From Flavobacterium sp. 1355 (GTDB lineage: Bacteria > Bacteroidota > Bacteroidia > Flavobacteriales > Flavobacteriaceae), in the NCBI RefSeq assembly GCF_017833415.1, contig NZ_JAFICC010000003.1, positions 62,001 to 126,000 on the forward strand: a stretch of DNA of 64,000 nucleotides. Direction: 5' to 3'. The position numbers and the translations under genes were made by a program. How positions within the stretch are numbered: the stretch's first letter is position 1; each line of letters begins with the position of its first letter. Below are positions 1 to 64,000 of this stretch, piece after piece. The notes beneath the pieces are model-generated. The model searched no databases. It was not told the origin of the DNA and worked only from the letters and a program-made list of their open reading frames with translations.

Positions 1-2
1 TA

Positions 3-647
3 TTCCTCTCAGGGGATGTAAACAAAAAATACAGAGCAATATTTCAATTTGGATATTCTTATGGTATGTACTTCAATGATTCTCTCGTTGATACTATTTC
101 CAAAAAAGATCAAATTACCATTGAAAAAGAAATTGCCGAATTTGTAAAAAAATACTTAATAAGTATTGCTCTTTCTGTAAAAGATAAGAATCGTAAACTA
201 AATAAAACAGAAATTCTTTTTTTTAATACGTATTTTACAATAGAAGGTTTTTTCGAAACTTCTATTGTAGAAATTTCAAAAGTAATTGAGCACTCCTCTG
301 ATAAATTCTTAACTTCTATTTTTACCGAGTTTTTGGAATCTTTCACAGTTACAATTGGTATACCTTACAGGGAACTTCAAGAAATTTTTATTCCAAAATC
401 AGTGGATTGGAAATGGATGAAATATTCACTAACAGAAAAATTTAAACAAGGTCTTAAGCGGGGTGTTGTAAACATTGAACCTAATGGAAGTATAACTATT
501 TCTCAGATTGATGAAGATTTTAATTTCCTACCGGAAATTGAAAATGAGAATGAGATATATCTTAAAACGTATACTTCCACTGTGGGCGCTATCATTCGCA
601 AAGTATTGTGGGATGATATAGAATCCGGAAAAGCTTTTCCTTCTTAG
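3..647 (+). CDS. Hypothetical protein, 5' truncated by the window edge
   Basis: The reading frame is open from base 3 with no stop before the first internal ATG at 66, so the true start lies outside the window and at least 21 more residues precede that ATG. About 214 residues are visible. The protein is soluble, rich in Lys, Glu, Ile and Phe, with no signal peptide or membrane segment and no catalytic motif that I recognise. It ends 102 bases before the NACHT gene, on the same strand and with the same AT-rich base use, so it may be part of the same defence island or a partner of that gene, but this is inference from position only. I cannot assign a family. Confidence 0.7.
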   Translation, partial: FLSGDVNKKYRAIFQFGYSYGMYFNDSLVDTISKKDQITIEKEIAEFVKKYLISIALSVKDKNRKLNKTEILFFNTYFTIEGFFETSIVEISKVIEHSSDKFLTSIFTEFLESFTVTIGIPYRELQEIFIPKSVDWKWMKYSLTEKFKQGLKRGVVNIEPNGSITISQIDEDFNFLPEIENENEIYLKTYTSTVGAIIRKVLWDDIESGKAFPS

Positions 648-749
648 ATCCTTAATGACTCTAAAATTCTTCTTTTGCCAATACTCTAATTAAAATTTAA
701 TTTAATTTAAACTTCATTTAGCTATTTCAAAGTACTTAAAATAATACAT

Positions 750-3700
750 ATGCCTGCTGCTACTAAAATAAACTGGTCCATCTTTAAAATGAAAAATGAA
801 AATTACACAAAATCTTTTGAGGATTTGTGCTATCATCTTTTCTGCAGAAAATATGGAATTACAGAAGGAATACGTACTGATTATAATCAAACTGGTATTG
901 AAACTGAACCTATAAAAGATCAGGATGGAAAATCAGTCGGGTTTCAGTCTAAATTTTTTGACAACAAGCTCAGCGACACAAGCTCAGTGAGTCAAATAAT
1001 TAAATCAATAGGTAAAGCAAAGAATGCATACCAAGACCTAAAGACAATAATCATCTATACTCATCAAGCCTTTGGAAGTGAAAATCCTGCCTACAAACTA
1101 AAAATTGAACTTGCCGCCAAACCAATAAAAATTGAATGGTTTGTTAGCAGTAATTTTGAAGGCTCTTTATTTCATCCTGGAAATCTGGATCTGGCACAGC
1201 TTTATTTTGGACTTGCACAAGAAATTGTTTTTCTAAAGAATACTCTGCCTTCAGAAATGTTTACATTTCTCTCATCTCCCTTATGTATAAGTTTACCTCT
1301 TAGCGATGAAAATAATACCCAAATCTTAAATTTCCATAATTACATTCTAAAATCAAAGCAAAAAATATATTTGCTTACTGGCGGACCGGGGTCAGGTAAA
1401 AGTATAAGCTTGTATAGATTATTTCAAAACCTCTCAGGAATGAATACAGGCAATACTACTGAAATGATAGATCAGTTGACAAAGCAAAAGGCAATTCCTG
1501 TCCTCATTAACTTGCGAAACTGTATTACTGATAGTATCGAAAACATTATAAAAAGTAGATTAGATGAATACAATGTCGGTCATGGTTCACTAGGCTTTAT
1601 TTTTCTATTTGATGGATTAGATGAACTTCCAGAACAAAAAATCGATTATGTACTATCCTACATAAACGAACTAAACAATAAAAAAAATACCATCAGAATA
1701 GTTTTCTCATGCAGATCCGGGAGTTATAATAAATTAAAAACAAAATCACATTTCAATACCATTGAACTTAGAATATGTGAATTAAATTTAGCTCACATTA
1801 AAACTTTTTTCCACGCCCGGGGCAATACAAATAAACTTAATTTACTTGAAAAATTTATAGTAGGAGAATCTGCAATATTAGGGGCAATAGACGATATTTT
1901 GCTTATAAATCTTTTTTATGATACTATAGAAGAGTTACATGAAGACAGTACAATAATTGACTTGCTCGACAAAAAGGTCAATCTTCTTTTAAAAAACAAT
2001 AATCATAAAAAAAACATTGACCATCTTAACTTATTAAATCCTAAGGAAGATAAAATTATACTTTTACACGAGGATATTGCATATCATTTCCATCAAAAAT
2101 TCCAGTTTAGATTTACTTTACCAGAACTACAAAATTTAATTAATATAAAACTACCGCAGCGTGATAGTATATCTATTAATCATCTTATCAATTATCTTAT
2201 TGAACTTTTCTTTGAACATTCATTCGCAGGTATTGACCAGGGAGAAAGTTATATCTACCAGCATAGAAAATATCAGGAATATTTCTTTGCTAAAAAATTA
2301 AAAAAAGAGTTTGATAAGAACCCTGGCATAATCAGAAAATTAAAAGTTGTTTCTAATTCTGATTTCTTTGAAGATATGTTCCTGCCCTATTTAAAAGCTT
2401 CATACAAAAAAGAAAATAATCTTATCGGTTTTATTAAACTTAATCTAATCAAACTATATTCAGGTAATGATTCCTCGTGGGGCGGAGATGATCCGTATTA
2501 TAGTGAATCTAATTTTTTTATAAAGACTTTAGCTGCTCAAAGTGACAGAGTATTTGAACAACTTTACAATGATGAAAATATTGGTATTTCAGAAAAAATA
2601 TCTTCGCACTTTCCATCACACAATTCTTTAGAGGAATTAATATATAATTTTTTAAATGATAAAAAAAAATATAACCTTGAAGATAAGCTAATCAAAATTT
2701 ACAATAAACTAGCCCATCTCCTAGAAGTAACAGCCATTCTGCATCAAAATAATCGAAGAACTCAGGCATTAGAAATTTTTAATCAATTCAATGATAGTCT
2801 GGAACAATTTAAAAAATCTAATCTCAAAGATTATTTAATAAAATCAAATAGAGGATTTTTAAATGATCCTTTTTGGGAAAAATGGGAATCGTTTATATAT
2901 ATACATATATTTATAAAAAATAACGATCTGCTTTCTACTTTTGAAACATTAATCGTAAAAAATTATTCTAAAATTAAAAATGAAGATTTATATTATTCTG
3001 CAGAAGAAAAAGGAAAAGAAAAGCTTGTCAAGTCATTTATCCGTGTTGTACTGAATTTTAAGCAACATGAACTTATTTCACTATTGGACGTATTTGAAAA
3101 TTATGAGTTCACTGCTTTATTAGAATTATTAGCGGATCCAAAATATCTGCATTTATATTTCGAAAATACGTCTTTAAAAAGCAGAATAGATCAAAAAATC
3201 AAGTCATCAGCACTGGATAAAAATAATGTATATGTACTTTTCTTTAAAAAGATTTCAGGAAATAAATTAAATAAACAAGAAAAAGACTTTATCGAACAGG
3301 CACTTAAAGATTTACGAAGTGAAACTGAATATGATATCAAAAGGAGGAAAAAATTACATGAATATGCTGTAACGGCTTTTAATATAGATGAATTTTCATT
3401 TGAGATAATTTTTAAAGAATACAGAAACGATTACAACTATTATCATGAGATTTCGCTATACAGCTCAATATTAAAAGGATATTTAGAAATTTTAAGTGGT
3501 AAAGATTCACTCATAAACTTAATTGCAAAGTTTAAAAAATACAATAATATTCATTTAAGAGATAATTTAAATAAATATTTTAAATCTGAATTCGCATATT
3601 TATGGGCTGCAATTTTCTCCATAACTTCAATTGAAATTTTTGAAAAAAAACAGCTTATAAAATTATTTCTTGATAAAAACCACAGCATTGACATTTTTGA

Positions 3701-4979
3701 ATTTTATTCAAATCTATGTGAATTCAATCCAAGATTATGTAAAACTCTTTTAGATAAAATTACCTTAGAGAATATAAAAAAAATTGAAAAGAATAAAGAT
3801 GAAGACATGATGAGCAATGTTAATAATCAATTCAGGATGGCAATATTATATTCAGAGATTGATGATCAAAAAGCAATAAACCATATAACTACAGGCATAA
3901 CAAACAGTCTGCTAAAACATGGGTGGAGAAAAGATACAATTATTTGCTATAATCTTGTTGATGCATTGGGAATAATATGGAGAAATCAATGGTACAACAA
4001 AAATAAATTACTACAAATTACCAAGAAAGTTTATGAATTAACAATTAAGGCTGCCACTATTACAGATGGTAAATTCACTTGGAAAGGCCCCTATTATTTT
4101 ATTGAAATACTATCAAAATATGATGTAAAACTAGCCCAGAAATACCGCAATAAATTCAGAAAAAAAGAAGTGAAATATTCGCCTAATCTTAGTACTCCCA
4201 TCATACTTTCTATGATAAAGGAAGGTTATGGAATAGAAGAAATTGAAACAGAAATAAAAAGGATACCGTTGGCTTATAATCATTTAGGAAACCCAACAAG
4301 TCAATACCATATAGAACGTTTTAAAACCTATTTAGCAATGGCCGTTAGTTATTTTCTTTCTGAAGTAGAGCAGGCAAAAGCATTTGAAAATGCGCATAAT
4401 GAAATTTCAGATTTATTGTCTTATGAAACCTCCCATGTCGATTGGAAAAATGAGCTGTCTGATGAAATTCCAGAGTATAAAAGACTTTGCGCCAAATATA
4501 AAAAAAAATATGAAATCCCTGCTTTTGAAATTATTTCTGATACTGAAAATGCAGTCCCTGAGTTATTATTGATGGAACATTTAAGTGTTGTAAAAAATAA
4601 AACCCAATTGAAAAAATGGTATACAAATTTCGATCGGGATATTGATTCAACAATTGAAAATTTTGATTCCTGGCAGGAAATAGTAGATGTAACATATACC
4701 CGAAATGAGAATATTTCAATGCTTCTTGAGTTGATGAAAAGAGATTACTTTCCAAGCTATAACTCTTTTACAAATGGTGCTAAATTTTATCATTTAGCCC
4801 TCGCAGCTGCCTTAGGGAATATGAATACAAGACAAGAAGCCTTAGATTTTTTGTTTGACAACTCCGGACATGGTGGATTTTTGCATATTTTGGAAAGTTA
4901 TGAAATCCTTCGGGATGAGAAAATGGCAAAATCACTTTTCAAACATTACCTGCGATTCTGCGATTTTTTAGTTAATTAA
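750..4979 (+). CDS. Mrr-like nuclease / NACHT (STAND) NTPase, Avs-type antiviral candidate
   Basis: A 1409-residue protein in three parts. Residues about 20-130 look like an Mrr-type PD-(D/E)xK nuclease: an FEDLC helix (23-27), GIE (49-51) and a QxK strand (Q66, K68). Residues about 200-440 form a NACHT NTPase: Walker A GGPGSGKS (211-218), Walker B FIFLFDGLDELPE (283-295) with the NACHT-type DGLDE, and a sensor strand ending SCRSG (320-324). Residues 450-1409 are helix-rich with no motif I can name, as expected for the ligand-sensing repeat region of STAND proteins. The architecture fits the Avs antiphage sensors, most closely Avs4 (Mrr nuclease plus STAND), which sense a phage protein and then cut DNA. 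Exact Avs type is inferred, not shown. M14 (base 789) is an alternative start. No partner gene is needed in known Avs4 systems. Very AT-rich. Next to Gabija and Shedu genes. Confidence 0.8.
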   Translation: MPAATKINWSIFKMKNENYTKSFEDLCYHLFCRKYGITEGIRTDYNQTGIETEPIKDQDGKSVGFQSKFFDNKLSDTSSVSQIIKSIGKAKNAYQDLKTIIIYTHQAFGSENPAYKLKIELAAKPIKIEWFVSSNFEGSLFHPGNLDLAQLYFGLAQEIVFLKNTLPSEMFTFLSSPLCISLPLSDENNTQILNFHNYILKSKQKIYLLTGGPGSGKSISLYRLFQNLSGMNTGNTTEMIDQLTKQKAIPVLINLRNCITDSIENIIKSRLDEYNVGHGSLGFIFLFDGLDELPEQKIDYVLSYINELNNKKNTIRIVFSCRSGSYNKLKTKSHFNTIELRICELNLAHIKTFFHARGNTNKLNLLEKFIVGESAILGAIDDILLINLFYDTIEELHEDSTIIDLLDKKVNLLLKNNNHKKNIDHLNLLNPKEDKIILLHEDIAYHFHQKFQFRFTLPELQNLINIKLPQRDSISINHLINYLIELFFEHSFAGIDQGESYIYQHRKYQEYFFAKKLKKEFDKNPGIIRKLKVVSNSDFFEDMFLPYLKASYKKENNLIGFIKLNLIKLYSGNDSSWGGDDPYYSESNFFIKTLAAQSDRVFEQLYNDENIGISEKISSHFPSHNSLEELIYNFLNDKKKYNLEDKLIKIYNKLAHLLEVTAILHQNNRRTQALEIFNQFNDSLEQFKKSNLKDYLIKSNRGFLNDPFWEKWESFIYIHIFIKNNDLLSTFETLIVKNYSKIKNEDLYYSAEEKGKEKLVKSFIRVVLNFKQHELISLLDVFENYEFTALLELLADPKYLHLYFENTSLKSRIDQKIKSSALDKNNVYVLFFKKISGNKLNKQEKDFIEQALKDLRSETEYDIKRRKKLHEYAVTAFNIDEFSFEIIFKEYRNDYNYYHEISLYSSILKGYLEILSGKDSLINLIAKFKKYNNIHLRDNLNKYFKSEFAYLWAAIFSITSIEIFEKKQLIKLFLDKNHSIDIFEFYSNLCEFNPRLCKTLLDKITLENIKKIEKNKDEDMMSNVNNQFRMAILYSEIDDQKAINHITTGITNSLLKHGWRKDTIICYNLVDALGIIWRNQWYNKNKLLQITKKVYELTIKAATITDGKFTWKGPYYFIEILSKYDVKLAQKYRNKFRKKEVKYSPNLSTPIILSMIKEGYGIEEIETEIKRIPLAYNHLGNPTSQYHIERFKTYLAMAVSYFLSEVEQAKAFENAHNEISDLLSYETSHVDWKNELSDEIPEYKRLCAKYKKKYEIPAFEIISDTENAVPELLLMEHLSVVKNKTQLKKWYTNFDRDIDSTIENFDSWQEIVDVTYTRNENISMLLELMKRDYFPSYNSFTNGAKFYHLALAAALGNMNTRQEALDFLFDNSGHGGFLHILESYEILRDEKMAKSLFKHYLRFCDFLVN

Positions 4980-5057
4980 TAGGATTGTAAATTACTTTTA
5001 TCAATGTTCAAAATCATATATTTTCTAATTCCTTTTTTATTATATAATAGAATATAG

Positions 5058-6779
5058 TTAATTTATAAATTCAATAGTATTTCCTAATTGGGCAATAATT
5101 TGTTTCTCTGAAATGACATTTGGTACAGCAATAAAACAAGAAACTTCGGGTCTTGATAAGGCAACATACAGCATTCTTTGTTTTTCACTTGGAAGACTTG
5201 CAGGTCGCACGAAATCTGTCAAAGATATATTCTGCCCGGAACTGTTATGGCTAAGAACTAACAAGATAGTAGTAAATGTCATTCCCTTTATCTTATGAAT
5301 TGTTGAAATAGGGAATGGAGTTGTAATCTCCGGAAACAAAAGTTCTTTCAAATTTAAAGCGTAAAATACAGCTCCTTTTTGCTTTAGCTGTAAATCTATA
5401 TCAATTCCAAAATGAGCCTTAACATATGTTGTAATATTTACAGTCCAATTTTTAAGCGTATCATCAATTTTAGGCATACCTTTTAAAAATTCAAATAACC
5501 TGATATTAAAATTAACATCTTCTTTTAATTTTTTTATTTCTTCTTTTTTAGCGTTATAGTCTGATCCTGAAAAACATATTTCCACAAAAAACACCCTTAA
5601 ATCATCAATTGAAGATTTAGTGTTTCCTTTATCATAGTGATGCTGTGCATTAATAAGCATTTTAGCAAGACTATTTTTCCAAGGTTCTTCTGATGGAGGT
5701 TTTATACCGAATTTCTCTAGATGTGTGCCACCGCGAACTAAAATGTAATTGGAAGAATCTGAATCAACCAGTTTTTGATATTGCTCAATCAATGACGTAG
5801 GGTCATTCTCATCATATCTTATAACTTTTACTTGATGATCAGTTCCGTGCTTACAAGTTGAAATAATTGCTTTTTCTGCAGCATTTCTAAATAAACTGTA
5901 CATATCTATAATATTTTGGGAAGATCTTCGACAGTCACTGAATCTAATAGCCTGCCATTGTGCTGCATCGTTAAATCTATTCAGAAACATGTCAGGTCTT
6001 GCCTCTCTAAATTCATACAGACTTTGATAAGGATCCCCAACAAATTCAATGTTAGACAAACCGGCACTTATTAAAATATCAAATATTTTGTACTGTATTT
6101 CAGAGGTATCCTGCGCCTCGTCTATAATGATGTAAGGAAACCTTTCTACAAGATATTGTGCTATTTGTGGATACGTTTCCAATAACTTACATGCAAGATA
6201 AGTGGAATCATCATTATTAATAAAGCCATTATTGATCTGCCAGTCCTTAAAAGCTTTTGCATAACGTTCAAATACGGCTATATCGGCAACTTTCGGATTA
6301 CATTTATTTCCATCCCAAGTATATGTCCCATCTATTTCAATCTTAAGTCTTGAAGGAGGGTAAGAAACTTTTAGTGGTTGACCTTTTATGTTTGGAAACC
6401 ATCCCAAGTGCATATCATTTAAGAATTCAACAGTATTTAAAATTGAGGGACGCTTACTTGGTACAGAAAGCATATGATAAAACGGAAGCGTAATATATTG
6501 ATTTATAAAGCTATCAATTGTTGAGATGATATTTGGATAACCTAAACTTATACCTTTAATTTCTTCGTATTTCTTACCTATCTCATCCTTGGCAACATTA
6601 GTAAATGATAAACATGCAATGCCAGAATATTTACCATATTTTTTCTCACATTCCTCTATAAGTGTAGTTAGCTTATAAGCTACAGCAGTAGTTTTACCAC
6701 TGCCCGGGCAAGCATTAAGAACTATTTTTCCTCTTGCTTTAAGATAAGGACTATTATCTGCAGTTATTTCAAAGTTCAT
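5058..6779 (-). CDS. gajB: Gabija GajB, UvrD/PcrA-like helicase
   Basis: A 573-residue superfamily 1 helicase-like protein. Visible motifs are Walker A ACPGSGKT (23-30), motif II DEAQDT (220-225), the motif V segment STIHKIKGMTF near residue 490 and motif VI RMLYVALSRPE near 540. It starts 3 bases after the stop of the OLD-family nuclease gene, the gajA-gajB order and coupling typical of Gabija. In characterised Gabija systems GajB binds the GajA tetramer and is activated by DNA ends or single-stranded DNA, depleting nucleotides while GajA nicks DNA. It is slightly longer than Bacillus GajB (about 500 residues). An unrelated UvrD-like helicase is unlikely given the partner. Confidence 0.88.
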   Translation of the reverse strand: MNFEITADNSPYLKARGKIVLNACPGSGKTTAVAYKLTTLIEECEKKYGKYSGIACLSFTNVAKDEIGKKYEEIKGISLGYPNIISTIDSFINQYITLPFYHMLSVPSKRPSILNTVEFLNDMHLGWFPNIKGQPLKVSYPPSRLKIEIDGTYTWDGNKCNPKVADIAVFERYAKAFKDWQINNGFINNDDSTYLACKLLETYPQIAQYLVERFPYIIIDEAQDTSEIQYKIFDILISAGLSNIEFVGDPYQSLYEFREARPDMFLNRFNDAAQWQAIRFSDCRRSSQNIIDMYSLFRNAAEKAIISTCKHGTDHQVKVIRYDENDPTSLIEQYQKLVDSDSSNYILVRGGTHLEKFGIKPPSEEPWKNSLAKMLINAQHHYDKGNTKSSIDDLRVFFVEICFSGSDYNAKKEEIKKLKEDVNFNIRLFEFLKGMPKIDDTLKNWTVNITTYVKAHFGIDIDLQLKQKGAVFYALNLKELLFPEITTPFPISTIHKIKGMTFTTILLVLSHNSSGQNISLTDFVRPASLPSEKQRMLYVALSRPEVSCFIAVPNVISEKQIIAQLGNTIEFIN

Positions 6780-6782
6780 TTT

Positions 6783-8684
6783 TTATACTGTATGTTTGAT
6801 TGCCTTGGATAGATATTTTGGAACTTCAAATATAATTGATACCCCATCGGCTATTGCAGTTTCTATGCATAAAGAAAAATCTTGCGCAAAAGAAGCTTTT
6901 GCAGGTAATGATTTCCATACTAAAATTGCCAGTTTTTCTTTTTCTTGAGAACTCAGCACTTCGTTTGGAAGACTATTGAGATACTCCTCTATCAATTGAT
7001 ATTTTTCTGTCTCATTTTTTGAAATATATTCAATTAAAAAGTTTTTTGGAAAATCTGTTTTTGTATCTGCTACATTTGCAATTGCAATTTCAAACTCAAG
7101 TGTTTTGAAAGCAGTAAATAATTTAATATTACTTTTATGCGATCGAATGGCTGATGTAAGATTTCCAATCCTATTATTGATAATCGAAGAATAAAGCCCA
7201 CCATGAAAGGTATCAAGATTCTTAAATTTTTTAGCGGTAAGATTTTTAAATGAATTTTTTTCTTTTGCAAACCTATCATCATCTGTTATAATTGCAGCTT
7301 TGTGTCCAATTCTTTTGTCTGGATTTGTTGAATTAAAGAGGTGGATAAATGCATAAAATGAGATACCATCAACACTGACTAATTCACACCGATGGTCTTC
7401 AAGTTTTAAACCCAAAAATTCAGAAAAAGCTTTTAACAGTAACTTTTCAGATATCCCCTCTACAAACAAAAGTCCACGTGCAAAAAAAAGCTGACTTTTT
7501 GTTACATCTAAGTATCGTTCTAATTGTTTTTTTCTGTAGCTAAAATCATTAGCCGTCAAAGTTTTCTTTTTTAATATCTGCTCTATTATATTCTCTGGCA
7601 CTCTATCTTCAAAACATCCTCCTATATTAACAGCATTTTCACGTAATAGTATAATATTATCCAAACTTGCTTTTGAAGTTAATGTAGGCGAATGAGAAGT
7701 AATAAACAACTGACAGTTATTTGGGGTACTTGCCGTTTTTAAAAAATTATAAAGATTAAGTTGTAATTGAGGGTGCAGATGTGCCTCTGGTTCTTCGATT
7801 AAAAGTGCAAAATGCTGATTTGCATCATCAGTTATACGTTCTTTTATATCGCCCAGAATAATCGCAATGTAAATCAGGTTATTAAAGCCCAGACTATTTT
7901 GCCATAAATTAAATCCATCATTTTCAAGAAGCTTTTTATCATGCGGAAGATATGGTTTTATCACATTGAATATACTTTCAATCTTTGCAGATTCTTCTAT
8001 TCGTAGTCCAATTTGATTATCCTTGGATATTTTAAAGATTTCATCTAAATGAGAATTTACACTTGTTCTTGTGTCTTTAACTTCTTGTCGTTTGAGTAAA
8101 TCATCATTGGCTGTTTTGATGATTTTTCTAAACTTATCTTCAGATTTAGAGCGTTCTACCAAACGTTTAATAACTGATCCCAACATATTTGATCTGACAT
8201 TCAAGAGATCGTTAGTACTGTCTCTTAGTGCCCCTAAATAATAATGTTGAAAGATATCAAAAGTTCCTGAATCAGCTTTTTGCTCCACTGTTGCTCCTGT
8301 ATAATAAGCGAATTTTGGATAGGTTTTTTCCCTAAGATCATAAATCAATACTATTTGTGCTAAATCATTATCAGGATTTACAGGATCTAAAATTAAATAT
8401 TCATAGAGTGCACCCTTTTCTGAAACCGATAAACCTTTAAATATATATTTTATCTCAATTCTTTTGCTTTGATTCCCTGTTTTACTGTCAAAGTAAAAAT
8501 CTTCATTATTAACATATATATCTTTTTTTTGATTTCCTAAATTGTACATCAGTCGAATGGAATCAACCACAGCCGTTTTACAGCATCCATTTTCACCAAT
8601 TATTATATTAAGTTTAGGGTCAAAATTTACCTTTAGGGATTTTACTCCCTTATAATTTTGAATATTTATCGTTGACAGATACAT
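6783..8684 (-). CDS. gajA: Gabija GajA, OLD-family ATPase-TOPRIM nuclease
   Basis: A 633-residue OLD-family protein. The N-terminal ABC-type ATPase opens with INIQNYKGVKSLKVNF and a P-loop GENGCCKT (30-37); Walker B is LLIEEPEAHLHP (294-305) and the H-loop ITSHSP is at 328-333. The C-terminal TOPRIM domain has its Glu in FVEG (E409) and its DxD in ITDDD (468-470). This is the domain order of GajA, which nicks phage DNA when cellular nucleotides drop. The P-loop is odd: the Gly normally just before the Lys is Cys35. Lies directly upstream of gajB. It could also be a general OLD nuclease, but the adjacent UvrD-like gene makes Gabija much the best reading. Confidence 0.88.
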   Translation of the reverse strand: MYLSTINIQNYKGVKSLKVNFDPKLNIIIGENGCCKTAVVDSIRLMYNLGNQKKDIYVNNEDFYFDSKTGNQSKRIEIKYIFKGLSVSEKGALYEYLILDPVNPDNDLAQIVLIYDLREKTYPKFAYYTGATVEQKADSGTFDIFQHYYLGALRDSTNDLLNVRSNMLGSVIKRLVERSKSEDKFRKIIKTANDDLLKRQEVKDTRTSVNSHLDEIFKISKDNQIGLRIEESAKIESIFNVIKPYLPHDKKLLENDGFNLWQNSLGFNNLIYIAIILGDIKERITDDANQHFALLIEEPEAHLHPQLQLNLYNFLKTASTPNNCQLFITSHSPTLTSKASLDNIILLRENAVNIGGCFEDRVPENIIEQILKKKTLTANDFSYRKKQLERYLDVTKSQLFFARGLLFVEGISEKLLLKAFSEFLGLKLEDHRCELVSVDGISFYAFIHLFNSTNPDKRIGHKAAIITDDDRFAKEKNSFKNLTAKKFKNLDTFHGGLYSSIINNRIGNLTSAIRSHKSNIKLFTAFKTLEFEIAIANVADTKTDFPKNFLIEYISKNETEKYQLIEEYLNSLPNEVLSSQEKEKLAILVWKSLPAKASFAQDFSLCIETAIADGVSIIFEVPKYLSKAIKHTV

Positions 8685-8892
8685 ACATGTGTTTTTATAA
8701 ATGTAATAATATAAGAATTAACATTAATTGAACTATTAATAAAAAACGTTAAAAATACAGAACTGATCATTAGAATTGATAGGTATAAATACTCCTTTTT
8801 AAATTAAATTCGGGAGCATCTCAAAATGTTTTTCCTTTTTTTAGCTTTATACAAACGGCAATAACTATTTTTGAAATCATTAAAAAGAAACC

Positions 8893-10089
8893 ATGAGCTT
8901 AACAATTAATTTGCAAAATGAAAAAGTATACTTAGAATATTACCCTCAAGATGGCGTAAGGTGGATAAACGAAAATTTTGATAAAGATGAGGATTTACTA
9001 GTAAAAAGAACTTTTAATTTTTCCAAGAAAGATATAACCCGTAACGATGATAGTCCTTTTGGAGACAGTATGGAATTTCTTATTGGGGTATTAGAAAATG
9101 ATTATTATAAAATAAACAAAAGAATCTTATCTACCGATAATGACGTTTTGTTTCATAAATCTATTGAATTAAGAATTAAGCATTTCATTGTAAATAGTAA
9201 CATATCTATTCTTTTAAAATTCGAAAGACTTGCCAAGCAGCAAATTATTATTGGTGGAGATAAGGAAAATGCTATCGACGAAAATATTTTTAATGATATC
9301 ATTAATTCTTTTCCATCACGAACAGAACAAAATCATTATGTAAATTCTAGGATAACTAATGTTCTATCGCAATACCTGGATGGTGTAACGGACTCCGGAA
9401 AAGCATTTGAAAAATATCTTGAAAGGAGGAACAAAATTGGTAACCTTAATACATTATCATCTATTAAGAATTACGAATATGAAAAATACTTATTTATATT
9501 AAAAACATTGAAAAAGATGCTCGCCAATATCGATAATTTCACCGAGAAAGATTGGCAAAATCAAATCATTGAGATCATATTAATTATTTATCCTAAGTAT
9601 ATCAAATGTTTTTCTGAAGTTATGATTAAAGATTATTACACCAATCCAAAGCCGACCAATCGTTCTATCGATTTGATGCTTATTGATGCAAATGGTACTG
9701 TTGATGTTATCGAAATAAAAAAACCTTTTACTAATTGCGTGGTTACAAAAAGAACTTATAGGGATAACTACACGCCAATGAAAGAACTATCAGGAACAGT
9801 AATGCAGGTGGAGAAATATTTATTTCATCTTAATAAATGGGGTGCCCAAGGTGAGCATGTTTTAAATCAAAAATATCAGTCTATGATACCTTCTGATATG
9901 AAAATAAAAATAACTAACCCAAAAGGTATAATCATATTGGGCAGAAATGATAATTTATGTAATGAGCAACTTTTTGATTTTGAGATTATCAAGCGCAAAT
10001 ATTCCAATGTAATGGATATTATTACATATGATGATTTGATAAACAGGTTAGAAAATATATTACAGAAATTTAAAAATAATCCCGAATAA
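8893..10089 (+). CDS. sduA: Shedu protein SduA (DUF4263 nuclease)
   Basis: A 398-residue protein with a C-terminal PD-(D/E)xK nuclease domain: D260 in RSIDLML, then E274 and K276 in VIEIKKP, followed by the Shedu-type stretch in which a helix carries QVEKYLFHLNKW and a later strand reads GIIILGR. This matches the DUF4263 domain that defines Shedu, a single-gene antiphage nuclease. The N-terminal 200 residues vary between Shedu proteins and are thought to sense the phage or gate the nuclease. It is encoded opposite to gajA with 208 bases between the starts, so it probably has its own promoter. No partner gene is required. Confidence 0.85.
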   Translation: MSLTINLQNEKVYLEYYPQDGVRWINENFDKDEDLLVKRTFNFSKKDITRNDDSPFGDSMEFLIGVLENDYYKINKRILSTDNDVLFHKSIELRIKHFIVNSNISILLKFERLAKQQIIIGGDKENAIDENIFNDIINSFPSRTEQNHYVNSRITNVLSQYLDGVTDSGKAFEKYLERRNKIGNLNTLSSIKNYEYEKYLFILKTLKKMLANIDNFTEKDWQNQIIEIILIIYPKYIKCFSEVMIKDYYTNPKPTNRSIDLMLIDANGTVDVIEIKKPFTNCVVTKRTYRDNYTPMKELSGTVMQVEKYLFHLNKWGAQGEHVLNQKYQSMIPSDMKIKITNPKGIIILGRNDNLCNEQLFDFEIIKRKYSNVMDIITYDDLINRLENILQKFKNNPE

Positions 10090-10181
10090 TTTTTTTGTCC
10101 TTAAGACTATTTATCATCCCATTTTTCAATTCTAATTTTGTGCAAAAAAACTCGAAAGTCTAATTGATTAAAATTATGCTG

Positions 10182-10832
10182 TTAATCATTAAGTGTTACA
10201 ATAAAATCAATCATATCAAGCTTAATAAGTTCCCAGTGCCTTCCCCTGAGGCACAAAGGTTCAAAGTCTTCGTCGGCGCTGCTGAAATCTTTAAACTTTT
10301 GTTTTAGAAGTTCCCTGTCATGGGTGTAAGGATATCTTTTTTTATGTAGTTCGAACATCTCATTTATTGTAAAATCATCCCTTAATCTGTCAATGTCCCA
10401 AAAGTCTTTTTTTCTTCCGGTTCGCTGCACCACGTCGAGTTTCATCGCTGTAATTTCCGCCCTGCTGGCCAGTCTGATTCCATTGAACACCTGAACCTCC
10501 TCTATAAAATGGTCGGTGTAATAAAGGTCGAGTTTTACACTCTCTTCCTCACTTCTGCCCACATAATAGGATTTGCCCATCCCAATTGGGGATAAATCCA
10601 GTGAATCCACATAAAAATAATGTGCTTTTAAATAGTCATCTATGGCTTTAAAATCAAGGCTTCCATAATCCGCATCACTGAAAAGATCAATATCTACCGA
10701 CATCCGATGACCATAATACAGGCTTAGCGCAGTGCCTCCTACAAGACGAAACGCCTTAAACTCCTCCGCCTGCATCAAATCTTCCAATATGCTTTTCAAA
10801 AGGGGTGTAACGGTATTGAAATGTAAAGGCAT
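10182..10832 (-). CDS. AbiEii/AbiGii-type nucleotidyltransferase toxin
   Basis: A 216-residue nucleotidyltransferase of the AbiEii (DUF1814) family. The signature is visible as VGGTALSLYYGHR (about 31-43) followed by SVDIDLFSD, giving the GG-S/T and DxD metal-binding motifs; the downstream AMKLDVVQR and KDFWDI motifs are the usual AbiEii Lys/Arg and KD-D elements. Family members such as AbiEii and MenT are toxins that modify tRNA or other RNA with NTP. It begins 4 bases after the HTH gene, the usual antitoxin-first order. Function as phage abortive infection or as a plain addiction module cannot be told from sequence. Confidence 0.85.
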   Translation of the reverse strand: MPLHFNTVTPLLKSILEDLMQAEEFKAFRLVGGTALSLYYGHRMSVDIDLFSDADYGSLDFKAIDDYLKAHYFYVDSLDLSPIGMGKSYYVGRSEEESVKLDLYYTDHFIEEVQVFNGIRLASRAEITAMKLDVVQRTGRKKDFWDIDRLRDDFTINEMFELHKKRYPYTHDRELLKQKFKDFSSADEDFEPLCLRGRHWELIKLDMIDFIVTLND

Positions 10833-10836
10833 AACT

Positions 10837-11307
10837 TTATTTCTTTAAAATGGAATTAACGGTATCGGGTCCATAAAATTGCGTAATCGCTTTTTTTTCC
10901 TCTTCATTGCCACGTTCAAAAACCCTCTTGATAACAGCTTTTTTTTGTTTTTGCCAGTCTATCTTTTGAATGTCCGTATCCCAAAAAATAATTTTTCTGA
11001 GCTTTGTAAAGTCAGGCCTTGGATTGTTTTTATTCTTCTGCTGGTCTTCTTTCTTCTTTTCCTGCTCAATATCATAATACACCTGCAGGATCATAAAATA
11101 ACCTTCCTCTATCTCAAGTGACTTCTCAATCTTAATCGCCAAAGAGGTATTCATCCTTCGTTTGCCTTTGGTGATAGCCGTCAATGTCTGTGGAAACTCT
11201 CCAAGCGAAATAGCAAACTGCCCCTTGGCCAAATGGCGTTTTTCCAATTCACGCTCCAGTACAAACCCCGGATGTATTCCTTTTATCGTATCGAGTGTCG
11301 TTTTCAT
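10837..11307 (-). CDS. HTH antitoxin of the AbiEii-type pair
   Basis: A 156-residue protein with an N-terminal XRE/HigA-like helix-turn-helix: GIHPGFVLERELEKR, then KGQFAISLGEFPQTLTAITKGKRRM, spanning about residues 10-60. The remaining part is charged and helical (EQEKKKEDQQKNK) and probably neutralises the toxin. It is the first gene of a two-gene unit with the nucleotidyltransferase. A perfect inverted repeat overlaps its promoter and is the likely site of self-repression. The AbiEi family proper has a different, winged-helix antitoxin, so this is a hybrid-looking pair that is nevertheless common in Bacteroidota. Confidence 0.78.
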   Translation of the reverse strand: MKTTLDTIKGIHPGFVLERELEKRHLAKGQFAISLGEFPQTLTAITKGKRRMNTSLAIKIEKSLEIEEGYFMILQVYYDIEQEKKKEDQQKNKNNPRPDFTKLRKIIFWDTDIQKIDWQKQKKAVIKRVFERGNEEEKKAITQFYGPDTVNSILKK

Positions 11308-11311
11308 AATG

Positions 11312-11338
11312 CAAAAATAAACAATTTTGTTTACACAA
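11312..11338 (-). promoter_or_regulatory. Promoter and palindromic operator of the toxin-antitoxin unit
   Basis: On the minus strand a TATTTTTG element (11319-11312) fits the Bacteroidota -7 consensus TAnnTTTG, with a TTG at 11338-11336 as a possible -33 element, 16 bases away. A palindrome TAAACAA-tt-TTGTTTA occupies 11318-11333 and overlaps the upstream edge of the -7 box, a good position for repression by the antitoxin. The -7 box ends only 4 bases before the ATG at 11307, so the transcript may be nearly leaderless. Confidence 0.5.
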
Positions 11339-11452
11339 GTATGTTAATTTCTTTTAAACCTTAAAGTTAATATCTTTTTTCATGCTATAAATCGGACATC
11401 TTTCCTCCCCTGTAAAAAATAATAAGGTCGCTAGGTTAGTAAGTAAGGGGAT

Positions 11453-13090
11453 TTATTTTTTTAACTCAAAACGATTTTTTTCGTAGATTGTAACTAATTC
11501 ACCAACAAAATCTTGGTTTTCGTTCATAAACCTGCCGATTCCATCTTCTATAAATTTTATTTTCTCATATCTAAAATTTCTAAACCAAAAGTCCTCCCTT
11601 TGACCATCGGTAATCTCTACAACATAACTTTCATAGCTAAGCCCGAGTTCCTCTAAAACAGCATCATTATTTCGATCAAAACCGCCCCAGGTTAAAGTCA
11701 TCACAAGGTTTTCCGCTTTTCCGTTAAAATATCTGTCTATAATACCATTTAGGTCTGGTTTCTTTCCACTCCACTTAAAGGTACCCAGAAAGATTTTCTC
11801 ATGACTATCGCGGCTCACTCTTGTAATATATCTTGGAAGATGTTCATTTCTTTGTTCAGAAATGACAATAAAGATAAAACTAAGTAGAATATGGCTGGTA
11901 CTCAGAATTTCAATCTCAAATTTATATCCTTCCAAGGATTGAATGTCCTCAAAGAAAATTTTTAAGTGATTCTTCCAGACCTCGTTATACTTTAAGGCAT
12001 TTACCAGGTTCTCTTTCATCTGGACAAATTTGGCTTTGTCTCCGATTATAAAACTATCTTTTAAAAGAGCATTTGTCACCCCTGTATTGCCCATTATCTC
12101 ACTTAAAATCTTATCATCCGACAATAATTTATTCTGATCCAGGGAATCAGATCGGATAATTTTTAATATTTGCCAATCCTCCTCCGTTAGGATTTTAACC
12201 AATTTTGCAGGATAGGCGCTCTCACATTCATCAGAATAAAAATAAGGCTTAAGGCTCCCCAGTATATCTCTTTCCAATACCTCGTCGATTGCCTCGGGAT
12301 CAGTAATTTCACCAAACTCTAAATAATCTAGTGTCTGTTCGTAAATAACTAAATCTCTTTTTAAAATTTCCTTGTATTGCTCAGTTGATAATCTATGGAA
12401 AGCAGAATAAATCATAAATTTTGGCAGTACAACTTGTCCAAAATAATCATAATCCGGTTCTGATCCTGTTATCGCGCCTGCCATTTCCGCTAATCTTATT
12501 TTATATTCATCCTCATCACACTCAGGGGCTTTCATAACAAACAGGACATAATCCTCAAAACCTTTAAGCTTATAAGTTTTATGGTGGTCTTTTAATCCCT
12601 TTTCCAAATTTTTCTCATCGTTATATAAATTACATTTATGGACCGGACTAAACAGCCGTCCCTTGTTTGTTTTACAGGGAATGACTTTTCTGGCTGAGAT
12701 TACCTTGAAATCGCTGTCAATCTCAAGATGAAATCCTTCCACACTAATATCGGACTCATTGACAAATACCGAAAACGGCACCAAAAGCTCCTCCCAGCTC
12801 GTAGATACGATGATGGCTTTTATTTCACTGGCATTTGCCTTATACTTTTCCTTAATCGCTTCAACATATTTATATATTTCATGAATGGCCTGTCTTTCGG
12901 CCTGATTGGACCTTTTTACTTCAATTATGATGTAGTTGTTATCCCTGTCCTTAGCCAATATATCAATAAAACTTTTTGTAGTGATCCCTTTAGGAATATA
13001 ATGCTCCTTTCCTATTAACTCGTATTCAGGGTTAAGAATTCCTAAATTTTCGGCAAGATTATCCCTGATGAGAGCTTCGTAATTATTCAT
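11453..13090 (-). CDS. NucS-like PD-(D/E)xK nuclease-domain protein, candidate defence gene
   Basis: A 545-residue protein. The first 130 residues carry a NucS/RecB-type nuclease core: FIDILAKD (D43), then YIIIEVKR with E57 and K59, then a helix QAIHEIYKYVEAIKEKY that resembles the AIxQLxxY helix of NucS-like nucleases. The remaining 400 residues are acidic and unassigned; I see no helicase, ATPase or membrane motif. Such NucS-domain proteins occur as single genes in many Bacteroidota genomes and are often near restriction or phage-defence loci. Its place beside Gabija, Shedu and a toxin pair suggests a defence role, but this is inference. A 145-base gap separates it from the antitoxin gene start downstream. 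Confidence 0.65.
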   Translation of the reverse strand: MNNYEALIRDNLAENLGILNPEYELIGKEHYIPKGITTKSFIDILAKDRDNNYIIIEVKRSNQAERQAIHEIYKYVEAIKEKYKANASEIKAIIVSTSWEELLVPFSVFVNESDISVEGFHLEIDSDFKVISARKVIPCKTNKGRLFSPVHKCNLYNDEKNLEKGLKDHHKTYKLKGFEDYVLFVMKAPECDEDEYKIRLAEMAGAITGSEPDYDYFGQVVLPKFMIYSAFHRLSTEQYKEILKRDLVIYEQTLDYLEFGEITDPEAIDEVLERDILGSLKPYFYSDECESAYPAKLVKILTEEDWQILKIIRSDSLDQNKLLSDDKILSEIMGNTGVTNALLKDSFIIGDKAKFVQMKENLVNALKYNEVWKNHLKIFFEDIQSLEGYKFEIEILSTSHILLSFIFIVISEQRNEHLPRYITRVSRDSHEKIFLGTFKWSGKKPDLNGIIDRYFNGKAENLVMTLTWGGFDRNNDAVLEELGLSYESYVVEITDGQREDFWFRNFRYEKIKFIEDGIGRFMNENQDFVGELVTIYEKNRFELKK

Positions 13091-13313
13091 ATAACCTGAT
13101 TTAACTTGAAATTATTCCTTTGGTGATAAAAACCTGTAAGGTATTGAAATAATCAAAATAAAACACTCAAGACTTCAGATTCAAAGACTAAATCAGACAA
13201 TAGTAAAGCTATATCTATTTTCACTCGAAACGGCATAAAAAGACAGCCAAGATAGTGCCCGCCGTATTCCCCGTGCGCATAATGGTCCGCTTCGCCTGCC
13301 CACCCTTCGGGAC
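13091..13313. other. Boundary segment with no assigned gene
   Basis: About 220 bases between the NucS-like gene start and the end of the Pmp3-like remnant. Bases 13,240-13,350 are clearly more GC-rich than the island to the left. Overlapping open frames on both strands here (13153-13461 minus, 13255-13491 plus) have no recognisable protein features, so I call no complete gene. Confidence 0.4.
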
Positions 13314-13487
13314 TTATAGCACTCTGCATCCTCTGGCTGGCCACTTGATTCTTGCTTTCTTTTTTTCCGTTTTTTCTGGAATCCATCCAATTAGGGTCAC
13401 CTGTAGGATCAGGCACAAAAGGGCCGTCAGAATCTTTCCTCTCAACAGGAAAGAAATACACGGAAAAAAAATTGCTATAAGTGTCAT
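13314..13487 (-). pseudogene. Pmp3/YqaE (UPF0057) family small membrane protein, C-terminus altered
   Basis: A 57-codon frame starting at the ATG at 13487. Residues 1-37 match the start of YqaE/Pmp3 proteolipids: a first hydrophobic segment LIAIFFPCISFLL, then RGKILTALLCLILQ and the family hallmark TLIGWIP. Family members then continue the second membrane helix with a segment like AAIWAV and a short charged tail. Here the frame instead reads EKTEKKKARIKW and stops 20 residues after WIP. The second helix is therefore cut short and the tail looks unrelated, in a locally GC-rich stretch. I infer a frameshift or a recombination joint, making a remnant, though a functional short variant is possible. 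Pmp3 proteins normally help membrane potential homeostasis under salt stress. Confidence 0.6.
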
Positions 13488-13544
13488 ATGATATTGATTT
13501 GATGATTTAATTTTGATTGCTCTTTACTTGCCTGAGGTATTTCG

Positions 13545-14675
13545 TCATATTAATGTCAATAAATAACCAATTAATGAACCGCCTAAAACCACAAAGGCAC
13601 TATTTAATTTCTTGTACCCAAACGCAATTACTATACTTAAAACTGCAATCAAAATTGTCCGCCAATCTGTAATAGTCTCTTTACCCATTTCAAAACAAAT
13701 CGCTATAATTATTGCAACTGATGCTACGTTTACTGCGTCTAAAAATATAGAAAAATGTTTTGAATTTCGCATTTTCTTTACGATTGGGTTTAGCAATGCT
13801 ACAAAAACAAATGAAGGCAAAAATATGGCAATCGTCGAAAGGATTGCGCCTGTTAAACCGTTGATTTGATAACCAATAAATGTTACGGAAGAAAAAACGG
13901 GTCCTGGTGTGAATTGCCCAACAGCAATAGCATCAATTAATTGTTGCCTTGTTAAAAGTCCTGTGGCAACTAATTCTGTATCGAGAAAAGCAAACAATAC
14001 ATAACCACTTCCGTAAAGTATTGCACCTATTTTTAGAAAAATCCAAAAAAGGTTTGCATTAGTTGCAGAAAGTACTGTCGTATTTGTAATTTGCAATAAG
14101 ATTAATGGCAGAAAACCGATGCTGTTATTTTGCTTTCTGTTTCTTAAATAAGCCAAAAATAAGGCCAAAAAACCTGCTCCAAACATTAAATAAATCTCAT
14201 TAATGTTGAATAGTGACCCAAGTAAAACAAGTAATCCGATTATTATTAGTTCTGTAGATTTTAGAGATTTTTTTGCCAATGGAAAAACTGCAGCCAAAAT
14301 GATAGCAATAATGGCAGGCTTTATTCCATAAATAAATGGTTGTACTTCAGGAATTTGTCCATATTGTTTGTAGAGATAAGCAAAAACTCCTGTAATAAAA
14401 ACGGCAGGCAAAATGAAGCAAAGGCCTGCAACTATCAAACCTTTCCAACCGCCTTTTTCATGTCCGATATGGATTGCCATTTCTGTGCTATTAGGACCCG
14501 GTATTAAATTTGTAGCACCTATTAAGTCCAGAAAATGCTGTTCGGTCAGCCATTTTCTTTTGATGACAACTTCGTCCTGCATCATTGCAATATGCGCAGC
14601 TGGTCCGCCAAAACCAATTATTCCGAGTTTTAGAAAAAGTCTGGCAATATCTTTTAAGCCAGCTTTATGCTCCAT
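13545..14675 (-). CDS. chrA: ChrA-type chromate transporter
   Basis: A 376-residue polytopic inner-membrane protein with two similar halves, each a CHR (chromate transport) domain. The N-terminal half has GIIGFGGPAAHIAMM and GATNLIPGPNSTEMA, and the second half repeats this pattern as GAILYGSGYVLFAFL and VGQFTPGPVFSSVTF, showing the expected internal duplication. Length is usual for two-domain ChrA. Known members export chromate by proton-linked antiport, although many homologues have untested substrates. It overlaps the 3' end of the DoxX gene by 11 bases and is surely co-transcribed with it. Confidence 0.88.
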   Translation of the reverse strand: MEHKAGLKDIARLFLKLGIIGFGGPAAHIAMMQDEVVIKRKWLTEQHFLDLIGATNLIPGPNSTEMAIHIGHEKGGWKGLIVAGLCFILPAVFITGVFAYLYKQYGQIPEVQPFIYGIKPAIIAIILAAVFPLAKKSLKSTELIIIGLLVLLGSLFNINEIYLMFGAGFLALFLAYLRNRKQNNSIGFLPLILLQITNTTVLSATNANLFWIFLKIGAILYGSGYVLFAFLDTELVATGLLTRQQLIDAIAVGQFTPGPVFSSVTFIGYQINGLTGAILSTIAIFLPSFVFVALLNPIVKKMRNSKHFSIFLDAVNVASVAIIIAICFEMGKETITDWRTILIAVLSIVIAFGYKKLNSAFVVLGGSLIGYLLTLI

Positions 14676-15096
14676 TTTTAATTAAAGTTTTGTCAGCCGA
14701 CCAGAAGCCACCACCTTTAATCAACAAAAAAATACTTCCCAAAAGCATTGCCCAATCGGTTCTGCTTCCGTGCATCATTTCCCAAAAACCTTTTTCGGCT
14801 AAAACTTCCGATTTGGTGGTTGCAATTGCTACTAACATTATAATGATAAGCGGAATAGCAGCTAATCTTGTCAAAAGTCCAAGTAGAATAAGAGATCCGC
14901 AGACAATTTCAAATGCTCCAACAAAACTCCCCAAAAATTCAGGCGATGGCAAACCGATTTTTTCAAATCGTCCTGCTCCAAGTGTCTCGGTAAACAAAAA
15001 TTTCTGAATGCCTTCTGAAAGGAATACAGCTCCAACCATTAATCTAATTAATATTGTTGTTTTTGAATTGTCCGTATTAAATATTAATTTTTTCAT
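14665..15096 (-). CDS. DoxX-family membrane protein
   Basis: A 143-residue protein with four predicted membrane helices and the DoxX layout: RLMVGAVFLSEGIQKFLF near the start, then GRFEKIGLPSPEFLGSFVGAFE and GSLILLGLLTRLAAIPL. It overlaps the chromate transporter gene by 11 bases, so the pair forms one operon. DoxX-type proteins are linked to redox and sulfur stress in other bacteria; the exact role is unknown. A possible operator and a TAnnTTTG promoter element lie upstream. Confidence 0.85.
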   Translation of the reverse strand: MKKLIFNTDNSKTTILIRLMVGAVFLSEGIQKFLFTETLGAGRFEKIGLPSPEFLGSFVGAFEIVCGSLILLGLLTRLAAIPLIIIMLVAIATTKSEVLAEKGFWEMMHGSRTDWAMLLGSIFLLIKGGGFWSADKTLIKNGA

Positions 15097-15124
15097 TGTT
15101 TGTTTGTCGATTTAATGTCTGTGC

Positions 15125-15221
15125 ACGATCGGTCGTACTGTGAAACACATCTTATCTATAATAATTATTCACTTAAAAGGCGTGATTCTGATTATTATAT
15201 CTCGGTTTGCAAACAAATGTA
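15125..15221 (-). promoter_or_regulatory. Promoter and TetR-like operator candidate for doxX-chrA
   Basis: On the minus strand TACATTTG (15221-15214) matches the TAnnTTTG -7 consensus about 118 bases before the DoxX start. Between it and the start lies ACGATCGGTCGT (15125-15136), whose ACGA and TCGT ends form an inverted repeat in an otherwise AT-rich leader and recall TetR-family sites. No TetR gene is nearby. Both calls rest on short motifs. Confidence 0.35.
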
Positions 15222-15253
15222 TAAATTATAATATGATAGTACTTTAGTATATT

Positions 15254-15294
15254 AAAAAAAAAAAAAGTTCAAACATCCTAAAATGTCTGAACTA
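15254..15294 (-). terminator. Rho-independent terminator after the PRC-barrel gene
   Basis: On the minus strand a 10-bp stem (15293-15284 with 15275-15266, one G-T pair) is followed by an uninterrupted run of about 13 T (15266-15254). It lies 25 bases after the stop at 15319. Confidence 0.8.
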
Positions 15295-15318
15295 TATATC
15301 CCCTAATTTAAGGCAACA

Positions 15319-15825
15319 CTATTTGTTATCAAATTCCCTTCGGTTGTAAAAGGCATTATCCTCACTCTCAGCAGCAGTATTACTATCTGGATAGTAAGAT
15401 TTCATAACCCTTCTTTCGTAATTTCTGTCAAAATTCTCATTCCTGCTATATCGGCTGGTGTTTCTAAAAGTATCATATCCGATACTGTTAGCCTGTACAA
15501 TTTTCGTGTCTTTATTTATTGACACCGATCCTATCGGAATAATGATATGGCTGTCCCCATCTTTATACATAAACTCCCTGCCATTTTCGTTTGCTATAGC
15601 ATCATGTACCTCATGACGGTTATCTTCAATAAGTCCTTTATCGACATTCACATCAAGATAAACAACACGTTGCATATCTTTATTTACCCAAAGGTTATCT
15701 ATTGTACCTATAGTACGATTGTCTGCATCTACTATTTTCCATCCTCTTACATCAGAATAGTCTGAAGCTATTTTGTAATCAGTAAGCTCGTCCAGTCTGT
15801 ATAAATTTCTATCTTTATTTTCCAT
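15319..15825 (-). CDS. PRC-barrel domain protein
   Basis: A 168-residue soluble protein. Residues 10-120 form a PRC-barrel: LDELTDYKIASDYSDVRGW, then ADNRTIGTIDNLWVN, RVVYLDVNVD and an IIIPIGSVSINKD strand pair. The tail is Arg/Asn/Tyr-rich and probably disordered. PRC-barrels are found in photosynthetic reaction centre H subunits and RimM; stand-alone forms like this are common in flavobacteria beside general-stress genes, with unknown function. Follows the small membrane protein gene by 58 bases on the same strand, so the two are likely co-transcribed. Ends in a strong terminator. Confidence 0.8.
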   Translation of the reverse strand: MENKDRNLYRLDELTDYKIASDYSDVRGWKIVDADNRTIGTIDNLWVNKDMQRVVYLDVNVDKGLIEDNRHEVHDAIANENGREFMYKDGDSHIIIPIGSVSINKDTKIVQANSIGYDTFRNTSRYSRNENFDRNYERRVMKSYYPDSNTAAESEDNAFYNRREFDNK

Positions 15826-15883
15826 ATTATTTTTTAATTAGTATGCTAATTTTGCTTAGCCAATCTGTTTTCATTGGGCATTA

Positions 15884-16129
15884 TTAACTCCACTGGATGT
15901 ATTTTTTCACAACACTTATGTCTGCCACAACAGTGATTCCTTTGCTCCCTGTTCTTTCCTTATAGTCTCGTGTTGTATTGGCACCTGTCGTATTTTCTAT
16001 TTCTGTTTCATTATCAGTTGCTGTTTCATTATCTCTGCAAAAGATGAAATATATAAGGGCTGCGATTAGTAGTAACACTAAAATCCAAGGCCATACAGGT
16101 TTCTTTTTCTCAATTTTAATTTCTGCCAT
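15884..16129 (-). CDS. Small single-pass membrane protein
   Basis: An 81-residue protein: a Lys-rich start, one membrane helix (WPWILVLLLIAALIYFIF, about 13-30) and an acidic, Asn/Thr-rich tail of 50 residues that is predicted to lie outside the cytoplasm. No family recognised. Probably co-expressed with the PRC-barrel gene. Confidence 0.65.
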   Translation of the reverse strand: MAEIKIEKKKPVWPWILVLLLIAALIYFIFCRDNETATDNETEIENTTGANTTRDYKERTGSKGITVVADISVVKKYIQWS

Positions 16130-16445
16130 AATTCATTTTTTTGGTTATAAATATTTATTTTTTGTTCCGGACAATAAAATAGTAAACACACAAACCGTAA
16201 TCCTTTGCAGTCACTATTACTGAAATAATTTCAGATCATCAGCAATGTAAAAATAGAGATCATATTCAAAAACAAACTTATAGAATCGAGGTGTAAGTTT
16301 ATATAATTTGCATGACCGTAATCATGACAAACAGTTTTTATTATAAAAAATATGAGTTAGTTGCAGCAAACATCCTTCATTTTTAATTTTAATTGTATTT
16401 TTAATTTACATAAATTTACGGTAATCTAAGGCAAGAGGGACCTAA
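16130..16445. other. Divergent intergenic region, no gene seen
   Basis: About 316 AT-rich bases between the outward-facing small membrane protein and sensor kinase genes. It must hold promoters for both, but I find no convincing TAnnTTTG element, operator or RNA. Confidence 0.4.
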
Positions 16446-19400
16446 TTGTTCTGCCATTCAAAAAATAATAACTTGGACATCGATAATCAATTTTATCTTC
16501 AAAATGGTGGTGAATCTGCCGAAATTATTCGAAATACAGACTGGTCTGCCACCTCTTTGGGAACACCAGATAAATGGCCTGAAAGTCTTAAAAATACACT
16601 TGCTACAATCTTGTCGTCCAAATTCCCCATGTTTCTCTGGTGGGGCGATGATCTTATACAGTTCTATAATGATTCTTATCGTCCGAGCATGGGCAATGAA
16701 GGCAAACATCCTAAAGCCATGGGGCAGAAAGCGGTTGATTGCTGGCCGGAGATCTGGTATTTTATCTATCCCCTGATTACAAAGGTACTCACTACAGGAG
16801 AAAGTATATGGTATGATGACCTGCTGCTTCCGATCTACAGAAACGGAAAGCTAGAGGATGTATATTGGACCTTCAGCTACAGTCCCATTCGTGACGATGA
16901 CCGCCAGATTAAAGGTGTTTTAGTAGTTTGTAATGAAACCACTGAAAAGGTCTTCTACAATCAAAAATTAAAAGAAAGCAAGGAAGAACTTGAATTCGCC
17001 ATTAATGCCGCTGAGTTCGGAACATTTGATCTTAATCCGGCTACTAATAAATTTTCTGCCAATTCCAGACTGAAGAAATGGTTTGGACTAAAAGCCGAAG
17101 ATGAAATACTCCTGAGCAATGCCGCGACAGCGATTGCAGAACCTGACAGGCAACGGGTTATGGATGCTATTTATAAAGCGCTCCGGTATGAGTCTGGTGG
17201 GAAATATGATATTGAATATACAATTATACATCCTCGTACCAAAACCGAAAGAACGGTTCACGCACTCGGTAAGGCTTGGTTTGACGATACCAAGACCGCT
17301 TATAGGTTTAACGGCACGCTTCAGGATATCACCGCACATAAAAAAGCGGCAGAAGACCTGCTGAAATCCCGCCAGCTTACTGACCTTACGATAAAAAGTA
17401 TGGGGCTGGGTCTTTTTAATGTTGACTTTACCGATAACAGTATTGATTATTCCCCTGAATTTTCGCTCCTGTTGTCAGGAAAAATAAGAAACAATTTAAC
17501 GCGCAGGGATTTTTTGAAATATGTACACCCGGATGATCTGTCCCTTCGTTCTAAGGCTATAGAGAATGGTATAGAAACCGGTACTTTTTATTATGCACCC
17601 AGAGTGATCTGGGAGGATGGAACTGTACACCAAATTGCAGTTTCGGCTGCCAGAATGATCAATTCAAATGGAAAACCCACCGCTTTTTCGGGAACGGTTG
17701 CCGATATAACCGAACAGGAGCAAAACCGTTTAGCGTTACAGGAAGCTGAATCAAGGCTTGTCAAGGCTAAACAGGAAGCAGACAGACTCTTTCAGAACGT
17801 AACTGACAGTTCTCCAACGGGTCTCTGGCTTTCCAATGCAGAAGGAAAACTGACTTATTTTAATAAAACACTTATTGAATTCACGGGGCTTACTTCTGAA
17901 GCGCTTCAAGATGGAGGATGGTCCTCGATTATTCTCGAAGAAGACCTTAAAACAGCAGTACAGTCTTATATGGAGGCTATAGCCAGAAATGGCCATTTTG
18001 ATGTACTTTTCAGGGCCAGAAAACATAGTGGAGAGATCATATGGTGTCGGGCTGCTGGAGATCCTTTTTATGATGCACAAGGGAACTATGCCGGATATGC
18101 GGGTTTCTGTATGGATATGGATGAAATTATTTCGGGAAGAAAAGCACTCTCTGAAAGTGAGCAGCGTATAAGCCTGATGATTGAACAGTCTCCGGTCGCA
18201 ATTTGTCTCTTCACAGGCACCGAGATGAAAATTGAAATCGCGAATGATATTATGATCGGTTACTGGGGCAAGGACAAGTCGGTCATCGGAAAACCTATGA
18301 TAGATGCAGTTCCGGAACTCAGGGGACAGCCATTTTTGAATATCCTCCTGGAAGTATATCGTACAGGTGAGACATATTTCGGCCGTGCCATGCCGGCAGA
18401 GCTCAAAGTGAACGGCATTCTCAGCACTTTTTATTTTGATTTCACCTATACTCCTATCCGGAATGCCCAGGGTGAGATTTATGGGATTATGGATATTGCA
18501 ATTGACATTACAGATCAGGTATTTGCCAATAAAAAACTCGAAGAGACCAGAATCGCCCTTGCAGGTGCTATCGAACTGGCCGAACTGGCTACCTGGAGGC
18601 TAGACCTTGCCAGCTGTACTTTTGTATGCTCGACACGCTTTAAACACTGGTTGGGGCTTCAGGAACACAGTATGCACAAAGACAATGTTTTTCAACAGAT
18701 TGCACAAACACACAGGCAGAAGGTAATTTCTTCCATAGAAGAAGCAGTCAAGCCGGGATCTTCTGATTTTTATGACTATGAATTTCCTATCACCAACAAC
18801 ATAACCGGTCAGGTACGTATCATACATGCCAATGCCCAGGTAATTTATTCAAAAGACGGTATGCCGGAATGCCTGAGTGGAACAGCACAGGACGTAACCA
18901 AAGAACGCGAACTGCAGGAGGAACTTAAATTTAAAGTAAAAGAACGTACCGCAGAGCTTCATGCTGCCAATGCCGAACTTGAAATCAACAATCAGGAGCT
19001 GCAGCAGTTTGCTTACATTGCTTCGCATGATCTTCAGGAACCTGTGCGAAAGATTAGTGTCTTTACCGAAATGCTCCGGGAGAATCTGGATAAAAATCCT
19101 GCAAAGGTCGATGCTTATCTGAGTAAAATTATCAGTTCAACCAAAAGAATGGAAAATCTTATAAAAGATGTGCTGGGTTATTCACAGCTATCCAATACTT
19201 CAAAAACATTCGAGTACACTGATCTCAATCAGATAATGGAAGATATCCTGACGGACTTCGACTTAACTATCGAACAGAAAAATGCTACAATATCGGTTGA
19301 GCGCCTTCCTGTTATCCAGGCCATTCCACTGCAAATGTCACAGCTGTTCGGTAACCTGATCTCAAATGCCCTCAAATACAGCAAAAATGAAGTTACGCCA

Positions 19401-19703
19401 CAAATTAAAATTACATTCGAAAAGCTATCAGATACAGCTACAAAAATGCTTTTGATGTCTAGTGAAACCGAATATGCCAGGATAGAAATACAGGATAACG
19501 GAATAGGGTTCAGTCAGGAATATGCAGAACAGATTTTTAATATTTTTCAGCGTTTACACGGAAAAGAAGAATTTGCAGGCACTGGTATAGGCCTTGCCAT
19601 GTGTCGCAGGATCATGCAGAACCACAATGGACAGATTACCGCAAGCTCCAAAGAAGGAACAGGGACTATCTTTACTATCATAATTCCTATAGAACAAATA
19701 TAA
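16446..19703 (+). CDS. Multi-PAS sensor histidine kinase
   Basis: A 1085-residue cytoplasmic kinase. About six PAS-like units fill residues 10-830 (for example WSATSLGTPDKWP at the start, EFAINAAEFGTFDL, SSPTGLWLSNAEGKLTYF and QSPVAICLFTG). A short coiled coil leads to HisKA with ASHDLQEPVRKI, phosphorylated His at about 861, then HATPase_c with NLISNALKYSKNE, DNGIGF and GTGIGLAM. There are no membrane segments, so the signal is probably intracellular (redox, light or small molecule). The annotated start is a TTG right after an in-frame stop; there is no ATG before the first domain, so a TTG start must be used. A receiver gene follows 64 bases later and is the likely partner. Confidence 0.88.
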   Translation: MFCHSKNNNLDIDNQFYLQNGGESAEIIRNTDWSATSLGTPDKWPESLKNTLATILSSKFPMFLWWGDDLIQFYNDSYRPSMGNEGKHPKAMGQKAVDCWPEIWYFIYPLITKVLTTGESIWYDDLLLPIYRNGKLEDVYWTFSYSPIRDDDRQIKGVLVVCNETTEKVFYNQKLKESKEELEFAINAAEFGTFDLNPATNKFSANSRLKKWFGLKAEDEILLSNAATAIAEPDRQRVMDAIYKALRYESGGKYDIEYTIIHPRTKTERTVHALGKAWFDDTKTAYRFNGTLQDITAHKKAAEDLLKSRQLTDLTIKSMGLGLFNVDFTDNSIDYSPEFSLLLSGKIRNNLTRRDFLKYVHPDDLSLRSKAIENGIETGTFYYAPRVIWEDGTVHQIAVSAARMINSNGKPTAFSGTVADITEQEQNRLALQEAESRLVKAKQEADRLFQNVTDSSPTGLWLSNAEGKLTYFNKTLIEFTGLTSEALQDGGWSSIILEEDLKTAVQSYMEAIARNGHFDVLFRARKHSGEIIWCRAAGDPFYDAQGNYAGYAGFCMDMDEIISGRKALSESEQRISLMIEQSPVAICLFTGTEMKIEIANDIMIGYWGKDKSVIGKPMIDAVPELRGQPFLNILLEVYRTGETYFGRAMPAELKVNGILSTFYFDFTYTPIRNAQGEIYGIMDIAIDITDQVFANKKLEETRIALAGAIELAELATWRLDLASCTFVCSTRFKHWLGLQEHSMHKDNVFQQIAQTHRQKVISSIEEAVKPGSSDFYDYEFPITNNITGQVRIIHANAQVIYSKDGMPECLSGTAQDVTKERELQEELKFKVKERTAELHAANAELEINNQELQQFAYIASHDLQEPVRKISVFTEMLRENLDKNPAKVDAYLSKIISSTKRMENLIKDVLGYSQLSNTSKTFEYTDLNQIMEDILTDFDLTIEQKNATISVERLPVIQAIPLQMSQLFGNLISNALKYSKNEVTPQIKITFEKLSDTATKMLLMSSETEYARIEIQDNGIGFSQEYAEQIFNIFQRLHGKEEFAGTGIGLAMCRRIMQNHNGQITASSKEGTGTIFTIIIPIEQI

Positions 19704-19767
19704 TTATGGTCGTAACTTTAAAAACATTTTATAAAAAACAGTATCTTTACTACAAAATCCATTTTAA

Positions 19768-20160
19768 ATGAAAGTAGTTTTTCTAATTGATGACGACCAG
19801 GACGACCGCGAAATATTTCAGGAATCACTTCTATCTCTAAAGACTGCTGTCAGGTATGAAGAAGCCAGGCACGGACTGGAAGCACTGGAGAAATTAAAAA
19901 CAGAGGACTTTCAAAAACCGGACCTGATTTTCCTTGATTTTAATATGCCTGTAATGGATGGCAGGGAATTTTTAAAACGCATCAAGCAGGATGCTGCTCT
20001 TAAGGATATTCCGGTAATTATTTATTCAACTTCCTCCAATACAGAGGACAAAATGTTCGCTGCACAACATGATGCCGCGCAGTTTATCACCAAACCTTAC
20101 TCAATTACTGCCATAAGGGAGGAACTGGACAAAGTGATAGCTAAGTTTCTGGTTTCCTAG
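19768..20160 (+). CDS. Single-domain response regulator (CheY-like)
   Basis: A 130-residue receiver domain with no output domain. Acidic pocket FLIDDDQDD, phospho-acceptor D57 in IFLDFNMPVMDG, switch Ser/Thr in IIYSTSS and K109 in TKPYS. It probably takes phosphate from the six-PAS kinase just upstream and acts by protein contact rather than by binding DNA. Confidence 0.88.
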   Translation: MKVVFLIDDDQDDREIFQESLLSLKTAVRYEEARHGLEALEKLKTEDFQKPDLIFLDFNMPVMDGREFLKRIKQDAALKDIPVIIYSTSSNTEDKMFAAQHDAAQFITKPYSITAIREELDKVIAKFLVS

Positions 20161-20409
20161 TTAGAACTGAAATTATTTTATTTTGAATTAAAATCTAAAT
20201 CACTATCATAATTATTAAATCCTGTTTCTGTACTTTCAGATCGTTGGTGTTATGACATATTTTTAGATTCAAATTTCCAAATTCTAAAAAAATCCAGCTA
20301 TCTAAATGTATCTCCAAGTTTAAATTACACTTTATCTATCAATGTATTTTAGTCAAATTAAGGCATGATAATAATTGGAATGCTGAGATTTTATGAGTAA
20401 ATTGGTGAT

Positions 20410-21537
20410 ATGGAAACAAATTCAGATGTATTGATTATTGGTGGAGGACTCGCTGGTTTGACGGCGGCTATTCATCTGTCTCAAAACAATTTGAAAGTGA
20501 CCCTGATCGAAAAATCCGAGTTTCCAAAACATAAGGTTTGTGGTGAATATATTTCCAATGAAATTTTGCCTTATCTCAAATGGCTTGGCGCAGATGTTTC
20601 AGAACTTCATCCCACCAATATTTCTAAATTTGAATTTACTGCCAACAGCGGAAAGGCTGCAACGGCAACACTCCCACTCGGCGGATTTGGTATCAGCAGA
20701 TATTCGCTCGATAATTTTTTGTATCAAAAAGCAGTATCAAATAATTGTACCATACTTAAGGACAATGTTACAGATGTGACTTTCATCAAAGACATATTTA
20801 CTGTTACTACTGCAAATCAGATCTTAAAAGCTAAAATCGTGTTAGGTGCTTTTGGTAAACGCTCTAATGTCGACCAGGTTCTAAATCGAAATTTCTTTAA
20901 TAAAAAGTCACCATGGCTAGCGGTGAAGGCACATTATCAAGGCAATTTTGACAATGATCTTGTAGCACTGCACAACTTCAATGGCGGTTATTGTGGCGTT
21001 TCTAAAGTAGAGAATAACATCATAAACATCTGCTATCTGGCCGATTACGCTACTTTTAAGCAATATAAAAACATTGAGGATTATCAGCAAAATGTACTTT
21101 ATAAAAACAAGCATCTTAAAGCTGTTTTTGAAAACAGTGCGCTTCTTTTTGATAAACCTTTAACAATTAGTCAGATTTCGTTTGAAAAAAAACAGCCGGT
21201 TGAGAATCATATTTTAATGATTGGCGATACGGCCGGACTTATTCATCCGCTTTGTGGAAACGGGATGGCGATGGCAATTCATAGCGCCAAAATAGCATCG
21301 GAATTAATCTTAGAATATTATGCTGACAAATGTATTGTCAGAAATCAGTTAGAAAAAAATTATACAAAAGAATGGAATAAACATTTTGGCAAAAGAATAG
21401 CAATGGGCAGAATTCTGGCAAGGGTTTTAACCAACAAAACCCTCACCAATATATTCGTTTCCTTAGTGGCATCATTTCCTAAAATACTGCCTGAGATCAT
21501 TAAACAAACTCACGGTAAACCTATAGCAATCAACTAA
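20410..21537 (+). CDS. FAD-dependent oxidoreductase of the type III PKS cluster
   Basis: A 375-residue flavoprotein of the geranylgeranyl-reductase/FixC-like group. FAD-binding Rossmann motif at the start (VLIIGGGLAGLTAAIHLS), then KHKVCGEYIS, which is typical of this group, and the second FAD motif ILMIGDTAGLIHPLCGNGMAMA near residue 275. It is the first gene of the polyketide cluster and its stop directly abuts the methyltransferase start. Likely task: hydroxylation or reduction of the polyketide product or its acyl chain. Substrate not deducible. Confidence 0.82.
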   Translation: METNSDVLIIGGGLAGLTAAIHLSQNNLKVTLIEKSEFPKHKVCGEYISNEILPYLKWLGADVSELHPTNISKFEFTANSGKAATATLPLGGFGISRYSLDNFLYQKAVSNNCTILKDNVTDVTFIKDIFTVTTANQILKAKIVLGAFGKRSNVDQVLNRNFFNKKSPWLAVKAHYQGNFDNDLVALHNFNGGYCGVSKVENNIINICYLADYATFKQYKNIEDYQQNVLYKNKHLKAVFENSALLFDKPLTISQISFEKKQPVENHILMIGDTAGLIHPLCGNGMAMAIHSAKIASELILEYYADKCIVRNQLEKNYTKEWNKHFGKRIAMGRILARVLTNKTLTNIFVSLVASFPKILPEIIKQTHGKPIAIN

Positions 21538-22251
21538 ATGGCCATAAATACAAAATACAGAACACAGGAAACCGAAATAATGGACGATTTTTCTCTGCAG
21601 GGAGAAGAACTCAGAGAGGCATTAGATCAAATTGCCCGTATCAATCAGTCATTGGGCGGAAATAAAGTGACCCTCAATGGCATTAGGACATTATTGAATG
21701 AATCAGATCATAACAAAACAATTACTATCGCCGATATAGGATGCGGAAACGGAGATATGCTGCGTATGCTGGCAAAATTTGGTCAAAAAAACAAACTTAA
21801 TTTTCAACTTATCGGTATAGATGCTAATGAGTTTACGATCAAGTATGCGAAAAAATTATCACAAGAATATTCTAATATTGAATATCTATGTGTGGATATT
21901 TTTAGCGAAGATTTCAAAACCATGAAGTTTGATATTATTTTATGTACCCTGACGCTGCACCATTTTACCAACGAACAAATATTAAAAATAATTAGTATCT
22001 TTAGTAATAATGCTGAAACAGGCATTGTTATAAACGATTTGCATCGCAGTAAAACAGCCTACAGGCTTTTTGAACTGATCTGTTTTGTTTTTAATCTGAA
22101 CAGCATGTCGCGCGAAGATGGACTGGTTTCTATCCTGAGAGGATTTAAGAAAAACGAACTCGTTGAATTCTCTAAAAAACTAAATTTTAAAAACTATACC
22201 ATAAACTGGAAATGGGCTTTTCGCTACCAGTGGATAATTGCAAAAAAATGA
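21538..22251 (+). CDS. SAM-dependent methyltransferase of the type III PKS cluster
   Basis: A 237-residue class I methyltransferase. Motif I is ADIGCGNGDMLRML (about 65-78), followed by QLIGIDANEF and the motif-IV-like DIILCTLTLHHF. Probably O- or C-methylates the polyketide product made by the next gene. Its TGA stop overlaps the ATG of the type III PKS (ATGA junction), showing translational coupling. Confidence 0.82.
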   Translation: MAINTKYRTQETEIMDDFSLQGEELREALDQIARINQSLGGNKVTLNGIRTLLNESDHNKTITIADIGCGNGDMLRMLAKFGQKNKLNFQLIGIDANEFTIKYAKKLSQEYSNIEYLCVDIFSEDFKTMKFDIILCTLTLHHFTNEQILKIISIFSNNAETGIVINDLHRSKTAYRLFELICFVFNLNSMSREDGLVSILRGFKKNELVEFSKKLNFKNYTINWKWAFRYQWIIAKK

Positions 22252-23300
22252 GTGTAAAAATAGTAACGGTTGCCAGGCAACTCCCAAAATATTCACGTCA
22301 AACGGCTGATATTCTCCCTATGCTGGATGGATGGCTGCACGGACAAGAGGAACGATTTATAAAAAAAGTAAAAAAAATATTTGAAGGTGCAGCAGTAGAT
22401 AAAAGGTATTCGATAATGGATCCTGAAGAGGTTTTTACCGCCACCTCATTTGAAGAGAAAAACGACATTTATACGCGTGAAGTCATTATTTTGGGCGAAC
22501 AGGTACTGCAAAAAGCTCTCGAAAAAGCCAATTGGGATCCGCAGAGTCTGGATTACATCATTACCGTAAGCTGTACCGGAATTATGATTCCGTCCCTTGA
22601 CGCTTATCTCATCAATAAAATGAAACTAAGACAGGATATCGTACGTCTCCCGGTAACGGAAATGGGGTGTGCAGCAGGAATATCAGGCATTATATACGCG
22701 AAAAACTTTTTGAAAGCCAATCCCGGAAAACGAGCCGCTGTTATTGCAGTAGAGTCTCCAACAGCAACATTTCAGCTGGATGATTTTTCTATGCCCAATA
22801 TTGTTAGCGCCGCTATTTTTGGCGATGGGTCTGCCTGTTGTTTGTTGTCTTCTCACGAAGACGATTATGGCCCCGAAATAATAAATGAAGAAATGTATCA
22901 TTTTTATGAGGCCGAACACATGATGGGTTTTAAACTTACCAACAGCGGTTTGCAAATGGTTTTGGATATAGAAGTTCCGGACACGATTGCCTCTCATTTT
23001 GGCGATATCATTCATCCGTTTTTGAAAAAAAACAATCTGGAAATCAAGGATATTGAGCACATGATTTTTCATCCGGGCGGAAAAAAAATTATTACTACCG
23101 TTGAAGCGCTTTTTTCCGGATTAGGAAAAAATATTGATGATACTAAAGAAGTGCTGAAACAATACGGCAATATGTCGAGTGCAACTGTCTTGTATGTTTT
23201 AGAACAAATTATGGACCGAAATCCTAAAGCGGGAGAAAAAGGGTTGATGTTGAGTTTTGGTCCCGGATTTTCGGCACAAAGGGTTTTATTGCAATGGTAA
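22248..23300 (+). CDS. Type III polyketide synthase (chalcone/stilbene synthase family)
   Basis: A 350-residue type III PKS. The Cys-His-Asn triad is visible: C141 in VTEMGCAAG, H275 in IFHPGGKK, N308 in YGNMSSAT; the C-terminal GFGPG-like loop is SFGPGF. Such enzymes extend an acyl starter with malonyl-CoA and cyclise it to a resorcinol, pyrone or phloroglucinol. I choose the start at 22248 because it gives the ATGA overlap with the upstream stop; an ATG at 22212 in the same frame would add 12 residues inside the methyltransferase gene. The neighbouring ketosynthase, dehydratase and ACP suggest that a dedicated fatty-acyl or polyenyl starter is supplied on ACP. Confidence 0.9.
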   Translation: MSVKIVTVARQLPKYSRQTADILPMLDGWLHGQEERFIKKVKKIFEGAAVDKRYSIMDPEEVFTATSFEEKNDIYTREVIILGEQVLQKALEKANWDPQSLDYIITVSCTGIMIPSLDAYLINKMKLRQDIVRLPVTEMGCAAGISGIIYAKNFLKANPGKRAAVIAVESPTATFQLDDFSMPNIVSAAIFGDGSACCLLSSHEDDYGPEIINEEMYHFYEAEHMMGFKLTNSGLQMVLDIEVPDTIASHFGDIIHPFLKKNNLEIKDIEHMIFHPGGKKIITTVEALFSGLGKNIDDTKEVLKQYGNMSSATVLYVLEQIMDRNPKAGEKGLMLSFGPGFSAQRVLLQW

Positions 23301-23317
23301 TTATTTAGAAAAAAAAT

Positions 23318-23755
23318 ATGGAACTAACAGATATTTTGGCGAAACTGCCGTACAGCAAACCTTTTTTGTTTGTCGATGAATTGCTTCACGTTGACGAAAA
23401 TAGCGTGAGCGGCACGTATACGTATAGCGAAGATCTGGATTTTTATAAAGGCCATTTTAAGGATAATCCTGTAACTCCGGGCGTAATCCTGACCGAAACC
23501 ATGGCTCAGATTGGTTTGGTTTGTCTGGGTATTTATTTATTAGGCGATACTTTTACTAAAGATACCGTAATTGCTTTTACTTCTGCCGATATGCAGTTTT
23601 TAAAACCGGTTTATCCAAACGAAAAAATAACGGTTACTTCCCAAAAAGCATTTTTCAGGTTTGGAAAACTGAAGTGCGATGTAATAATGAAAAACGAAGC
23701 CGGGCAAGAAGTCTGCAAAGGCATTTTGGCTGGCATGATGACCAATAGATTATGA
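23318..23755 (+). CDS. FabZ-like 3-hydroxyacyl-ACP dehydratase
   Basis: A 145-residue hot-dog fold protein with the FabZ motif: GHFKDNPVTPGVILTETMAQ, which holds the catalytic His (about 48) and Glu (about 62). Probably dehydrates a 3-hydroxyacyl-ACP made with the ketosynthase next to it. Its stop overlaps the ketosynthase ATG by 4 bases. Confidence 0.85.
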   Translation: MELTDILAKLPYSKPFLFVDELLHVDENSVSGTYTYSEDLDFYKGHFKDNPVTPGVILTETMAQIGLVCLGIYLLGDTFTKDTVIAFTSADMQFLKPVYPNEKITVTSQKAFFRFGKLKCDVIMKNEAGQEVCKGILAGMMTNRL

Positions 23756-25026
23756 GCAAGCGAGTTGTAATAACAGGATTGGGCGTCGCAGCTCCTAACG
23801 GTGTTGGAATATCGGAATTCAGCCATGCCATAAAAAACGGAATATCAGGAATTCGGTTTGATGTACAATTGCAGGAATTGCAGTTTTCGTGTCAGATAGC
23901 GGGTAAACCACAAATTTCTGAAGAACTTAAAGCACAGTATTTTACCGAACTGGAATTACGCGGTTTTAACAGCACTGGTATTTTGTACGGTGTAATTGCC
24001 GGTATAGAAGCCTGGAAAAATGCCGGATTGCCAATAGAAACCAATGACGAACCCGATTGGGACAGCGGAACTGTTTTTGGTTCCGGAACATCCGGAATCG
24101 ATAAATTTCGCGAAAGCATTTATAAAATTGACGAATTGCAAACCCGAAGATTAGGCAGTACTGTCGTGGCACAAACCATGAACAGCGGTATTAGCGCTTA
24201 TCTGGGCGGAAAATTAGGACTAGGTAATCAGGTTACTACCAATTCATCTGCCTGTGCCACGGGAACGGAAGCAATTATGATGGCCTACGATCGCATACAG
24301 GCAGGACAGGCAAAACGAATATTGGCAGGAAGTACGGGAGACAGCGGTCCTTATATCTGGGCAGGATTTGATGCACTTCGTGTGTGCAGTTCCAAATACA
24401 ACGATAATCCGGAACAAGGTTCACGCCCCATGAGTGCCACAGCCTCAGGATTTGTACCAGGAAGCGGTGCCGGAGCTTTGGTTATAGAAGAATTGGAAGC
24501 GGCTTTAGAGCGTGGTGCAGCCATTTATGCCGAAATTTTAGGCGGAAGTGTAAACTCAGGCGGACAGCGCGGCAGCGGAAGCATGACTGCACCTAATAGT
24601 ACAGCTGTTCAACGCTGTATTACCAATGCAATTCAGAATGCCGGTATTTCGGCTTCTGATATTGATGCCATAAACGGACATCTTACAGCAACCACAAAAG
24701 ACAGTCTTGAAATTGAAAACTGGACAAAAGCACTGGATCGAAAAGGAAATGATTTTCCGTATATAAATTCTTTAAAAAGCATGACCGGACATTGCTTAAG
24801 CGCTGCCGGAAGTATCGAAAGTGTAGCTGCCGTTTTGCAGTTACAAGAAGGTTTTATATTCGGAAATACCAATTGCGAAGATCTTCATCCGGAAATTAGC
24901 GCTTTGATAGATCCTTCAAAAGTGATTTTAAAAACAATCGATAGTAAACCCAACATTATCGCCAAAGCCAGTTTTGGTTTTGGTGATGTAAACGCCTGTA
25001 TAATTTTTAAAAAATTTCAAAAATAA
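23752..25026 (+). CDS. Beta-ketoacyl-ACP synthase (KAS II-like)
   Basis: A 424-residue thiolase-fold condensing enzyme. The nucleophilic Cys is in TNSSACATGTEA; the first catalytic His lies in an unusual INGHLTATTKD, where most KAS proteins have NAHGTGT; the second His is in SMTGHCLSAAGS. Both active-site His residues are kept, so it should condense. The altered loop is seen in pathway-specific KAS proteins of Bacteroidota. Likely elongates the acyl chain handed to the type III PKS. Confidence 0.88.
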   Translation: MSKRVVITGLGVAAPNGVGISEFSHAIKNGISGIRFDVQLQELQFSCQIAGKPQISEELKAQYFTELELRGFNSTGILYGVIAGIEAWKNAGLPIETNDEPDWDSGTVFGSGTSGIDKFRESIYKIDELQTRRLGSTVVAQTMNSGISAYLGGKLGLGNQVTTNSSACATGTEAIMMAYDRIQAGQAKRILAGSTGDSGPYIWAGFDALRVCSSKYNDNPEQGSRPMSATASGFVPGSGAGALVIEELEAALERGAAIYAEILGGSVNSGGQRGSGSMTAPNSTAVQRCITNAIQNAGISASDIDAINGHLTATTKDSLEIENWTKALDRKGNDFPYINSLKSMTGHCLSAAGSIESVAAVLQLQEGFIFGNTNCEDLHPEISALIDPSKVILKTIDSKPNIIAKASFGFGDVNACIIFKKFQK

Positions 25027-25030
25027 TAGT

Positions 25031-25285
25031 ATGAACAAAGAAGAATTAATCGCCAAATTAAAATTAATCATAAAGCCGTACACGACCAATACAGAGGCGT
25101 ACGACAACCTTACCGAAGATACTGATTTTATTAAAGATCTCAACATCAACTCGGCAAACCTGGTAGATATTGTGCTCGATATTGAAGAAGCTTTTGATGT
25201 TGTAATTGATAATACCGATATGGAACGTATGCTTGACGTAAAAACAGCCATAGAAATCATTGATACCAAACTAGCCCAAAAATGA
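25031..25285 (+). CDS. Acyl carrier protein of the polyketide cluster
   Basis: An 84-residue acidic four-helix ACP. The phosphopantetheine Ser is in DLNINSANLVDIVL, replacing the common DSLD motif with NSAN. Lies 4 bases after the ketosynthase gene and overlaps the phosphopantetheinyl transferase gene that should modify it. A pathway ACP, separate from the fatty acid synthase ACP. Confidence 0.85.
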   Translation: MNKEELIAKLKLIIKPYTTNTEAYDNLTEDTDFIKDLNINSANLVDIVLDIEEAFDVVIDNTDMERMLDVKTAIEIIDTKLAQK

Positions 25286-25785
25286 TTGGAAATGATGTGA
25301 TTGACATTCTTCAATCCCGGAAAGAAAGCAATTGGAAACGCAGGGGTTTTATAGAAAAAATATATACCCTTGACGAGCAATTGCTTATTGCAAATGCAAC
25401 AGATCCGGAAATTATGGTTTGGATACTTTGGAGCATGAAAGAAGCAGCCTATAAAATCTACAACAGACAGACTAATATTCGGGAATTTAGCCCTCGCAAA
25501 TTAGTTTGTACTATCACATCACAAAACAAAAACCGGATTACAGGGAATGTTATTTGTTCAGGAAATAAGTATTACACTCAAACAATTCTTTCTCCAGAGA
25601 AAATTCATAGTATAGCTGTTAGCTCTTTTGATGATTTAAACAAAGTAGTTGAAATCGAAAATAAGTCGATCTCAAAAGACAAAAATGGTATTCCAAATTT
25701 AATTGTTACATCAAATTCAATTCAGGACGTTTCTATAAGTCATCATGGGCGGTTTGAAAAAGTGGTAACATTATCACAACCTTAA
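25282..25785 (+). CDS. 4'-phosphopantetheinyl transferase
   Basis: A 167-residue AcpS/Sfp-type transferase. GNDVID at residues 3-8 supplies the Mg-binding Asp and WSMKEAAYK (about 50-58) the catalytic Glu and Lys. It should attach the CoA arm to the ACP encoded just before it (ATGA overlap). Its presence marks the cluster as self-sufficient. Confidence 0.87.
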   Translation: MIGNDVIDILQSRKESNWKRRGFIEKIYTLDEQLLIANATDPEIMVWILWSMKEAAYKIYNRQTNIREFSPRKLVCTITSQNKNRITGNVICSGNKYYTQTILSPEKIHSIAVSSFDDLNKVVEIENKSISKDKNGIPNLIVTSNSIQDVSISHHGRFEKVVTLSQP

Positions 25786-25808
25786 AGATGTTGCATTTGT
25801 CATAGAAA

Positions 25809-26837
25809 TTATCTCTTTTTGTCCCTGCCTTCTTTTTTATTTTGTTTCATTCTTTCATCTGCTCCATCATCAACACCACGGCCTTCAGGCATGGGCTGGT
25901 ATAGAGAACCTTGCGTATTGGGAGCTGCTGGTCCCATTTCCATTTGATATTTGTGTGAAATATTGCCGCTAAACCACTCCGTAAATCTCGGAAAAACATT
26001 GGCAATAAACGATGAGCCCTTTGCTTTCCATCCTACCGGGACTATTTTTTTAGGCCTTATTGATTTTCGCAAAACTGCATTCACCACTTTATCAGGCTCG
26101 TCCATAAGTGCCATTTTAGGTTCTACTCCGCTGTAATTAGCGACATGTTTCCACAACGGTGTATCGACAGCCCATGGTTCTATAGTCACTACCTTGATTT
26201 CATTGTAACCATTAAGGCGCAATTCCTGGCTTAACGCCAGTCCTAAGGTTCTCACACCTGCTTTTGATGCTGCGTAACTAATTTGATATGCAAGAGGTAT
26301 TTCGCTTTCTATTGATCCCATATTTATCAATACGCCTTTTCGCTGTTTTATAAATTGTTCTACAGCAACTCTGCTTCCATATAAAAATCCCTTTAGGTTA
26401 ACATCTATTACACGTGACTGGTCTTCTATGGGAACATCCCAAAACCGCCCCAAGGCCGCCACTCCTGCCATATTAATCCAGACATCAATTTTAGAATATT
26501 GTTTTACAGCTGCATCACATACACGCTGAAGATCTTCGGGCTTACTGATATCCATTGTTACCACTATTGCATTTCCTCCGTAGCTGCGAATAGTATCTGC
26601 AACTTCCTCAAGCAAGTCTGTTCTTCGTGCTGCCAAAACTACGTTTGCTTTGTATTTTCCTAATTCTTGTGCCACACCACGGCCAATACCACTGGATGCT
26701 CCCACAATTACATACGTTTTACCTGAAATTTTTTTCTGCCCAGACAAACCCAATTTCCATGTTGTACAACTTGTTACTGCAAACAATAAACAAATCAATA
26801 CCAACAATAGTCTTATCATCCTATATAATATACTCAT
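25809..26837 (-). CDS. Short-chain dehydrogenase with lipoprotein signal
   Basis: A 342-residue classical SDR: cofactor motif VGASSGIGRG near residue 47, NMAGVAALG, catalytic Ser in NMGSIESE and Tyr/Lys in YQISYAASK. Unlike normal SDRs the first 24 residues are a hydrophobic leader ending in a lipobox-like VTSC, which suggests an acylated, membrane-anchored protein. The C-terminus is a charged tail with many Arg, Asp and Lys. The cytoplasmic cofactor raises the question of topology: a plain N-terminal membrane anchor with the enzyme inside is equally possible. Converges on the polyketide cluster, with 23 bases between stops. Confidence 0.82.
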   Translation of the reverse strand: MSILYRMIRLLLVLICLLFAVTSCTTWKLGLSGQKKISGKTYVIVGASSGIGRGVAQELGKYKANVVLAARRTDLLEEVADTIRSYGGNAIVVTMDISKPEDLQRVCDAAVKQYSKIDVWINMAGVAALGRFWDVPIEDQSRVIDVNLKGFLYGSRVAVEQFIKQRKGVLINMGSIESEIPLAYQISYAASKAGVRTLGLALSQELRLNGYNEIKVVTIEPWAVDTPLWKHVANYSGVEPKMALMDEPDKVVNAVLRKSIRPKKIVPVGWKAKGSSFIANVFPRFTEWFSGNISHKYQMEMGPAAPNTQGSLYQPMPEGRGVDDGADERMKQNKKEGRDKKR

Positions 26838-27167
26838 GATTTAATTTTTAGTTTCCCGAATTTACGATTACATCAATAATTCTTTTCTCAATAATTACTT
26901 AGACCATCCTAAATTTGTTCTCTTTTTAGTAATTTTTTCTTACATGATTCTTATTCAAACTTATATAATTACATTTCAAAATAAATTCTTTATAAACTAT
27001 TTAGATAACATATCATTGTTTCTGAGCAGTTAAATATACATTAAGTCGAATAAAAACATATTGGACTAAATTGCCAAAAAATTGGACTTATTTACGAAAT
27101 GCAGCTTTTCCCTTAAAATTACTTTTGCAGTGTCAATCATGACATTAATTTAAAACTTAAAAAAAAT
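26838..27167. other. Divergent intergenic region with one promoter candidate
   Basis: About 330 AT-rich bases between outward-facing genes. TACTTTTG at 27120-27127 fits the TAnnTTTG -7 element and lies 40 bases before the ATG of the plus-strand membrane protein gene. A TTGGAC motif occurs twice, at 27061 and 27092, a possible operator repeat. No gene seen. Confidence 0.4.
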
Positions 27168-27662
27168 ATGGGATTATCAAGTTTAGGTATTTTTCATACC
27201 GTAATTGGCGTTGCTGCCATTATTGCTGCACTTATTGCATATGTAAAATATGGCAAAATTGATCTGGGTCAACTCACAGGTAAAATCTATTTTTACTGCA
27301 CATTAGTTACTTCATTAACAGCATTAGGTATATCTAAGCACGGCGGATTTAATCCAGGGCATGCTTTCTCGATATTGATTGTCATTTTGATTTTGGAGGC
27401 TTATTTTCTTTATTGGAGAAAGAAAGGAAATATCAGGGCTCGTTATTTTGAAAACTTTTGCCTGTCTTTCAGCTTTTTCCTGTCACTGGTTCCGACTGTG
27501 AATGAAACATTCACACGTGTTCCTGTTGGGCATCCACTTGCAAAGGATATAAAAGATCCCGTAATTGCCAATACATTATTAATCCTTTTGGTATTGTTTA
27601 TTGCAGGCACGGTTTATCAAATCATAAAACAAAAGAAAATTAACAGCACTGTTTCTATTTAA
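27168..27662 (+). CDS. Multi-pass membrane protein, function unknown
   Basis: A 164-residue protein with four or five membrane helices (for example FHTVIGVAAIIAALIAYV, FYCTLVTSLTALGIS, FSILIVILILEAYFLYW, VIANTLLILLVLFIAGTVY) and a conserved-looking loop GGFNPGHAF between helices 2 and 3. The layout recalls DUF2306-type membrane proteins, but I cannot assign the family firmly. Ends in a hairpin terminator that contains its stop codon. Confidence 0.75.
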   Translation: MGLSSLGIFHTVIGVAAIIAALIAYVKYGKIDLGQLTGKIYFYCTLVTSLTALGISKHGGFNPGHAFSILIVILILEAYFLYWRKKGNIRARYFENFCLSFSFFLSLVPTVNETFTRVPVGHPLAKDIKDPVIANTLLILLVLFIAGTVYQIIKQKKINSTVSI

Positions 27663-27684
27663 GGATTTAAATCGAAACAGTGCT
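27645..27684 (+). terminator. Hairpin terminator over the membrane-protein stop codon
   Basis: An 11-bp perfect stem AGCACTGTTTC (27645-27655) and GAAACAGTGCT (27674-27684) with the stop codon in the loop, followed by a short T-rich stretch (CTTTTT at 27693). The first arm is inside the coding sequence. Confidence 0.6.
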
Positions 27685-27774
27685 TAAAGCGTCTTTTTAA
27701 TTGATTACATAGTAAAAATTCGTTACCATGCAATCAATTAAAAAGATACTATTCAATGTTTCTTTAATATAAAT

Positions 27775-28152
27775 CTATTGTAGAGACAATTCTGCTTCAG
27801 TATGCAGTACACATACCCAATTGTTGTTTTCCTTTATCCAGGTAGAAGTACAGGCACATTTCATTGGGTCTTTTTGTTCATTATCTATTAGCCCCAATTC
27901 TATTGAGTAAGCAATTACAGCGGCGTCTTCGGCAACTAATTGTGTTTCAATATCAGAAAAATTCAGTACTTTTATTTTATCGCCATCCCCAGACTCAAAC
28001 ATCTCTTTAAACTTAGTTTCATCGATACTTTGTACACCATTTTTACCGGCGATTATACACGGAAAACGAGTCAGATTTTTTACCGTTTCATAATCGTGAT
28101 TTTCCATTCCCTGCCAATATTTTTTTTCTAATTCCATTATTTGCGTTTCCAT
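27775..28152 (-). CDS. SnoaL/NTF2-like (DUF4440) protein
   Basis: A 125-residue cone-fold protein: helix MELEKKYWQGMENHDYETV, loop LTRFPCIIAG, and a C-terminal sheet with AAVIAYSIELG and TSTWIKENNNWVCVLHTE. Family members bind or isomerise small molecules; no catalytic residues can be assigned. Single gene with its own surroundings. Confidence 0.78.
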   Translation of the reverse strand: METQIMELEKKYWQGMENHDYETVKNLTRFPCIIAGKNGVQSIDETKFKEMFESGDGDKIKVLNFSDIETQLVAEDAAVIAYSIELGLIDNEQKDPMKCACTSTWIKENNNWVCVLHTEAELSLQ

Positions 28153-28316
28153 AATCCTATTATTTTTAATTAAACAGTTTATACAAAGTTCAAAATAATA
28201 TTAAAACGTATGCACACTTTTAACATAGATTTAATCAGTTTAACTTCTGATAAACAGATATTTACACAAAAACAAATCTTAATTACATCTACAATACGGA
28301 ACCTGTAAAATATAAA

Positions 28317-28345
28317 AATGGCTCATTTCCTGTCGATGAGCCATT
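28317..28345 (-). terminator. Terminator after the DoxX-like gene
   Basis: A 10-bp perfect stem AATGGCTCAT (28317-28326) and ATGAGCCATT (28336-28345) starts 4 bases after the stop at 28350 and is followed on the minus strand by a T-rich stretch. Confidence 0.7.
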
Positions 28346-28349
28346 ATAT

Positions 28350-29111
28350 TTATCTGATTAATGAAGTTAGGTATATTGTAAAAAGCAACGACAACACAAG
28401 GGCAGAAAACCGAATACAGTTTTTTACAAATCCATTTAAATAACCGGAAGGTAAAAACGATTCCGTTTCAAAAAAGAATGCAACAAGCCTTTTATAGTCC
28501 AGCAGGATGAAAAATAAAACCCCGATCGTAAGTAGTACAGACTGAAGCAGCGCCCCGGCATTCATTTCATAAAAAATATTGATAAGTGTCAGGTTAAAAA
28601 GCACGGGGAACAAAAGTAATGCTCCGGTGAGCAATGTTCTTCTAAACAGCAACAAACTGCCGCCTATAATTTGAATTGAAGCGATCAGGATTCCATATGT
28701 ATGTGAATAGCCAAAATAGAACCAGGTAAGCCACTCCCCTGTCTGCTGTTTCATTGGCATACTTGAAACCTCCTCCGGCACAACAAACTGAAGTCCATAG
28801 AATTTTTTCCAGCCAAAACTGGCTAAATTAAATGCTAAGCAATAACGAATCACTCCATAAAGAACATCGTATATTTTTTCAGAATTAATAGTTTTCTTTC
28901 GTTCCAGAAAATGCCAGATAAATGGAAACAAAAAACTGCTTACCAAAAAAAATCCGATAACAGAAAATACAACTACAGGAGGCAGCCACGGAACATTACC
29001 GCCATTACCTAAAAGTAACATTAGGGCCGAAAATTCAAGTCCCAGAATCAGGGAAACACTGCATTTTTTGAATAGGGAATTTGGAAATGATGAAGAAAAT
29101 GATTTTGACAT
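28350..29111 (-). CDS. Polytopic membrane protein, DoxX-like
   Basis: A 253-residue protein with about six membrane helices. The central part, RYCLAFNLASFGWKKFYGLQF followed by GWLTWFYFGYSH-like helices and IIGGSLLLFRRT, resembles the DoxX core. Located 78 bases downstream of the AraC-type regulator gene on the same strand, so probably controlled by or co-transcribed with it. Function unknown. Confidence 0.72.
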   Translation of the reverse strand: MSKSFSSSFPNSLFKKCSVSLILGLEFSALMLLLGNGGNVPWLPPVVVFSVIGFFLVSSFLFPFIWHFLERKKTINSEKIYDVLYGVIRYCLAFNLASFGWKKFYGLQFVVPEEVSSMPMKQQTGEWLTWFYFGYSHTYGILIASIQIIGGSLLLFRRTLLTGALLLFPVLFNLTLINIFYEMNAGALLQSVLLTIGVLFFILLDYKRLVAFFFETESFLPSGYLNGFVKNCIRFSALVLSLLFTIYLTSLIR

Positions 29112-29189
29112 GGTTTTTAGATTTTAAATTACATTCAACAAATTTGAACAGTAATCTCTCATCAATTGTTCCGATGTACCCTTTCGAAC

Positions 29190-30320
29190 CTATTTTTTAC
29201 TATTTTCTTTATTGATTTTTTCGGCTTTAACAAATCCTGTTGGTGAGTATCCCGTCAGTTTTTTGAAGGTGGTATTAAAAGTGGTTTTGGAGTTAAAGCC
29301 TGATTCAAAAGCAATTCCGACAATATTGAGCTGATCATATGCATCAGACAATAAAAGTCTTTTGGCTTCTTCAATTCTATATTTATTAATAAAATTATAA
29401 AAGTTTTCCTGATTCAGTTCGTTTATCAAAAATGAGGTTTCATTGCAGCTTGCCTGGAGCATACCTGCCAGTTTTGGAAGGCTTAAATCGTTATCAAGAT
29501 ATACTTTTTTAATCTCCATAAGACTTTTGAGCCTGATTTCGAGTTCAGCGAGCCGAGCGCCTGTAACCCTTTTTGGACTATCTTTTTTATAGTCATTGAT
29601 AGTAGCCAATTCTCTTCGTTCGATCTTGCTGTAACCAAAAACTTCTTCCTGTCTTAAGGAAAAGCAGGAAAGAAAAAAAATACCCAGCAGATATAAAAAC
29701 GGAGTCAATTTCTGTAAAGCTTCCAGATTAAAAAACACAAGGTTTAACCAGACAGCCACTATCAACAGCACAATCCATAAAAAAGTTGTCAGCCAGCGCA
29801 GATCTATATTGTTAAGATTAGAAGAAAACTGTTTTGCATTTTTAAAATGTTTTTGCAATCTGATAAAAGACAAACACCAATAAACTGCAGTCTGCACTGG
29901 TAAAGCATTCCGGAGTATAAAAAATACAATAGTGCCGGTTTGATAACTGAATTCAAAATTTTTTCCAGTTATAAAAAAAGGAATTCTGAAAATAAGAAAA
30001 ACAATAAAAGGAATTAAATGCAGTGCATCTTTTTTTTCTATTTTCTTATCAAGAGAGGTAAAATGTACTATACTGTAATAAAGTAATGGCGCAGTTAAAA
30101 ATCGTATTAAACCAATGATTTCGAATAATATGGGATATGTGATATGAAAATTTTGTGCAAATAAAGGTATTTCAAGAAGAGTTAAAGACAGCGTAATCAT
30201 AAATGCTCCTAAAAAGAGATTAGCCCGCAAATTGGCTTTTGGGGCTTTAGCTAAAAGTAAACATCCTGATAAAAATGCAGTACCACTTGTAAACCCCATT
30301 AAAGCAGGAAAATTAATCAT
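29190..30320 (-). CDS. AraC-family regulator with membrane sensor domain
   Basis: A 376-residue protein. The first 225 residues contain seven or so hydrophobic helices, as in the membrane-bound AraC proteins common in Bacteroidota. Residues about 270-370 are an AraC DNA-binding domain with two HTH units; the second has VGIAFESGFNSKTTFNTTF and KLTGYSPTGF. It probably senses a signal at the inner membrane and controls nearby genes such as the DoxX-like gene downstream. Confidence 0.85.
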   Translation of the reverse strand: MINFPALMGFTSGTAFLSGCLLLAKAPKANLRANLFLGAFMITLSLTLLEIPLFAQNFHITYPILFEIIGLIRFLTAPLLYYSIVHFTSLDKKIEKKDALHLIPFIVFLIFRIPFFITGKNFEFSYQTGTIVFFILRNALPVQTAVYWCLSFIRLQKHFKNAKQFSSNLNNIDLRWLTTFLWIVLLIVAVWLNLVFFNLEALQKLTPFLYLLGIFFLSCFSLRQEEVFGYSKIERRELATINDYKKDSPKRVTGARLAELEIRLKSLMEIKKVYLDNDLSLPKLAGMLQASCNETSFLINELNQENFYNFINKYRIEEAKRLLLSDAYDQLNIVGIAFESGFNSKTTFNTTFKKLTGYSPTGFVKAEKINKENSKK

Positions 30321-30409
30321 GTTCTGTTTAGTTTCATCTATAGTTATGATTCCAAATTATAACAACCTTTTATTAACACCTATAATGTATTTTATAGTTT
30401 CTATAATGG

Positions 30410-30835
30410 TTATTTTATATAATTCGGTGAAACACATTTTTGCCAATATTCAACAATATTTTTTATCAATTCTTTCATTTCTATAAAATCGTATGGTTTT
30501 ATAAAAAATCCTTGTACTGATTTTGAATAAGCTTCTACAACATGCTTCTGTTCGGCACCCGTGGTAAAAAAAAGGTAAGGAATAGACTTCATTCTCAAAT
30601 CTTCGTTCTCATGAACTTTTGACCGTAGTTCTATTCCGTTTAATTTCGGCATATTGATATCTGAAAAAATAATAAAAGGCTCAACAGCTGTTTCAGTCAG
30701 AAAATTAAGTGCCGTTTCTCCATCACCAAAAAAGATAATTTCATTTCTGTAATTAAGTTCTTTAAATGCCAATGCCAGTATTTCCTGGTCATCCTCGTCG
30801 TCTTCTATAATAATTATTGGGCCGCCCTTATTCAT
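30410..30835 (-). CDS. Single-domain response regulator
   Basis: A 141-residue receiver: acidic pocket IIEDDEDD, phospho-acceptor D59 in IFSDINMPKLNG, Thr in FFTTGAE and Lys in IKPYD. No output domain. It faces away from the PAS kinase gene at 31171 and may belong to the same phosphorelay group as that kinase. Confidence 0.87.
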   Translation of the reverse strand: MNKGGPIIIIEDDEDDQEILALAFKELNYRNEIIFFGDGETALNFLTETAVEPFIIFSDINMPKLNGIELRSKVHENEDLRMKSIPYLFFTTGAEQKHVVEAYSKSVQGFFIKPYDFIEMKELIKNIVEYWQKCVSPNYIK

Positions 30836-31170
30836 GAGTGTATTGTTTTTTATTTGTCAGAAAGGTACTTAAATTTAGGATACATTTCTTTTCTGAAATA
30901 AAACGAATAATTATTTTAAATATTCTATTCAAAATAGCTTTTATAAAAGATTCAGGGCGTATAGTTTAGTATATTTTTACTAACCTTATTTTCTCCATAT
31001 GCAAATAATAAAAATAAGTAAGTGTTTAACCACTTAATTTCGCTATATTCGTTTGTAATCCTAACAATCTTAAAAATTAAGTTGAGGTATCAGTTCTAAT
31101 AATTACTAAAATATAGGTGCTTTTCCAGCAAATTACTGCCATTATTTTTCTAAATATAACTTCGCATTAT
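30836..31170. other. Divergent intergenic region, no gene seen
   Basis: About 335 AT-rich bases between the receiver gene and the coiled-coil kinase. I see no clear promoter consensus, RNA or hairpin. The kinase frame could start at a GTG at 31117 inside it, but the ATG at 31171 is preferred. Confidence 0.4.
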
Positions 31171-32805
31171 ATGAATATCAAAGAAAAAAATGACAATAGG
31201 GAAATAATCCTTTCCTCAGGTCAGAAATCTCCTGAAAAAGAGAACACTCAAAAGCCTGCAGACCTTATTACAGCCAGAAATAAACTATCCTCTACAAATA
31301 ACAAAAAGCAAACAGCAGAAATCCAAAATCTTAAAGAGCAGCTTAAAGCAAAAGAACAGCAGCTTAACAATCATGTTAATGCTATCGATACCTCAAACGC
31401 CTCGATAGAGTTTGATCTTGAAGGCAATATCCTTAGTGTCAATAGGAATTTTCTGGAAATTATGGGTTATGATGAAGGTGATCTCGTCGGAAAACATCAT
31501 CGGCTTTTAGTTGATCCTGCTTATTCAGAATCAAGAGCTTATGATTTGTTCTGGAGCAACCTGAAAAAAGGAATTTATCAAAAAGATGAGTTTATCCGCC
31601 TGTCCAAAAACGGAAAATTAATATGGCTTTTAGGCAGCTATAACCCTATTTTGGATATTGTGGGCAAACCCTATAAAATCTTAAAAATAGCTACCGATAT
31701 TACTCTTACAAAGACTCAGTTTTTGCAGCTGGCGGTACAGGCACAGGAAAAAGAAAAACGCGCTTCTGAACTGGCCATCGCTAATAAAGAACTTGCTTTT
31801 CAGAATAAGGAAAAGGAAAAACGTGCTGCAGAGCTTGTAATTGCCAATAAAGAATTGAAATTTCAAAATGAGCAAAAAGAACAAAGAGCAAGTGAATTAA
31901 TTATTGCAAACAAAGAACTTGCTATACAAAGTAAAGAAAAAGAAAAACGTGCCGGCGAATTGATTATTGCAAATAAAAAACTGGCTGCCGAAAATATTCT
32001 GAAGGAAAAGAGAAAGGTTGAAAAGCAAAAACGTGCCGCAGAATTGATTGTAAAGAACAGAGAACTTGCTTATCAGGAAAAACGAAGTAAAGAACTGACC
32101 CTCGCATACGATGAGCTTAAAAAAGCCCAGGAAGAGCTGGAATCGTTCTCTTATTCTGTTTCTCATGATCTTCGCGCTCCGATACGTGCCATTAACGGTT
32201 ATACTCAAATTCTGATAGAAGATCATATCGATTTATTTGATGACGATGGAAAAAACATGTTTCATGCGATAATAAAAAACTCAAATAAAATGGGACTCCT
32301 GATAGATGACTTACTGGCTTTTAGCAAATTAGGCCGCAAACAGGTATCTTCTTTCAATATTAATATGACAGCATTAGTAAATGGGGTAATAAACGATATA
32401 GCAATAGAAAAGGGTGAAAATAATCCAATATTCGAAATTGATAAACTTGCTCCTTCAAATGGAGATCCATCTCTCATCAAACAGGTTTGGATAAACTTAA
32501 TTTCAAATGCCATTAAATATTCAAAATATAAAACTGAAACCCGAATTAAAATAACATCAATTTCAAAAAATGACAAAATAATTTACAGTATACAGGACTG
32601 GGGAGCAGGTTTCGACATGGCCTATTATGACAAGTTGTTTGGTGTTTTTCAGCGCCTTCACTCGCAGGATGAGTTTTCCGGAACGGGCATTGGCCTGGCA
32701 ATTGTGCAAAAAATAGTAAGCCGCCATTATGGAACTGTATGGGCCGAATCAAAACTAGACGAAGGCGCAAAATTTTACTTTAGCCTGCCTGATATTAAAC
32801 ATTAA
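31171..32805 (+). CDS. PAS sensor histidine kinase with tandem coiled-coil linker
   Basis: A 544-residue soluble kinase. A coiled coil (residues about 40-70) precedes one PAS domain (about 75-185, with FDLEGNILSVNRNFLEIMGY). Then comes an exceptional linker: five copies of a 21-residue unit with consensus EKEKRAxELxIANKELAxQ. HisKA follows with SVSHDLRAPIRAI (His332) and HATPase_c with NLISNAIKYSK, DWGAGF and GTGIGLAI. I prefer the ATG at 31171 because the frame upstream begins with GTG and adds an uncharacteristic hydrophobic peptide. A receiver gene follows after 11 bases and a receiver-kinase after that; this looks like a phytochrome-type phosphorelay set without a chromophore domain. Confidence 0.86.
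   Translation: MNIKEKNDNREIILSSGQKSPEKENTQKPADLITARNKLSSTNNKKQTAEIQNLKEQLKAKEQQLNNHVNAIDTSNASIEFDLEGNILSVNRNFLEIMGYDEGDLVGKHHRLLVDPAYSESRAYDLFWSNLKKGIYQKDEFIRLSKNGKLIWLLGSYNPILDIVGKPYKILKIATDITLTKTQFLQLAVQAQEKEKRASELAIANKELAFQNKEKEKRAAELVIANKELKFQNEQKEQRASELIIANKELAIQSKEKEKRAGELIIANKKLAAENILKEKRKVEKQKRAAELIVKNRELAYQEKRSKELTLAYDELKKAQEELESFSYSVSHDLRAPIRAINGYTQILIEDHIDLFDDDGKNMFHAIIKNSNKMGLLIDDLLAFSKLGRKQVSSFNINMTALVNGVINDIAIEKGENNPIFEIDKLAPSNGDPSLIKQVWINLISNAIKYSKYKTETRIKITSISKNDKIIYSIQDWGAGFDMAYYDKLFGVFQRLHSQDEFSGTGIGLAIVQKIVSRHYGTVWAESKLDEGAKFYFSLPDIKH
31747..32082 (+). repeat. 63-bp tandem repeats coding a coiled-coil linker
   Basis: Four contiguous 63-base units (31747-31998), a 21-base insertion, then a fifth unit (32020-32082). 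Each codes 21 residues with the pattern KRAxELxIANKEL, that is three heptads. The units differ at the DNA level, so they are old or under selection rather than freshly slipped. A single copy also occurs in the receiver-kinase at 33290. Confidence 0.85.
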
Positions 32806-32816
32806 AAAATATAAAA

Positions 32817-33257
32817 ATGAATTACGACGATATTGAAATTTTATTTGCCGAAGACAGCATGGAAGATGCTTTGTTAACTATACGCGCATTAAATAAAAGT
32901 GGTTTTACAAACAAACTTTTACATGTAAAAGACGGAGCTGAAGCACTTGATTTTATATACTGCAGAGGAATTTACGCTGAAAGGAATCCGAAATCATATC
33001 CGAAACTTTTCCTTCTGGATTTAAAAATGCCAAAAATGTCAGGGATACAGGTATTGGAAAAAGTTAAAAGTGATGCTGATCTTAAATCAATTCCGGTAGT
33101 TATCCTAACCTCTTCGCAGGAAGATCCTGATATAGCAAAATGCTACAGCCTTGGTGCCAACAGTTATATAGTAAAACCTGTTGACAGCAATAATTTTTTT
33201 AATGCCATAAAAGAAATGGGAATGTACTGGATGATTCTTAGCCAGCCTGCTATATAA
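32817..33257 (+). CDS. Single-domain response regulator (Rcp1-like)
   Basis: A 146-residue receiver: acidic residues FAEDSMED, phospho-acceptor D68 in LFLLDLKMPKMSG, ILTSSQED and Lys in IVKPVD. The long loop after helix 2 (FIYCRGIYAERNPKSYPK) is typical of Rcp1/CheY-like receivers paired with phytochrome-type kinases. Follows the kinase by 11 bases. Confidence 0.88.
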   Translation: MNYDDIEILFAEDSMEDALLTIRALNKSGFTNKLLHVKDGAEALDFIYCRGIYAERNPKSYPKLFLLDLKMPKMSGIQVLEKVKSDADLKSIPVVILTSSQEDPDIAKCYSLGANSYIVKPVDSNNFFNAIKEMGMYWMILSQPAI

Positions 33258-33289
33258 ATTTAAAGCAAACGATTATTTAATCTAAAATT

Positions 33290-34621
33290 ATGATTTCAAA
33301 TCACATAAAAGAAGATATTAAAATATTGATATTAGAAGATAATACTGCTGATGCGGATTTACTAGTGCGCCATCTAACAAAAGCCGGATTATCGTTTGTT
33401 TCAAAAGTCGTTGAATCAAGAAAATCATTTGAAGATGGTCTTGAAAACTTTTTACCCGATATTATTTTGTCAGACTACTCTCTTCCGTCATTTGATGCAG
33501 TTTCTGCTTTTAAAGTGATAAAAGACAAGAATCTCAATATTCCTTTTATAATAATTTCCGGTACAATTGGAGAAGAAAATGCTGTAATGCTTATAAAAGA
33601 AGGCGTAACTGATTATGTTTCTAAAAATAATTTCTCATCCTTACTGCAAAAGATAAGCCGTGCGCTCAAAGAAGCTGAGGAATTGGTTGAAAAAGAAGAT
33701 CTGCTGCAGAAACTAAAAATTCAGACTGCGGCACTACTGGTAGCCAATCAGGAATTGGGATTTCAAAATGCTGAGAAAGAAAAAAGGGCTATTGAACTGC
33801 TCAATGCAAATAAAGAACTTCTTGCCTTTAATTTTATTTCTAGCCATGACCTTCAGGAACCGCTTAGGAAAATTCAGATTTTCATTTCTATAATGATGGA
33901 TAAAGAGATGAAAACCATGACTGAAGACGGGAAAAACAGCTTAAAACGAATACATGTAGCGGCAACCCGAATGAGACAGCTCATTGAGGACCTTATGGAC
34001 TTTTCCAGAGTCAGTACCAACGATCATCATTATGAGATGAGCGATCTAAAGGATATTATCGAAGATGTAAAATCGGAACTTACAGATACAATTCATCAAA
34101 AAAAGGCTGTTTTTAAAGTAAAAGGATTAATGCCGGTAAATATAATAGCTTTTCAATTTCGCCAGCTTATTTATAATTTAATGAGCAACTCGCTAAAATT
34201 CTCAATACCAGAGATTCCGCCTCAGATTACCATACAATCTGTTATGCTTAAAAATAAAGAATTCAGGCTTCTTAATCTGCCAGAAAGCCCACAGAAATGT
34301 GATTACTGGCACCTTAGTTTTCAGGATAACGGAATTGGTTTTGAAGCTCAGTATAACCAAAACATTTTTGTTATATTTCAGAGGCTGCATCACACTGAGG
34401 ATTATTTAGGAACAGGAATTGGTCTGGCCATAGTCAAAAAAATTGTAGAAAATCACAACGGTATTATAATCGCTGATGGAAATTTAAACAACGGTGTTAC
34501 TTTTAATATTTATATACCGGTAGTTAAGGATTTCAATAAAAAAAAGGGCGCTTTTAAAGTTAATAAAGAAAATTCAGGTGCAATACCTGTTAAACAGCAA
34601 AACGCATTTGAAATGCATTAG
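33290..34621 (+). CDS. Receiver-histidine kinase hybrid
   Basis: A 443-residue protein: N-terminal receiver (about 8-125) with acidic LILEDNTADAD and D62 in IILSDYSLPSFD; a short coiled coil carrying one copy of the EKEKRAIELLNANKEL unit; HisKA with SSHDLQEPLRKI (His186); HATPase_c with NLMSNSLKFS, DNGIGF and GTGIGLAI. With the two genes before it, it forms a three-gene relay unit, in which it may receive phosphate from the upstream kinase. No output DNA-binding domain. Confidence 0.86.
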   Translation: MISNHIKEDIKILILEDNTADADLLVRHLTKAGLSFVSKVVESRKSFEDGLENFLPDIILSDYSLPSFDAVSAFKVIKDKNLNIPFIIISGTIGEENAVMLIKEGVTDYVSKNNFSSLLQKISRALKEAEELVEKEDLLQKLKIQTAALLVANQELGFQNAEKEKRAIELLNANKELLAFNFISSHDLQEPLRKIQIFISIMMDKEMKTMTEDGKNSLKRIHVAATRMRQLIEDLMDFSRVSTNDHHYEMSDLKDIIEDVKSELTDTIHQKKAVFKVKGLMPVNIIAFQFRQLIYNLMSNSLKFSIPEIPPQITIQSVMLKNKEFRLLNLPESPQKCDYWHLSFQDNGIGFEAQYNQNIFVIFQRLHHTEDYLGTGIGLAIVKKIVENHNGIIIADGNLNNGVTFNIYIPVVKDFNKKKGAFKVNKENSGAIPVKQQNAFEMH

Positions 34622-34859
34622 AACATCTTAGCAATTTCAACTTGTTTAATAGACTTATTGATGGAATGCATTTGTTTTTTTGCATTTCAAAAAAAAACAG
34701 GCAAAACTTCCCAGGCACATTTCAAATAAAATTAATTAATTTAGCTAAGATTGATTTAAGCTGATTTTAAATACTTACGCATTGTAATTAATTTTTTATA
34801 CGCCTTACTTAATAAGAAAACACGACCGAAAATTAAAAATTCTATTATAAAACAAAAGA

Positions 34860-36434
34860 ATGCTTGACAACTTCCCTTTTTATCTGGGTATATTAATTGT
34901 TATTTTATTGCTCATTATGCTGGCAAATAAAATAAAGGTGGCTTATCCTGTACTACTAGTATTAGCAGGATTAGTTATTAGTTTTATTCCCGGTGTACCG
35001 GTTATTAACATCGAACCTGAACTTATATTCTTTATCTTTCTGCCTCCGTTATTATATGAAGCAGCGTGGACTGTTTCCTGGAAAGAAATGTGGCGCTGGC
35101 GAAGAATTATTACAAGCTTTGCTTTTGTAGTCGTTTTTCTTTCTGCACTTTCGGTAGCACTGGTTGCAAACTATATCATTCCGGGTTTTTCATTGGCATT
35201 GGGCTTTGTACTCGGTGGTATTGTTTCTCCGCCCGATGCAGTGAGTGCAGGTGCTATTTTAAAGTTTGTCAAAGTACCAAAAGCGATTTCGTCTATTTTA
35301 GAGGGCGAAAGTTTATTGAATGATGCCTCATCATTGATTATTTTCAGATTTGCGATGGTCGCAGTTGCCACAGAACAGTTTCTATTTTACAAAGCAGCTG
35401 CAAGTTTTAGCTGGATGATTATCGGCGGGGTATCCATCGGCTTATTGATCGGATGGCTTTTTATGAAAGCACACAAATATTTACCGACTGATGCCAATGT
35501 TGATATTGTCCTGTCGCTGCTTACACCTTATATTATTTACCTCGCAGCCGAGGAAGTACATTGCTCCGGTGTACTGGCTGTAGTAGCCGGAGGACTGCTT
35601 TTATCTAATAACAGGCATCGTTTTCTCAGCAGCAAATCACGTCTGCGCGGTGTAAATGTTTGGGAAAGTTTCTGTTTTATATTAAATGGATTTGTCTTTA
35701 TGCTAATCGGATTAGATTTGCCACAAATTACTAAAGGGCTTGAAGAAGTAAGCCTTCCATCTGCAATTGGTTATGGGGTTATAATAACTTTGGTTTTAAT
35801 AGTAAGCAGAATGCTTTCTTCTTATGGGGCTGTAGTGGTTACATTGATTGCCCGCAACTTTATCACTGTAGCCGATAGCCGAAACCCCGGCATAAAAACG
35901 CCTTTTATTCTTGGATGGACCGGAATGCGTGGTGTGGTTTCGCTGGCAGCAGCATTATCCATACCTGTTTACTTGAATAATGGAAATGGTTTTCCACAGC
36001 GTAATCTTATATTGTTTATCACCTTTATTGTTATTCTTCTGACTTTATTAATTCAGGGGTTGACGTTGCCATATTTTATCAGAAAAATTAAACTTACTGA
36101 TATTTATGATCCTGTACCCCGCGATGAAGCCTACAATACTATACGTCAGGAATTATCACATTTTGCTATCAATTATCTTAAAACCAAATACAGCAATGAG
36201 CTCGAAACTCATACTTCATTGCAGCACCTTATTCAAAAATGGGAACTTCACAGTAATGGTATAGATGATGAATCAATTGGAGAAGATCTTAAAGTTATTT
36301 ATCTCGATTTGCTAAATAAACAAAGAGAATGGCTTAGAAATAAAAACAAGGAAGATCAGACACTGGATGAGTATGTTATCAGAAGGCAAATGCATTATTT
36401 AGATATTGAAGAAGAAAAGCTAAGATACCTTTAG
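34860..36434 (+). CDS. Na+/H+ antiporter, CPA1 family
   Basis: A 524-residue transporter with about 12 membrane helices. The ion-site region reads GGIVSPPDAVSAGAIL, then LEGESLLNDASSLI with the ND pair typical of bacterial CPA1 antiporters, and GWTGMRGVVSLAAALSIP late in the protein. A soluble C-terminal tail of about 110 residues (WELHSNGIDDES and so on) may regulate it. Exports Na+ or other cations in exchange for H+. Single gene; the 238 bases before it hold no recognisable gene. Confidence 0.88.
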   Translation: MLDNFPFYLGILIVILLLIMLANKIKVAYPVLLVLAGLVISFIPGVPVINIEPELIFFIFLPPLLYEAAWTVSWKEMWRWRRIITSFAFVVVFLSALSVALVANYIIPGFSLALGFVLGGIVSPPDAVSAGAILKFVKVPKAISSILEGESLLNDASSLIIFRFAMVAVATEQFLFYKAAASFSWMIIGGVSIGLLIGWLFMKAHKYLPTDANVDIVLSLLTPYIIYLAAEEVHCSGVLAVVAGGLLLSNNRHRFLSSKSRLRGVNVWESFCFILNGFVFMLIGLDLPQITKGLEEVSLPSAIGYGVIITLVLIVSRMLSSYGAVVVTLIARNFITVADSRNPGIKTPFILGWTGMRGVVSLAAALSIPVYLNNGNGFPQRNLILFITFIVILLTLLIQGLTLPYFIRKIKLTDIYDPVPRDEAYNTIRQELSHFAINYLKTKYSNELETHTSLQHLIQKWELHSNGIDDESIGEDLKVIYLDLLNKQREWLRNKNKEDQTLDEYVIRRQMHYLDIEEEKLRYL

Positions 36435-36465
36435 TGTCTAAATATATATTTTTGAATAATTTTAA

Positions 36466-37119
36466 TCAAAAAACAACTGCCGATTTAAAATATTTTTTAT
36501 ATACTTTGAATAGCTGAATAATTCCCATAGCAATAAAAAACAATGGGATAAAAACCGGTAATATGTATTTTGAAAACTGATTTATTTGTTGAAATACCGT
36601 TTGCAATACTATAATCAAGCTAAACATTCCTAAGAAAATCCCAACCAAAGTTCCGGCAATGTAATAATACTTTAACTTACCATCGGGAGTTATATAATGT
36701 TGATTAAGTAAATAAAGATTCCAACTGGTCCAAAAAGGAAGCTGCAAAAAATTAAGACAGTTTAAAACCACTCCAATTACAAAGGGTGAATACAGCATAT
36801 ATTGGCGCAGCTGATTATCGGGCTTTGCCGGCTGATTAAAATTCAAATAAAAAACAAAAGCCAAAACAAATAAAAATGCTACTGAAAACAAATCTATAAA
36901 TTTCATGAGCTTTTTATTTCTTACCAGTTGTTTTGCAAAAAGCAGAGTGAAATAAATAACAAAAGTTTCAACAAAAACGACTCCGAACAAAAACAAAACT
37001 AAATTATGAAGTCCCGATTTTGAATAAATTTCCAATCCTGCCAGATTTAGATATCCTAATGGAATTGAACCCAGAAAGCTAACCAGAAATCCAACGGAGA
37101 TGTTTTTTAATCTTTTCAT
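36466..37119 (-). CDS. LysE-type transporter, last gene of the seven-gene operon
   Basis: A 217-residue protein with six membrane helices and the LysE-family opening SVGFLVSFLGSIPLGYLN. The frame is open to 37224, but the ATG at 37119 directly follows the stop of the ATP-grasp gene and gives a normal N-terminus, so I use it. Family members export amino acids or related small molecules; here the substrate might be the product of the ATP-grasp ligase just upstream, but that is a guess. Confidence 0.75.
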   Translation of the reverse strand: MKRLKNISVGFLVSFLGSIPLGYLNLAGLEIYSKSGLHNLVLFLFGVVFVETFVIYFTLLFAKQLVRNKKLMKFIDLFSVAFLFVLAFVFYLNFNQPAKPDNQLRQYMLYSPFVIGVVLNCLNFLQLPFWTSWNLYLLNQHYITPDGKLKYYYIAGTLVGIFLGMFSLIIVLQTVFQQINQFSKYILPVFIPLFFIAMGIIQLFKVYKKYFKSAVVF

Positions 37120-37120
37120 T

Positions 37121-38161
37121 TTAAAAATTAATGATTTTGTTATTATGGGCCAGATGAAGTCTGTATTCCCGCATTCCAACCTTATAATCCAAATACGGCA
37201 CACCCATTTTATGATTTTCAACACTTATTTCATACATATAAGTAATATGTCTGGCCAGTTCTTTCCAGGCAAACCAAACCGAATGTTTAGGATCATAAAT
37301 ATGTGTTGGTTCGCTTGCCGCACCATTGAGTTCAACAATTTGGAAATTTTCTCCGCGTTCCAGCTCTTCAAAAGTGTTGTACATAATATCAAATCGCCCA
37401 AAATAGAATTCGGGAATCTGAGTAGCAATTTCATTGATCATTGCAGTTAATTTTGGTGTAATCAAATTGCTTCCGTCAAGAAATTTGGCACCACGGCAAT
37501 GATTTCCAAACGGAACCAGATTTATAGTTTCCCCTTTATGCAAAATTTGGTACAACTCATCTCCGTATTCTTCTTTTAAAACATCCAACTGCAGTTCAAA
37601 ACGTGGAGTCTGTTTAATCAGTTCTTCAATAGTCGATTTTCCGTCACCTGTAACAATCAGAAATTCTTTAGAAACAATACCGGTTATTTTCCCATTTTTT
37701 TGAAGCGGATGCCGTACGTAAAAAATCCCCACTTCATTTTGAAACGGAATCAGGTTTTGTATCAAAAAATCAAAATTTGCCTTTTCAGCATACTCTTTTA
37801 ATTCAGATACTGTTTTGATTTTCTTTACACCAGACCCACGCAGACCAATATCAGGTTTGGCTATTAGTGGAAAATAAATTTCTTTTTCTACAACTGCATC
37901 TACAATTTTCCTCAAATCAGTATTTTCTTTTATCAAAATAGTTTTTGGATAATATTTTTTAGGAAGCAAATCGTAAATCTGCTTTTTACTTTCCATCATA
38001 AATCCGCCATTTTTTATTTTTGGATTTGATGCATTAAAAAAGAAAATCGATTTTGCTTTGATGGCGTAATAAGCCCAAAGAAAATAAATAGGAACATATA
38101 AAACCTGAAACGGCCAATACTCCCAATTGCTGATTTTATGGATAAATAGTTTCATTGGCAA
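37121..38161 (-). CDS. ATP-grasp ligase (D-Ala-D-Ala ligase-like)
   Basis: A 346-residue protein with an ATP-grasp core: PLIAKPDIGLRGSGVKKI (ATP-binding lysine and Gly loop, about 97-115), QNLIPFQNEVGIFYVRH, and the metal-binding segment FGRFDIMYN plus QIVELNGAASEPTH near residue 275. It should join an acid to an amine using ATP, but the substrate is unknown. Its N-terminal 50 residues are hydrophobic and Trp/Tyr-rich, suggesting membrane association. Packed between the NRDE and LysE genes. Confidence 0.8.
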   Translation of the reverse strand: MPMKLFIHKISNWEYWPFQVLYVPIYFLWAYYAIKAKSIFFFNASNPKIKNGGFMMESKKQIYDLLPKKYYPKTILIKENTDLRKIVDAVVEKEIYFPLIAKPDIGLRGSGVKKIKTVSELKEYAEKANFDFLIQNLIPFQNEVGIFYVRHPLQKNGKITGIVSKEFLIVTGDGKSTIEELIKQTPRFELQLDVLKEEYGDELYQILHKGETINLVPFGNHCRGAKFLDGSNLITPKLTAMINEIATQIPEFYFGRFDIMYNTFEELERGENFQIVELNGAASEPTHIYDPKHSVWFAWKELARHITYMYEISVENHKMGVPYLDYKVGMREYRLHLAHNNKIINF

Positions 38162-38166
38162 AAAAT

Positions 38167-38877
38167 TTAAATACTAATAAAAGAGGACAAAAAATCTTCT
38201 GTTTTAACCAGGTCATAATAACGCAAAACACATTTGTTCTTTTCAATTACGGCCTGTGTTATACTCAATGTCTTCAGAACATTTTCTCTATTGATGATCA
38301 GGCCATTTTCTGAATCACCTGGTTCGGTATTTCGGTGAAAATCGAGCATTTCTGAGGTCGAAATTTCTTTTTTGCCTTTCAGGAAATCAAAAAACCAGTT
38401 TGACCTTTCCTGTCTGATTTCATTCGGATATAAAGTAACAGACGACCAAATATGATTTTGATTTCGATCTAATATTTTTTTGATTTTTACAAGTCCGTCC
38501 CAGATCAATTCATACAATTCTTCCTGCTGATACAAAACCAAAGTAAAGGGCTCAATGTCTTCCAGATTAATCTGATCCCAAAAATCCTTTGGCGAATCAC
38601 TTGAAATTATATCCAGGGCAATTAGTCCGCGGCTTTTTCTGTAAAAAAGCTCTGGTACATGTTTAATTTTTCCGCCATTCAAAAGCACTAAAACAGTTCC
38701 GTTTTCATCAATTACGAACCAGGTCCCTCCTCCTTTTGGATCTTTTGGATACATAATATTTTTGCCGTTTTGACAATAATTTTTAGGCGCAACCGCACTT
38801 GGGCGAATCACATTTTCATCGCGGTTTGAGGTTATAATTACACCCTCACGACCAGTTACAAAACTTACTGTACACAT
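38167..38877 (-). CDS. NRDE/TANGO2-family protein
   Basis: A 236-residue protein beginning MCTVSF with the NRDE signature ITSNRDEN (about 16-23) and DPKGGGTWFVIDENG. Cys2 and the NRDE motif suggest an N-terminal-nucleophile-type fold. TANGO2 relatives have been tied to haem or lipid handling, but the bacterial role is unsettled. Overlaps the upstream DinB gene by 13 bases. Confidence 0.85.
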   Translation of the reverse strand: MCTVSFVTGREGVIITSNRDENVIRPSAVAPKNYCQNGKNIMYPKDPKGGGTWFVIDENGTVLVLLNGGKIKHVPELFYRKSRGLIALDIISSDSPKDFWDQINLEDIEPFTLVLYQQEELYELIWDGLVKIKKILDRNQNHIWSSVTLYPNEIRQERSNWFFDFLKGKKEISTSEMLDFHRNTEPGDSENGLIINRENVLKTLSITQAVIEKNKCVLRYYDLVKTEDFLSSFISI

Positions 38878-39353
38878 TGTTTTCTATATTCTATAGTGGA
38901 GCGGGCTACACCAAAATTTTCATTAATCAAAATATTTTCAAATTGTAAAACTGCCACTTTGATCAAAGCCTGATGATGAATACAATGCTCCAGATTATAA
39001 AGCAGTTCCCTGTAATAATTACTTTGGATCCTGATGTTGAGTCCGTCAATAATCTGTTCGAGACAGATTATTTTGTTTTCACTCTTCAAACCCATTTTTA
39101 TGGCCGCAATGCATTGTTTGGCAAACTCGGTTTCGGTTTGAATTCGATTATTCCGTTCCCGGTTATCATAATTTAAAATTCCCAAATCATAACTATTTTC
39201 AAGACATTGAAACATCTCCAAAATATGTCGGGTATGTTCGCCAATTGTGGCGTTGCTCAAGGCCTGGCAGGATTTTGAGTAATCCTCGTCAGACAATTGA
39301 TCTAATAGGTATAGTAATTCGTCTAAACTATGGTGTATGGATTTTAACAGCAT
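38865..39353 (-). CDS. DinB-family metal-binding four-helix protein
   Basis: A 162-residue DinB/YfiT-like bundle with the usual three metal-binding His positions: HHSLDELLYLL near the start, GEHTRHILEMF near residue 52 and HCIHHQALIKV near 138. Relatives are thiol-dependent transferases or have unknown roles. Overlaps the next gene by 13 bases, part of the same operon. Confidence 0.82.
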   Translation of the reverse strand: MLLKSIHHSLDELLYLLDQLSDEDYSKSCQALSNATIGEHTRHILEMFQCLENSYDLGILNYDNRERNNRIQTETEFAKQCIAAIKMGLKSENKIICLEQIIDGLNIRIQSNYYRELLYNLEHCIHHQALIKVAVLQFENILINENFGVARSTIEYRKQCVQ

Positions 39354-39355
39354 AA

Positions 39356-39742
39356 CTATTTTAAATTTAGAAGATTAAACAATTTATTTTTATCCAGATA
39401 AAGCAATAGAAAACAGCTTAATAAAGTAATAGCAGCCAGGCCAAAAAGTAGCCCGCCATCATTTTTAATTTCAATTCCTAAGACAAATAAATGCGATGCA
39501 ATAGCTCCGGCCATTATTCCTATTCCGCCAATTGAGCCAATCCATGTTGCCTTGGGAATTAAAATTAAAATCGCGACAATCAGCTCTGCTACTCCTGAAC
39601 CAATTCTGCCGTAAGGCTCTATTCCTAATTTCGAAAATATATAGATACTTTCTTCTGCCCCGCTGAATTTAAAAAACAGTGTCTGCAATAAGATACCCGA
39701 AGCCACAATCCTGAAAATCCATTTTATAATTTCCGTTTTCAT
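39356..39742 (-). CDS. DoxX/MauE-like membrane protein
   Basis: A 128-residue protein with four membrane helices: RIVASGILLQTLFFKFSG, then ESIYIFSKLGIEPYGRIGSGVAELIVA and IGSIGGIGIMAGAIASHLF. DoxX-like proteins often accompany peroxiredoxin or thiol-redox genes, as here. Two bases separate it from the DinB gene. Confidence 0.8.
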   Translation of the reverse strand: MKTEIIKWIFRIVASGILLQTLFFKFSGAEESIYIFSKLGIEPYGRIGSGVAELIVAILILIPKATWIGSIGGIGIMAGAIASHLFVLGIEIKNDGGLLFGLAAITLLSCFLLLYLDKNKLFNLLNLK

Positions 39743-39747
39743 GACTC

Positions 39748-40206
39748 TTATTTATATATTTTTTTCCAGTTATTATCTGCCTTAACTTTTAAATTAGCTT
39801 CATCCGGATTCCAGCTTTTCAAAGTATTATTAAAATAGGCATTGTAAAATAGATATAATTTACCATCAATAATTTTAAAAGTTTCAGGATTTATTTCAAC
39901 TTTCCCACCTGAGCTTCCCATCGCATACGCACACCAACCGCCATATTGAGGTTCATATTTTGAAGGATTTTTTAAGAAGGTTTCTTTATTTTCAGTTGAG
40001 GAAAATTTATAAACCACACTATGATAAGATACTGAAATATCTTTCTTTCCTTTAGTTGCTTTTCCCTGAGTAAAATATCCAACCGGATCATAACCCAAAA
40101 TAGCCACTTTGTTTTCTAAATTATATTCCGTAATTCTTTTTGAATCATTTTGAGCAAATGAAATTCCTGAGATCAAAATCAATATTAATACTACTGCCTT
40201 TTTCAT
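39748..40206 (-). CDS. Secreted YHS-domain protein
   Basis: A 152-residue exported protein: signal peptide of 18 residues (KKAVVLILILISGISFAQ), then a YHS domain with VAILGYDPVGYFTQGKA, SVSYHSVVYKFSS and YEPQYGGWCAYAMG. YHS domains bind metal or haem-like ligands in the periplasm. In an operon with a secreted peroxiredoxin. Confidence 0.84.
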   Translation of the reverse strand: MKKAVVLILILISGISFAQNDSKRITEYNLENKVAILGYDPVGYFTQGKATKGKKDISVSYHSVVYKFSSTENKETFLKNPSKYEPQYGGWCAYAMGSSGGKVEINPETFKIIDGKLYLFYNAYFNNTLKSWNPDEANLKVKADNNWKKIYK

Positions 40207-40208
40207 CT

Positions 40209-40808
40209 TTAATTATTTAAGCTTTTTAATACTGAAACCAACAATTCTGCTGAAATACGATGTTTGAAATCTGGTGCAATATATTCGAACAGAATCTCAT
40301 TCTCAGTATTTACTACAAAAACAGAAGGAACTGGTAAAAAGTTAGTATTGACTCCATTAGAATGTACGCTAATTACTGATTTATAGTTTTCAGGAGCTTC
40401 AAAAGCTATTCCGACTGCTTTAATTAATTCTCCTTGTGAGTCAGAAAGCAAAGTGTATCCTACCTTATCTTTTTCTGCGGTGGTTTTTAGATTTGCAGGC
40501 GCATCAGGGCTTATGGCAATAATTTGAAATCCCTGATCCAGAATTTGTTTTTCGGCTTCTGCCAGGGCCTGTAAATGCATATTGCAATACGGACACCAGC
40601 CTCCCCTATAAAAAACTAAAATGCTCTTTTTCTTTTTAAGTAAATCAGCAAGTTGAACATCTGTACCTTCAGATGATTTTAAAATAATATCCGGAATTTT
40701 CTCTCCTATTAATAAAGGAGCAATATCAGTCGCAGATTTGGGAACTGCGTTTTGTGCATCAGCAACCGTAGTAAGGGTTACTAAAAAAATAAAAAGTAAT
40801 TTTTTCAT
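40209..40808 (-). CDS. Exported peroxiredoxin-like (AhpC/TSA) protein
   Basis: A 199-residue thioredoxin-fold protein with a cleavable signal peptide ending near ADAQ. The active site is FYRGGWCPYCNMH, a CxxC at about residues 72-75, followed by IIAISPDAP. It probably reduces peroxides or disulfides in the periplasm. First gene of the seven-gene minus-strand unit; an inverted repeat lies just before its start. Confidence 0.84.
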   Translation of the reverse strand: MKKLLFIFLVTLTTVADAQNAVPKSATDIAPLLIGEKIPDIILKSSEGTDVQLADLLKKKKSILVFYRGGWCPYCNMHLQALAEAEKQILDQGFQIIAISPDAPANLKTTAEKDKVGYTLLSDSQGELIKAVGIAFEAPENYKSVISVHSNGVNTNFLPVPSVFVVNTENEILFEYIAPDFKHRISAELLVSVLKSLNN

Positions 40809-40817
40809 AATTTAAGG

Positions 40818-40841
40818 TTTACATCTTTTTGATGATGTAAA
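40818..40841 (-). promoter_or_regulatory. Inverted repeat before the peroxiredoxin operon
   Basis: TTTACATC (40818-40825) and GATGTAAA (40834-40841) form a perfect 8-bp inverted repeat 10 bases before the ATG. It could be an operator for the Crp/Fnr-type regulator encoded upstream or an RNA hairpin in the leader. Confidence 0.4.
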
Positions 40842-40897
40842 ACTACTTTACTATGAAAAAGCAAAATGTCGGCTAATTTACAATTGACCTAAAATAA

Positions 40898-41575
40898 TTA
40901 TAATTTGGTAATATCGTGAATAACAATTTCTTTTCTCTTATAGCTCAAAATATGATTCGTTTCCATTTCATTAAGCAATTGCGTAGCTGTTTGTCTTGAA
41001 GTACAAATAATCTGGGCAATATCACTTTGAGTTAAATAATTTTCGATGATTATTGAATTTCCGTTTGCAGTGCCTTCTTTTTCTGCCCAGTCTTTTAGAA
41101 ACTGATATAATCTGGTTTTGGCATCTTTGGAAATTAAATTAGAATAGCTGTTTTTGATGCGCTTCATTTTTAAGCCTACAAATTTGGTATATGAAAGCGC
41201 CAAAGTTGGATTTCTCAATAATAAGTCTTCAAAATCAGACATTAAAAAACTACAGATTGCAACATCATCAGAAAGGACTTTTGCATATTCTTCATTTTTA
41301 TTATCGGATTCTAAAGTCAGTTCGCCAAATAAATCTCCTTTTTGAATGATGTCTTTTATGTTTTCATTGCCATTATCATCAACGGCAACAATCTTGATAT
41401 TTCCTTTTTTAAGCAAAAATATTCGGGGCACATCCGAAGAAGAAAAATAAATAATTTCTCCTTTTGAAGCTTTTTTAAAACCTGTAATGATGCACAATTG
41501 CTTTATTTGCGAATAGCTGAGTGTCCTGAACAGTTTGTGATCCCTCAAGTACCAGTATTTTAAATCTTCATACAT
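40898..41575 (-). CDS. Crp/Fnr-family transcription regulator
   Basis: A 225-residue regulator: cyclic-nucleotide-like jelly roll (about 20-120, with GDLFGELTLES) and a C-terminal winged HTH where the recognition helix is QSDIAQIICTSRQTATQLLNEM. No Cys cluster for an Fe-S site is visible, so oxygen sensing through Fe-S is unlikely. Lies 89 bases upstream of the peroxiredoxin operon on the same strand and is its likely regulator. Confidence 0.87.
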   Translation of the reverse strand: MYEDLKYWYLRDHKLFRTLSYSQIKQLCIITGFKKASKGEIIYFSSSDVPRIFLLKKGNIKIVAVDDNGNENIKDIIQKGDLFGELTLESDNKNEEYAKVLSDDVAICSFLMSDFEDLLLRNPTLALSYTKFVGLKMKRIKNSYSNLISKDAKTRLYQFLKDWAEKEGTANGNSIIIENYLTQSDIAQIICTSRQTATQLLNEMETNHILSYKRKEIVIHDITKL

Positions 41576-41576
41576 A

Positions 41577-41599
41577 TTTACATCATTATATAGCGTAAA
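41577..41599 (-). promoter_or_regulatory. Inverted repeat at the crp/fnr-type gene start
   Basis: TTTAC (41577-41581) and GTAAA (41595-41599) border a 13-base spacer that begins ATC, so the left half reads TTTACATC, identical to the left half of the repeat before the peroxiredoxin gene. It ends one base from the ATG. Possible autoregulatory site; spacing is one base shorter than in the other copy. Confidence 0.35.
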
Positions 41600-41655
41600 T
41601 ATAGTTTATTTTGAAAAACAAAAACACAGTCGACATTTAACTATCAGTTTTTAAG

Positions 41656-42009
41656 CTATTCAGATATTATTTTTTTGCGGTGTTCAATTCCCCAATCTGT
41701 CAGATTATTAATAATAGTCTGTAGTGTTTTTCCGTGGTCTGTCAATGTATATTGAACAGTTATAGGCTGCGTTTCCAAAACAGATCTTTTGATCAATTTG
41801 TTTATTTCTAATTCTTTTAATTCCTTACTCAGCATTTTGTTCGAAATACCCGATACATCGTTCAAAATGTCCGAAAATCTTCTTTTGTTGTAAAAGCAGA
41901 TAGATGATATAATGGCGATTTTCCATTTTCCGCTAAGGACATCCATTGAGTCCTGAACGGCCATCATCTCTTTTTTATGCTGCTCTTTTTCAAGTGGTTT
42001 GCACTCCAT
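41656..42009 (-). CDS. HxlR-family transcription regulator
   Basis: A 117-residue winged-helix protein with the HxlR pattern: VLSGKWKIAIISSI, RRFSDILNDVSGISNKMLSKELKELE (recognition region) and a wing VLETQPITVQYTLTDHGK. Cys3 near the start may act as a redox sensor, as in other HxlR proteins. Divergent from an SDR gene and separated from it by a run of GTTAC repeats, a usual arrangement of regulator and target. Confidence 0.88.
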   Translation of the reverse strand: MECKPLEKEQHKKEMMAVQDSMDVLSGKWKIAIISSICFYNKRRFSDILNDVSGISNKMLSKELKELEINKLIKRSVLETQPITVQYTLTDHGKTLQTIINNLTDWGIEHRKKIISE

Positions 42010-42012
42010 AAT

Positions 42013-42060
42013 GTTACTTTGTTACTTCAAGGTTACTGTTACTTTTAGTTACAAAGTTAC
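42013..42060. promoter_or_regulatory. Six GTTAC repeats, likely HxlR operator
   Basis: GTTAC occurs at 42013, 42021, 42032, 42038, 42048 and 42056 in the same direction, most followed by T-rich sequence. The block starts 4 bases from the HxlR ATG and lies upstream of the SDR promoter, so it could allow both autoregulation and control of the SDR genes. Confidence 0.55.
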
Positions 42061-42080
42061 TAAAATAAATTAATCCATTC

Positions 42081-42088
42081 TACATTTG
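42081..42088 (+). promoter_or_regulatory. TAnnTTTG promoter element of the SDR pair
   Basis: TACATTTG fits the Bacteroidota -7 element exactly and lies 27 bases before the ATG at 42116, just downstream of the GTTAC repeats. Confidence 0.6.
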
Positions 42089-42115
42089 CATCTTCAACAT
42101 TTTAAAAATATAAAA

Positions 42116-42871
42116 ATGAGCAAATTAAAAAACAAAGTAGCAATTGTTACCGGTGCATCAAAAGGTATTGGTGCAGCTATCGCTAAATATTTCGCGGCAG
42201 AAGGCGCAAAAGTTGTAGTGAATTATGCATCTAGTAAAGAAGATGCTGATAAAGTGGTAAAAACTATAATAGATAATGGAGGACTGGCCATTTCTGTTCA
42301 GGGTGATGTGTCTAAAGAATCTGACGTTATACGATTATTTGAAGAAACAAAAAATGCTTTTGGCGCATTGGATATCCTGGTAAATAATGCCGGTATTTAT
42401 CAATATGCACCTATCGAAGAAGCGTTAGAAGAATCATTTCATAAACAATTTAATACCAATGTTTTGGGGTCTTTGTTTACCATTCAGGCAGCTTTAAAAT
42501 TGTTTGGTGAAAAAGGAGGAAACATTATCAATATCAGTTCGGGCGCGAGTAATACGCCATTACCTACAGGTGCCGTATATTCTGCAACTAAAGCGGCACT
42601 GGATGCCATTACTATTTCTTTGTCGAAAGAATTTAGCGGAAGAAATATCCGCATCAATTCTATCTTACCCGGTGTTGTAGAAACAGAAGGTTCACACAGT
42701 GCTGGATTTATTGGCAGTGATTTCGAAGCAAAATTGGTTGCCACTACCCCACTTGGCCGTACCGGACAGCCTGATGATATTGCAAAAGTAGCAGTATTTC
42801 TTGCCTCTGAAGAGGCAGCGTGGATCACTGGAGAAAAAATTTCTGTATCCGGAGGTATCTACGGTATCTAA
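42116..42871 (+). CDS. SDR-family oxidoreductase
   Basis: A 251-residue classical SDR: cofactor loop TGASKGIGAAIA, NNAG motif VNNAGIYQY, catalytic Ser in NISSGAS, Tyr/Lys in YSATKAALD. NADPH is likely from the Ser/Lys around strand 2 (NYASSKED). Starting at 42116 follows a promoter and A-rich leader; an upstream TTG would add 10 residues that overlap the -7 box, so it is rejected. Target of the divergent HxlR regulator by position. Substrate unknown, as is usual in this family. Confidence 0.87.
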   Translation: MSKLKNKVAIVTGASKGIGAAIAKYFAAEGAKVVVNYASSKEDADKVVKTIIDNGGLAISVQGDVSKESDVIRLFEETKNAFGALDILVNNAGIYQYAPIEEALEESFHKQFNTNVLGSLFTIQAALKLFGEKGGNIINISSGASNTPLPTGAVYSATKAALDAITISLSKEFSGRNIRINSILPGVVETEGSHSAGFIGSDFEAKLVATTPLGRTGQPDDIAKVAVFLASEEAAWITGEKISVSGGIYGI

Positions 42872-42898
42872 ACCATTAATTATAAACTGAAAAACAAA

Positions 42899-43669
42899 AT
42901 GAGTAAATTAAAAAATAAAGTAACTGTAGTTACAGGCGGTAACAGCGGAATTGGATTTGGTATTGCGGAAGCATTCAAAAATGAAGGCGCCGTTGGTGCT
43001 ATTACAGGAAGAAATGAGAAAACATTAAATCATGCTGTTGAGATTCTGGGCAATAATTTTATTAGTATCCCTGGTGATGTCACGAATGCAGATGATCTGG
43101 AAAATACATTCAAAAAGACCTTCGAAAAATTTGGCAAAATTGATGCCTTGGTCGTAAATGCCGGAGGTATTGTAGACGGTGTTCCTCTGGGTACTATCGA
43201 TACTGTTACAGAGGAAAATTATGATAGTTATATGGATCTTAATTTGAAAAGTGCCTATTTCACAGTACAAAAATCACTTCCGTATTTAAATGACGGTGCA
43301 TCAATCATACTAATCGGATCGAGTGCTGCTCATCGCGCCGCGCCGGGAATGGCTATTTATTCGGCAGCAAAAGCGGCTATTATTTCATTGGCCAAAGGCT
43401 TATCGCTGGATCTTTTACCAAGAAAGATAAGAGTCAATACACTTTCACCAGGTTCTATTGACACACCTGTTTTTGGCAAAATTGTACCAGAAGAACAATT
43501 AGCACAAGTGAAACAACTCTGGATCGACATTACGCCAGTTGGCCGACAAGGTCTCCCGTCTGATATTGGAAATGCTGCTGTATTTTTAGCCTCAGACGAA
43601 TCGGCATTTATAGTGGGAACAGAAATTCTTTCGGATGGTGGCCTTACTAATATCAGCTTAATGAAATGA
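42899..43669 (+). CDS. SDR-family oxidoreductase, paralogue of its neighbour
   Basis: A 256-residue SDR with TGGNSGIGFGIA, VNAGG, Ser in IGSSAAH and Tyr/Lys in YSAAKAAI. Its start MSKLKNKVTVVTGG is nearly the same as that of the previous gene, so the two arose by duplication or share a recent ancestor, although the rest has diverged. 27 bases separate them; one transcript is likely, ending in the hairpin at 43718. Confidence 0.87.
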   Translation: MSKLKNKVTVVTGGNSGIGFGIAEAFKNEGAVGAITGRNEKTLNHAVEILGNNFISIPGDVTNADDLENTFKKTFEKFGKIDALVVNAGGIVDGVPLGTIDTVTEENYDSYMDLNLKSAYFTVQKSLPYLNDGASIILIGSSAAHRAAPGMAIYSAAKAAIISLAKGLSLDLLPRKIRVNTLSPGSIDTPVFGKIVPEEQLAQVKQLWIDITPVGRQGLPSDIGNAAVFLASDESAFIVGTEILSDGGLTNISLMK

Positions 43670-43717
43670 TTTAACCTATATAGTTTATAAGCTGTTTATA
43701 AGAAAGATAAGTAAATA

Positions 43718-43746
43718 AAAGACTCCATTATTTCAATGGAGTCTTT
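43718..43746 (+). terminator. Terminator between the SDR pair and the MscS gene
   Basis: A 12-bp perfect stem AAAGACTCCATT (43718-43729) and AATGGAGTCTTT (43735-43746) with a 5-base loop, followed by GTGTTTTTTC on the plus strand. It lies between converging genes and the minus-strand side is also T-rich, so it may serve both. Confidence 0.75.
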
Positions 43747-43794
43747 GTGTTTTTTCAGGAACATGTATCAAAAGCAAGTTAATTCAAACTAAAT

Positions 43795-45579
43795 TTACTT
43801 ATCTTCTTTGTTGTTAAGCCTCGAACTTCCCTGATCCGGATATTGAATGCTATCTTTCAATTCCTCCACGCGTTGGGGATCAAATCCCGGCAGCTGCAGT
43901 TCGTTATTTTCCTTCCATTTGGCTACAATATTGGAAACTGCCTCGGACTTTTCATCCGATGGCGGGTTATCCTTTGCCATATATAATGTTTGTGAAGGAT
44001 AAGCCAGTGCGGTACCGCTTTTTTCTATAATATCCATCATTCGGAGGAGTAAATCTTCCTGTATTTCTTGTGAGATGTCAAAATTGACGGCTTCTATATA
44101 GGCCGTAACCTCTACTTTCAGCGCATCTGCTGTTACACCTGTAAAACGTACCACCACGGGAGGTAAGTTGATTATTCCGGGATGTGCGTAGAGCAGGGAT
44201 CGGAGTTCTACCAGCAAATAGCGCATCTGATCCGGTGTGGTCTGCATCCTGAAATTTAGTATCGGATTAAATAGAAAACGATCACGATGGGCAAAATTTT
44301 CTATTTTACTAGCCGAGAGCTGTCCGTTTGGAATGGTTACAATGGTACGGGCAGCAGTACGCAATGTTGTGGATCGCATTCCGATAGATTCAACAGTCCC
44401 TTTGATATCGTCAATCCGGCAGTAATCTCCAACCCTGAGCGGCTGGTCGGCAATCAGGCTTACGCTGCCTACAAAATTCTCGATAGTTTTTTGCGCCCCC
44501 AGTGCCAGTGCTATACCTCCTATTCCCAGTGCGGCTAGCCCGGCTGTCACATCTACCCCGATAATACCCAGTATGGCAATAATACCGATACAGACAATAG
44601 CTACCTTGGTGGCACGGCTTAAAAACAAAACGACAGATACGGCCGAGATACGGCCTTTTCGGGTCATCCTGCTGCGTGCATACAAACTTAAAAAATCGGT
44701 AATTCTCCAGAGCAGGATCAGAAAAGCAACAATCCCGATGGTGATGATAATGATGCCAAAACGCTGACGCACGATAATCGAAATCCCCATACGCTGGGTA
44801 AAAGCTACAAAAATCAGTACTGTAAGGTACATGTGCACCGGCAGGGAAAAAGCCTCAATAATCGCATTCCCTTTTTCGCTTTCTGCCTTTTTCCAGACTT
44901 TCTGAAGGACAAAAATGAATATGAAAATCAGCATTCTGGAAAGCAGAAAAGACACTATGGTCATCACTACTACAACAGCCCAGTGACCAATGGGAACATT
45001 TCCAAATTTGCGTTCGAGCAATACAGGTGGCAATATTCGATCCAGAAAGGTCTTTTCGACTTTGATATCGGCAGAGCGAACAGACTCAACAGTTTCGGCA
45101 GAAAAAAGCCAGAGAGCGGGTTCATTGTCTTCAGACTGGTTTTCTAAATAGAGTGGCAATACGATTTTGCCGGCTATTATATTACCCACCAGATCAACTC
45201 CCTGAGCCAGATCATCGTCTGTACGTCCGGTTTCCTTATTGCTAATGATAGAAGATGGTGCTACATTACCACCCTGATCGAGCAGCTCCTCAAAGGTTTT
45301 TGCTATCCGTATCCTTTCAGCTGTCTTACGGTAAGAGCGTTTGCTAAGTACAAAATACTGACTGGCACGCAGGTAGTTCTGCTCGCCAATTGCTTTTATA
45401 AAACCATTGACCGTTCCCTGAGGTGTTCTCCTTCCAAGAGAATCTTCGGGAACTTCCGCTGGTTCTTCAACTGGAGTCTTTGGCACACCCAATAACTGGG
45501 CACTAGCCTTTACGGGCATAATTACTAATGCCAGCAAAATCAATAAATGTGTTAGTAAACGCTGAACTCCTGCAAACAT
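43795..45579 (-). CDS. MscS-family mechanosensitive channel
   Basis: A 594-residue protein with a signal peptide, a periplasmic domain of about 170 residues, four or so membrane helices and the MscS core: pore-lining helix with GLAALGIGGIALALGAQKTIENF, then LIADQPLRVGDYCRIDDIKGTVE and TIVTIPNGQLS of the beta domain. The C-terminal tail is Lys/Glu-rich. It should open under membrane tension to release solutes. Longer than E. coli MscS (286 residues) because of the N-terminal extension, as in many MscS-like proteins. Confidence 0.87.
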   Translation of the reverse strand: MFAGVQRLLTHLLILLALVIMPVKASAQLLGVPKTPVEEPAEVPEDSLGRRTPQGTVNGFIKAIGEQNYLRASQYFVLSKRSYRKTAERIRIAKTFEELLDQGGNVAPSSIISNKETGRTDDDLAQGVDLVGNIIAGKIVLPLYLENQSEDNEPALWLFSAETVESVRSADIKVEKTFLDRILPPVLLERKFGNVPIGHWAVVVVMTIVSFLLSRMLIFIFIFVLQKVWKKAESEKGNAIIEAFSLPVHMYLTVLIFVAFTQRMGISIIVRQRFGIIIITIGIVAFLILLWRITDFLSLYARSRMTRKGRISAVSVVLFLSRATKVAIVCIGIIAILGIIGVDVTAGLAALGIGGIALALGAQKTIENFVGSVSLIADQPLRVGDYCRIDDIKGTVESIGMRSTTLRTAARTIVTIPNGQLSASKIENFAHRDRFLFNPILNFRMQTTPDQMRYLLVELRSLLYAHPGIINLPPVVVRFTGVTADALKVEVTAYIEAVNFDISQEIQEDLLLRMMDIIEKSGTALAYPSQTLYMAKDNPPSDEKSEAVSNIVAKWKENNELQLPGFDPQRVEELKDSIQYPDQGSSRLNNKEDK

Positions 45580-45729
45580 ATTCTTCCTATTTTCCAGATT
45601 TATATCTTAAAAATAAGAAATATAAAAATTAAAAGAAATTTTTATAAAATATTTTAACGGTATTATGATAGAACTTTAATGCTTTTGGCTGAGATAATTT
45701 TCTGTAAAACCTAATTTGACTGCTAAGCC

Positions 45730-46767
45730 CTATTCGTCATCAGACTCTTCTATCGAGGTAATTTTAATATCATCTTCTTTCAGTGATTTTAAAAAATCAT
45801 CCGCTTCAAATGCCTGCCCAAGGGTAACGACGCCTTTTTCTTTTGCTTTTCCAAATACAATCCCGTTAACTACCTGAGCTACCAGTGGCGCTGTCACTGC
45901 ATAAATATCCTGGCCGTTCGCGGCTATTTTTCTTGTTTTATTTCCGTTTCTTGAAACCACTTCCATGCTAAACTGCTGGGATGAGCGGTTCTTTTCATCT
46001 ATTGGTTCAGGTTCCGGGGTTTTGGTATCTCTGAGTTCCTCCAAAGCATTTCGGCTGAGATAGGTATTCACTGTATTGACATTCAAATGACTTGAAATCG
46101 TAATAATCTCCGAAAGTGGAAGACTTATCACCTCTTGTACGCCAACAAGGTTTTTGAAGTCCCATACTTTCGAAGAGGTCTCCTCCATCTCCTGCAGCTT
46201 ATTATCTTTAAAAATCAATCTTTTATAATGATTTCTTTCTCCTGTCAATCGTGTTCCCTTGGTGGGATGCCAGGAGTCCAGGCCAATATAAACGCTGATT
46301 TCATCAGTGTGTTCCCAGTCACTGGTTAATGCTGTTGCCAGAAGATCGGCTAATCCGCCGTAAAAGGCAGCTGCAGGAATCACCAGGATTCCTTTTTTAC
46401 TGGCTTGTTCTGAGAACTCTTCAAAAATATCCAATACAGATTTTTGTTCTGCTGTCAAATCTATATAATGACTTTCTGATTGTAAAGCTGATTTGATTAT
46501 TGGTGCGGCTGTATCCAGATAAGGCCCTGCACAGTTTATAATAATTTCTACGTCTGTGAAAGCATTATCCAGAGACGTGGCATTATGAATGTCTGCTGTT
46601 TTTAATTCTAAATCTGGATAAAGTCTGCCAAGATCGGCTAACTTCTTATAATCCCTTCCGCTAAGAATGAGATTTTTATATCCTTGCCTGTAAAGTTCTG
46701 ACACTATAAACTTTCCAGTATGTCCATAAGCTCCGTAAACTGCAATCCTGTTATCCATAAGTAGCAT
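45730..46767 (-). CDS. Saccharopine dehydrogenase-like NAD(P)-binding protein
   Basis: A 345-residue protein with an N-terminal Rossmann fold, VYGAYGHTGKFIVSEL, and IINCAGPYLDTAAPI, the pattern of the saccharopine dehydrogenase NADP-binding family (trans-acting enoyl reductase-like). The second start codon at 46758 would remove three residues. The substrate is unknown. Confidence 0.8.
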   Translation of the reverse strand: MLLMDNRIAVYGAYGHTGKFIVSELYRQGYKNLILSGRDYKKLADLGRLYPDLELKTADIHNATSLDNAFTDVEIIINCAGPYLDTAAPIIKSALQSESHYIDLTAEQKSVLDIFEEFSEQASKKGILVIPAAAFYGGLADLLATALTSDWEHTDEISVYIGLDSWHPTKGTRLTGERNHYKRLIFKDNKLQEMEETSSKVWDFKNLVGVQEVISLPLSEIITISSHLNVNTVNTYLSRNALEELRDTKTPEPEPIDEKNRSSQQFSMEVVSRNGNKTRKIAANGQDIYAVTAPLVAQVVNGIVFGKAKEKGVVTLGQAFEADDFLKSLKEDDIKITSIEESDDE

Positions 46768-47250
46768 TTTTTAGTTCTTGTTTTCCTCTTTTTGCACATC
46801 TTCACATCAAATAATATGCAAATCGTCTTACAAAGAAAATACTATAATAGCTCTGAAACAAGTAGTTACCAAAAAGTGTCCTGCGAACCAAAACCATACT
46901 ATTTCTGATTATCAGTGCTTTAAATTCAGAAAAAAAATAAAAACATTACGAAAGTATTTAATATTCTCAGAATTGATTCTTATAGAAAACCTTAAAAATT
47001 TAGATTGGTTTTATTACTATTCAAAAAAATTGAAATACTAACTGAAGGCATTTCTAAAAAGTAACACTAACAACGTTCTGAAAATTGCCAGATTACATAA
47101 AATTATAATATATTCTATAAAAAAAAACATTACTATTAGAAAATTAAAATGAATTTTAATCATCTTTGTGACCACTTACCCAATATACTTTTATTGCATT
47201 GCAAACATGAAATAAGTCAAAGGTACTATTAGAACTAAAATTTATAATTA
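46768..47250. other. AT-rich intergenic region, no gene seen
   Basis: About 480 bases between divergent genes. An open frame at 46778-47041 has no start context, no conserved-looking pattern and a composition that fits chance in AT-rich DNA. No hairpin or promoter consensus found with confidence. Confidence 0.4.
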
Positions 47251-48186
47251 ATGATACAAACAGACCAGTCAAAAAATGATTTAACAACCATAAGCTTAAT
47301 CTCATTGTTAATTGTTTTAAAAAGAGAATATAAAATAATTTTATTGATTACCTTATTTTCTGCTATTATTGGATTTTTTTACACAATAAGCATTCCAAAA
47401 GAATATACTGCTACTGGCAAAATCATGCCTGAAATTGCCTATAAAGCTACTAATGGCATGGGAGGATTATATGAAGTATTAAAGAAATTCAGTAATAACT
47501 CTGATTTATACAATACTGAAATTACAAGCTCAGAGCTGTATGCCGAAATTCTTAAAACAAATGATTTTTACAATTATATTTTTTCTAAAAAAATAAAAGC
47601 GACTAATAATGAGCAAGTAAGTTTTGAATACTATTACTATAACATTTTAGAGAATAAAAATTTATTTGATAAATTAGGAAAATCAAACTCTAATACCAGC
47701 AATAAAATCATGCGTTATAGCGCCATACAGGATATTCAAAAAAGAATTACAATAACTAATACCACAAAAAAAAACAGTGTTATACTGGTTAATGCAAAAA
47801 TGCCCGACCCAGTTGTTGCTGCTGAAATTGTTAATTTCACAATTAGTTACCTCACAGCTTATATAACCAAATATCGTACAGAGAAAGCTCGTCAAGACTT
47901 ATATTTTATAGAAAATTTGCGAAAAAATATTTTAAATGATTCTATAAAAGACCAAGCTGTTACAAAAGAAATTAAAAATAGTTTGTTAGCTTCGACTATA
48001 CAAATGAAAATAAAAATACAGGAAGATACACCAATTTTTCAAATATTAGAAAAAGCTCAAATTCCTGTAATGAGCAGCAATACCCCAACACTATTAATTT
48101 TAACTGTAATTATTTTTATAGGTTTTCTAATTGGAATTCTTATCGCATTTTTAAGAGATAATAATTATAAAATATTATTCTATTGA
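47251..48186 (+). CDS. Wzz-like chain-length determinant
   Basis: A 311-residue inner-membrane protein with the Wzz layout: N-terminal helix after the motif SLLIVLKREYKIILLITLFSA, a periplasmic part that begins PKEYTATGKIMPE, and a C-terminal helix near residues 280-300. It would set polysaccharide chain length. The protein lacks the tyrosine kinase domain. A glycosyltransferase gene lies 2.6 kb away on the other strand, but no polymerase or flippase gene is in view. Confidence 0.8.
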   Translation: MIQTDQSKNDLTTISLISLLIVLKREYKIILLITLFSAIIGFFYTISIPKEYTATGKIMPEIAYKATNGMGGLYEVLKKFSNNSDLYNTEITSSELYAEILKTNDFYNYIFSKKIKATNNEQVSFEYYYYNILENKNLFDKLGKSNSNTSNKIMRYSAIQDIQKRITITNTTKKNSVILVNAKMPDPVVAAEIVNFTISYLTAYITKYRTEKARQDLYFIENLRKNILNDSIKDQAVTKEIKNSLLASTIQMKIKIQEDTPIFQILEKAQIPVMSSNTPTLLILTVIIFIGFLIGILIAFLRDNNYKILFY

Positions 48187-48203
48187 AATAAAAAAAATAT
48201 ACG

Positions 48204-48884
48204 TTAAAATCTTTTCCATGGATTTACACCTTCTTTTATTAATCTTTTGTAGAGTAATTTTGCGTAATAAAACTCAACAACTATACTAATTGAAATAATT
48301 AATACTAAAAATGGATTGCCCCATTTATAATAAAAGGGATGAATAAAAAACTGAACTATATAGAAAAAATTACCTAATATCATGAGACCGACAATAATAA
48401 ATGATTGACCTTGGGAATTTCCCCTCTGAAAGAACATAGCCAACATACATATAGGAGTAATCATAAGAATTAACCATGCTATAAAAGCAGGTACTTCTTG
48501 AGAAGAAAAATTATTTAAATATTGCAGGAAAAATTTATGCCCAAAAAAGATAATTAAAAAACTAATCAAGAAAGCAAATACACTTATGCAATACCATTGT
48601 TTTTTTTCTAAATGATAATATTTATTAAAGCTAGAATATCCGTACTTAAAGTATGTATACACAATACCTAAATCACTAAAAAACCAAAGGGCAGTCGTGA
48701 GTTGAGAATATAAACTAAATGGAAAGCAAAAAGTATAAACAAATTCCCAACCGAAATTTAGAGCTAGTGGTATAAGAGGTATACCATATGTCCTATCCTT
48801 TATTCCTCTGGAAATGATAAGCACATAGGCTAAAATCCAACAAAATAATCCTAACAATCCCAATAAAATATTTATATACTTCAC
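48204..48884 (-). CDS. Pyr4/PaxB-like membrane terpene cyclase candidate
   Basis: A 226-residue protein with about seven membrane helices. Three features match the transmembrane terpene cyclases of meroterpenoid pathways (Pyr4, PaxB, AndB): the helix-2 motif LALNFGWEFVY with E47, the next helix start ALWFFSDLGIVYTYFKYG with D71, and an acidic residue in the last helix, IVVEFYY with E204, at the place of the catalytic Asp of Pyr4. These cyclases protonate an epoxidised or plain polyprenyl chain attached to an aromatic ring. The gene overlaps the UbiA prenyltransferase stop by 4 bases (ATGA), a strong functional link. Family membership is from motif memory, not from a search. Confidence 0.6.
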   Translation of the reverse strand: MKYINILLGLLGLFCWILAYVLIISRGIKDRTYGIPLIPLALNFGWEFVYTFCFPFSLYSQLTTALWFFSDLGIVYTYFKYGYSSFNKYYHLEKKQWYCISVFAFLISFLIIFFGHKFFLQYLNNFSSQEVPAFIAWLILMITPICMLAMFFQRGNSQGQSFIIVGLMILGNFFYIVQFFIHPFYYKWGNPFLVLIISISIVVEFYYAKLLYKRLIKEGVNPWKRF

Positions 48885-49867
48885 TTTATCTTTACTTTAA
48901 AAAAATTCCATGCATTAAACAAAGTAGGCACATTAAATATAATAATCGAAACTATCAATAAAATTCCGTTTTGATAATTTTTTAAAGTGAGTAATCCTAA
49001 AAGTGCAAATGGAAGAATCGTTATATAAAAATCAAAAAACATACTTCTGGATTTTTGATTTTGCAATGGCTCAAAAAAATAAAAATCTATACTAAAAATA
49101 ATTTTAAATATACAGAACAATGAAGCATAAATAAAAATAGGAATTACAAATATTTGCCAATTTGTAGCCCAAATAAATATTACAAAAGAAAAAACTTCAA
49201 TTAATAAAACAAACCCCTGAAATATTCTTCTTGACAATTGGGATGTATTATTCACAAAAGTACAGACACCGGCTTTTAAATCATTTTCACAGTCATTATA
49301 CTGATGTATAATCAATGAACGCATACCAAATGAAAAAGTCATCCATATACTACCGCTAATTATCCATATCCAATGATTTCCAATGTCTCCTTTGTACAAA
49401 AAAGAAAAAATAAAAAGTACAGGAAAAAACTGAGAGGCTAATCCGTCGAAAACAATACCAAGAAAAGCTTTTTCTTTTAATCGAAATTGTTTACTTGAAT
49501 AGATATAAAAACAAATCCAGCTTAACCAATAAAAAATAAAGGCATAAAAATTAGAAAATATTAGAATCGAATATGCAATTCCTGCAAATATAGAGCTTCC
49601 CAAAACTATTAATTGAGAATTATGGCTAAGATCAATCATTTTATTTTCTTTTCCAGCTATTAAGTCATCTTCCTGGTCATAATAATTATTTATTAAACTG
49701 GCAAATGCAGCAGCAATTATTACTCCTAATAAAATAAGTAAAACTTGAAAAACTTCCTGCCTGAAATCGTTAACATTTTCTTTAATAAAATATAAATAAA
49801 TCAGTACCAAAAAAGGTGGCAACTTAAACCACCAAGTTGTAACTCTAATATGTTTAAAAAGATTCAT
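48881..49867 (-). CDS. UbiA-family prenyltransferase
   Basis: A 328-residue protein with about eight membrane helices. The first Asp motif is NNYYDQEDD (N60, D64, D68) and the second is YNDCENDLKAG (D192, D196); both are the Mg-diphosphate sites of UbiA-type prenyltransferases. SKQFRLKEK near residue 125 is the typical loop. It should attach an isoprenoid chain to an aromatic or similar acceptor at the membrane. The acceptor is unknown; it is not menaquinone-type MenA by context. It abuts the glycosyltransferase gene and overlaps the cyclase gene. Confidence 0.82.
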   Translation of the reverse strand: MNLFKHIRVTTWWFKLPPFLVLIYLYFIKENVNDFRQEVFQVLLILLGVIIAAAFASLINNYYDQEDDLIAGKENKMIDLSHNSQLIVLGSSIFAGIAYSILIFSNFYAFIFYWLSWICFYIYSSKQFRLKEKAFLGIVFDGLASQFFPVLFIFSFLYKGDIGNHWIWIISGSIWMTFSFGMRSLIIHQYNDCENDLKAGVCTFVNNTSQLSRRIFQGFVLLIEVFSFVIFIWATNWQIFVIPIFIYASLFCIFKIIFSIDFYFFEPLQNQKSRSMFFDFYITILPFALLGLLTLKNYQNGILLIVSIIIFNVPTLFNAWNFFKVKIK

Positions 49868-50884
49868 TTAATTCTTAGTAAATTGAATATTTCTGGTTAT
49901 TTCTTTTTGAACCCCATTCATAAGAGCTTTAAAAAATAATTTTGGCTCTTGTGCAAAATATATAAAAAGGTCTTTCATTTCTGTATCAAAATCACCTTTC
50001 AAGAGCAATAAACAAGATATTAAAATTTTATTTTGAAAAATTTTTAATCTTATCATTTTAAGTTCATTATTATCTAAATAACAACTAAAATTAGAAAGAA
50101 TTAAATGCAAATCTTTAATATGCAGTTTTCTAAATACAACTCCCTTTCTGCCATCACTAACATTACTAGTGTCTCTGTTTTTTTTCCAAAAGATCTCTTT
50201 AGTAAAACCCACACGACAATCTAGTTTTTTAAAAATTATTTCTAGTTGCAAAAACCAATCATCACCAATATGTACCTGAGAATTCCAACCAAAAGGTATG
50301 ACTGACTTCTTGATGATTAAACCTGAGCTTGGAGCAATAGAATCAATTAATAAAATTTTTCTAAATTCAGCATAATCAAAAACATAACAACCTTTATTTG
50401 GAATATTTTTATTTTTTAAAAGAGAAGCAAAAATATTTGCATGATATCTTTCAACAATGTTGTGCTCCCAATTAGAAAAAAAAAGATCCAATTTATGTTC
50501 TTGCAAATATCCAATACTTTTTTCAAGATATTTATCATGCCAAATATCATCTGAATCAAGAGGTGCTATAATTTCTCCATGAGCATATTGTAATCCAACA
50601 TTTCTTGTATCAGCCTGCCCTGTATGTGTTTTTTGAATGTATAGAACTTTATCTGAAAAAGTTGAAACTAATTTTTTTGTATCATCAGTTGAACCATCAT
50701 CAACTACAATTATTTCAATATTCTTATAAGTTTGGTTTAAAGCTGCAGTGATGGTTGAATGTAGAGAATAAGAGCGGTTGTAAGTAGGGATGATTATCGA
50801 TACAAGAGGAGAATAAGTGGTATTAAGCAATGGTTTATTGTTTTGGTTTAAAATGCTTTTGGTTTCGCAAACAAATCTAATCAA
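49868..50884 (-). CDS. Family 2 glycosyltransferase
   Basis: A 338-residue GT-A glycosyltransferase: SIIIPTYNRSYSLHSTI at the start, VVDDGSTDDT, and the metal-binding DxD in IAPLDSDDIW (about 112-121). No membrane helix, so it acts on the cytoplasmic side. First gene of a three-gene unit with the prenyltransferase and the cyclase-like gene, which suggests glycosylation of the same product; cell-surface polysaccharide synthesis is the alternative. Confidence 0.85.
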   Translation of the reverse strand: MIRFVCETKSILNQNNKPLLNTTYSPLVSIIIPTYNRSYSLHSTITAALNQTYKNIEIIVVDDGSTDDTKKLVSTFSDKVLYIQKTHTGQADTRNVGLQYAHGEIIAPLDSDDIWHDKYLEKSIGYLQEHKLDLFFSNWEHNIVERYHANIFASLLKNKNIPNKGCYVFDYAEFRKILLIDSIAPSSGLIIKKSVIPFGWNSQVHIGDDWFLQLEIIFKKLDCRVGFTKEIFWKKNRDTSNVSDGRKGVVFRKLHIKDLHLILSNFSCYLDNNELKMIRLKIFQNKILISCLLLLKGDFDTEMKDLFIYFAQEPKLFFKALMNGVQKEITRNIQFTKN

Positions 50885-51324
50885 TTATTTATATCCAATA
50901 AAATCTTAAAAACAAAAAAAAACTAATCTAAATTCAAAATTCCTTCCGAAATCTATCTTGCATATTTTTAATCAACAGTCAATTGATTTGCAAACTATTC
51001 ATAATCAAGACAAAAGGTCGTTAGGTATTCATATAAATATTCTAACAAGGTTCTCTAATGTACTATATAAGAGTAAATTAAAGTTTGTGAATTATAAATC
51101 AATTAAATAAAATTATCAGAATTTACTTTATGCAATTAGACTATACATTTTAACCAAAAGTGTAATTTAGCCTATAACTACTAATTATCAATCTTTGGCA
51201 AAAACAAAAATAGTGATCTGTAAATCACCCAGTTCTGACAACAGTTTCATACAATATAAAAAAAGTCCGGAAATTAAATTTCCGGACTTTTTATTATTAT
51301 TATATACCTATATATTATAAAGGC
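50885..51324. other. Intergenic region before the glycosyltransferase unit
   Basis: About 440 AT-rich bases. The only clear element is the terminator at 51261-51291. The glycosyltransferase unit promoter should lie here, but I see no convincing TAnnTTTG element. Confidence 0.4.
51261..51291 (-). terminator. Terminator after the secreted repeat protein
   Basis: A 15-bp perfect inverted repeat (51261-51275 with 51277-51291, core AGTCCGGAAA) flanked by T-runs, 34 bases after the stop at 51325. On the minus strand the second arm ends in TTTT. Confidence 0.85.
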
Positions 51325-52617
51325 TTATCTATTTCCGCTTGAAGCTGTAATTTTTCCTAACTGAAGTCTGAAGTCTGGTTTTTTCGGATTGAAAATATCT
51401 ACAAACATTTCTTTGTTGTCAGTTTGTGAATACACATTAAAGAAAAGGCTGTTTCCGTACCAATTTTCTAAATCTTCGTTGTTTGTATTATATTCAGTAA
51501 AAATGTTTCCGTTACAAAGGTTAAAGAACATTTCTTCAAATTTAATTTTCTTAAGGCTGGCATCATTGATTACCGTTTTGCTATCTATTAGTACAGCTGG
51601 ATTAAATCCTGAGACTACACTGCGTTTCATTTCTACAGTGGCATTCTCACCAATGTATATAGCTTCTTTTACCAAACCTGCCTGAATATCAGCTTTAATA
51701 TTTTCACTGTCGTTAAGCATTGTCATGTTTGAAGCTACTACCAATGTAGGTTTTTTGGTAAAGTCTGTTTCGTTTTTCTTTTCATATGATTTTACCTCCA
51801 TGCAACGAGACCCGTCTTTGTTACTTGACAAATAAGATGATCTTACTGCCAATGAATTAAACAAACGGCATTGTGCTCCTTGTGTAAATTTATAATCATC
51901 ATTGATTGATTTATAAGAAACAAACTGTGCTGCAGTCACATCGCCTCCAAAAAAGGCAAAAGAGTCACCACCGGAATAGCTTACCATTACATTTTCTAAT
52001 ATGGTTTTGTTTCCAACTCCTGCAATAGTTAAACCGTTAAAAGTTCCGTCACCTTTTACTTTTTTTCCTGCAAATTCAATTCTCACAAATCTCATGATTC
52101 CGGAGTTTGAAGCAACATTATTACCTCCGTATGTTGTTAAAACCGGATCAAGATCAAGGTTATAAGAACCTACATTGCCAAATTTATTGATTGGAGCATC
52201 TCCTAGTATCACTACACCGCCCCAGTCTCCTGCTTTCTTCACACTGCGGTCAGAAGTAAATACGATTGGGTCAGTCTCAACGCCATCAGCAATTATCTGC
52301 GCGCCTTTTGTTATTACAAGTGTTCCTTTTGTTTCGAAATCGCCTATGATTAGTGTTCCTGGTTCGATTGTCAGTACAGCATTATTAGTGACATATACAT
52401 TTCCTTGCAGTACATATACGTTTCTTTTTAATAATTTGGTATTCTCTGCTATGTTTCCAGCCAGAATCTGATTCGGTTCACCATATTGTGCTTTATGAGG
52501 CTTAAACTCAGTCCAGTTGTTCAGCCAGTTGCTGTAGCCCATAATTCCTTTCTCCTGTTGTGCACTCATACTGGTAGCAATCAAAAGAAAGCAGATGATT
52601 TGAGTAATTTTTTTCAT
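51325..52617 (-). CDS. Secreted beta-helix-like protein
   Basis: A 430-residue exported protein. A signal peptide (KKITQIICFLLIATSMSAQ) is followed by repeated short strands such as VYVTNNAVLTIEPGTLIIG, GTLVITKGAQIIADG and GVVILGDAPIN that look like coils of a right-handed beta-helix. Similar flavobacterial proteins are annotated only as secreted or membrane-linked. It lacks a T9SS C-terminal domain, so it is probably periplasmic or surface-attached by other means. No catalytic motif seen. Confidence 0.72.
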   Translation of the reverse strand: MKKITQIICFLLIATSMSAQQEKGIMGYSNWLNNWTEFKPHKAQYGEPNQILAGNIAENTKLLKRNVYVLQGNVYVTNNAVLTIEPGTLIIGDFETKGTLVITKGAQIIADGVETDPIVFTSDRSVKKAGDWGGVVILGDAPINKFGNVGSYNLDLDPVLTTYGGNNVASNSGIMRFVRIEFAGKKVKGDGTFNGLTIAGVGNKTILENVMVSYSGGDSFAFFGGDVTAAQFVSYKSINDDYKFTQGAQCRLFNSLAVRSSYLSSNKDGSRCMEVKSYEKKNETDFTKKPTLVVASNMTMLNDSENIKADIQAGLVKEAIYIGENATVEMKRSVVSGFNPAVLIDSKTVINDASLKKIKFEEMFFNLCNGNIFTEYNTNNEDLENWYGNSLFFNVYSQTDNKEMFVDIFNPKKPDFRLQLGKITASSGNR

Positions 52618-52816
52618 GATAAGGGGTGTGTTAATTTATTATTCAATCATACACCTGCTTGGTGTACTAACAAAAATAGGTAAATAAAGTTATACAATTG
52701 CTCGATTTATTTGTTTTTTTTCCATTTAAATAAATAATTACTACAATATAAGTTTTATATTACAATTACTTTTAATTAAGAAATATTTAACAAACTAAAT
52801 CATCTAAATATAAAGG

Positions 52817-54832
52817 TTAGAATTTCATTTTTTGAATCCTTACAGCATTTAGTATAGCCAAAAGGGCAACCCCTACATCAGCAAAAACGGCTTCCCACAT
52901 TGTTGCCAGTCCGCCGGCACCTAAAATAAGTACTACAGCTTTTACTGCAAATGCAAAACTTATATTCTGCCACACTATTTTTTTAGTCTGTTTTCCAATA
53001 GTAATTGCCATGGGTATTTTAGATGGTTTGTCGTCCTGTATTACCACGTCTGCGGTTTCTATAGTAACATCACTTCCAAGACCTCCCATTGCAATTCCAA
53101 CATCACTAAGGGCTACTACGGGTGCATCATTTACGCCGTCTCCTACAAAAGCCACTTTCCCCATTTGTGACTTAATTTCCTTTAACTTATTTACTTTGTC
53201 TTCAGGAAGCAAATCTCCGAATGAATTGTCAATTCCTAATTGGTCAGCGACAAACTTTACTACAGCGCTTTTATCCCCGCTGAGCATCGTAACTTTTATA
53301 TTTAATTTATGGAGCTGGTCAATAGTGCGTTTTGAATCTTCTTTAATGCTGTCTGAAATAGTAATATAGCCCACAAATTTTTTGTCATAAGCGACAGCAA
53401 TAGTTGTGTAAACAATTGAAGACGAATCAATATCATAACTGATATTAAACTTATCCATCAACTTGAAATTACCTGCCAGAAGTTCTTTTCCCTCAATAAA
53501 CGCTTTCAATCCATGACCGGCAATCTCTTCGGTACTTTCTATTTTTATGGAGGTGTCTACCTCTCCCACATACTCATGTATAGCAGTTGCAACGGGATGG
53601 GAACTCTGGCTCTCTACAGCATTTACCATTTTTAAAATTTCATCCTTGTCAAACCCGGGCTTAAAAACAGTTTCCTGAACTTTAAAAACGCCTTCAGTCA
53701 TTGTTCCGGTTTTGTCCATTACAACATTCCTGACAGAAGCTATCACATCTAAAAAATTTCCACCTTTAAATAAAATTCCATTGCGGCTTGCTGCGCCGAT
53801 TCCCCCAAAATAACCAAGCGGAATAGAAATAACCAAAGCACACGGACACGAAATAACTAAAAACACCAATGCTCTGTAAAGCCAGCTGTTAAAATTATAA
53901 GTATCCGTAAAAAAGTATGGTAGAAGACAAATCCCAATGGCCAGAAATACGACTATTGGCGTGTAAATTTTTGCAAACTTTCTGATGAATAATTCTGTTG
54001 GTGCTTTTTGTGAAGCTGCATTTTGTACCAGTTCCAATATTCTGCTAAGTTTACTTTCTGTATATAGTGCTGTTACTTTTACCTGAGCCGCTACATTCAG
54101 ATTGATCATTCCGGCAAGGACGGTTTCACCTTTTACTTTTGTATCCGGTTTGCTTTCTCCGGTAAGTGCTGCTGTATTAAACGATGCGCCATCTGTAAGA
54201 AGTTCTCCATCAAGACCTAATTTTTCTCCGGGTTTTAATTGAATTATTTCTCCGATAGCAGCATTCTGGGCTTTGATTGTTTTAGTTTTTCCATCTACAA
54301 TGACAGTAACTTCATCCGGTCTTTGATCCATCAGGCTTTTAATATTTCTTTTAGCTCTCGAAACAGCAAGTGTCTGAAAAACTTCGCCGACTCCATAAAA
54401 AAGCATTACTGCTACTCCTTCCGGATATTCTCCGATACTAAAGGCTCCAATTGTGGCAATACTCATTAGTAAAAACTCTGAAAAAACATCTCCTTTAACG
54501 ATGCTCATTACCGCATCTTTTATAACGGCATAACCAACAATTAAATACGCCACCAGATACCATGCAAGTCGTACTGTTTCTGTAAACCAGGATTGAGAAA
54601 CCCAATTATCTATTACTATTGCGGCAATCAAAAGTATTAGAGCCAAAATTGGAGGAAGAAACATTTTAAAAACATTTCCTTCTACAGCATCATGATTATG
54701 TCCGTCATGACTGTGCCCAGCGTGATCATGTCCATCGTCAGATGAATGCTTTTCTACTACTTCTTTGCCTGCATTCCCGTACACTTTTTCAGTATGCGCA
54801 CAGCATGATTTTTCTTTATGTTTATCTTCCAT
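52817..54832 (-). CDS. P1B-type heavy-metal ATPase (Zn/Cd/Pb class)
   Basis: A 671-residue metal-pumping ATPase. The N-terminus is His/Asp-rich (DGHDHAGHSHDGHNHD) and lacks a ferredoxin-like HMA domain. Core motifs: TGES, metal-site CPC in SCPCALVISIPLG, phosphorylation loop DKTGT, HP in SSHPVA and hinge GDGVNDAP. The CPC plus the C-terminal KAVVLILG and DVGVALLAILNA are typical of P1B-2 Zn/Cd/Pb exporters. Lies 75 bases downstream of the Fur-family gene, so that regulator probably controls it. Confidence 0.88.
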   Translation of the reverse strand: MEDKHKEKSCCAHTEKVYGNAGKEVVEKHSSDDGHDHAGHSHDGHNHDAVEGNVFKMFLPPILALILLIAAIVIDNWVSQSWFTETVRLAWYLVAYLIVGYAVIKDAVMSIVKGDVFSEFLLMSIATIGAFSIGEYPEGVAVMLFYGVGEVFQTLAVSRAKRNIKSLMDQRPDEVTVIVDGKTKTIKAQNAAIGEIIQLKPGEKLGLDGELLTDGASFNTAALTGESKPDTKVKGETVLAGMINLNVAAQVKVTALYTESKLSRILELVQNAASQKAPTELFIRKFAKIYTPIVVFLAIGICLLPYFFTDTYNFNSWLYRALVFLVISCPCALVISIPLGYFGGIGAASRNGILFKGGNFLDVIASVRNVVMDKTGTMTEGVFKVQETVFKPGFDKDEILKMVNAVESQSSHPVATAIHEYVGEVDTSIKIESTEEIAGHGLKAFIEGKELLAGNFKLMDKFNISYDIDSSSIVYTTIAVAYDKKFVGYITISDSIKEDSKRTIDQLHKLNIKVTMLSGDKSAVVKFVADQLGIDNSFGDLLPEDKVNKLKEIKSQMGKVAFVGDGVNDAPVVALSDVGIAMGGLGSDVTIETADVVIQDDKPSKIPMAITIGKQTKKIVWQNISFAFAVKAVVLILGAGGLATMWEAVFADVGVALLAILNAVRIQKMKF

Positions 54833-54907
54833 GTATTATTTTTTTTTAACCTTACTACAGTAAAAGTCTTTAACCTGTTATTTTTCAATAAAGTAGAGAA
54901 TGATTTT

Positions 54908-55315
54908 TTATAAACATTTGTCACATATCCCTTTTGCCAATATCTGAATCTCATCTATCTGTATTCCTGAGATACTATTTTCAGGAAAAATAATTTCTTC
55001 ACGACAAGTAGTCTCATGGCATTTTTTACAATAAAAATGCAAATGCCTGTCATTATGATCGTTTTCACTGCATACTTCTGCACAAAGTCTATACTTTGCA
55101 ATACTTTCATCCAGAATTTTATGAACAAGGCCTTTCTCCTGAAATGTCTGAAGGGTTCGATAAATTGTCACCTTATCTGCTTTATAAAAATACTTCTCAA
55201 TTTCAGACAACGACAGGGCTGCCGTAACGGTTTCCAGATATTCATAAATCAAGATACGCATTGTGGTTAAACGAATATCTTTGACTGCAAAAATATCTTC
55301 TGTGGATTTTTTCAT
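54908..55315 (-). CDS. Fur-family metal regulator
   Basis: A 135-residue Fur-type repressor: winged HTH with VTIYRTLQTFQEKGLVHKI, metal-site HDRHLHFYCKKC, and CxxC pairs FYCKKC and GICDKC that hold structural Zn. It sits between the P1B ATPase and the efflux operon and should respond to Zn or a similar metal. Being in the middle of the block suggests control of efflux rather than uptake, unlike classical Zur. Confidence 0.86.
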   Translation of the reverse strand: MKKSTEDIFAVKDIRLTTMRILIYEYLETVTAALSLSEIEKYFYKADKVTIYRTLQTFQEKGLVHKILDESIAKYRLCAEVCSENDHNDRHLHFYCKKCHETTCREEIIFPENSISGIQIDEIQILAKGICDKCL

Positions 55316-55443
55316 TTTAATTTACTTTACAAAACAAAACCAGAAGGCTCAATCTAAATAAGTCATATTAGTAAATTTACAAAGAATTTCACTAACACTT
55401 CCTTCTGAATTTCTTTTAATAATTTAATATTCTTGTTGTCTTA

Positions 55444-64000: not shown

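Follow-up and report, generated by a model that had tools for sequence, protein, structure and literature searches.

Genes of the cassette

The window, meaning the whole 64,000-nucleotide stretch of Flavobacterium DNA that was analysed, contains four linked genes, here called the cassette, and a conserved upstream block (Table 1). An earlier note on this DNA had described the three minus-strand genes, and that observation as a whole was confirmed, with all three open reading frames lying where it had placed them. Its span left out the fourth gene, encoding a Wzz-like protein on the opposite strand, which travels with the trio.

Table 1. Position, strand, and family basis of the cassette genes and the upstream block
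Feature	Position	Strand	Basis
Wzz-like polysaccharide co-polymerase, convergent with the trio	47251..48186	+	PF02706
Pyr4-type transmembrane terpene cyclase (by profile), 226 aa, GTG start at 48884	48204..48884	-	PF25129
UbiA-superfamily membrane prenyltransferase, specialised clade	48881..49867	-	PF01040, both Asp motifs
GT2-family glycosyltransferase, likely TTG start at 50830	49868..50830	-	PF00535, E 2.5e-32
Promoter-like conserved block ahead of the glycosyltransferase	50872..50891	-	conserved in 8/8 loci

The UbiA protein matches its family profile (E 1.9e-15, 57.3 bits, cut-off 34.2) and carries the two Asp motifs previously reported, NNYYDQEDD (residues 60-68) and DCEND (192-196), whose residues are invariant in alignments A2 and A9. 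The genome carries five UbiA genes, and the cassette copy is 21-25% identical to the other four (the 21% figure, to L071, is rough, that protein having been cut at an internal Met); by reading of the sequences, one of these is MenA-like and one heme-O-like. The clade of the cassette UbiA is marked by the motifs WWxxK, AGK, and R.KxK. A PDB search with the UbiA profile, at E values up to 1, returned digeranylgeranylglyceryl phosphate synthase alone (E 1.6e-4), and the NCBIfam matches are prenyltransferases, all far below cut-off.

The profile search places the 226-residue protein among the Pyr4-type membrane terpene cyclases (E 8.6e-26, 91.5 bits, cut-off 27), while the same search matched nothing in 14 control genomes; the cyclase of locus L061 also matches (E 4.6e-24). 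The WEF (46-48) and SDLGIVYTY (70-78) segments and the acidic Glu204 in the last helix are present as described, and the predicted model contains seven helices (pLDDT 73, pTM 0.66). The residues on which the assignment draws are Tyr20, Glu47, Asp71, and Glu204. In alignment A6, with 23 rows including five cassettes, Tyr20 is retained in 23/23, Glu47 in 18/23, and an Asp or Glu at position 204 in 23/23; the one Streptomyces and the one Nostoc protein aligned possess all three. This alignment leaves out L036, L043, L050, L055, L057, and L058, where open reading frames were missed, fused, broken, or cut, together with cassettes L062, L065, L066, and L031-L034, the last four either duplicating L064-L067 or sharing their site. 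The three positions correspond to Y33, E60, and D214 of the bacterial enzyme DmtA1, which were probed by mutation according to PMC6173783; the correspondence runs through the relatives' alignment and through spacing rather than through DmtA1 itself, the Tyr-Glu interval being 27 in both proteins and the Glu-acid interval 157 here against 154 in DmtA1. Passages of PMC11109268 yielded none of the catalytic residues sought there, and those of PMC12826051 and PMC12419801 nothing decisive.

The pairing of UbiA with a Pyr4-type cyclase, as the earlier note proposed, is thus supported by both profiles and by the conserved catalytic positions. The two genes do overlap, although the window reads GTGA at the junction and not the reported ATGA; in seven relatives, the junction is ATGA in six and a one-base gap in L063. 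The abutting glycosyltransferase gene is likewise real, but its start is probably not at 50884: the TTG in Table 1 aligns with the relatives' starts, giving 320 aa, and the longer start falls inside the conserved block. This block reads TAAATAATT[GA]A[TC]TAGATTTG, all but two positions being identical among the eight aligned loci, and we take its 3' end (TAGATTTG) to be the TAnnTTTG box of Bacteroidota promoters. The exact pattern TTTG-N18-TAnnTTTG has no match at the cassette start in the window, so that the -7-like box alone is supported, and a sigma-70 scan found 24 promoter-like sites, fewer than the 30.2 obtained from shuffled sequence. The block is termed promoter-like on the strength of this consensus, to which the scans add no support.

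The Wzz-like protein exceeds its family cut-off (E 8.7e-10, 39.2 bits, cut-off 25.5), and its model resembles WzzE, Wzc, and KpsE, with the best Foldseek match to WzzE (E 3.9e-8).

Distribution and the company of related UbiA genes

The glycosyltransferase, UbiA, cyclase, and Wzz genes are complete and in the same order in 9/9 Flavobacterium genomes found with the cassette UbiA, and the cassette occurs in 5 of 199 Flavobacterium genomes, the present one included. This constant order, together with the strength of the PF25129 match and its absence from the control genomes, excludes a chance origin. The cassettes stand in differing neighbourhoods, their GC content is lower than that of their flanks in 8/8, and their genes are under purifying selection, with dN/dS of 0.07-0.35 over 24 gene-pair values that are rough at dS up to 2.0. 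Horizontal spread would fit this distribution. No transposase or integrase was found among the 10 flank proteins scanned and no tRNA in the window, and the plasmid matches included no cassette. An empty-site comparison through the neighbouring gene at 51325-52617 was set aside: this gene has several paralogues whose copies share no other gene with the stretch in the window, and no empty site is therefore shown.

The cassette set leaves out three candidates, namely G1274, a fragment at a contig end; G181, a Pyr4 fragment also at a contig end; and G847, which has three stops and no cassette-type UbiA in its stretch. The Pyr4-like genes found elsewhere in the phylum have no cassette-type UbiA nearby, and locus L041, from another Bacteroidota genome, contains a row of UbiA, cyclase, and FAD monooxygenase genes.

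The nearest relatives of the cassette UbiA, which the earlier note had missed, sit in glycosylation and export clusters, often with a class II terpene-cyclase-like protein. In the 26 non-cassette loci of the same UbiA clade, which are not independent since 20 of them come from two genera, a GT4 glycosyltransferase is found in 20, a glycan or lipid exporter in 19 (11 ABC proteins of 600 aa and 8 of Wzt type), and a cassette-type GT2 in 14, a count that speaks for the glycosyltransferase being a genuine partner. Proteins resembling class II terpene cyclases occur in 15/26 and Pyr4-like ones in 0/26; 11 of the 26 show no cyclase-like gene over the stretch covered, so cyclisation is not a fixed step. 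Seven control loci of other UbiA types, one covering just 5.8 kb, contain no GT4, exporter, or cyclase of either kind, and one of them shows a weak GT2 match (39 bits).

The cyclase-like proteins of these loci are about 345 aa long and stand alone or, in Nostoc, are fused to UbiA, as in protein L123, which joins PhyH, UbiA, and cyclase-like domains. Their family profile matches drimenol synthase 9mhs (E 4.4e-14), AstC, and squalene-hopene cyclase, with the motif region aligning weakly to drimenol synthase (15 bits); PF13243 was above cut-off in one of four proteins scanned. DxDD is the class II terpene cyclase motif, and it is kept in 11/15 of these proteins, the last Asp being absent in the other four. 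The family has no match in the six cassette genomes searched (6/6). With the Pyr4 type in the cassette and the class II-like type in the related loci, two unrelated families of probable proton-initiated cyclases thus accompany one UbiA and glycosylation core.

In the UbiA tree, in which one outgroup row is plainly misplaced, the cassette proteins group together (100/100), and L118 is their sister (95/89); L164, whose UbiA was lost in ORF selection, and L174, whose UbiA is broken, are left out of the trees and retained in the partner counts. Reducing the outgroups moves the root to the cassette, which stays one-sided in 52% of 200 bootstrap trees. The direction of cyclase replacement is accordingly not fixed, as the tree does not settle the root. 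A literature search found no description of this cassette or of the cyclase exchange.

Proposed product and competing explanations

The reading slightly favoured here is that the four genes were acquired horizontally as a cassette and make a prenyl conjugate that is membrane-bound, glycosylated, and cyclised, and that is probably linked with a surface glycan or glycolipid. UbiA, its Asp motifs binding Mg and diphosphate, would take an isoprenoid diphosphate supplied by core metabolism and couple it to an acceptor encoded outside the cassette. The Pyr4-type protein would then protonate the prenyl chain through Glu47, with help from Tyr20 and the residue-204 acid, and close rings in class II fashion, while the GT2 enzyme might attach a sugar either ahead of prenylation or following it. 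The product would be a surface glycan or glycolipid, or be attached to one, rather than a free small aromatic, as suggested by the Wzz-like co-polymerase and by the company of the related UbiA genes (GT4 with an ABC flippase or a Wzm/Wzt-type exporter). The data establish the family assignments, the retained residues, the linkage of the genes, their purifying selection, the differing sites, and the two cyclase-like types next to one UbiA/GT core, whereas horizontal spread, the order of reactions, prenyl length, acceptor, and glycan destination are inferred. The Wzz-like protein could serve an unrelated polymer.

The earlier interpretation is partly supported. Its comparison with fungi, said to use exactly this pair, holds for the prenyltransferase and cyclase and fails for the epoxidase, which is absent: neither an aromatic acceptor gene nor an epoxidase gene turned up, either in the conserved quartet or in the 10 proteins scanned from the flanks of relatives. 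The aromatic acceptor it envisaged likewise has no recognised gene among the annotated part of the related clusters, and supply from core metabolism is possible. The type III PKS it offered as a source is a real gene (22212-23300, PF02797 E 1e-19) about 25 kb from the cassette; it was the best match of no ORF in seven named cassette loci with flanks of up to 8 kb, and the link was dropped.

UbiA enzymes usually prenylate aromatics, which counts against the glycan reading. So do the lack of an exporter or flippase in the cassette, the Pyr4-like genes elsewhere that have no such UbiA beside them, and the related loci that are not independent or have no cyclase-like gene. The cassette might instead make a small-molecule meroterpenoid: UbiA would add the prenyl group to a soluble aromatic supplied by core metabolism, cyclisation by the Pyr4-type protein and glycosylation by GT2 would follow, and the product would exit the cell, Wzz being a bystander or having another role. 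Xiamycin, tolypodiol, zigralone, and the guanidine triterpenoid gromomycin are characterised bacterial small molecules (PMC13307353), as are the drimentines (PMC6173783), and ebo-cluster UbiA enzymes of Flavobacteria farnesylate quinolines according to PMC9235831; the L041 gene row points the same way. Set against these precedents, the missing acceptor and epoxidase genes, the retention of Wzz in 9/9 cassettes, and the exporters beside most related UbiA genes make this route rather unlikely, though well worth keeping in view. The quinone or C50-carotenoid alternative, with UbiA and the membrane cyclase modifying menaquinone side chains or lycopene, deserves the least credence of all. C50 carotenoid pathways also pair UbiA with a small membrane cyclase, but the Pyr4 profile, matches that include no lycopene-cyclase family, the other UbiA genes of the genome with their MenA-like and heme-O-like members, and a rarity unlike a core function all speak against it, and GT2 and Wzz would be left unexplained.

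It is also improbable that the 226-residue protein is a lipid or sugar transporter or flippase. Its best folds, among the families listed by Foldseek and VIA-align, are the KDEL receptor (VIA-align Z 12.4, rmsd 4.4, 195 aligned) and SWEET (11.2), recalling the KDEL receptor/SWEET/cystinosin group, with unrelated helical rows next at Z 7.1 and below; by the program's own warning, Z under about 13 may reflect a common arrangement of helical bundles. A transporter would also supply the cassette with the exporter that it otherwise lacks and that related clusters contain. The fold does not decide the matter, since Pyr4-type enzymes, for which a sequence search of the PDB found no solved structure, may share it, whereas the profile is specifically that of Pyr4-type cyclases, the PQ-loop family scores weakly and under its cut-off (E 0.0075), and the cyclase Tyr, Glu, and acid are conserved. 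Still less credible is a UbiA making polyprenyl-phosphate-pentose, as in three-component O-antigen pentofuranose systems, with the remaining genes decorating a glycan without terpene chemistry. UbiA-type enzymes act in this way in Citrobacter and mycobacteria, according to PMC11127046, and the glycan context of the cassette would agree; yet the HAD/phosphatase partner, MATE flippase, and GT-C are all absent from the cassette, the UbiA profile finds digeranylgeranylglyceryl phosphate synthase in the PDB, the NCBIfam matches, far below cut-off, are to prenyltransferases, and the terpene cyclase would be left unexplained.

A broader proposal, offered tentatively and with less confidence than the cassette reading, is that widespread, undescribed pathways in Bacteroidota, cyanobacteria, and Proteobacteria place a class-II-cyclised terpene on a surface-exported glycan or glycolipid, combining one UbiA and glycosyltransferase core with either of two unrelated cyclases, Pyr4 in the Flavobacterium cassette and the drimenol-synthase/squalene-hopene type elsewhere. 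The cassette with its Wzz gene would then be a portable surface-modification unit. Terpene chemistry and surface-glycan assembly are handled as separate fields; if one UbiA clade links both and is able to operate with two unrelated cyclases, many bacteria may hold overlooked terpenoid glycolipids or terpenyl glycans, which lipid and polysaccharide analyses would have missed. The cyclase exchange also argues from gene context, with no recourse to the protein's own sequence, that the Pyr4-type protein is a cyclase. At 3.6 kb, the cassette fits a single construct for testing.

Relation to known systems

Bacterial Pyr4-like cyclases are already known, and the earlier remark that bacterial cases are few holds for characterised enzymes and not for sequences, of which PMC13307353 listed 1107 bacterial candidates in 2026. 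With XiaH/XiaE, DmtA1, TylF, GroF, and ZigF, the window protein shares profile, size, seven helices, and the Tyr/Glu/acid set, and the zig cluster, like the cassette, includes a UbiA gene in its unit. The cassette differs from these systems in having no epoxidase or acceptor gene, in being joined to GT2 and Wzz-like genes, and in carrying Glu instead of Asp as the second acid in 5/8 cassettes. O-antigen modification systems, both three-component Gtr and pentofuranose, are likewise small accessory sets, and the glycosyltransferase or UbiA could similarly act on a glycan made elsewhere; the cassette contains no exporter or flippase and no GT-C, but does contain a terpene cyclase. The alternative cyclase-like gene of the related loci appears akin to drimenol synthase, AstC, and the squalene-hopene class II cyclases, sharing DxDD in most members, but is set apart by its shorter, stand-alone or UbiA-fused form and by its absence from the cassette. 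Finally, the cassette UbiA shares superfamily and Asp motifs with the aromatic prenyltransferases Ubi-297/EboC of Flavobacteria and ZigC; in a comparison that is not a direct one, it is distinguished from EboC and ZigC by its own clade motifs and by a clade that stands near glycosyltransferases and exporters.

Carriers and setting of the cassette

The cassette, a four-gene unit in a genome of 5.17 Mb and 31 contigs, is complete and identically arranged (gene order and orientation) in 9/9 genomes, namely F. cupreum, F. sp. ENC, F. circumlabens, F. defluvii, F. pectinovorum, F. sp. LC2016-23, F. taihuense, G183 and the genome carrying the window. A search of 398 genomes of the genus with the UbiA profile gave six matches, the window's genome among them: five carry the cassette, and the sixth, G1100, has a UbiA that is 31% identical. 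Searches with PF25129 ('Pyr4-like transmembrane terpene cyclases'), again counting the window's genome, returned 5/199 genomes in the genus (including a fragment in G181, at the end of a contig), 2/397 in the family search (the other match with three internal stops) and 24/395 across the phylum.

Features of the cassette and its upstream flank (window coordinates)
Feature	Position	Strand	Remark
Wzz-like gene	47251-48186	plus	cassette member; tail to tail with cyclase gene
Pyr4-type cyclase	48204-48884	minus	cassette member; PF25129
UbiA	48881-49867	minus	cassette member
GT2	49868-50830	minus	cassette member
Inverted repeat	51260-51292		15 pairs; T tracts on both strands
Neighbour gene	51325-52617		87% identical second copy

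The Wzz-like protein passed the PF02706 cut-off in 3/3 scanned loci, and its predicted model matches WzzE, Wzc and KpsE. The inverted repeat, which precedes the glycosyltransferase start by about 430 bases, is likely a shared terminator. The neighbour gene has its second copy elsewhere in the genome (the pair being G000:C3:113328-114617 and G000:C2:296386-297675), and paralogues are present in relatives.

G183 and F. defluvii have the cassette site in common; in F. cupreum and F. sp. ENC, one flank is shared and the other differs. F. circumlabens has three genes in common with the window, but on the opposite side of the cassette, and one flank gene in common with LC2016-23; no further shared flank genes were found among the cassette genomes under the comparison criteria used. 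Homology between cassettes starts shortly before GT2, at a conserved block, and mostly stops close to where Wzz begins, the pair F. cupreum and ENC being the exception. The GC content of the cassette (25.8-32.0%) is lower than that of its flanks (31.3-39.5%) in 8/8 cases, and dN/dS, from six pairs per gene, is 0.07-0.17 for GT2, 0.12-0.17 for UbiA, 0.09-0.16 for the cyclase and 0.13-0.35 for Wzz.

Identity of the Pyr4-type protein

The small cassette protein matches PF25129 with an E-value of 8.6e-26, a profile with 0 matches in 14 well-known control genomes. An AlphaFold2 model built from eight cassette sequences predicts seven helices (mean pLDDT 73, pTM 0.66), whose nearest solved folds are the KDEL receptor (Z 12.4, rmsd 4.4, 195 aligned), SWEET and cystinosin, Z values that can be a common arrangement in helical bundles; a sequence search of the PDB found no Pyr4-type structure. 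For the bacterial DmtA1, PMC6173783 reports that E60A/Q abolished function, that product was scant with D214A but higher with D214N, and that Y33 variants were inactive; the counterparts of E60, D214 and Y33 here are Glu47, Glu204 and Tyr20. Tyr20, Glu47 and Asp71 are kept in 8/8 proteins of one alignment, with position 204 being Glu in five and Asp in three. Among 23 aligned Pyr4-like proteins, the three positions hold Tyr in 23, Glu in 18 and Asp or Glu in 23, with Ala replacing the Glu47 equivalent in 5/23, all from genus g64 of family f18.

Two cyclase types beside one UbiA/GT core

Outside the cassette, UbiA genes of the same clade were read at 26 loci, in stretches extending as far as about 10 kb to either side: four plasmid records (4/4 used), four further Bacteroidota genomes (from a search matching 6/385, two of the six being cassettes), G1100 and, from the genera of G361 (9/61 matched) and G275 (11/60 matched), 17 of 18 additional genomes; these two genera supply 20/26 loci. 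GT4 occurs at 20/26, GT2 of the cassette type at 14/26, and exporters as a 600-aa ABC transporter (11/26) or a Wzt-type ATPase (8/26). A class II cyclase-like protein accompanies 15/26, and a Pyr4-type protein 0/26 within the stretches read. One typical order is ABC-GT4-cyclase-UbiA-GT2 (L134, L166); in Nostoc, UbiA, a cyclase-like domain and a PhyH domain are fused in one protein, and the Methylomagnum locus has an additional polyprenyl synthase. Around seven other UbiA genes, taken as controls (four from this genome, plus L068-L070), the stretches showed no such partners, bar one weak GT2 match. Within one UbiA/cyclase cluster, L135:4173-7338 is a single ORF with acyltransferase and cytochrome P450 domains, adjoined by a sulfotransferase-like gene.

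Of four cyclase-like proteins scanned with PF13243, that of L135 scored above the cut-off (E 2.3e-6), L136 just below it (8.2e-6) and L134 at 0.01, with no match in L125; a profile of the four matches drimenol synthase, AstC and squalene-hopene cyclase. Two unrelated proteins, both of protonation-initiated cyclase families, occur beside one UbiA/GT core, and the class II type is absent from 6/6 cassette genomes searched; this pattern supports a cyclase role for the Pyr4-type protein on grounds beyond its own sequence. The exporters, GT4/GT2 pairs and Wzz suggest that the product is a glycan or glycolipid, and ring closure looks optional, as no cyclase-like gene lies within the stretch covered at 11/26 loci.

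Other Pyr4-like genes and known pathways

A 2026 survey of bacterial Pyr4-like cyclases gave 1107 candidates and retained 264 that lie close to terpenoid genes, 69% of the latter from Actinomycetota (PMC13307353); the candidates listed in its supplement may include Flavobacterium members. No description of this cassette, of Wzz with a UbiA/Pyr4-type pair or of the cyclase exchange was recognised in searches of the open-licence literature, judged by titles and abstracts.

Elsewhere in the phylum, five Pyr4-like genes (L037, L038, L042, L052 and L054; family f18, genus g64) are neighbours of ATP synthase and further housekeeping genes and have Ala where other group members retain the catalytic Glu; our guess is that this group resembles Chlorobiaceae. 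At L040:8846-10712 and L056:8340-10215, a Pyr4-like gene sits immediately downstream of an unusual partner, an MPAB/Lcp-type oxygenase gene, assigned by Pfam in L040 and by similarity in L056. Consecutive genes for UbiA, a Pyr4-type cyclase and an FAD monooxygenase, adjoined by a PMT_2 membrane glycosyltransferase, occupy L041:8238-12699 in G303, a genome that also holds the UbiA/class II cyclase cluster of L135; this row of three is like that of fungal pathways.
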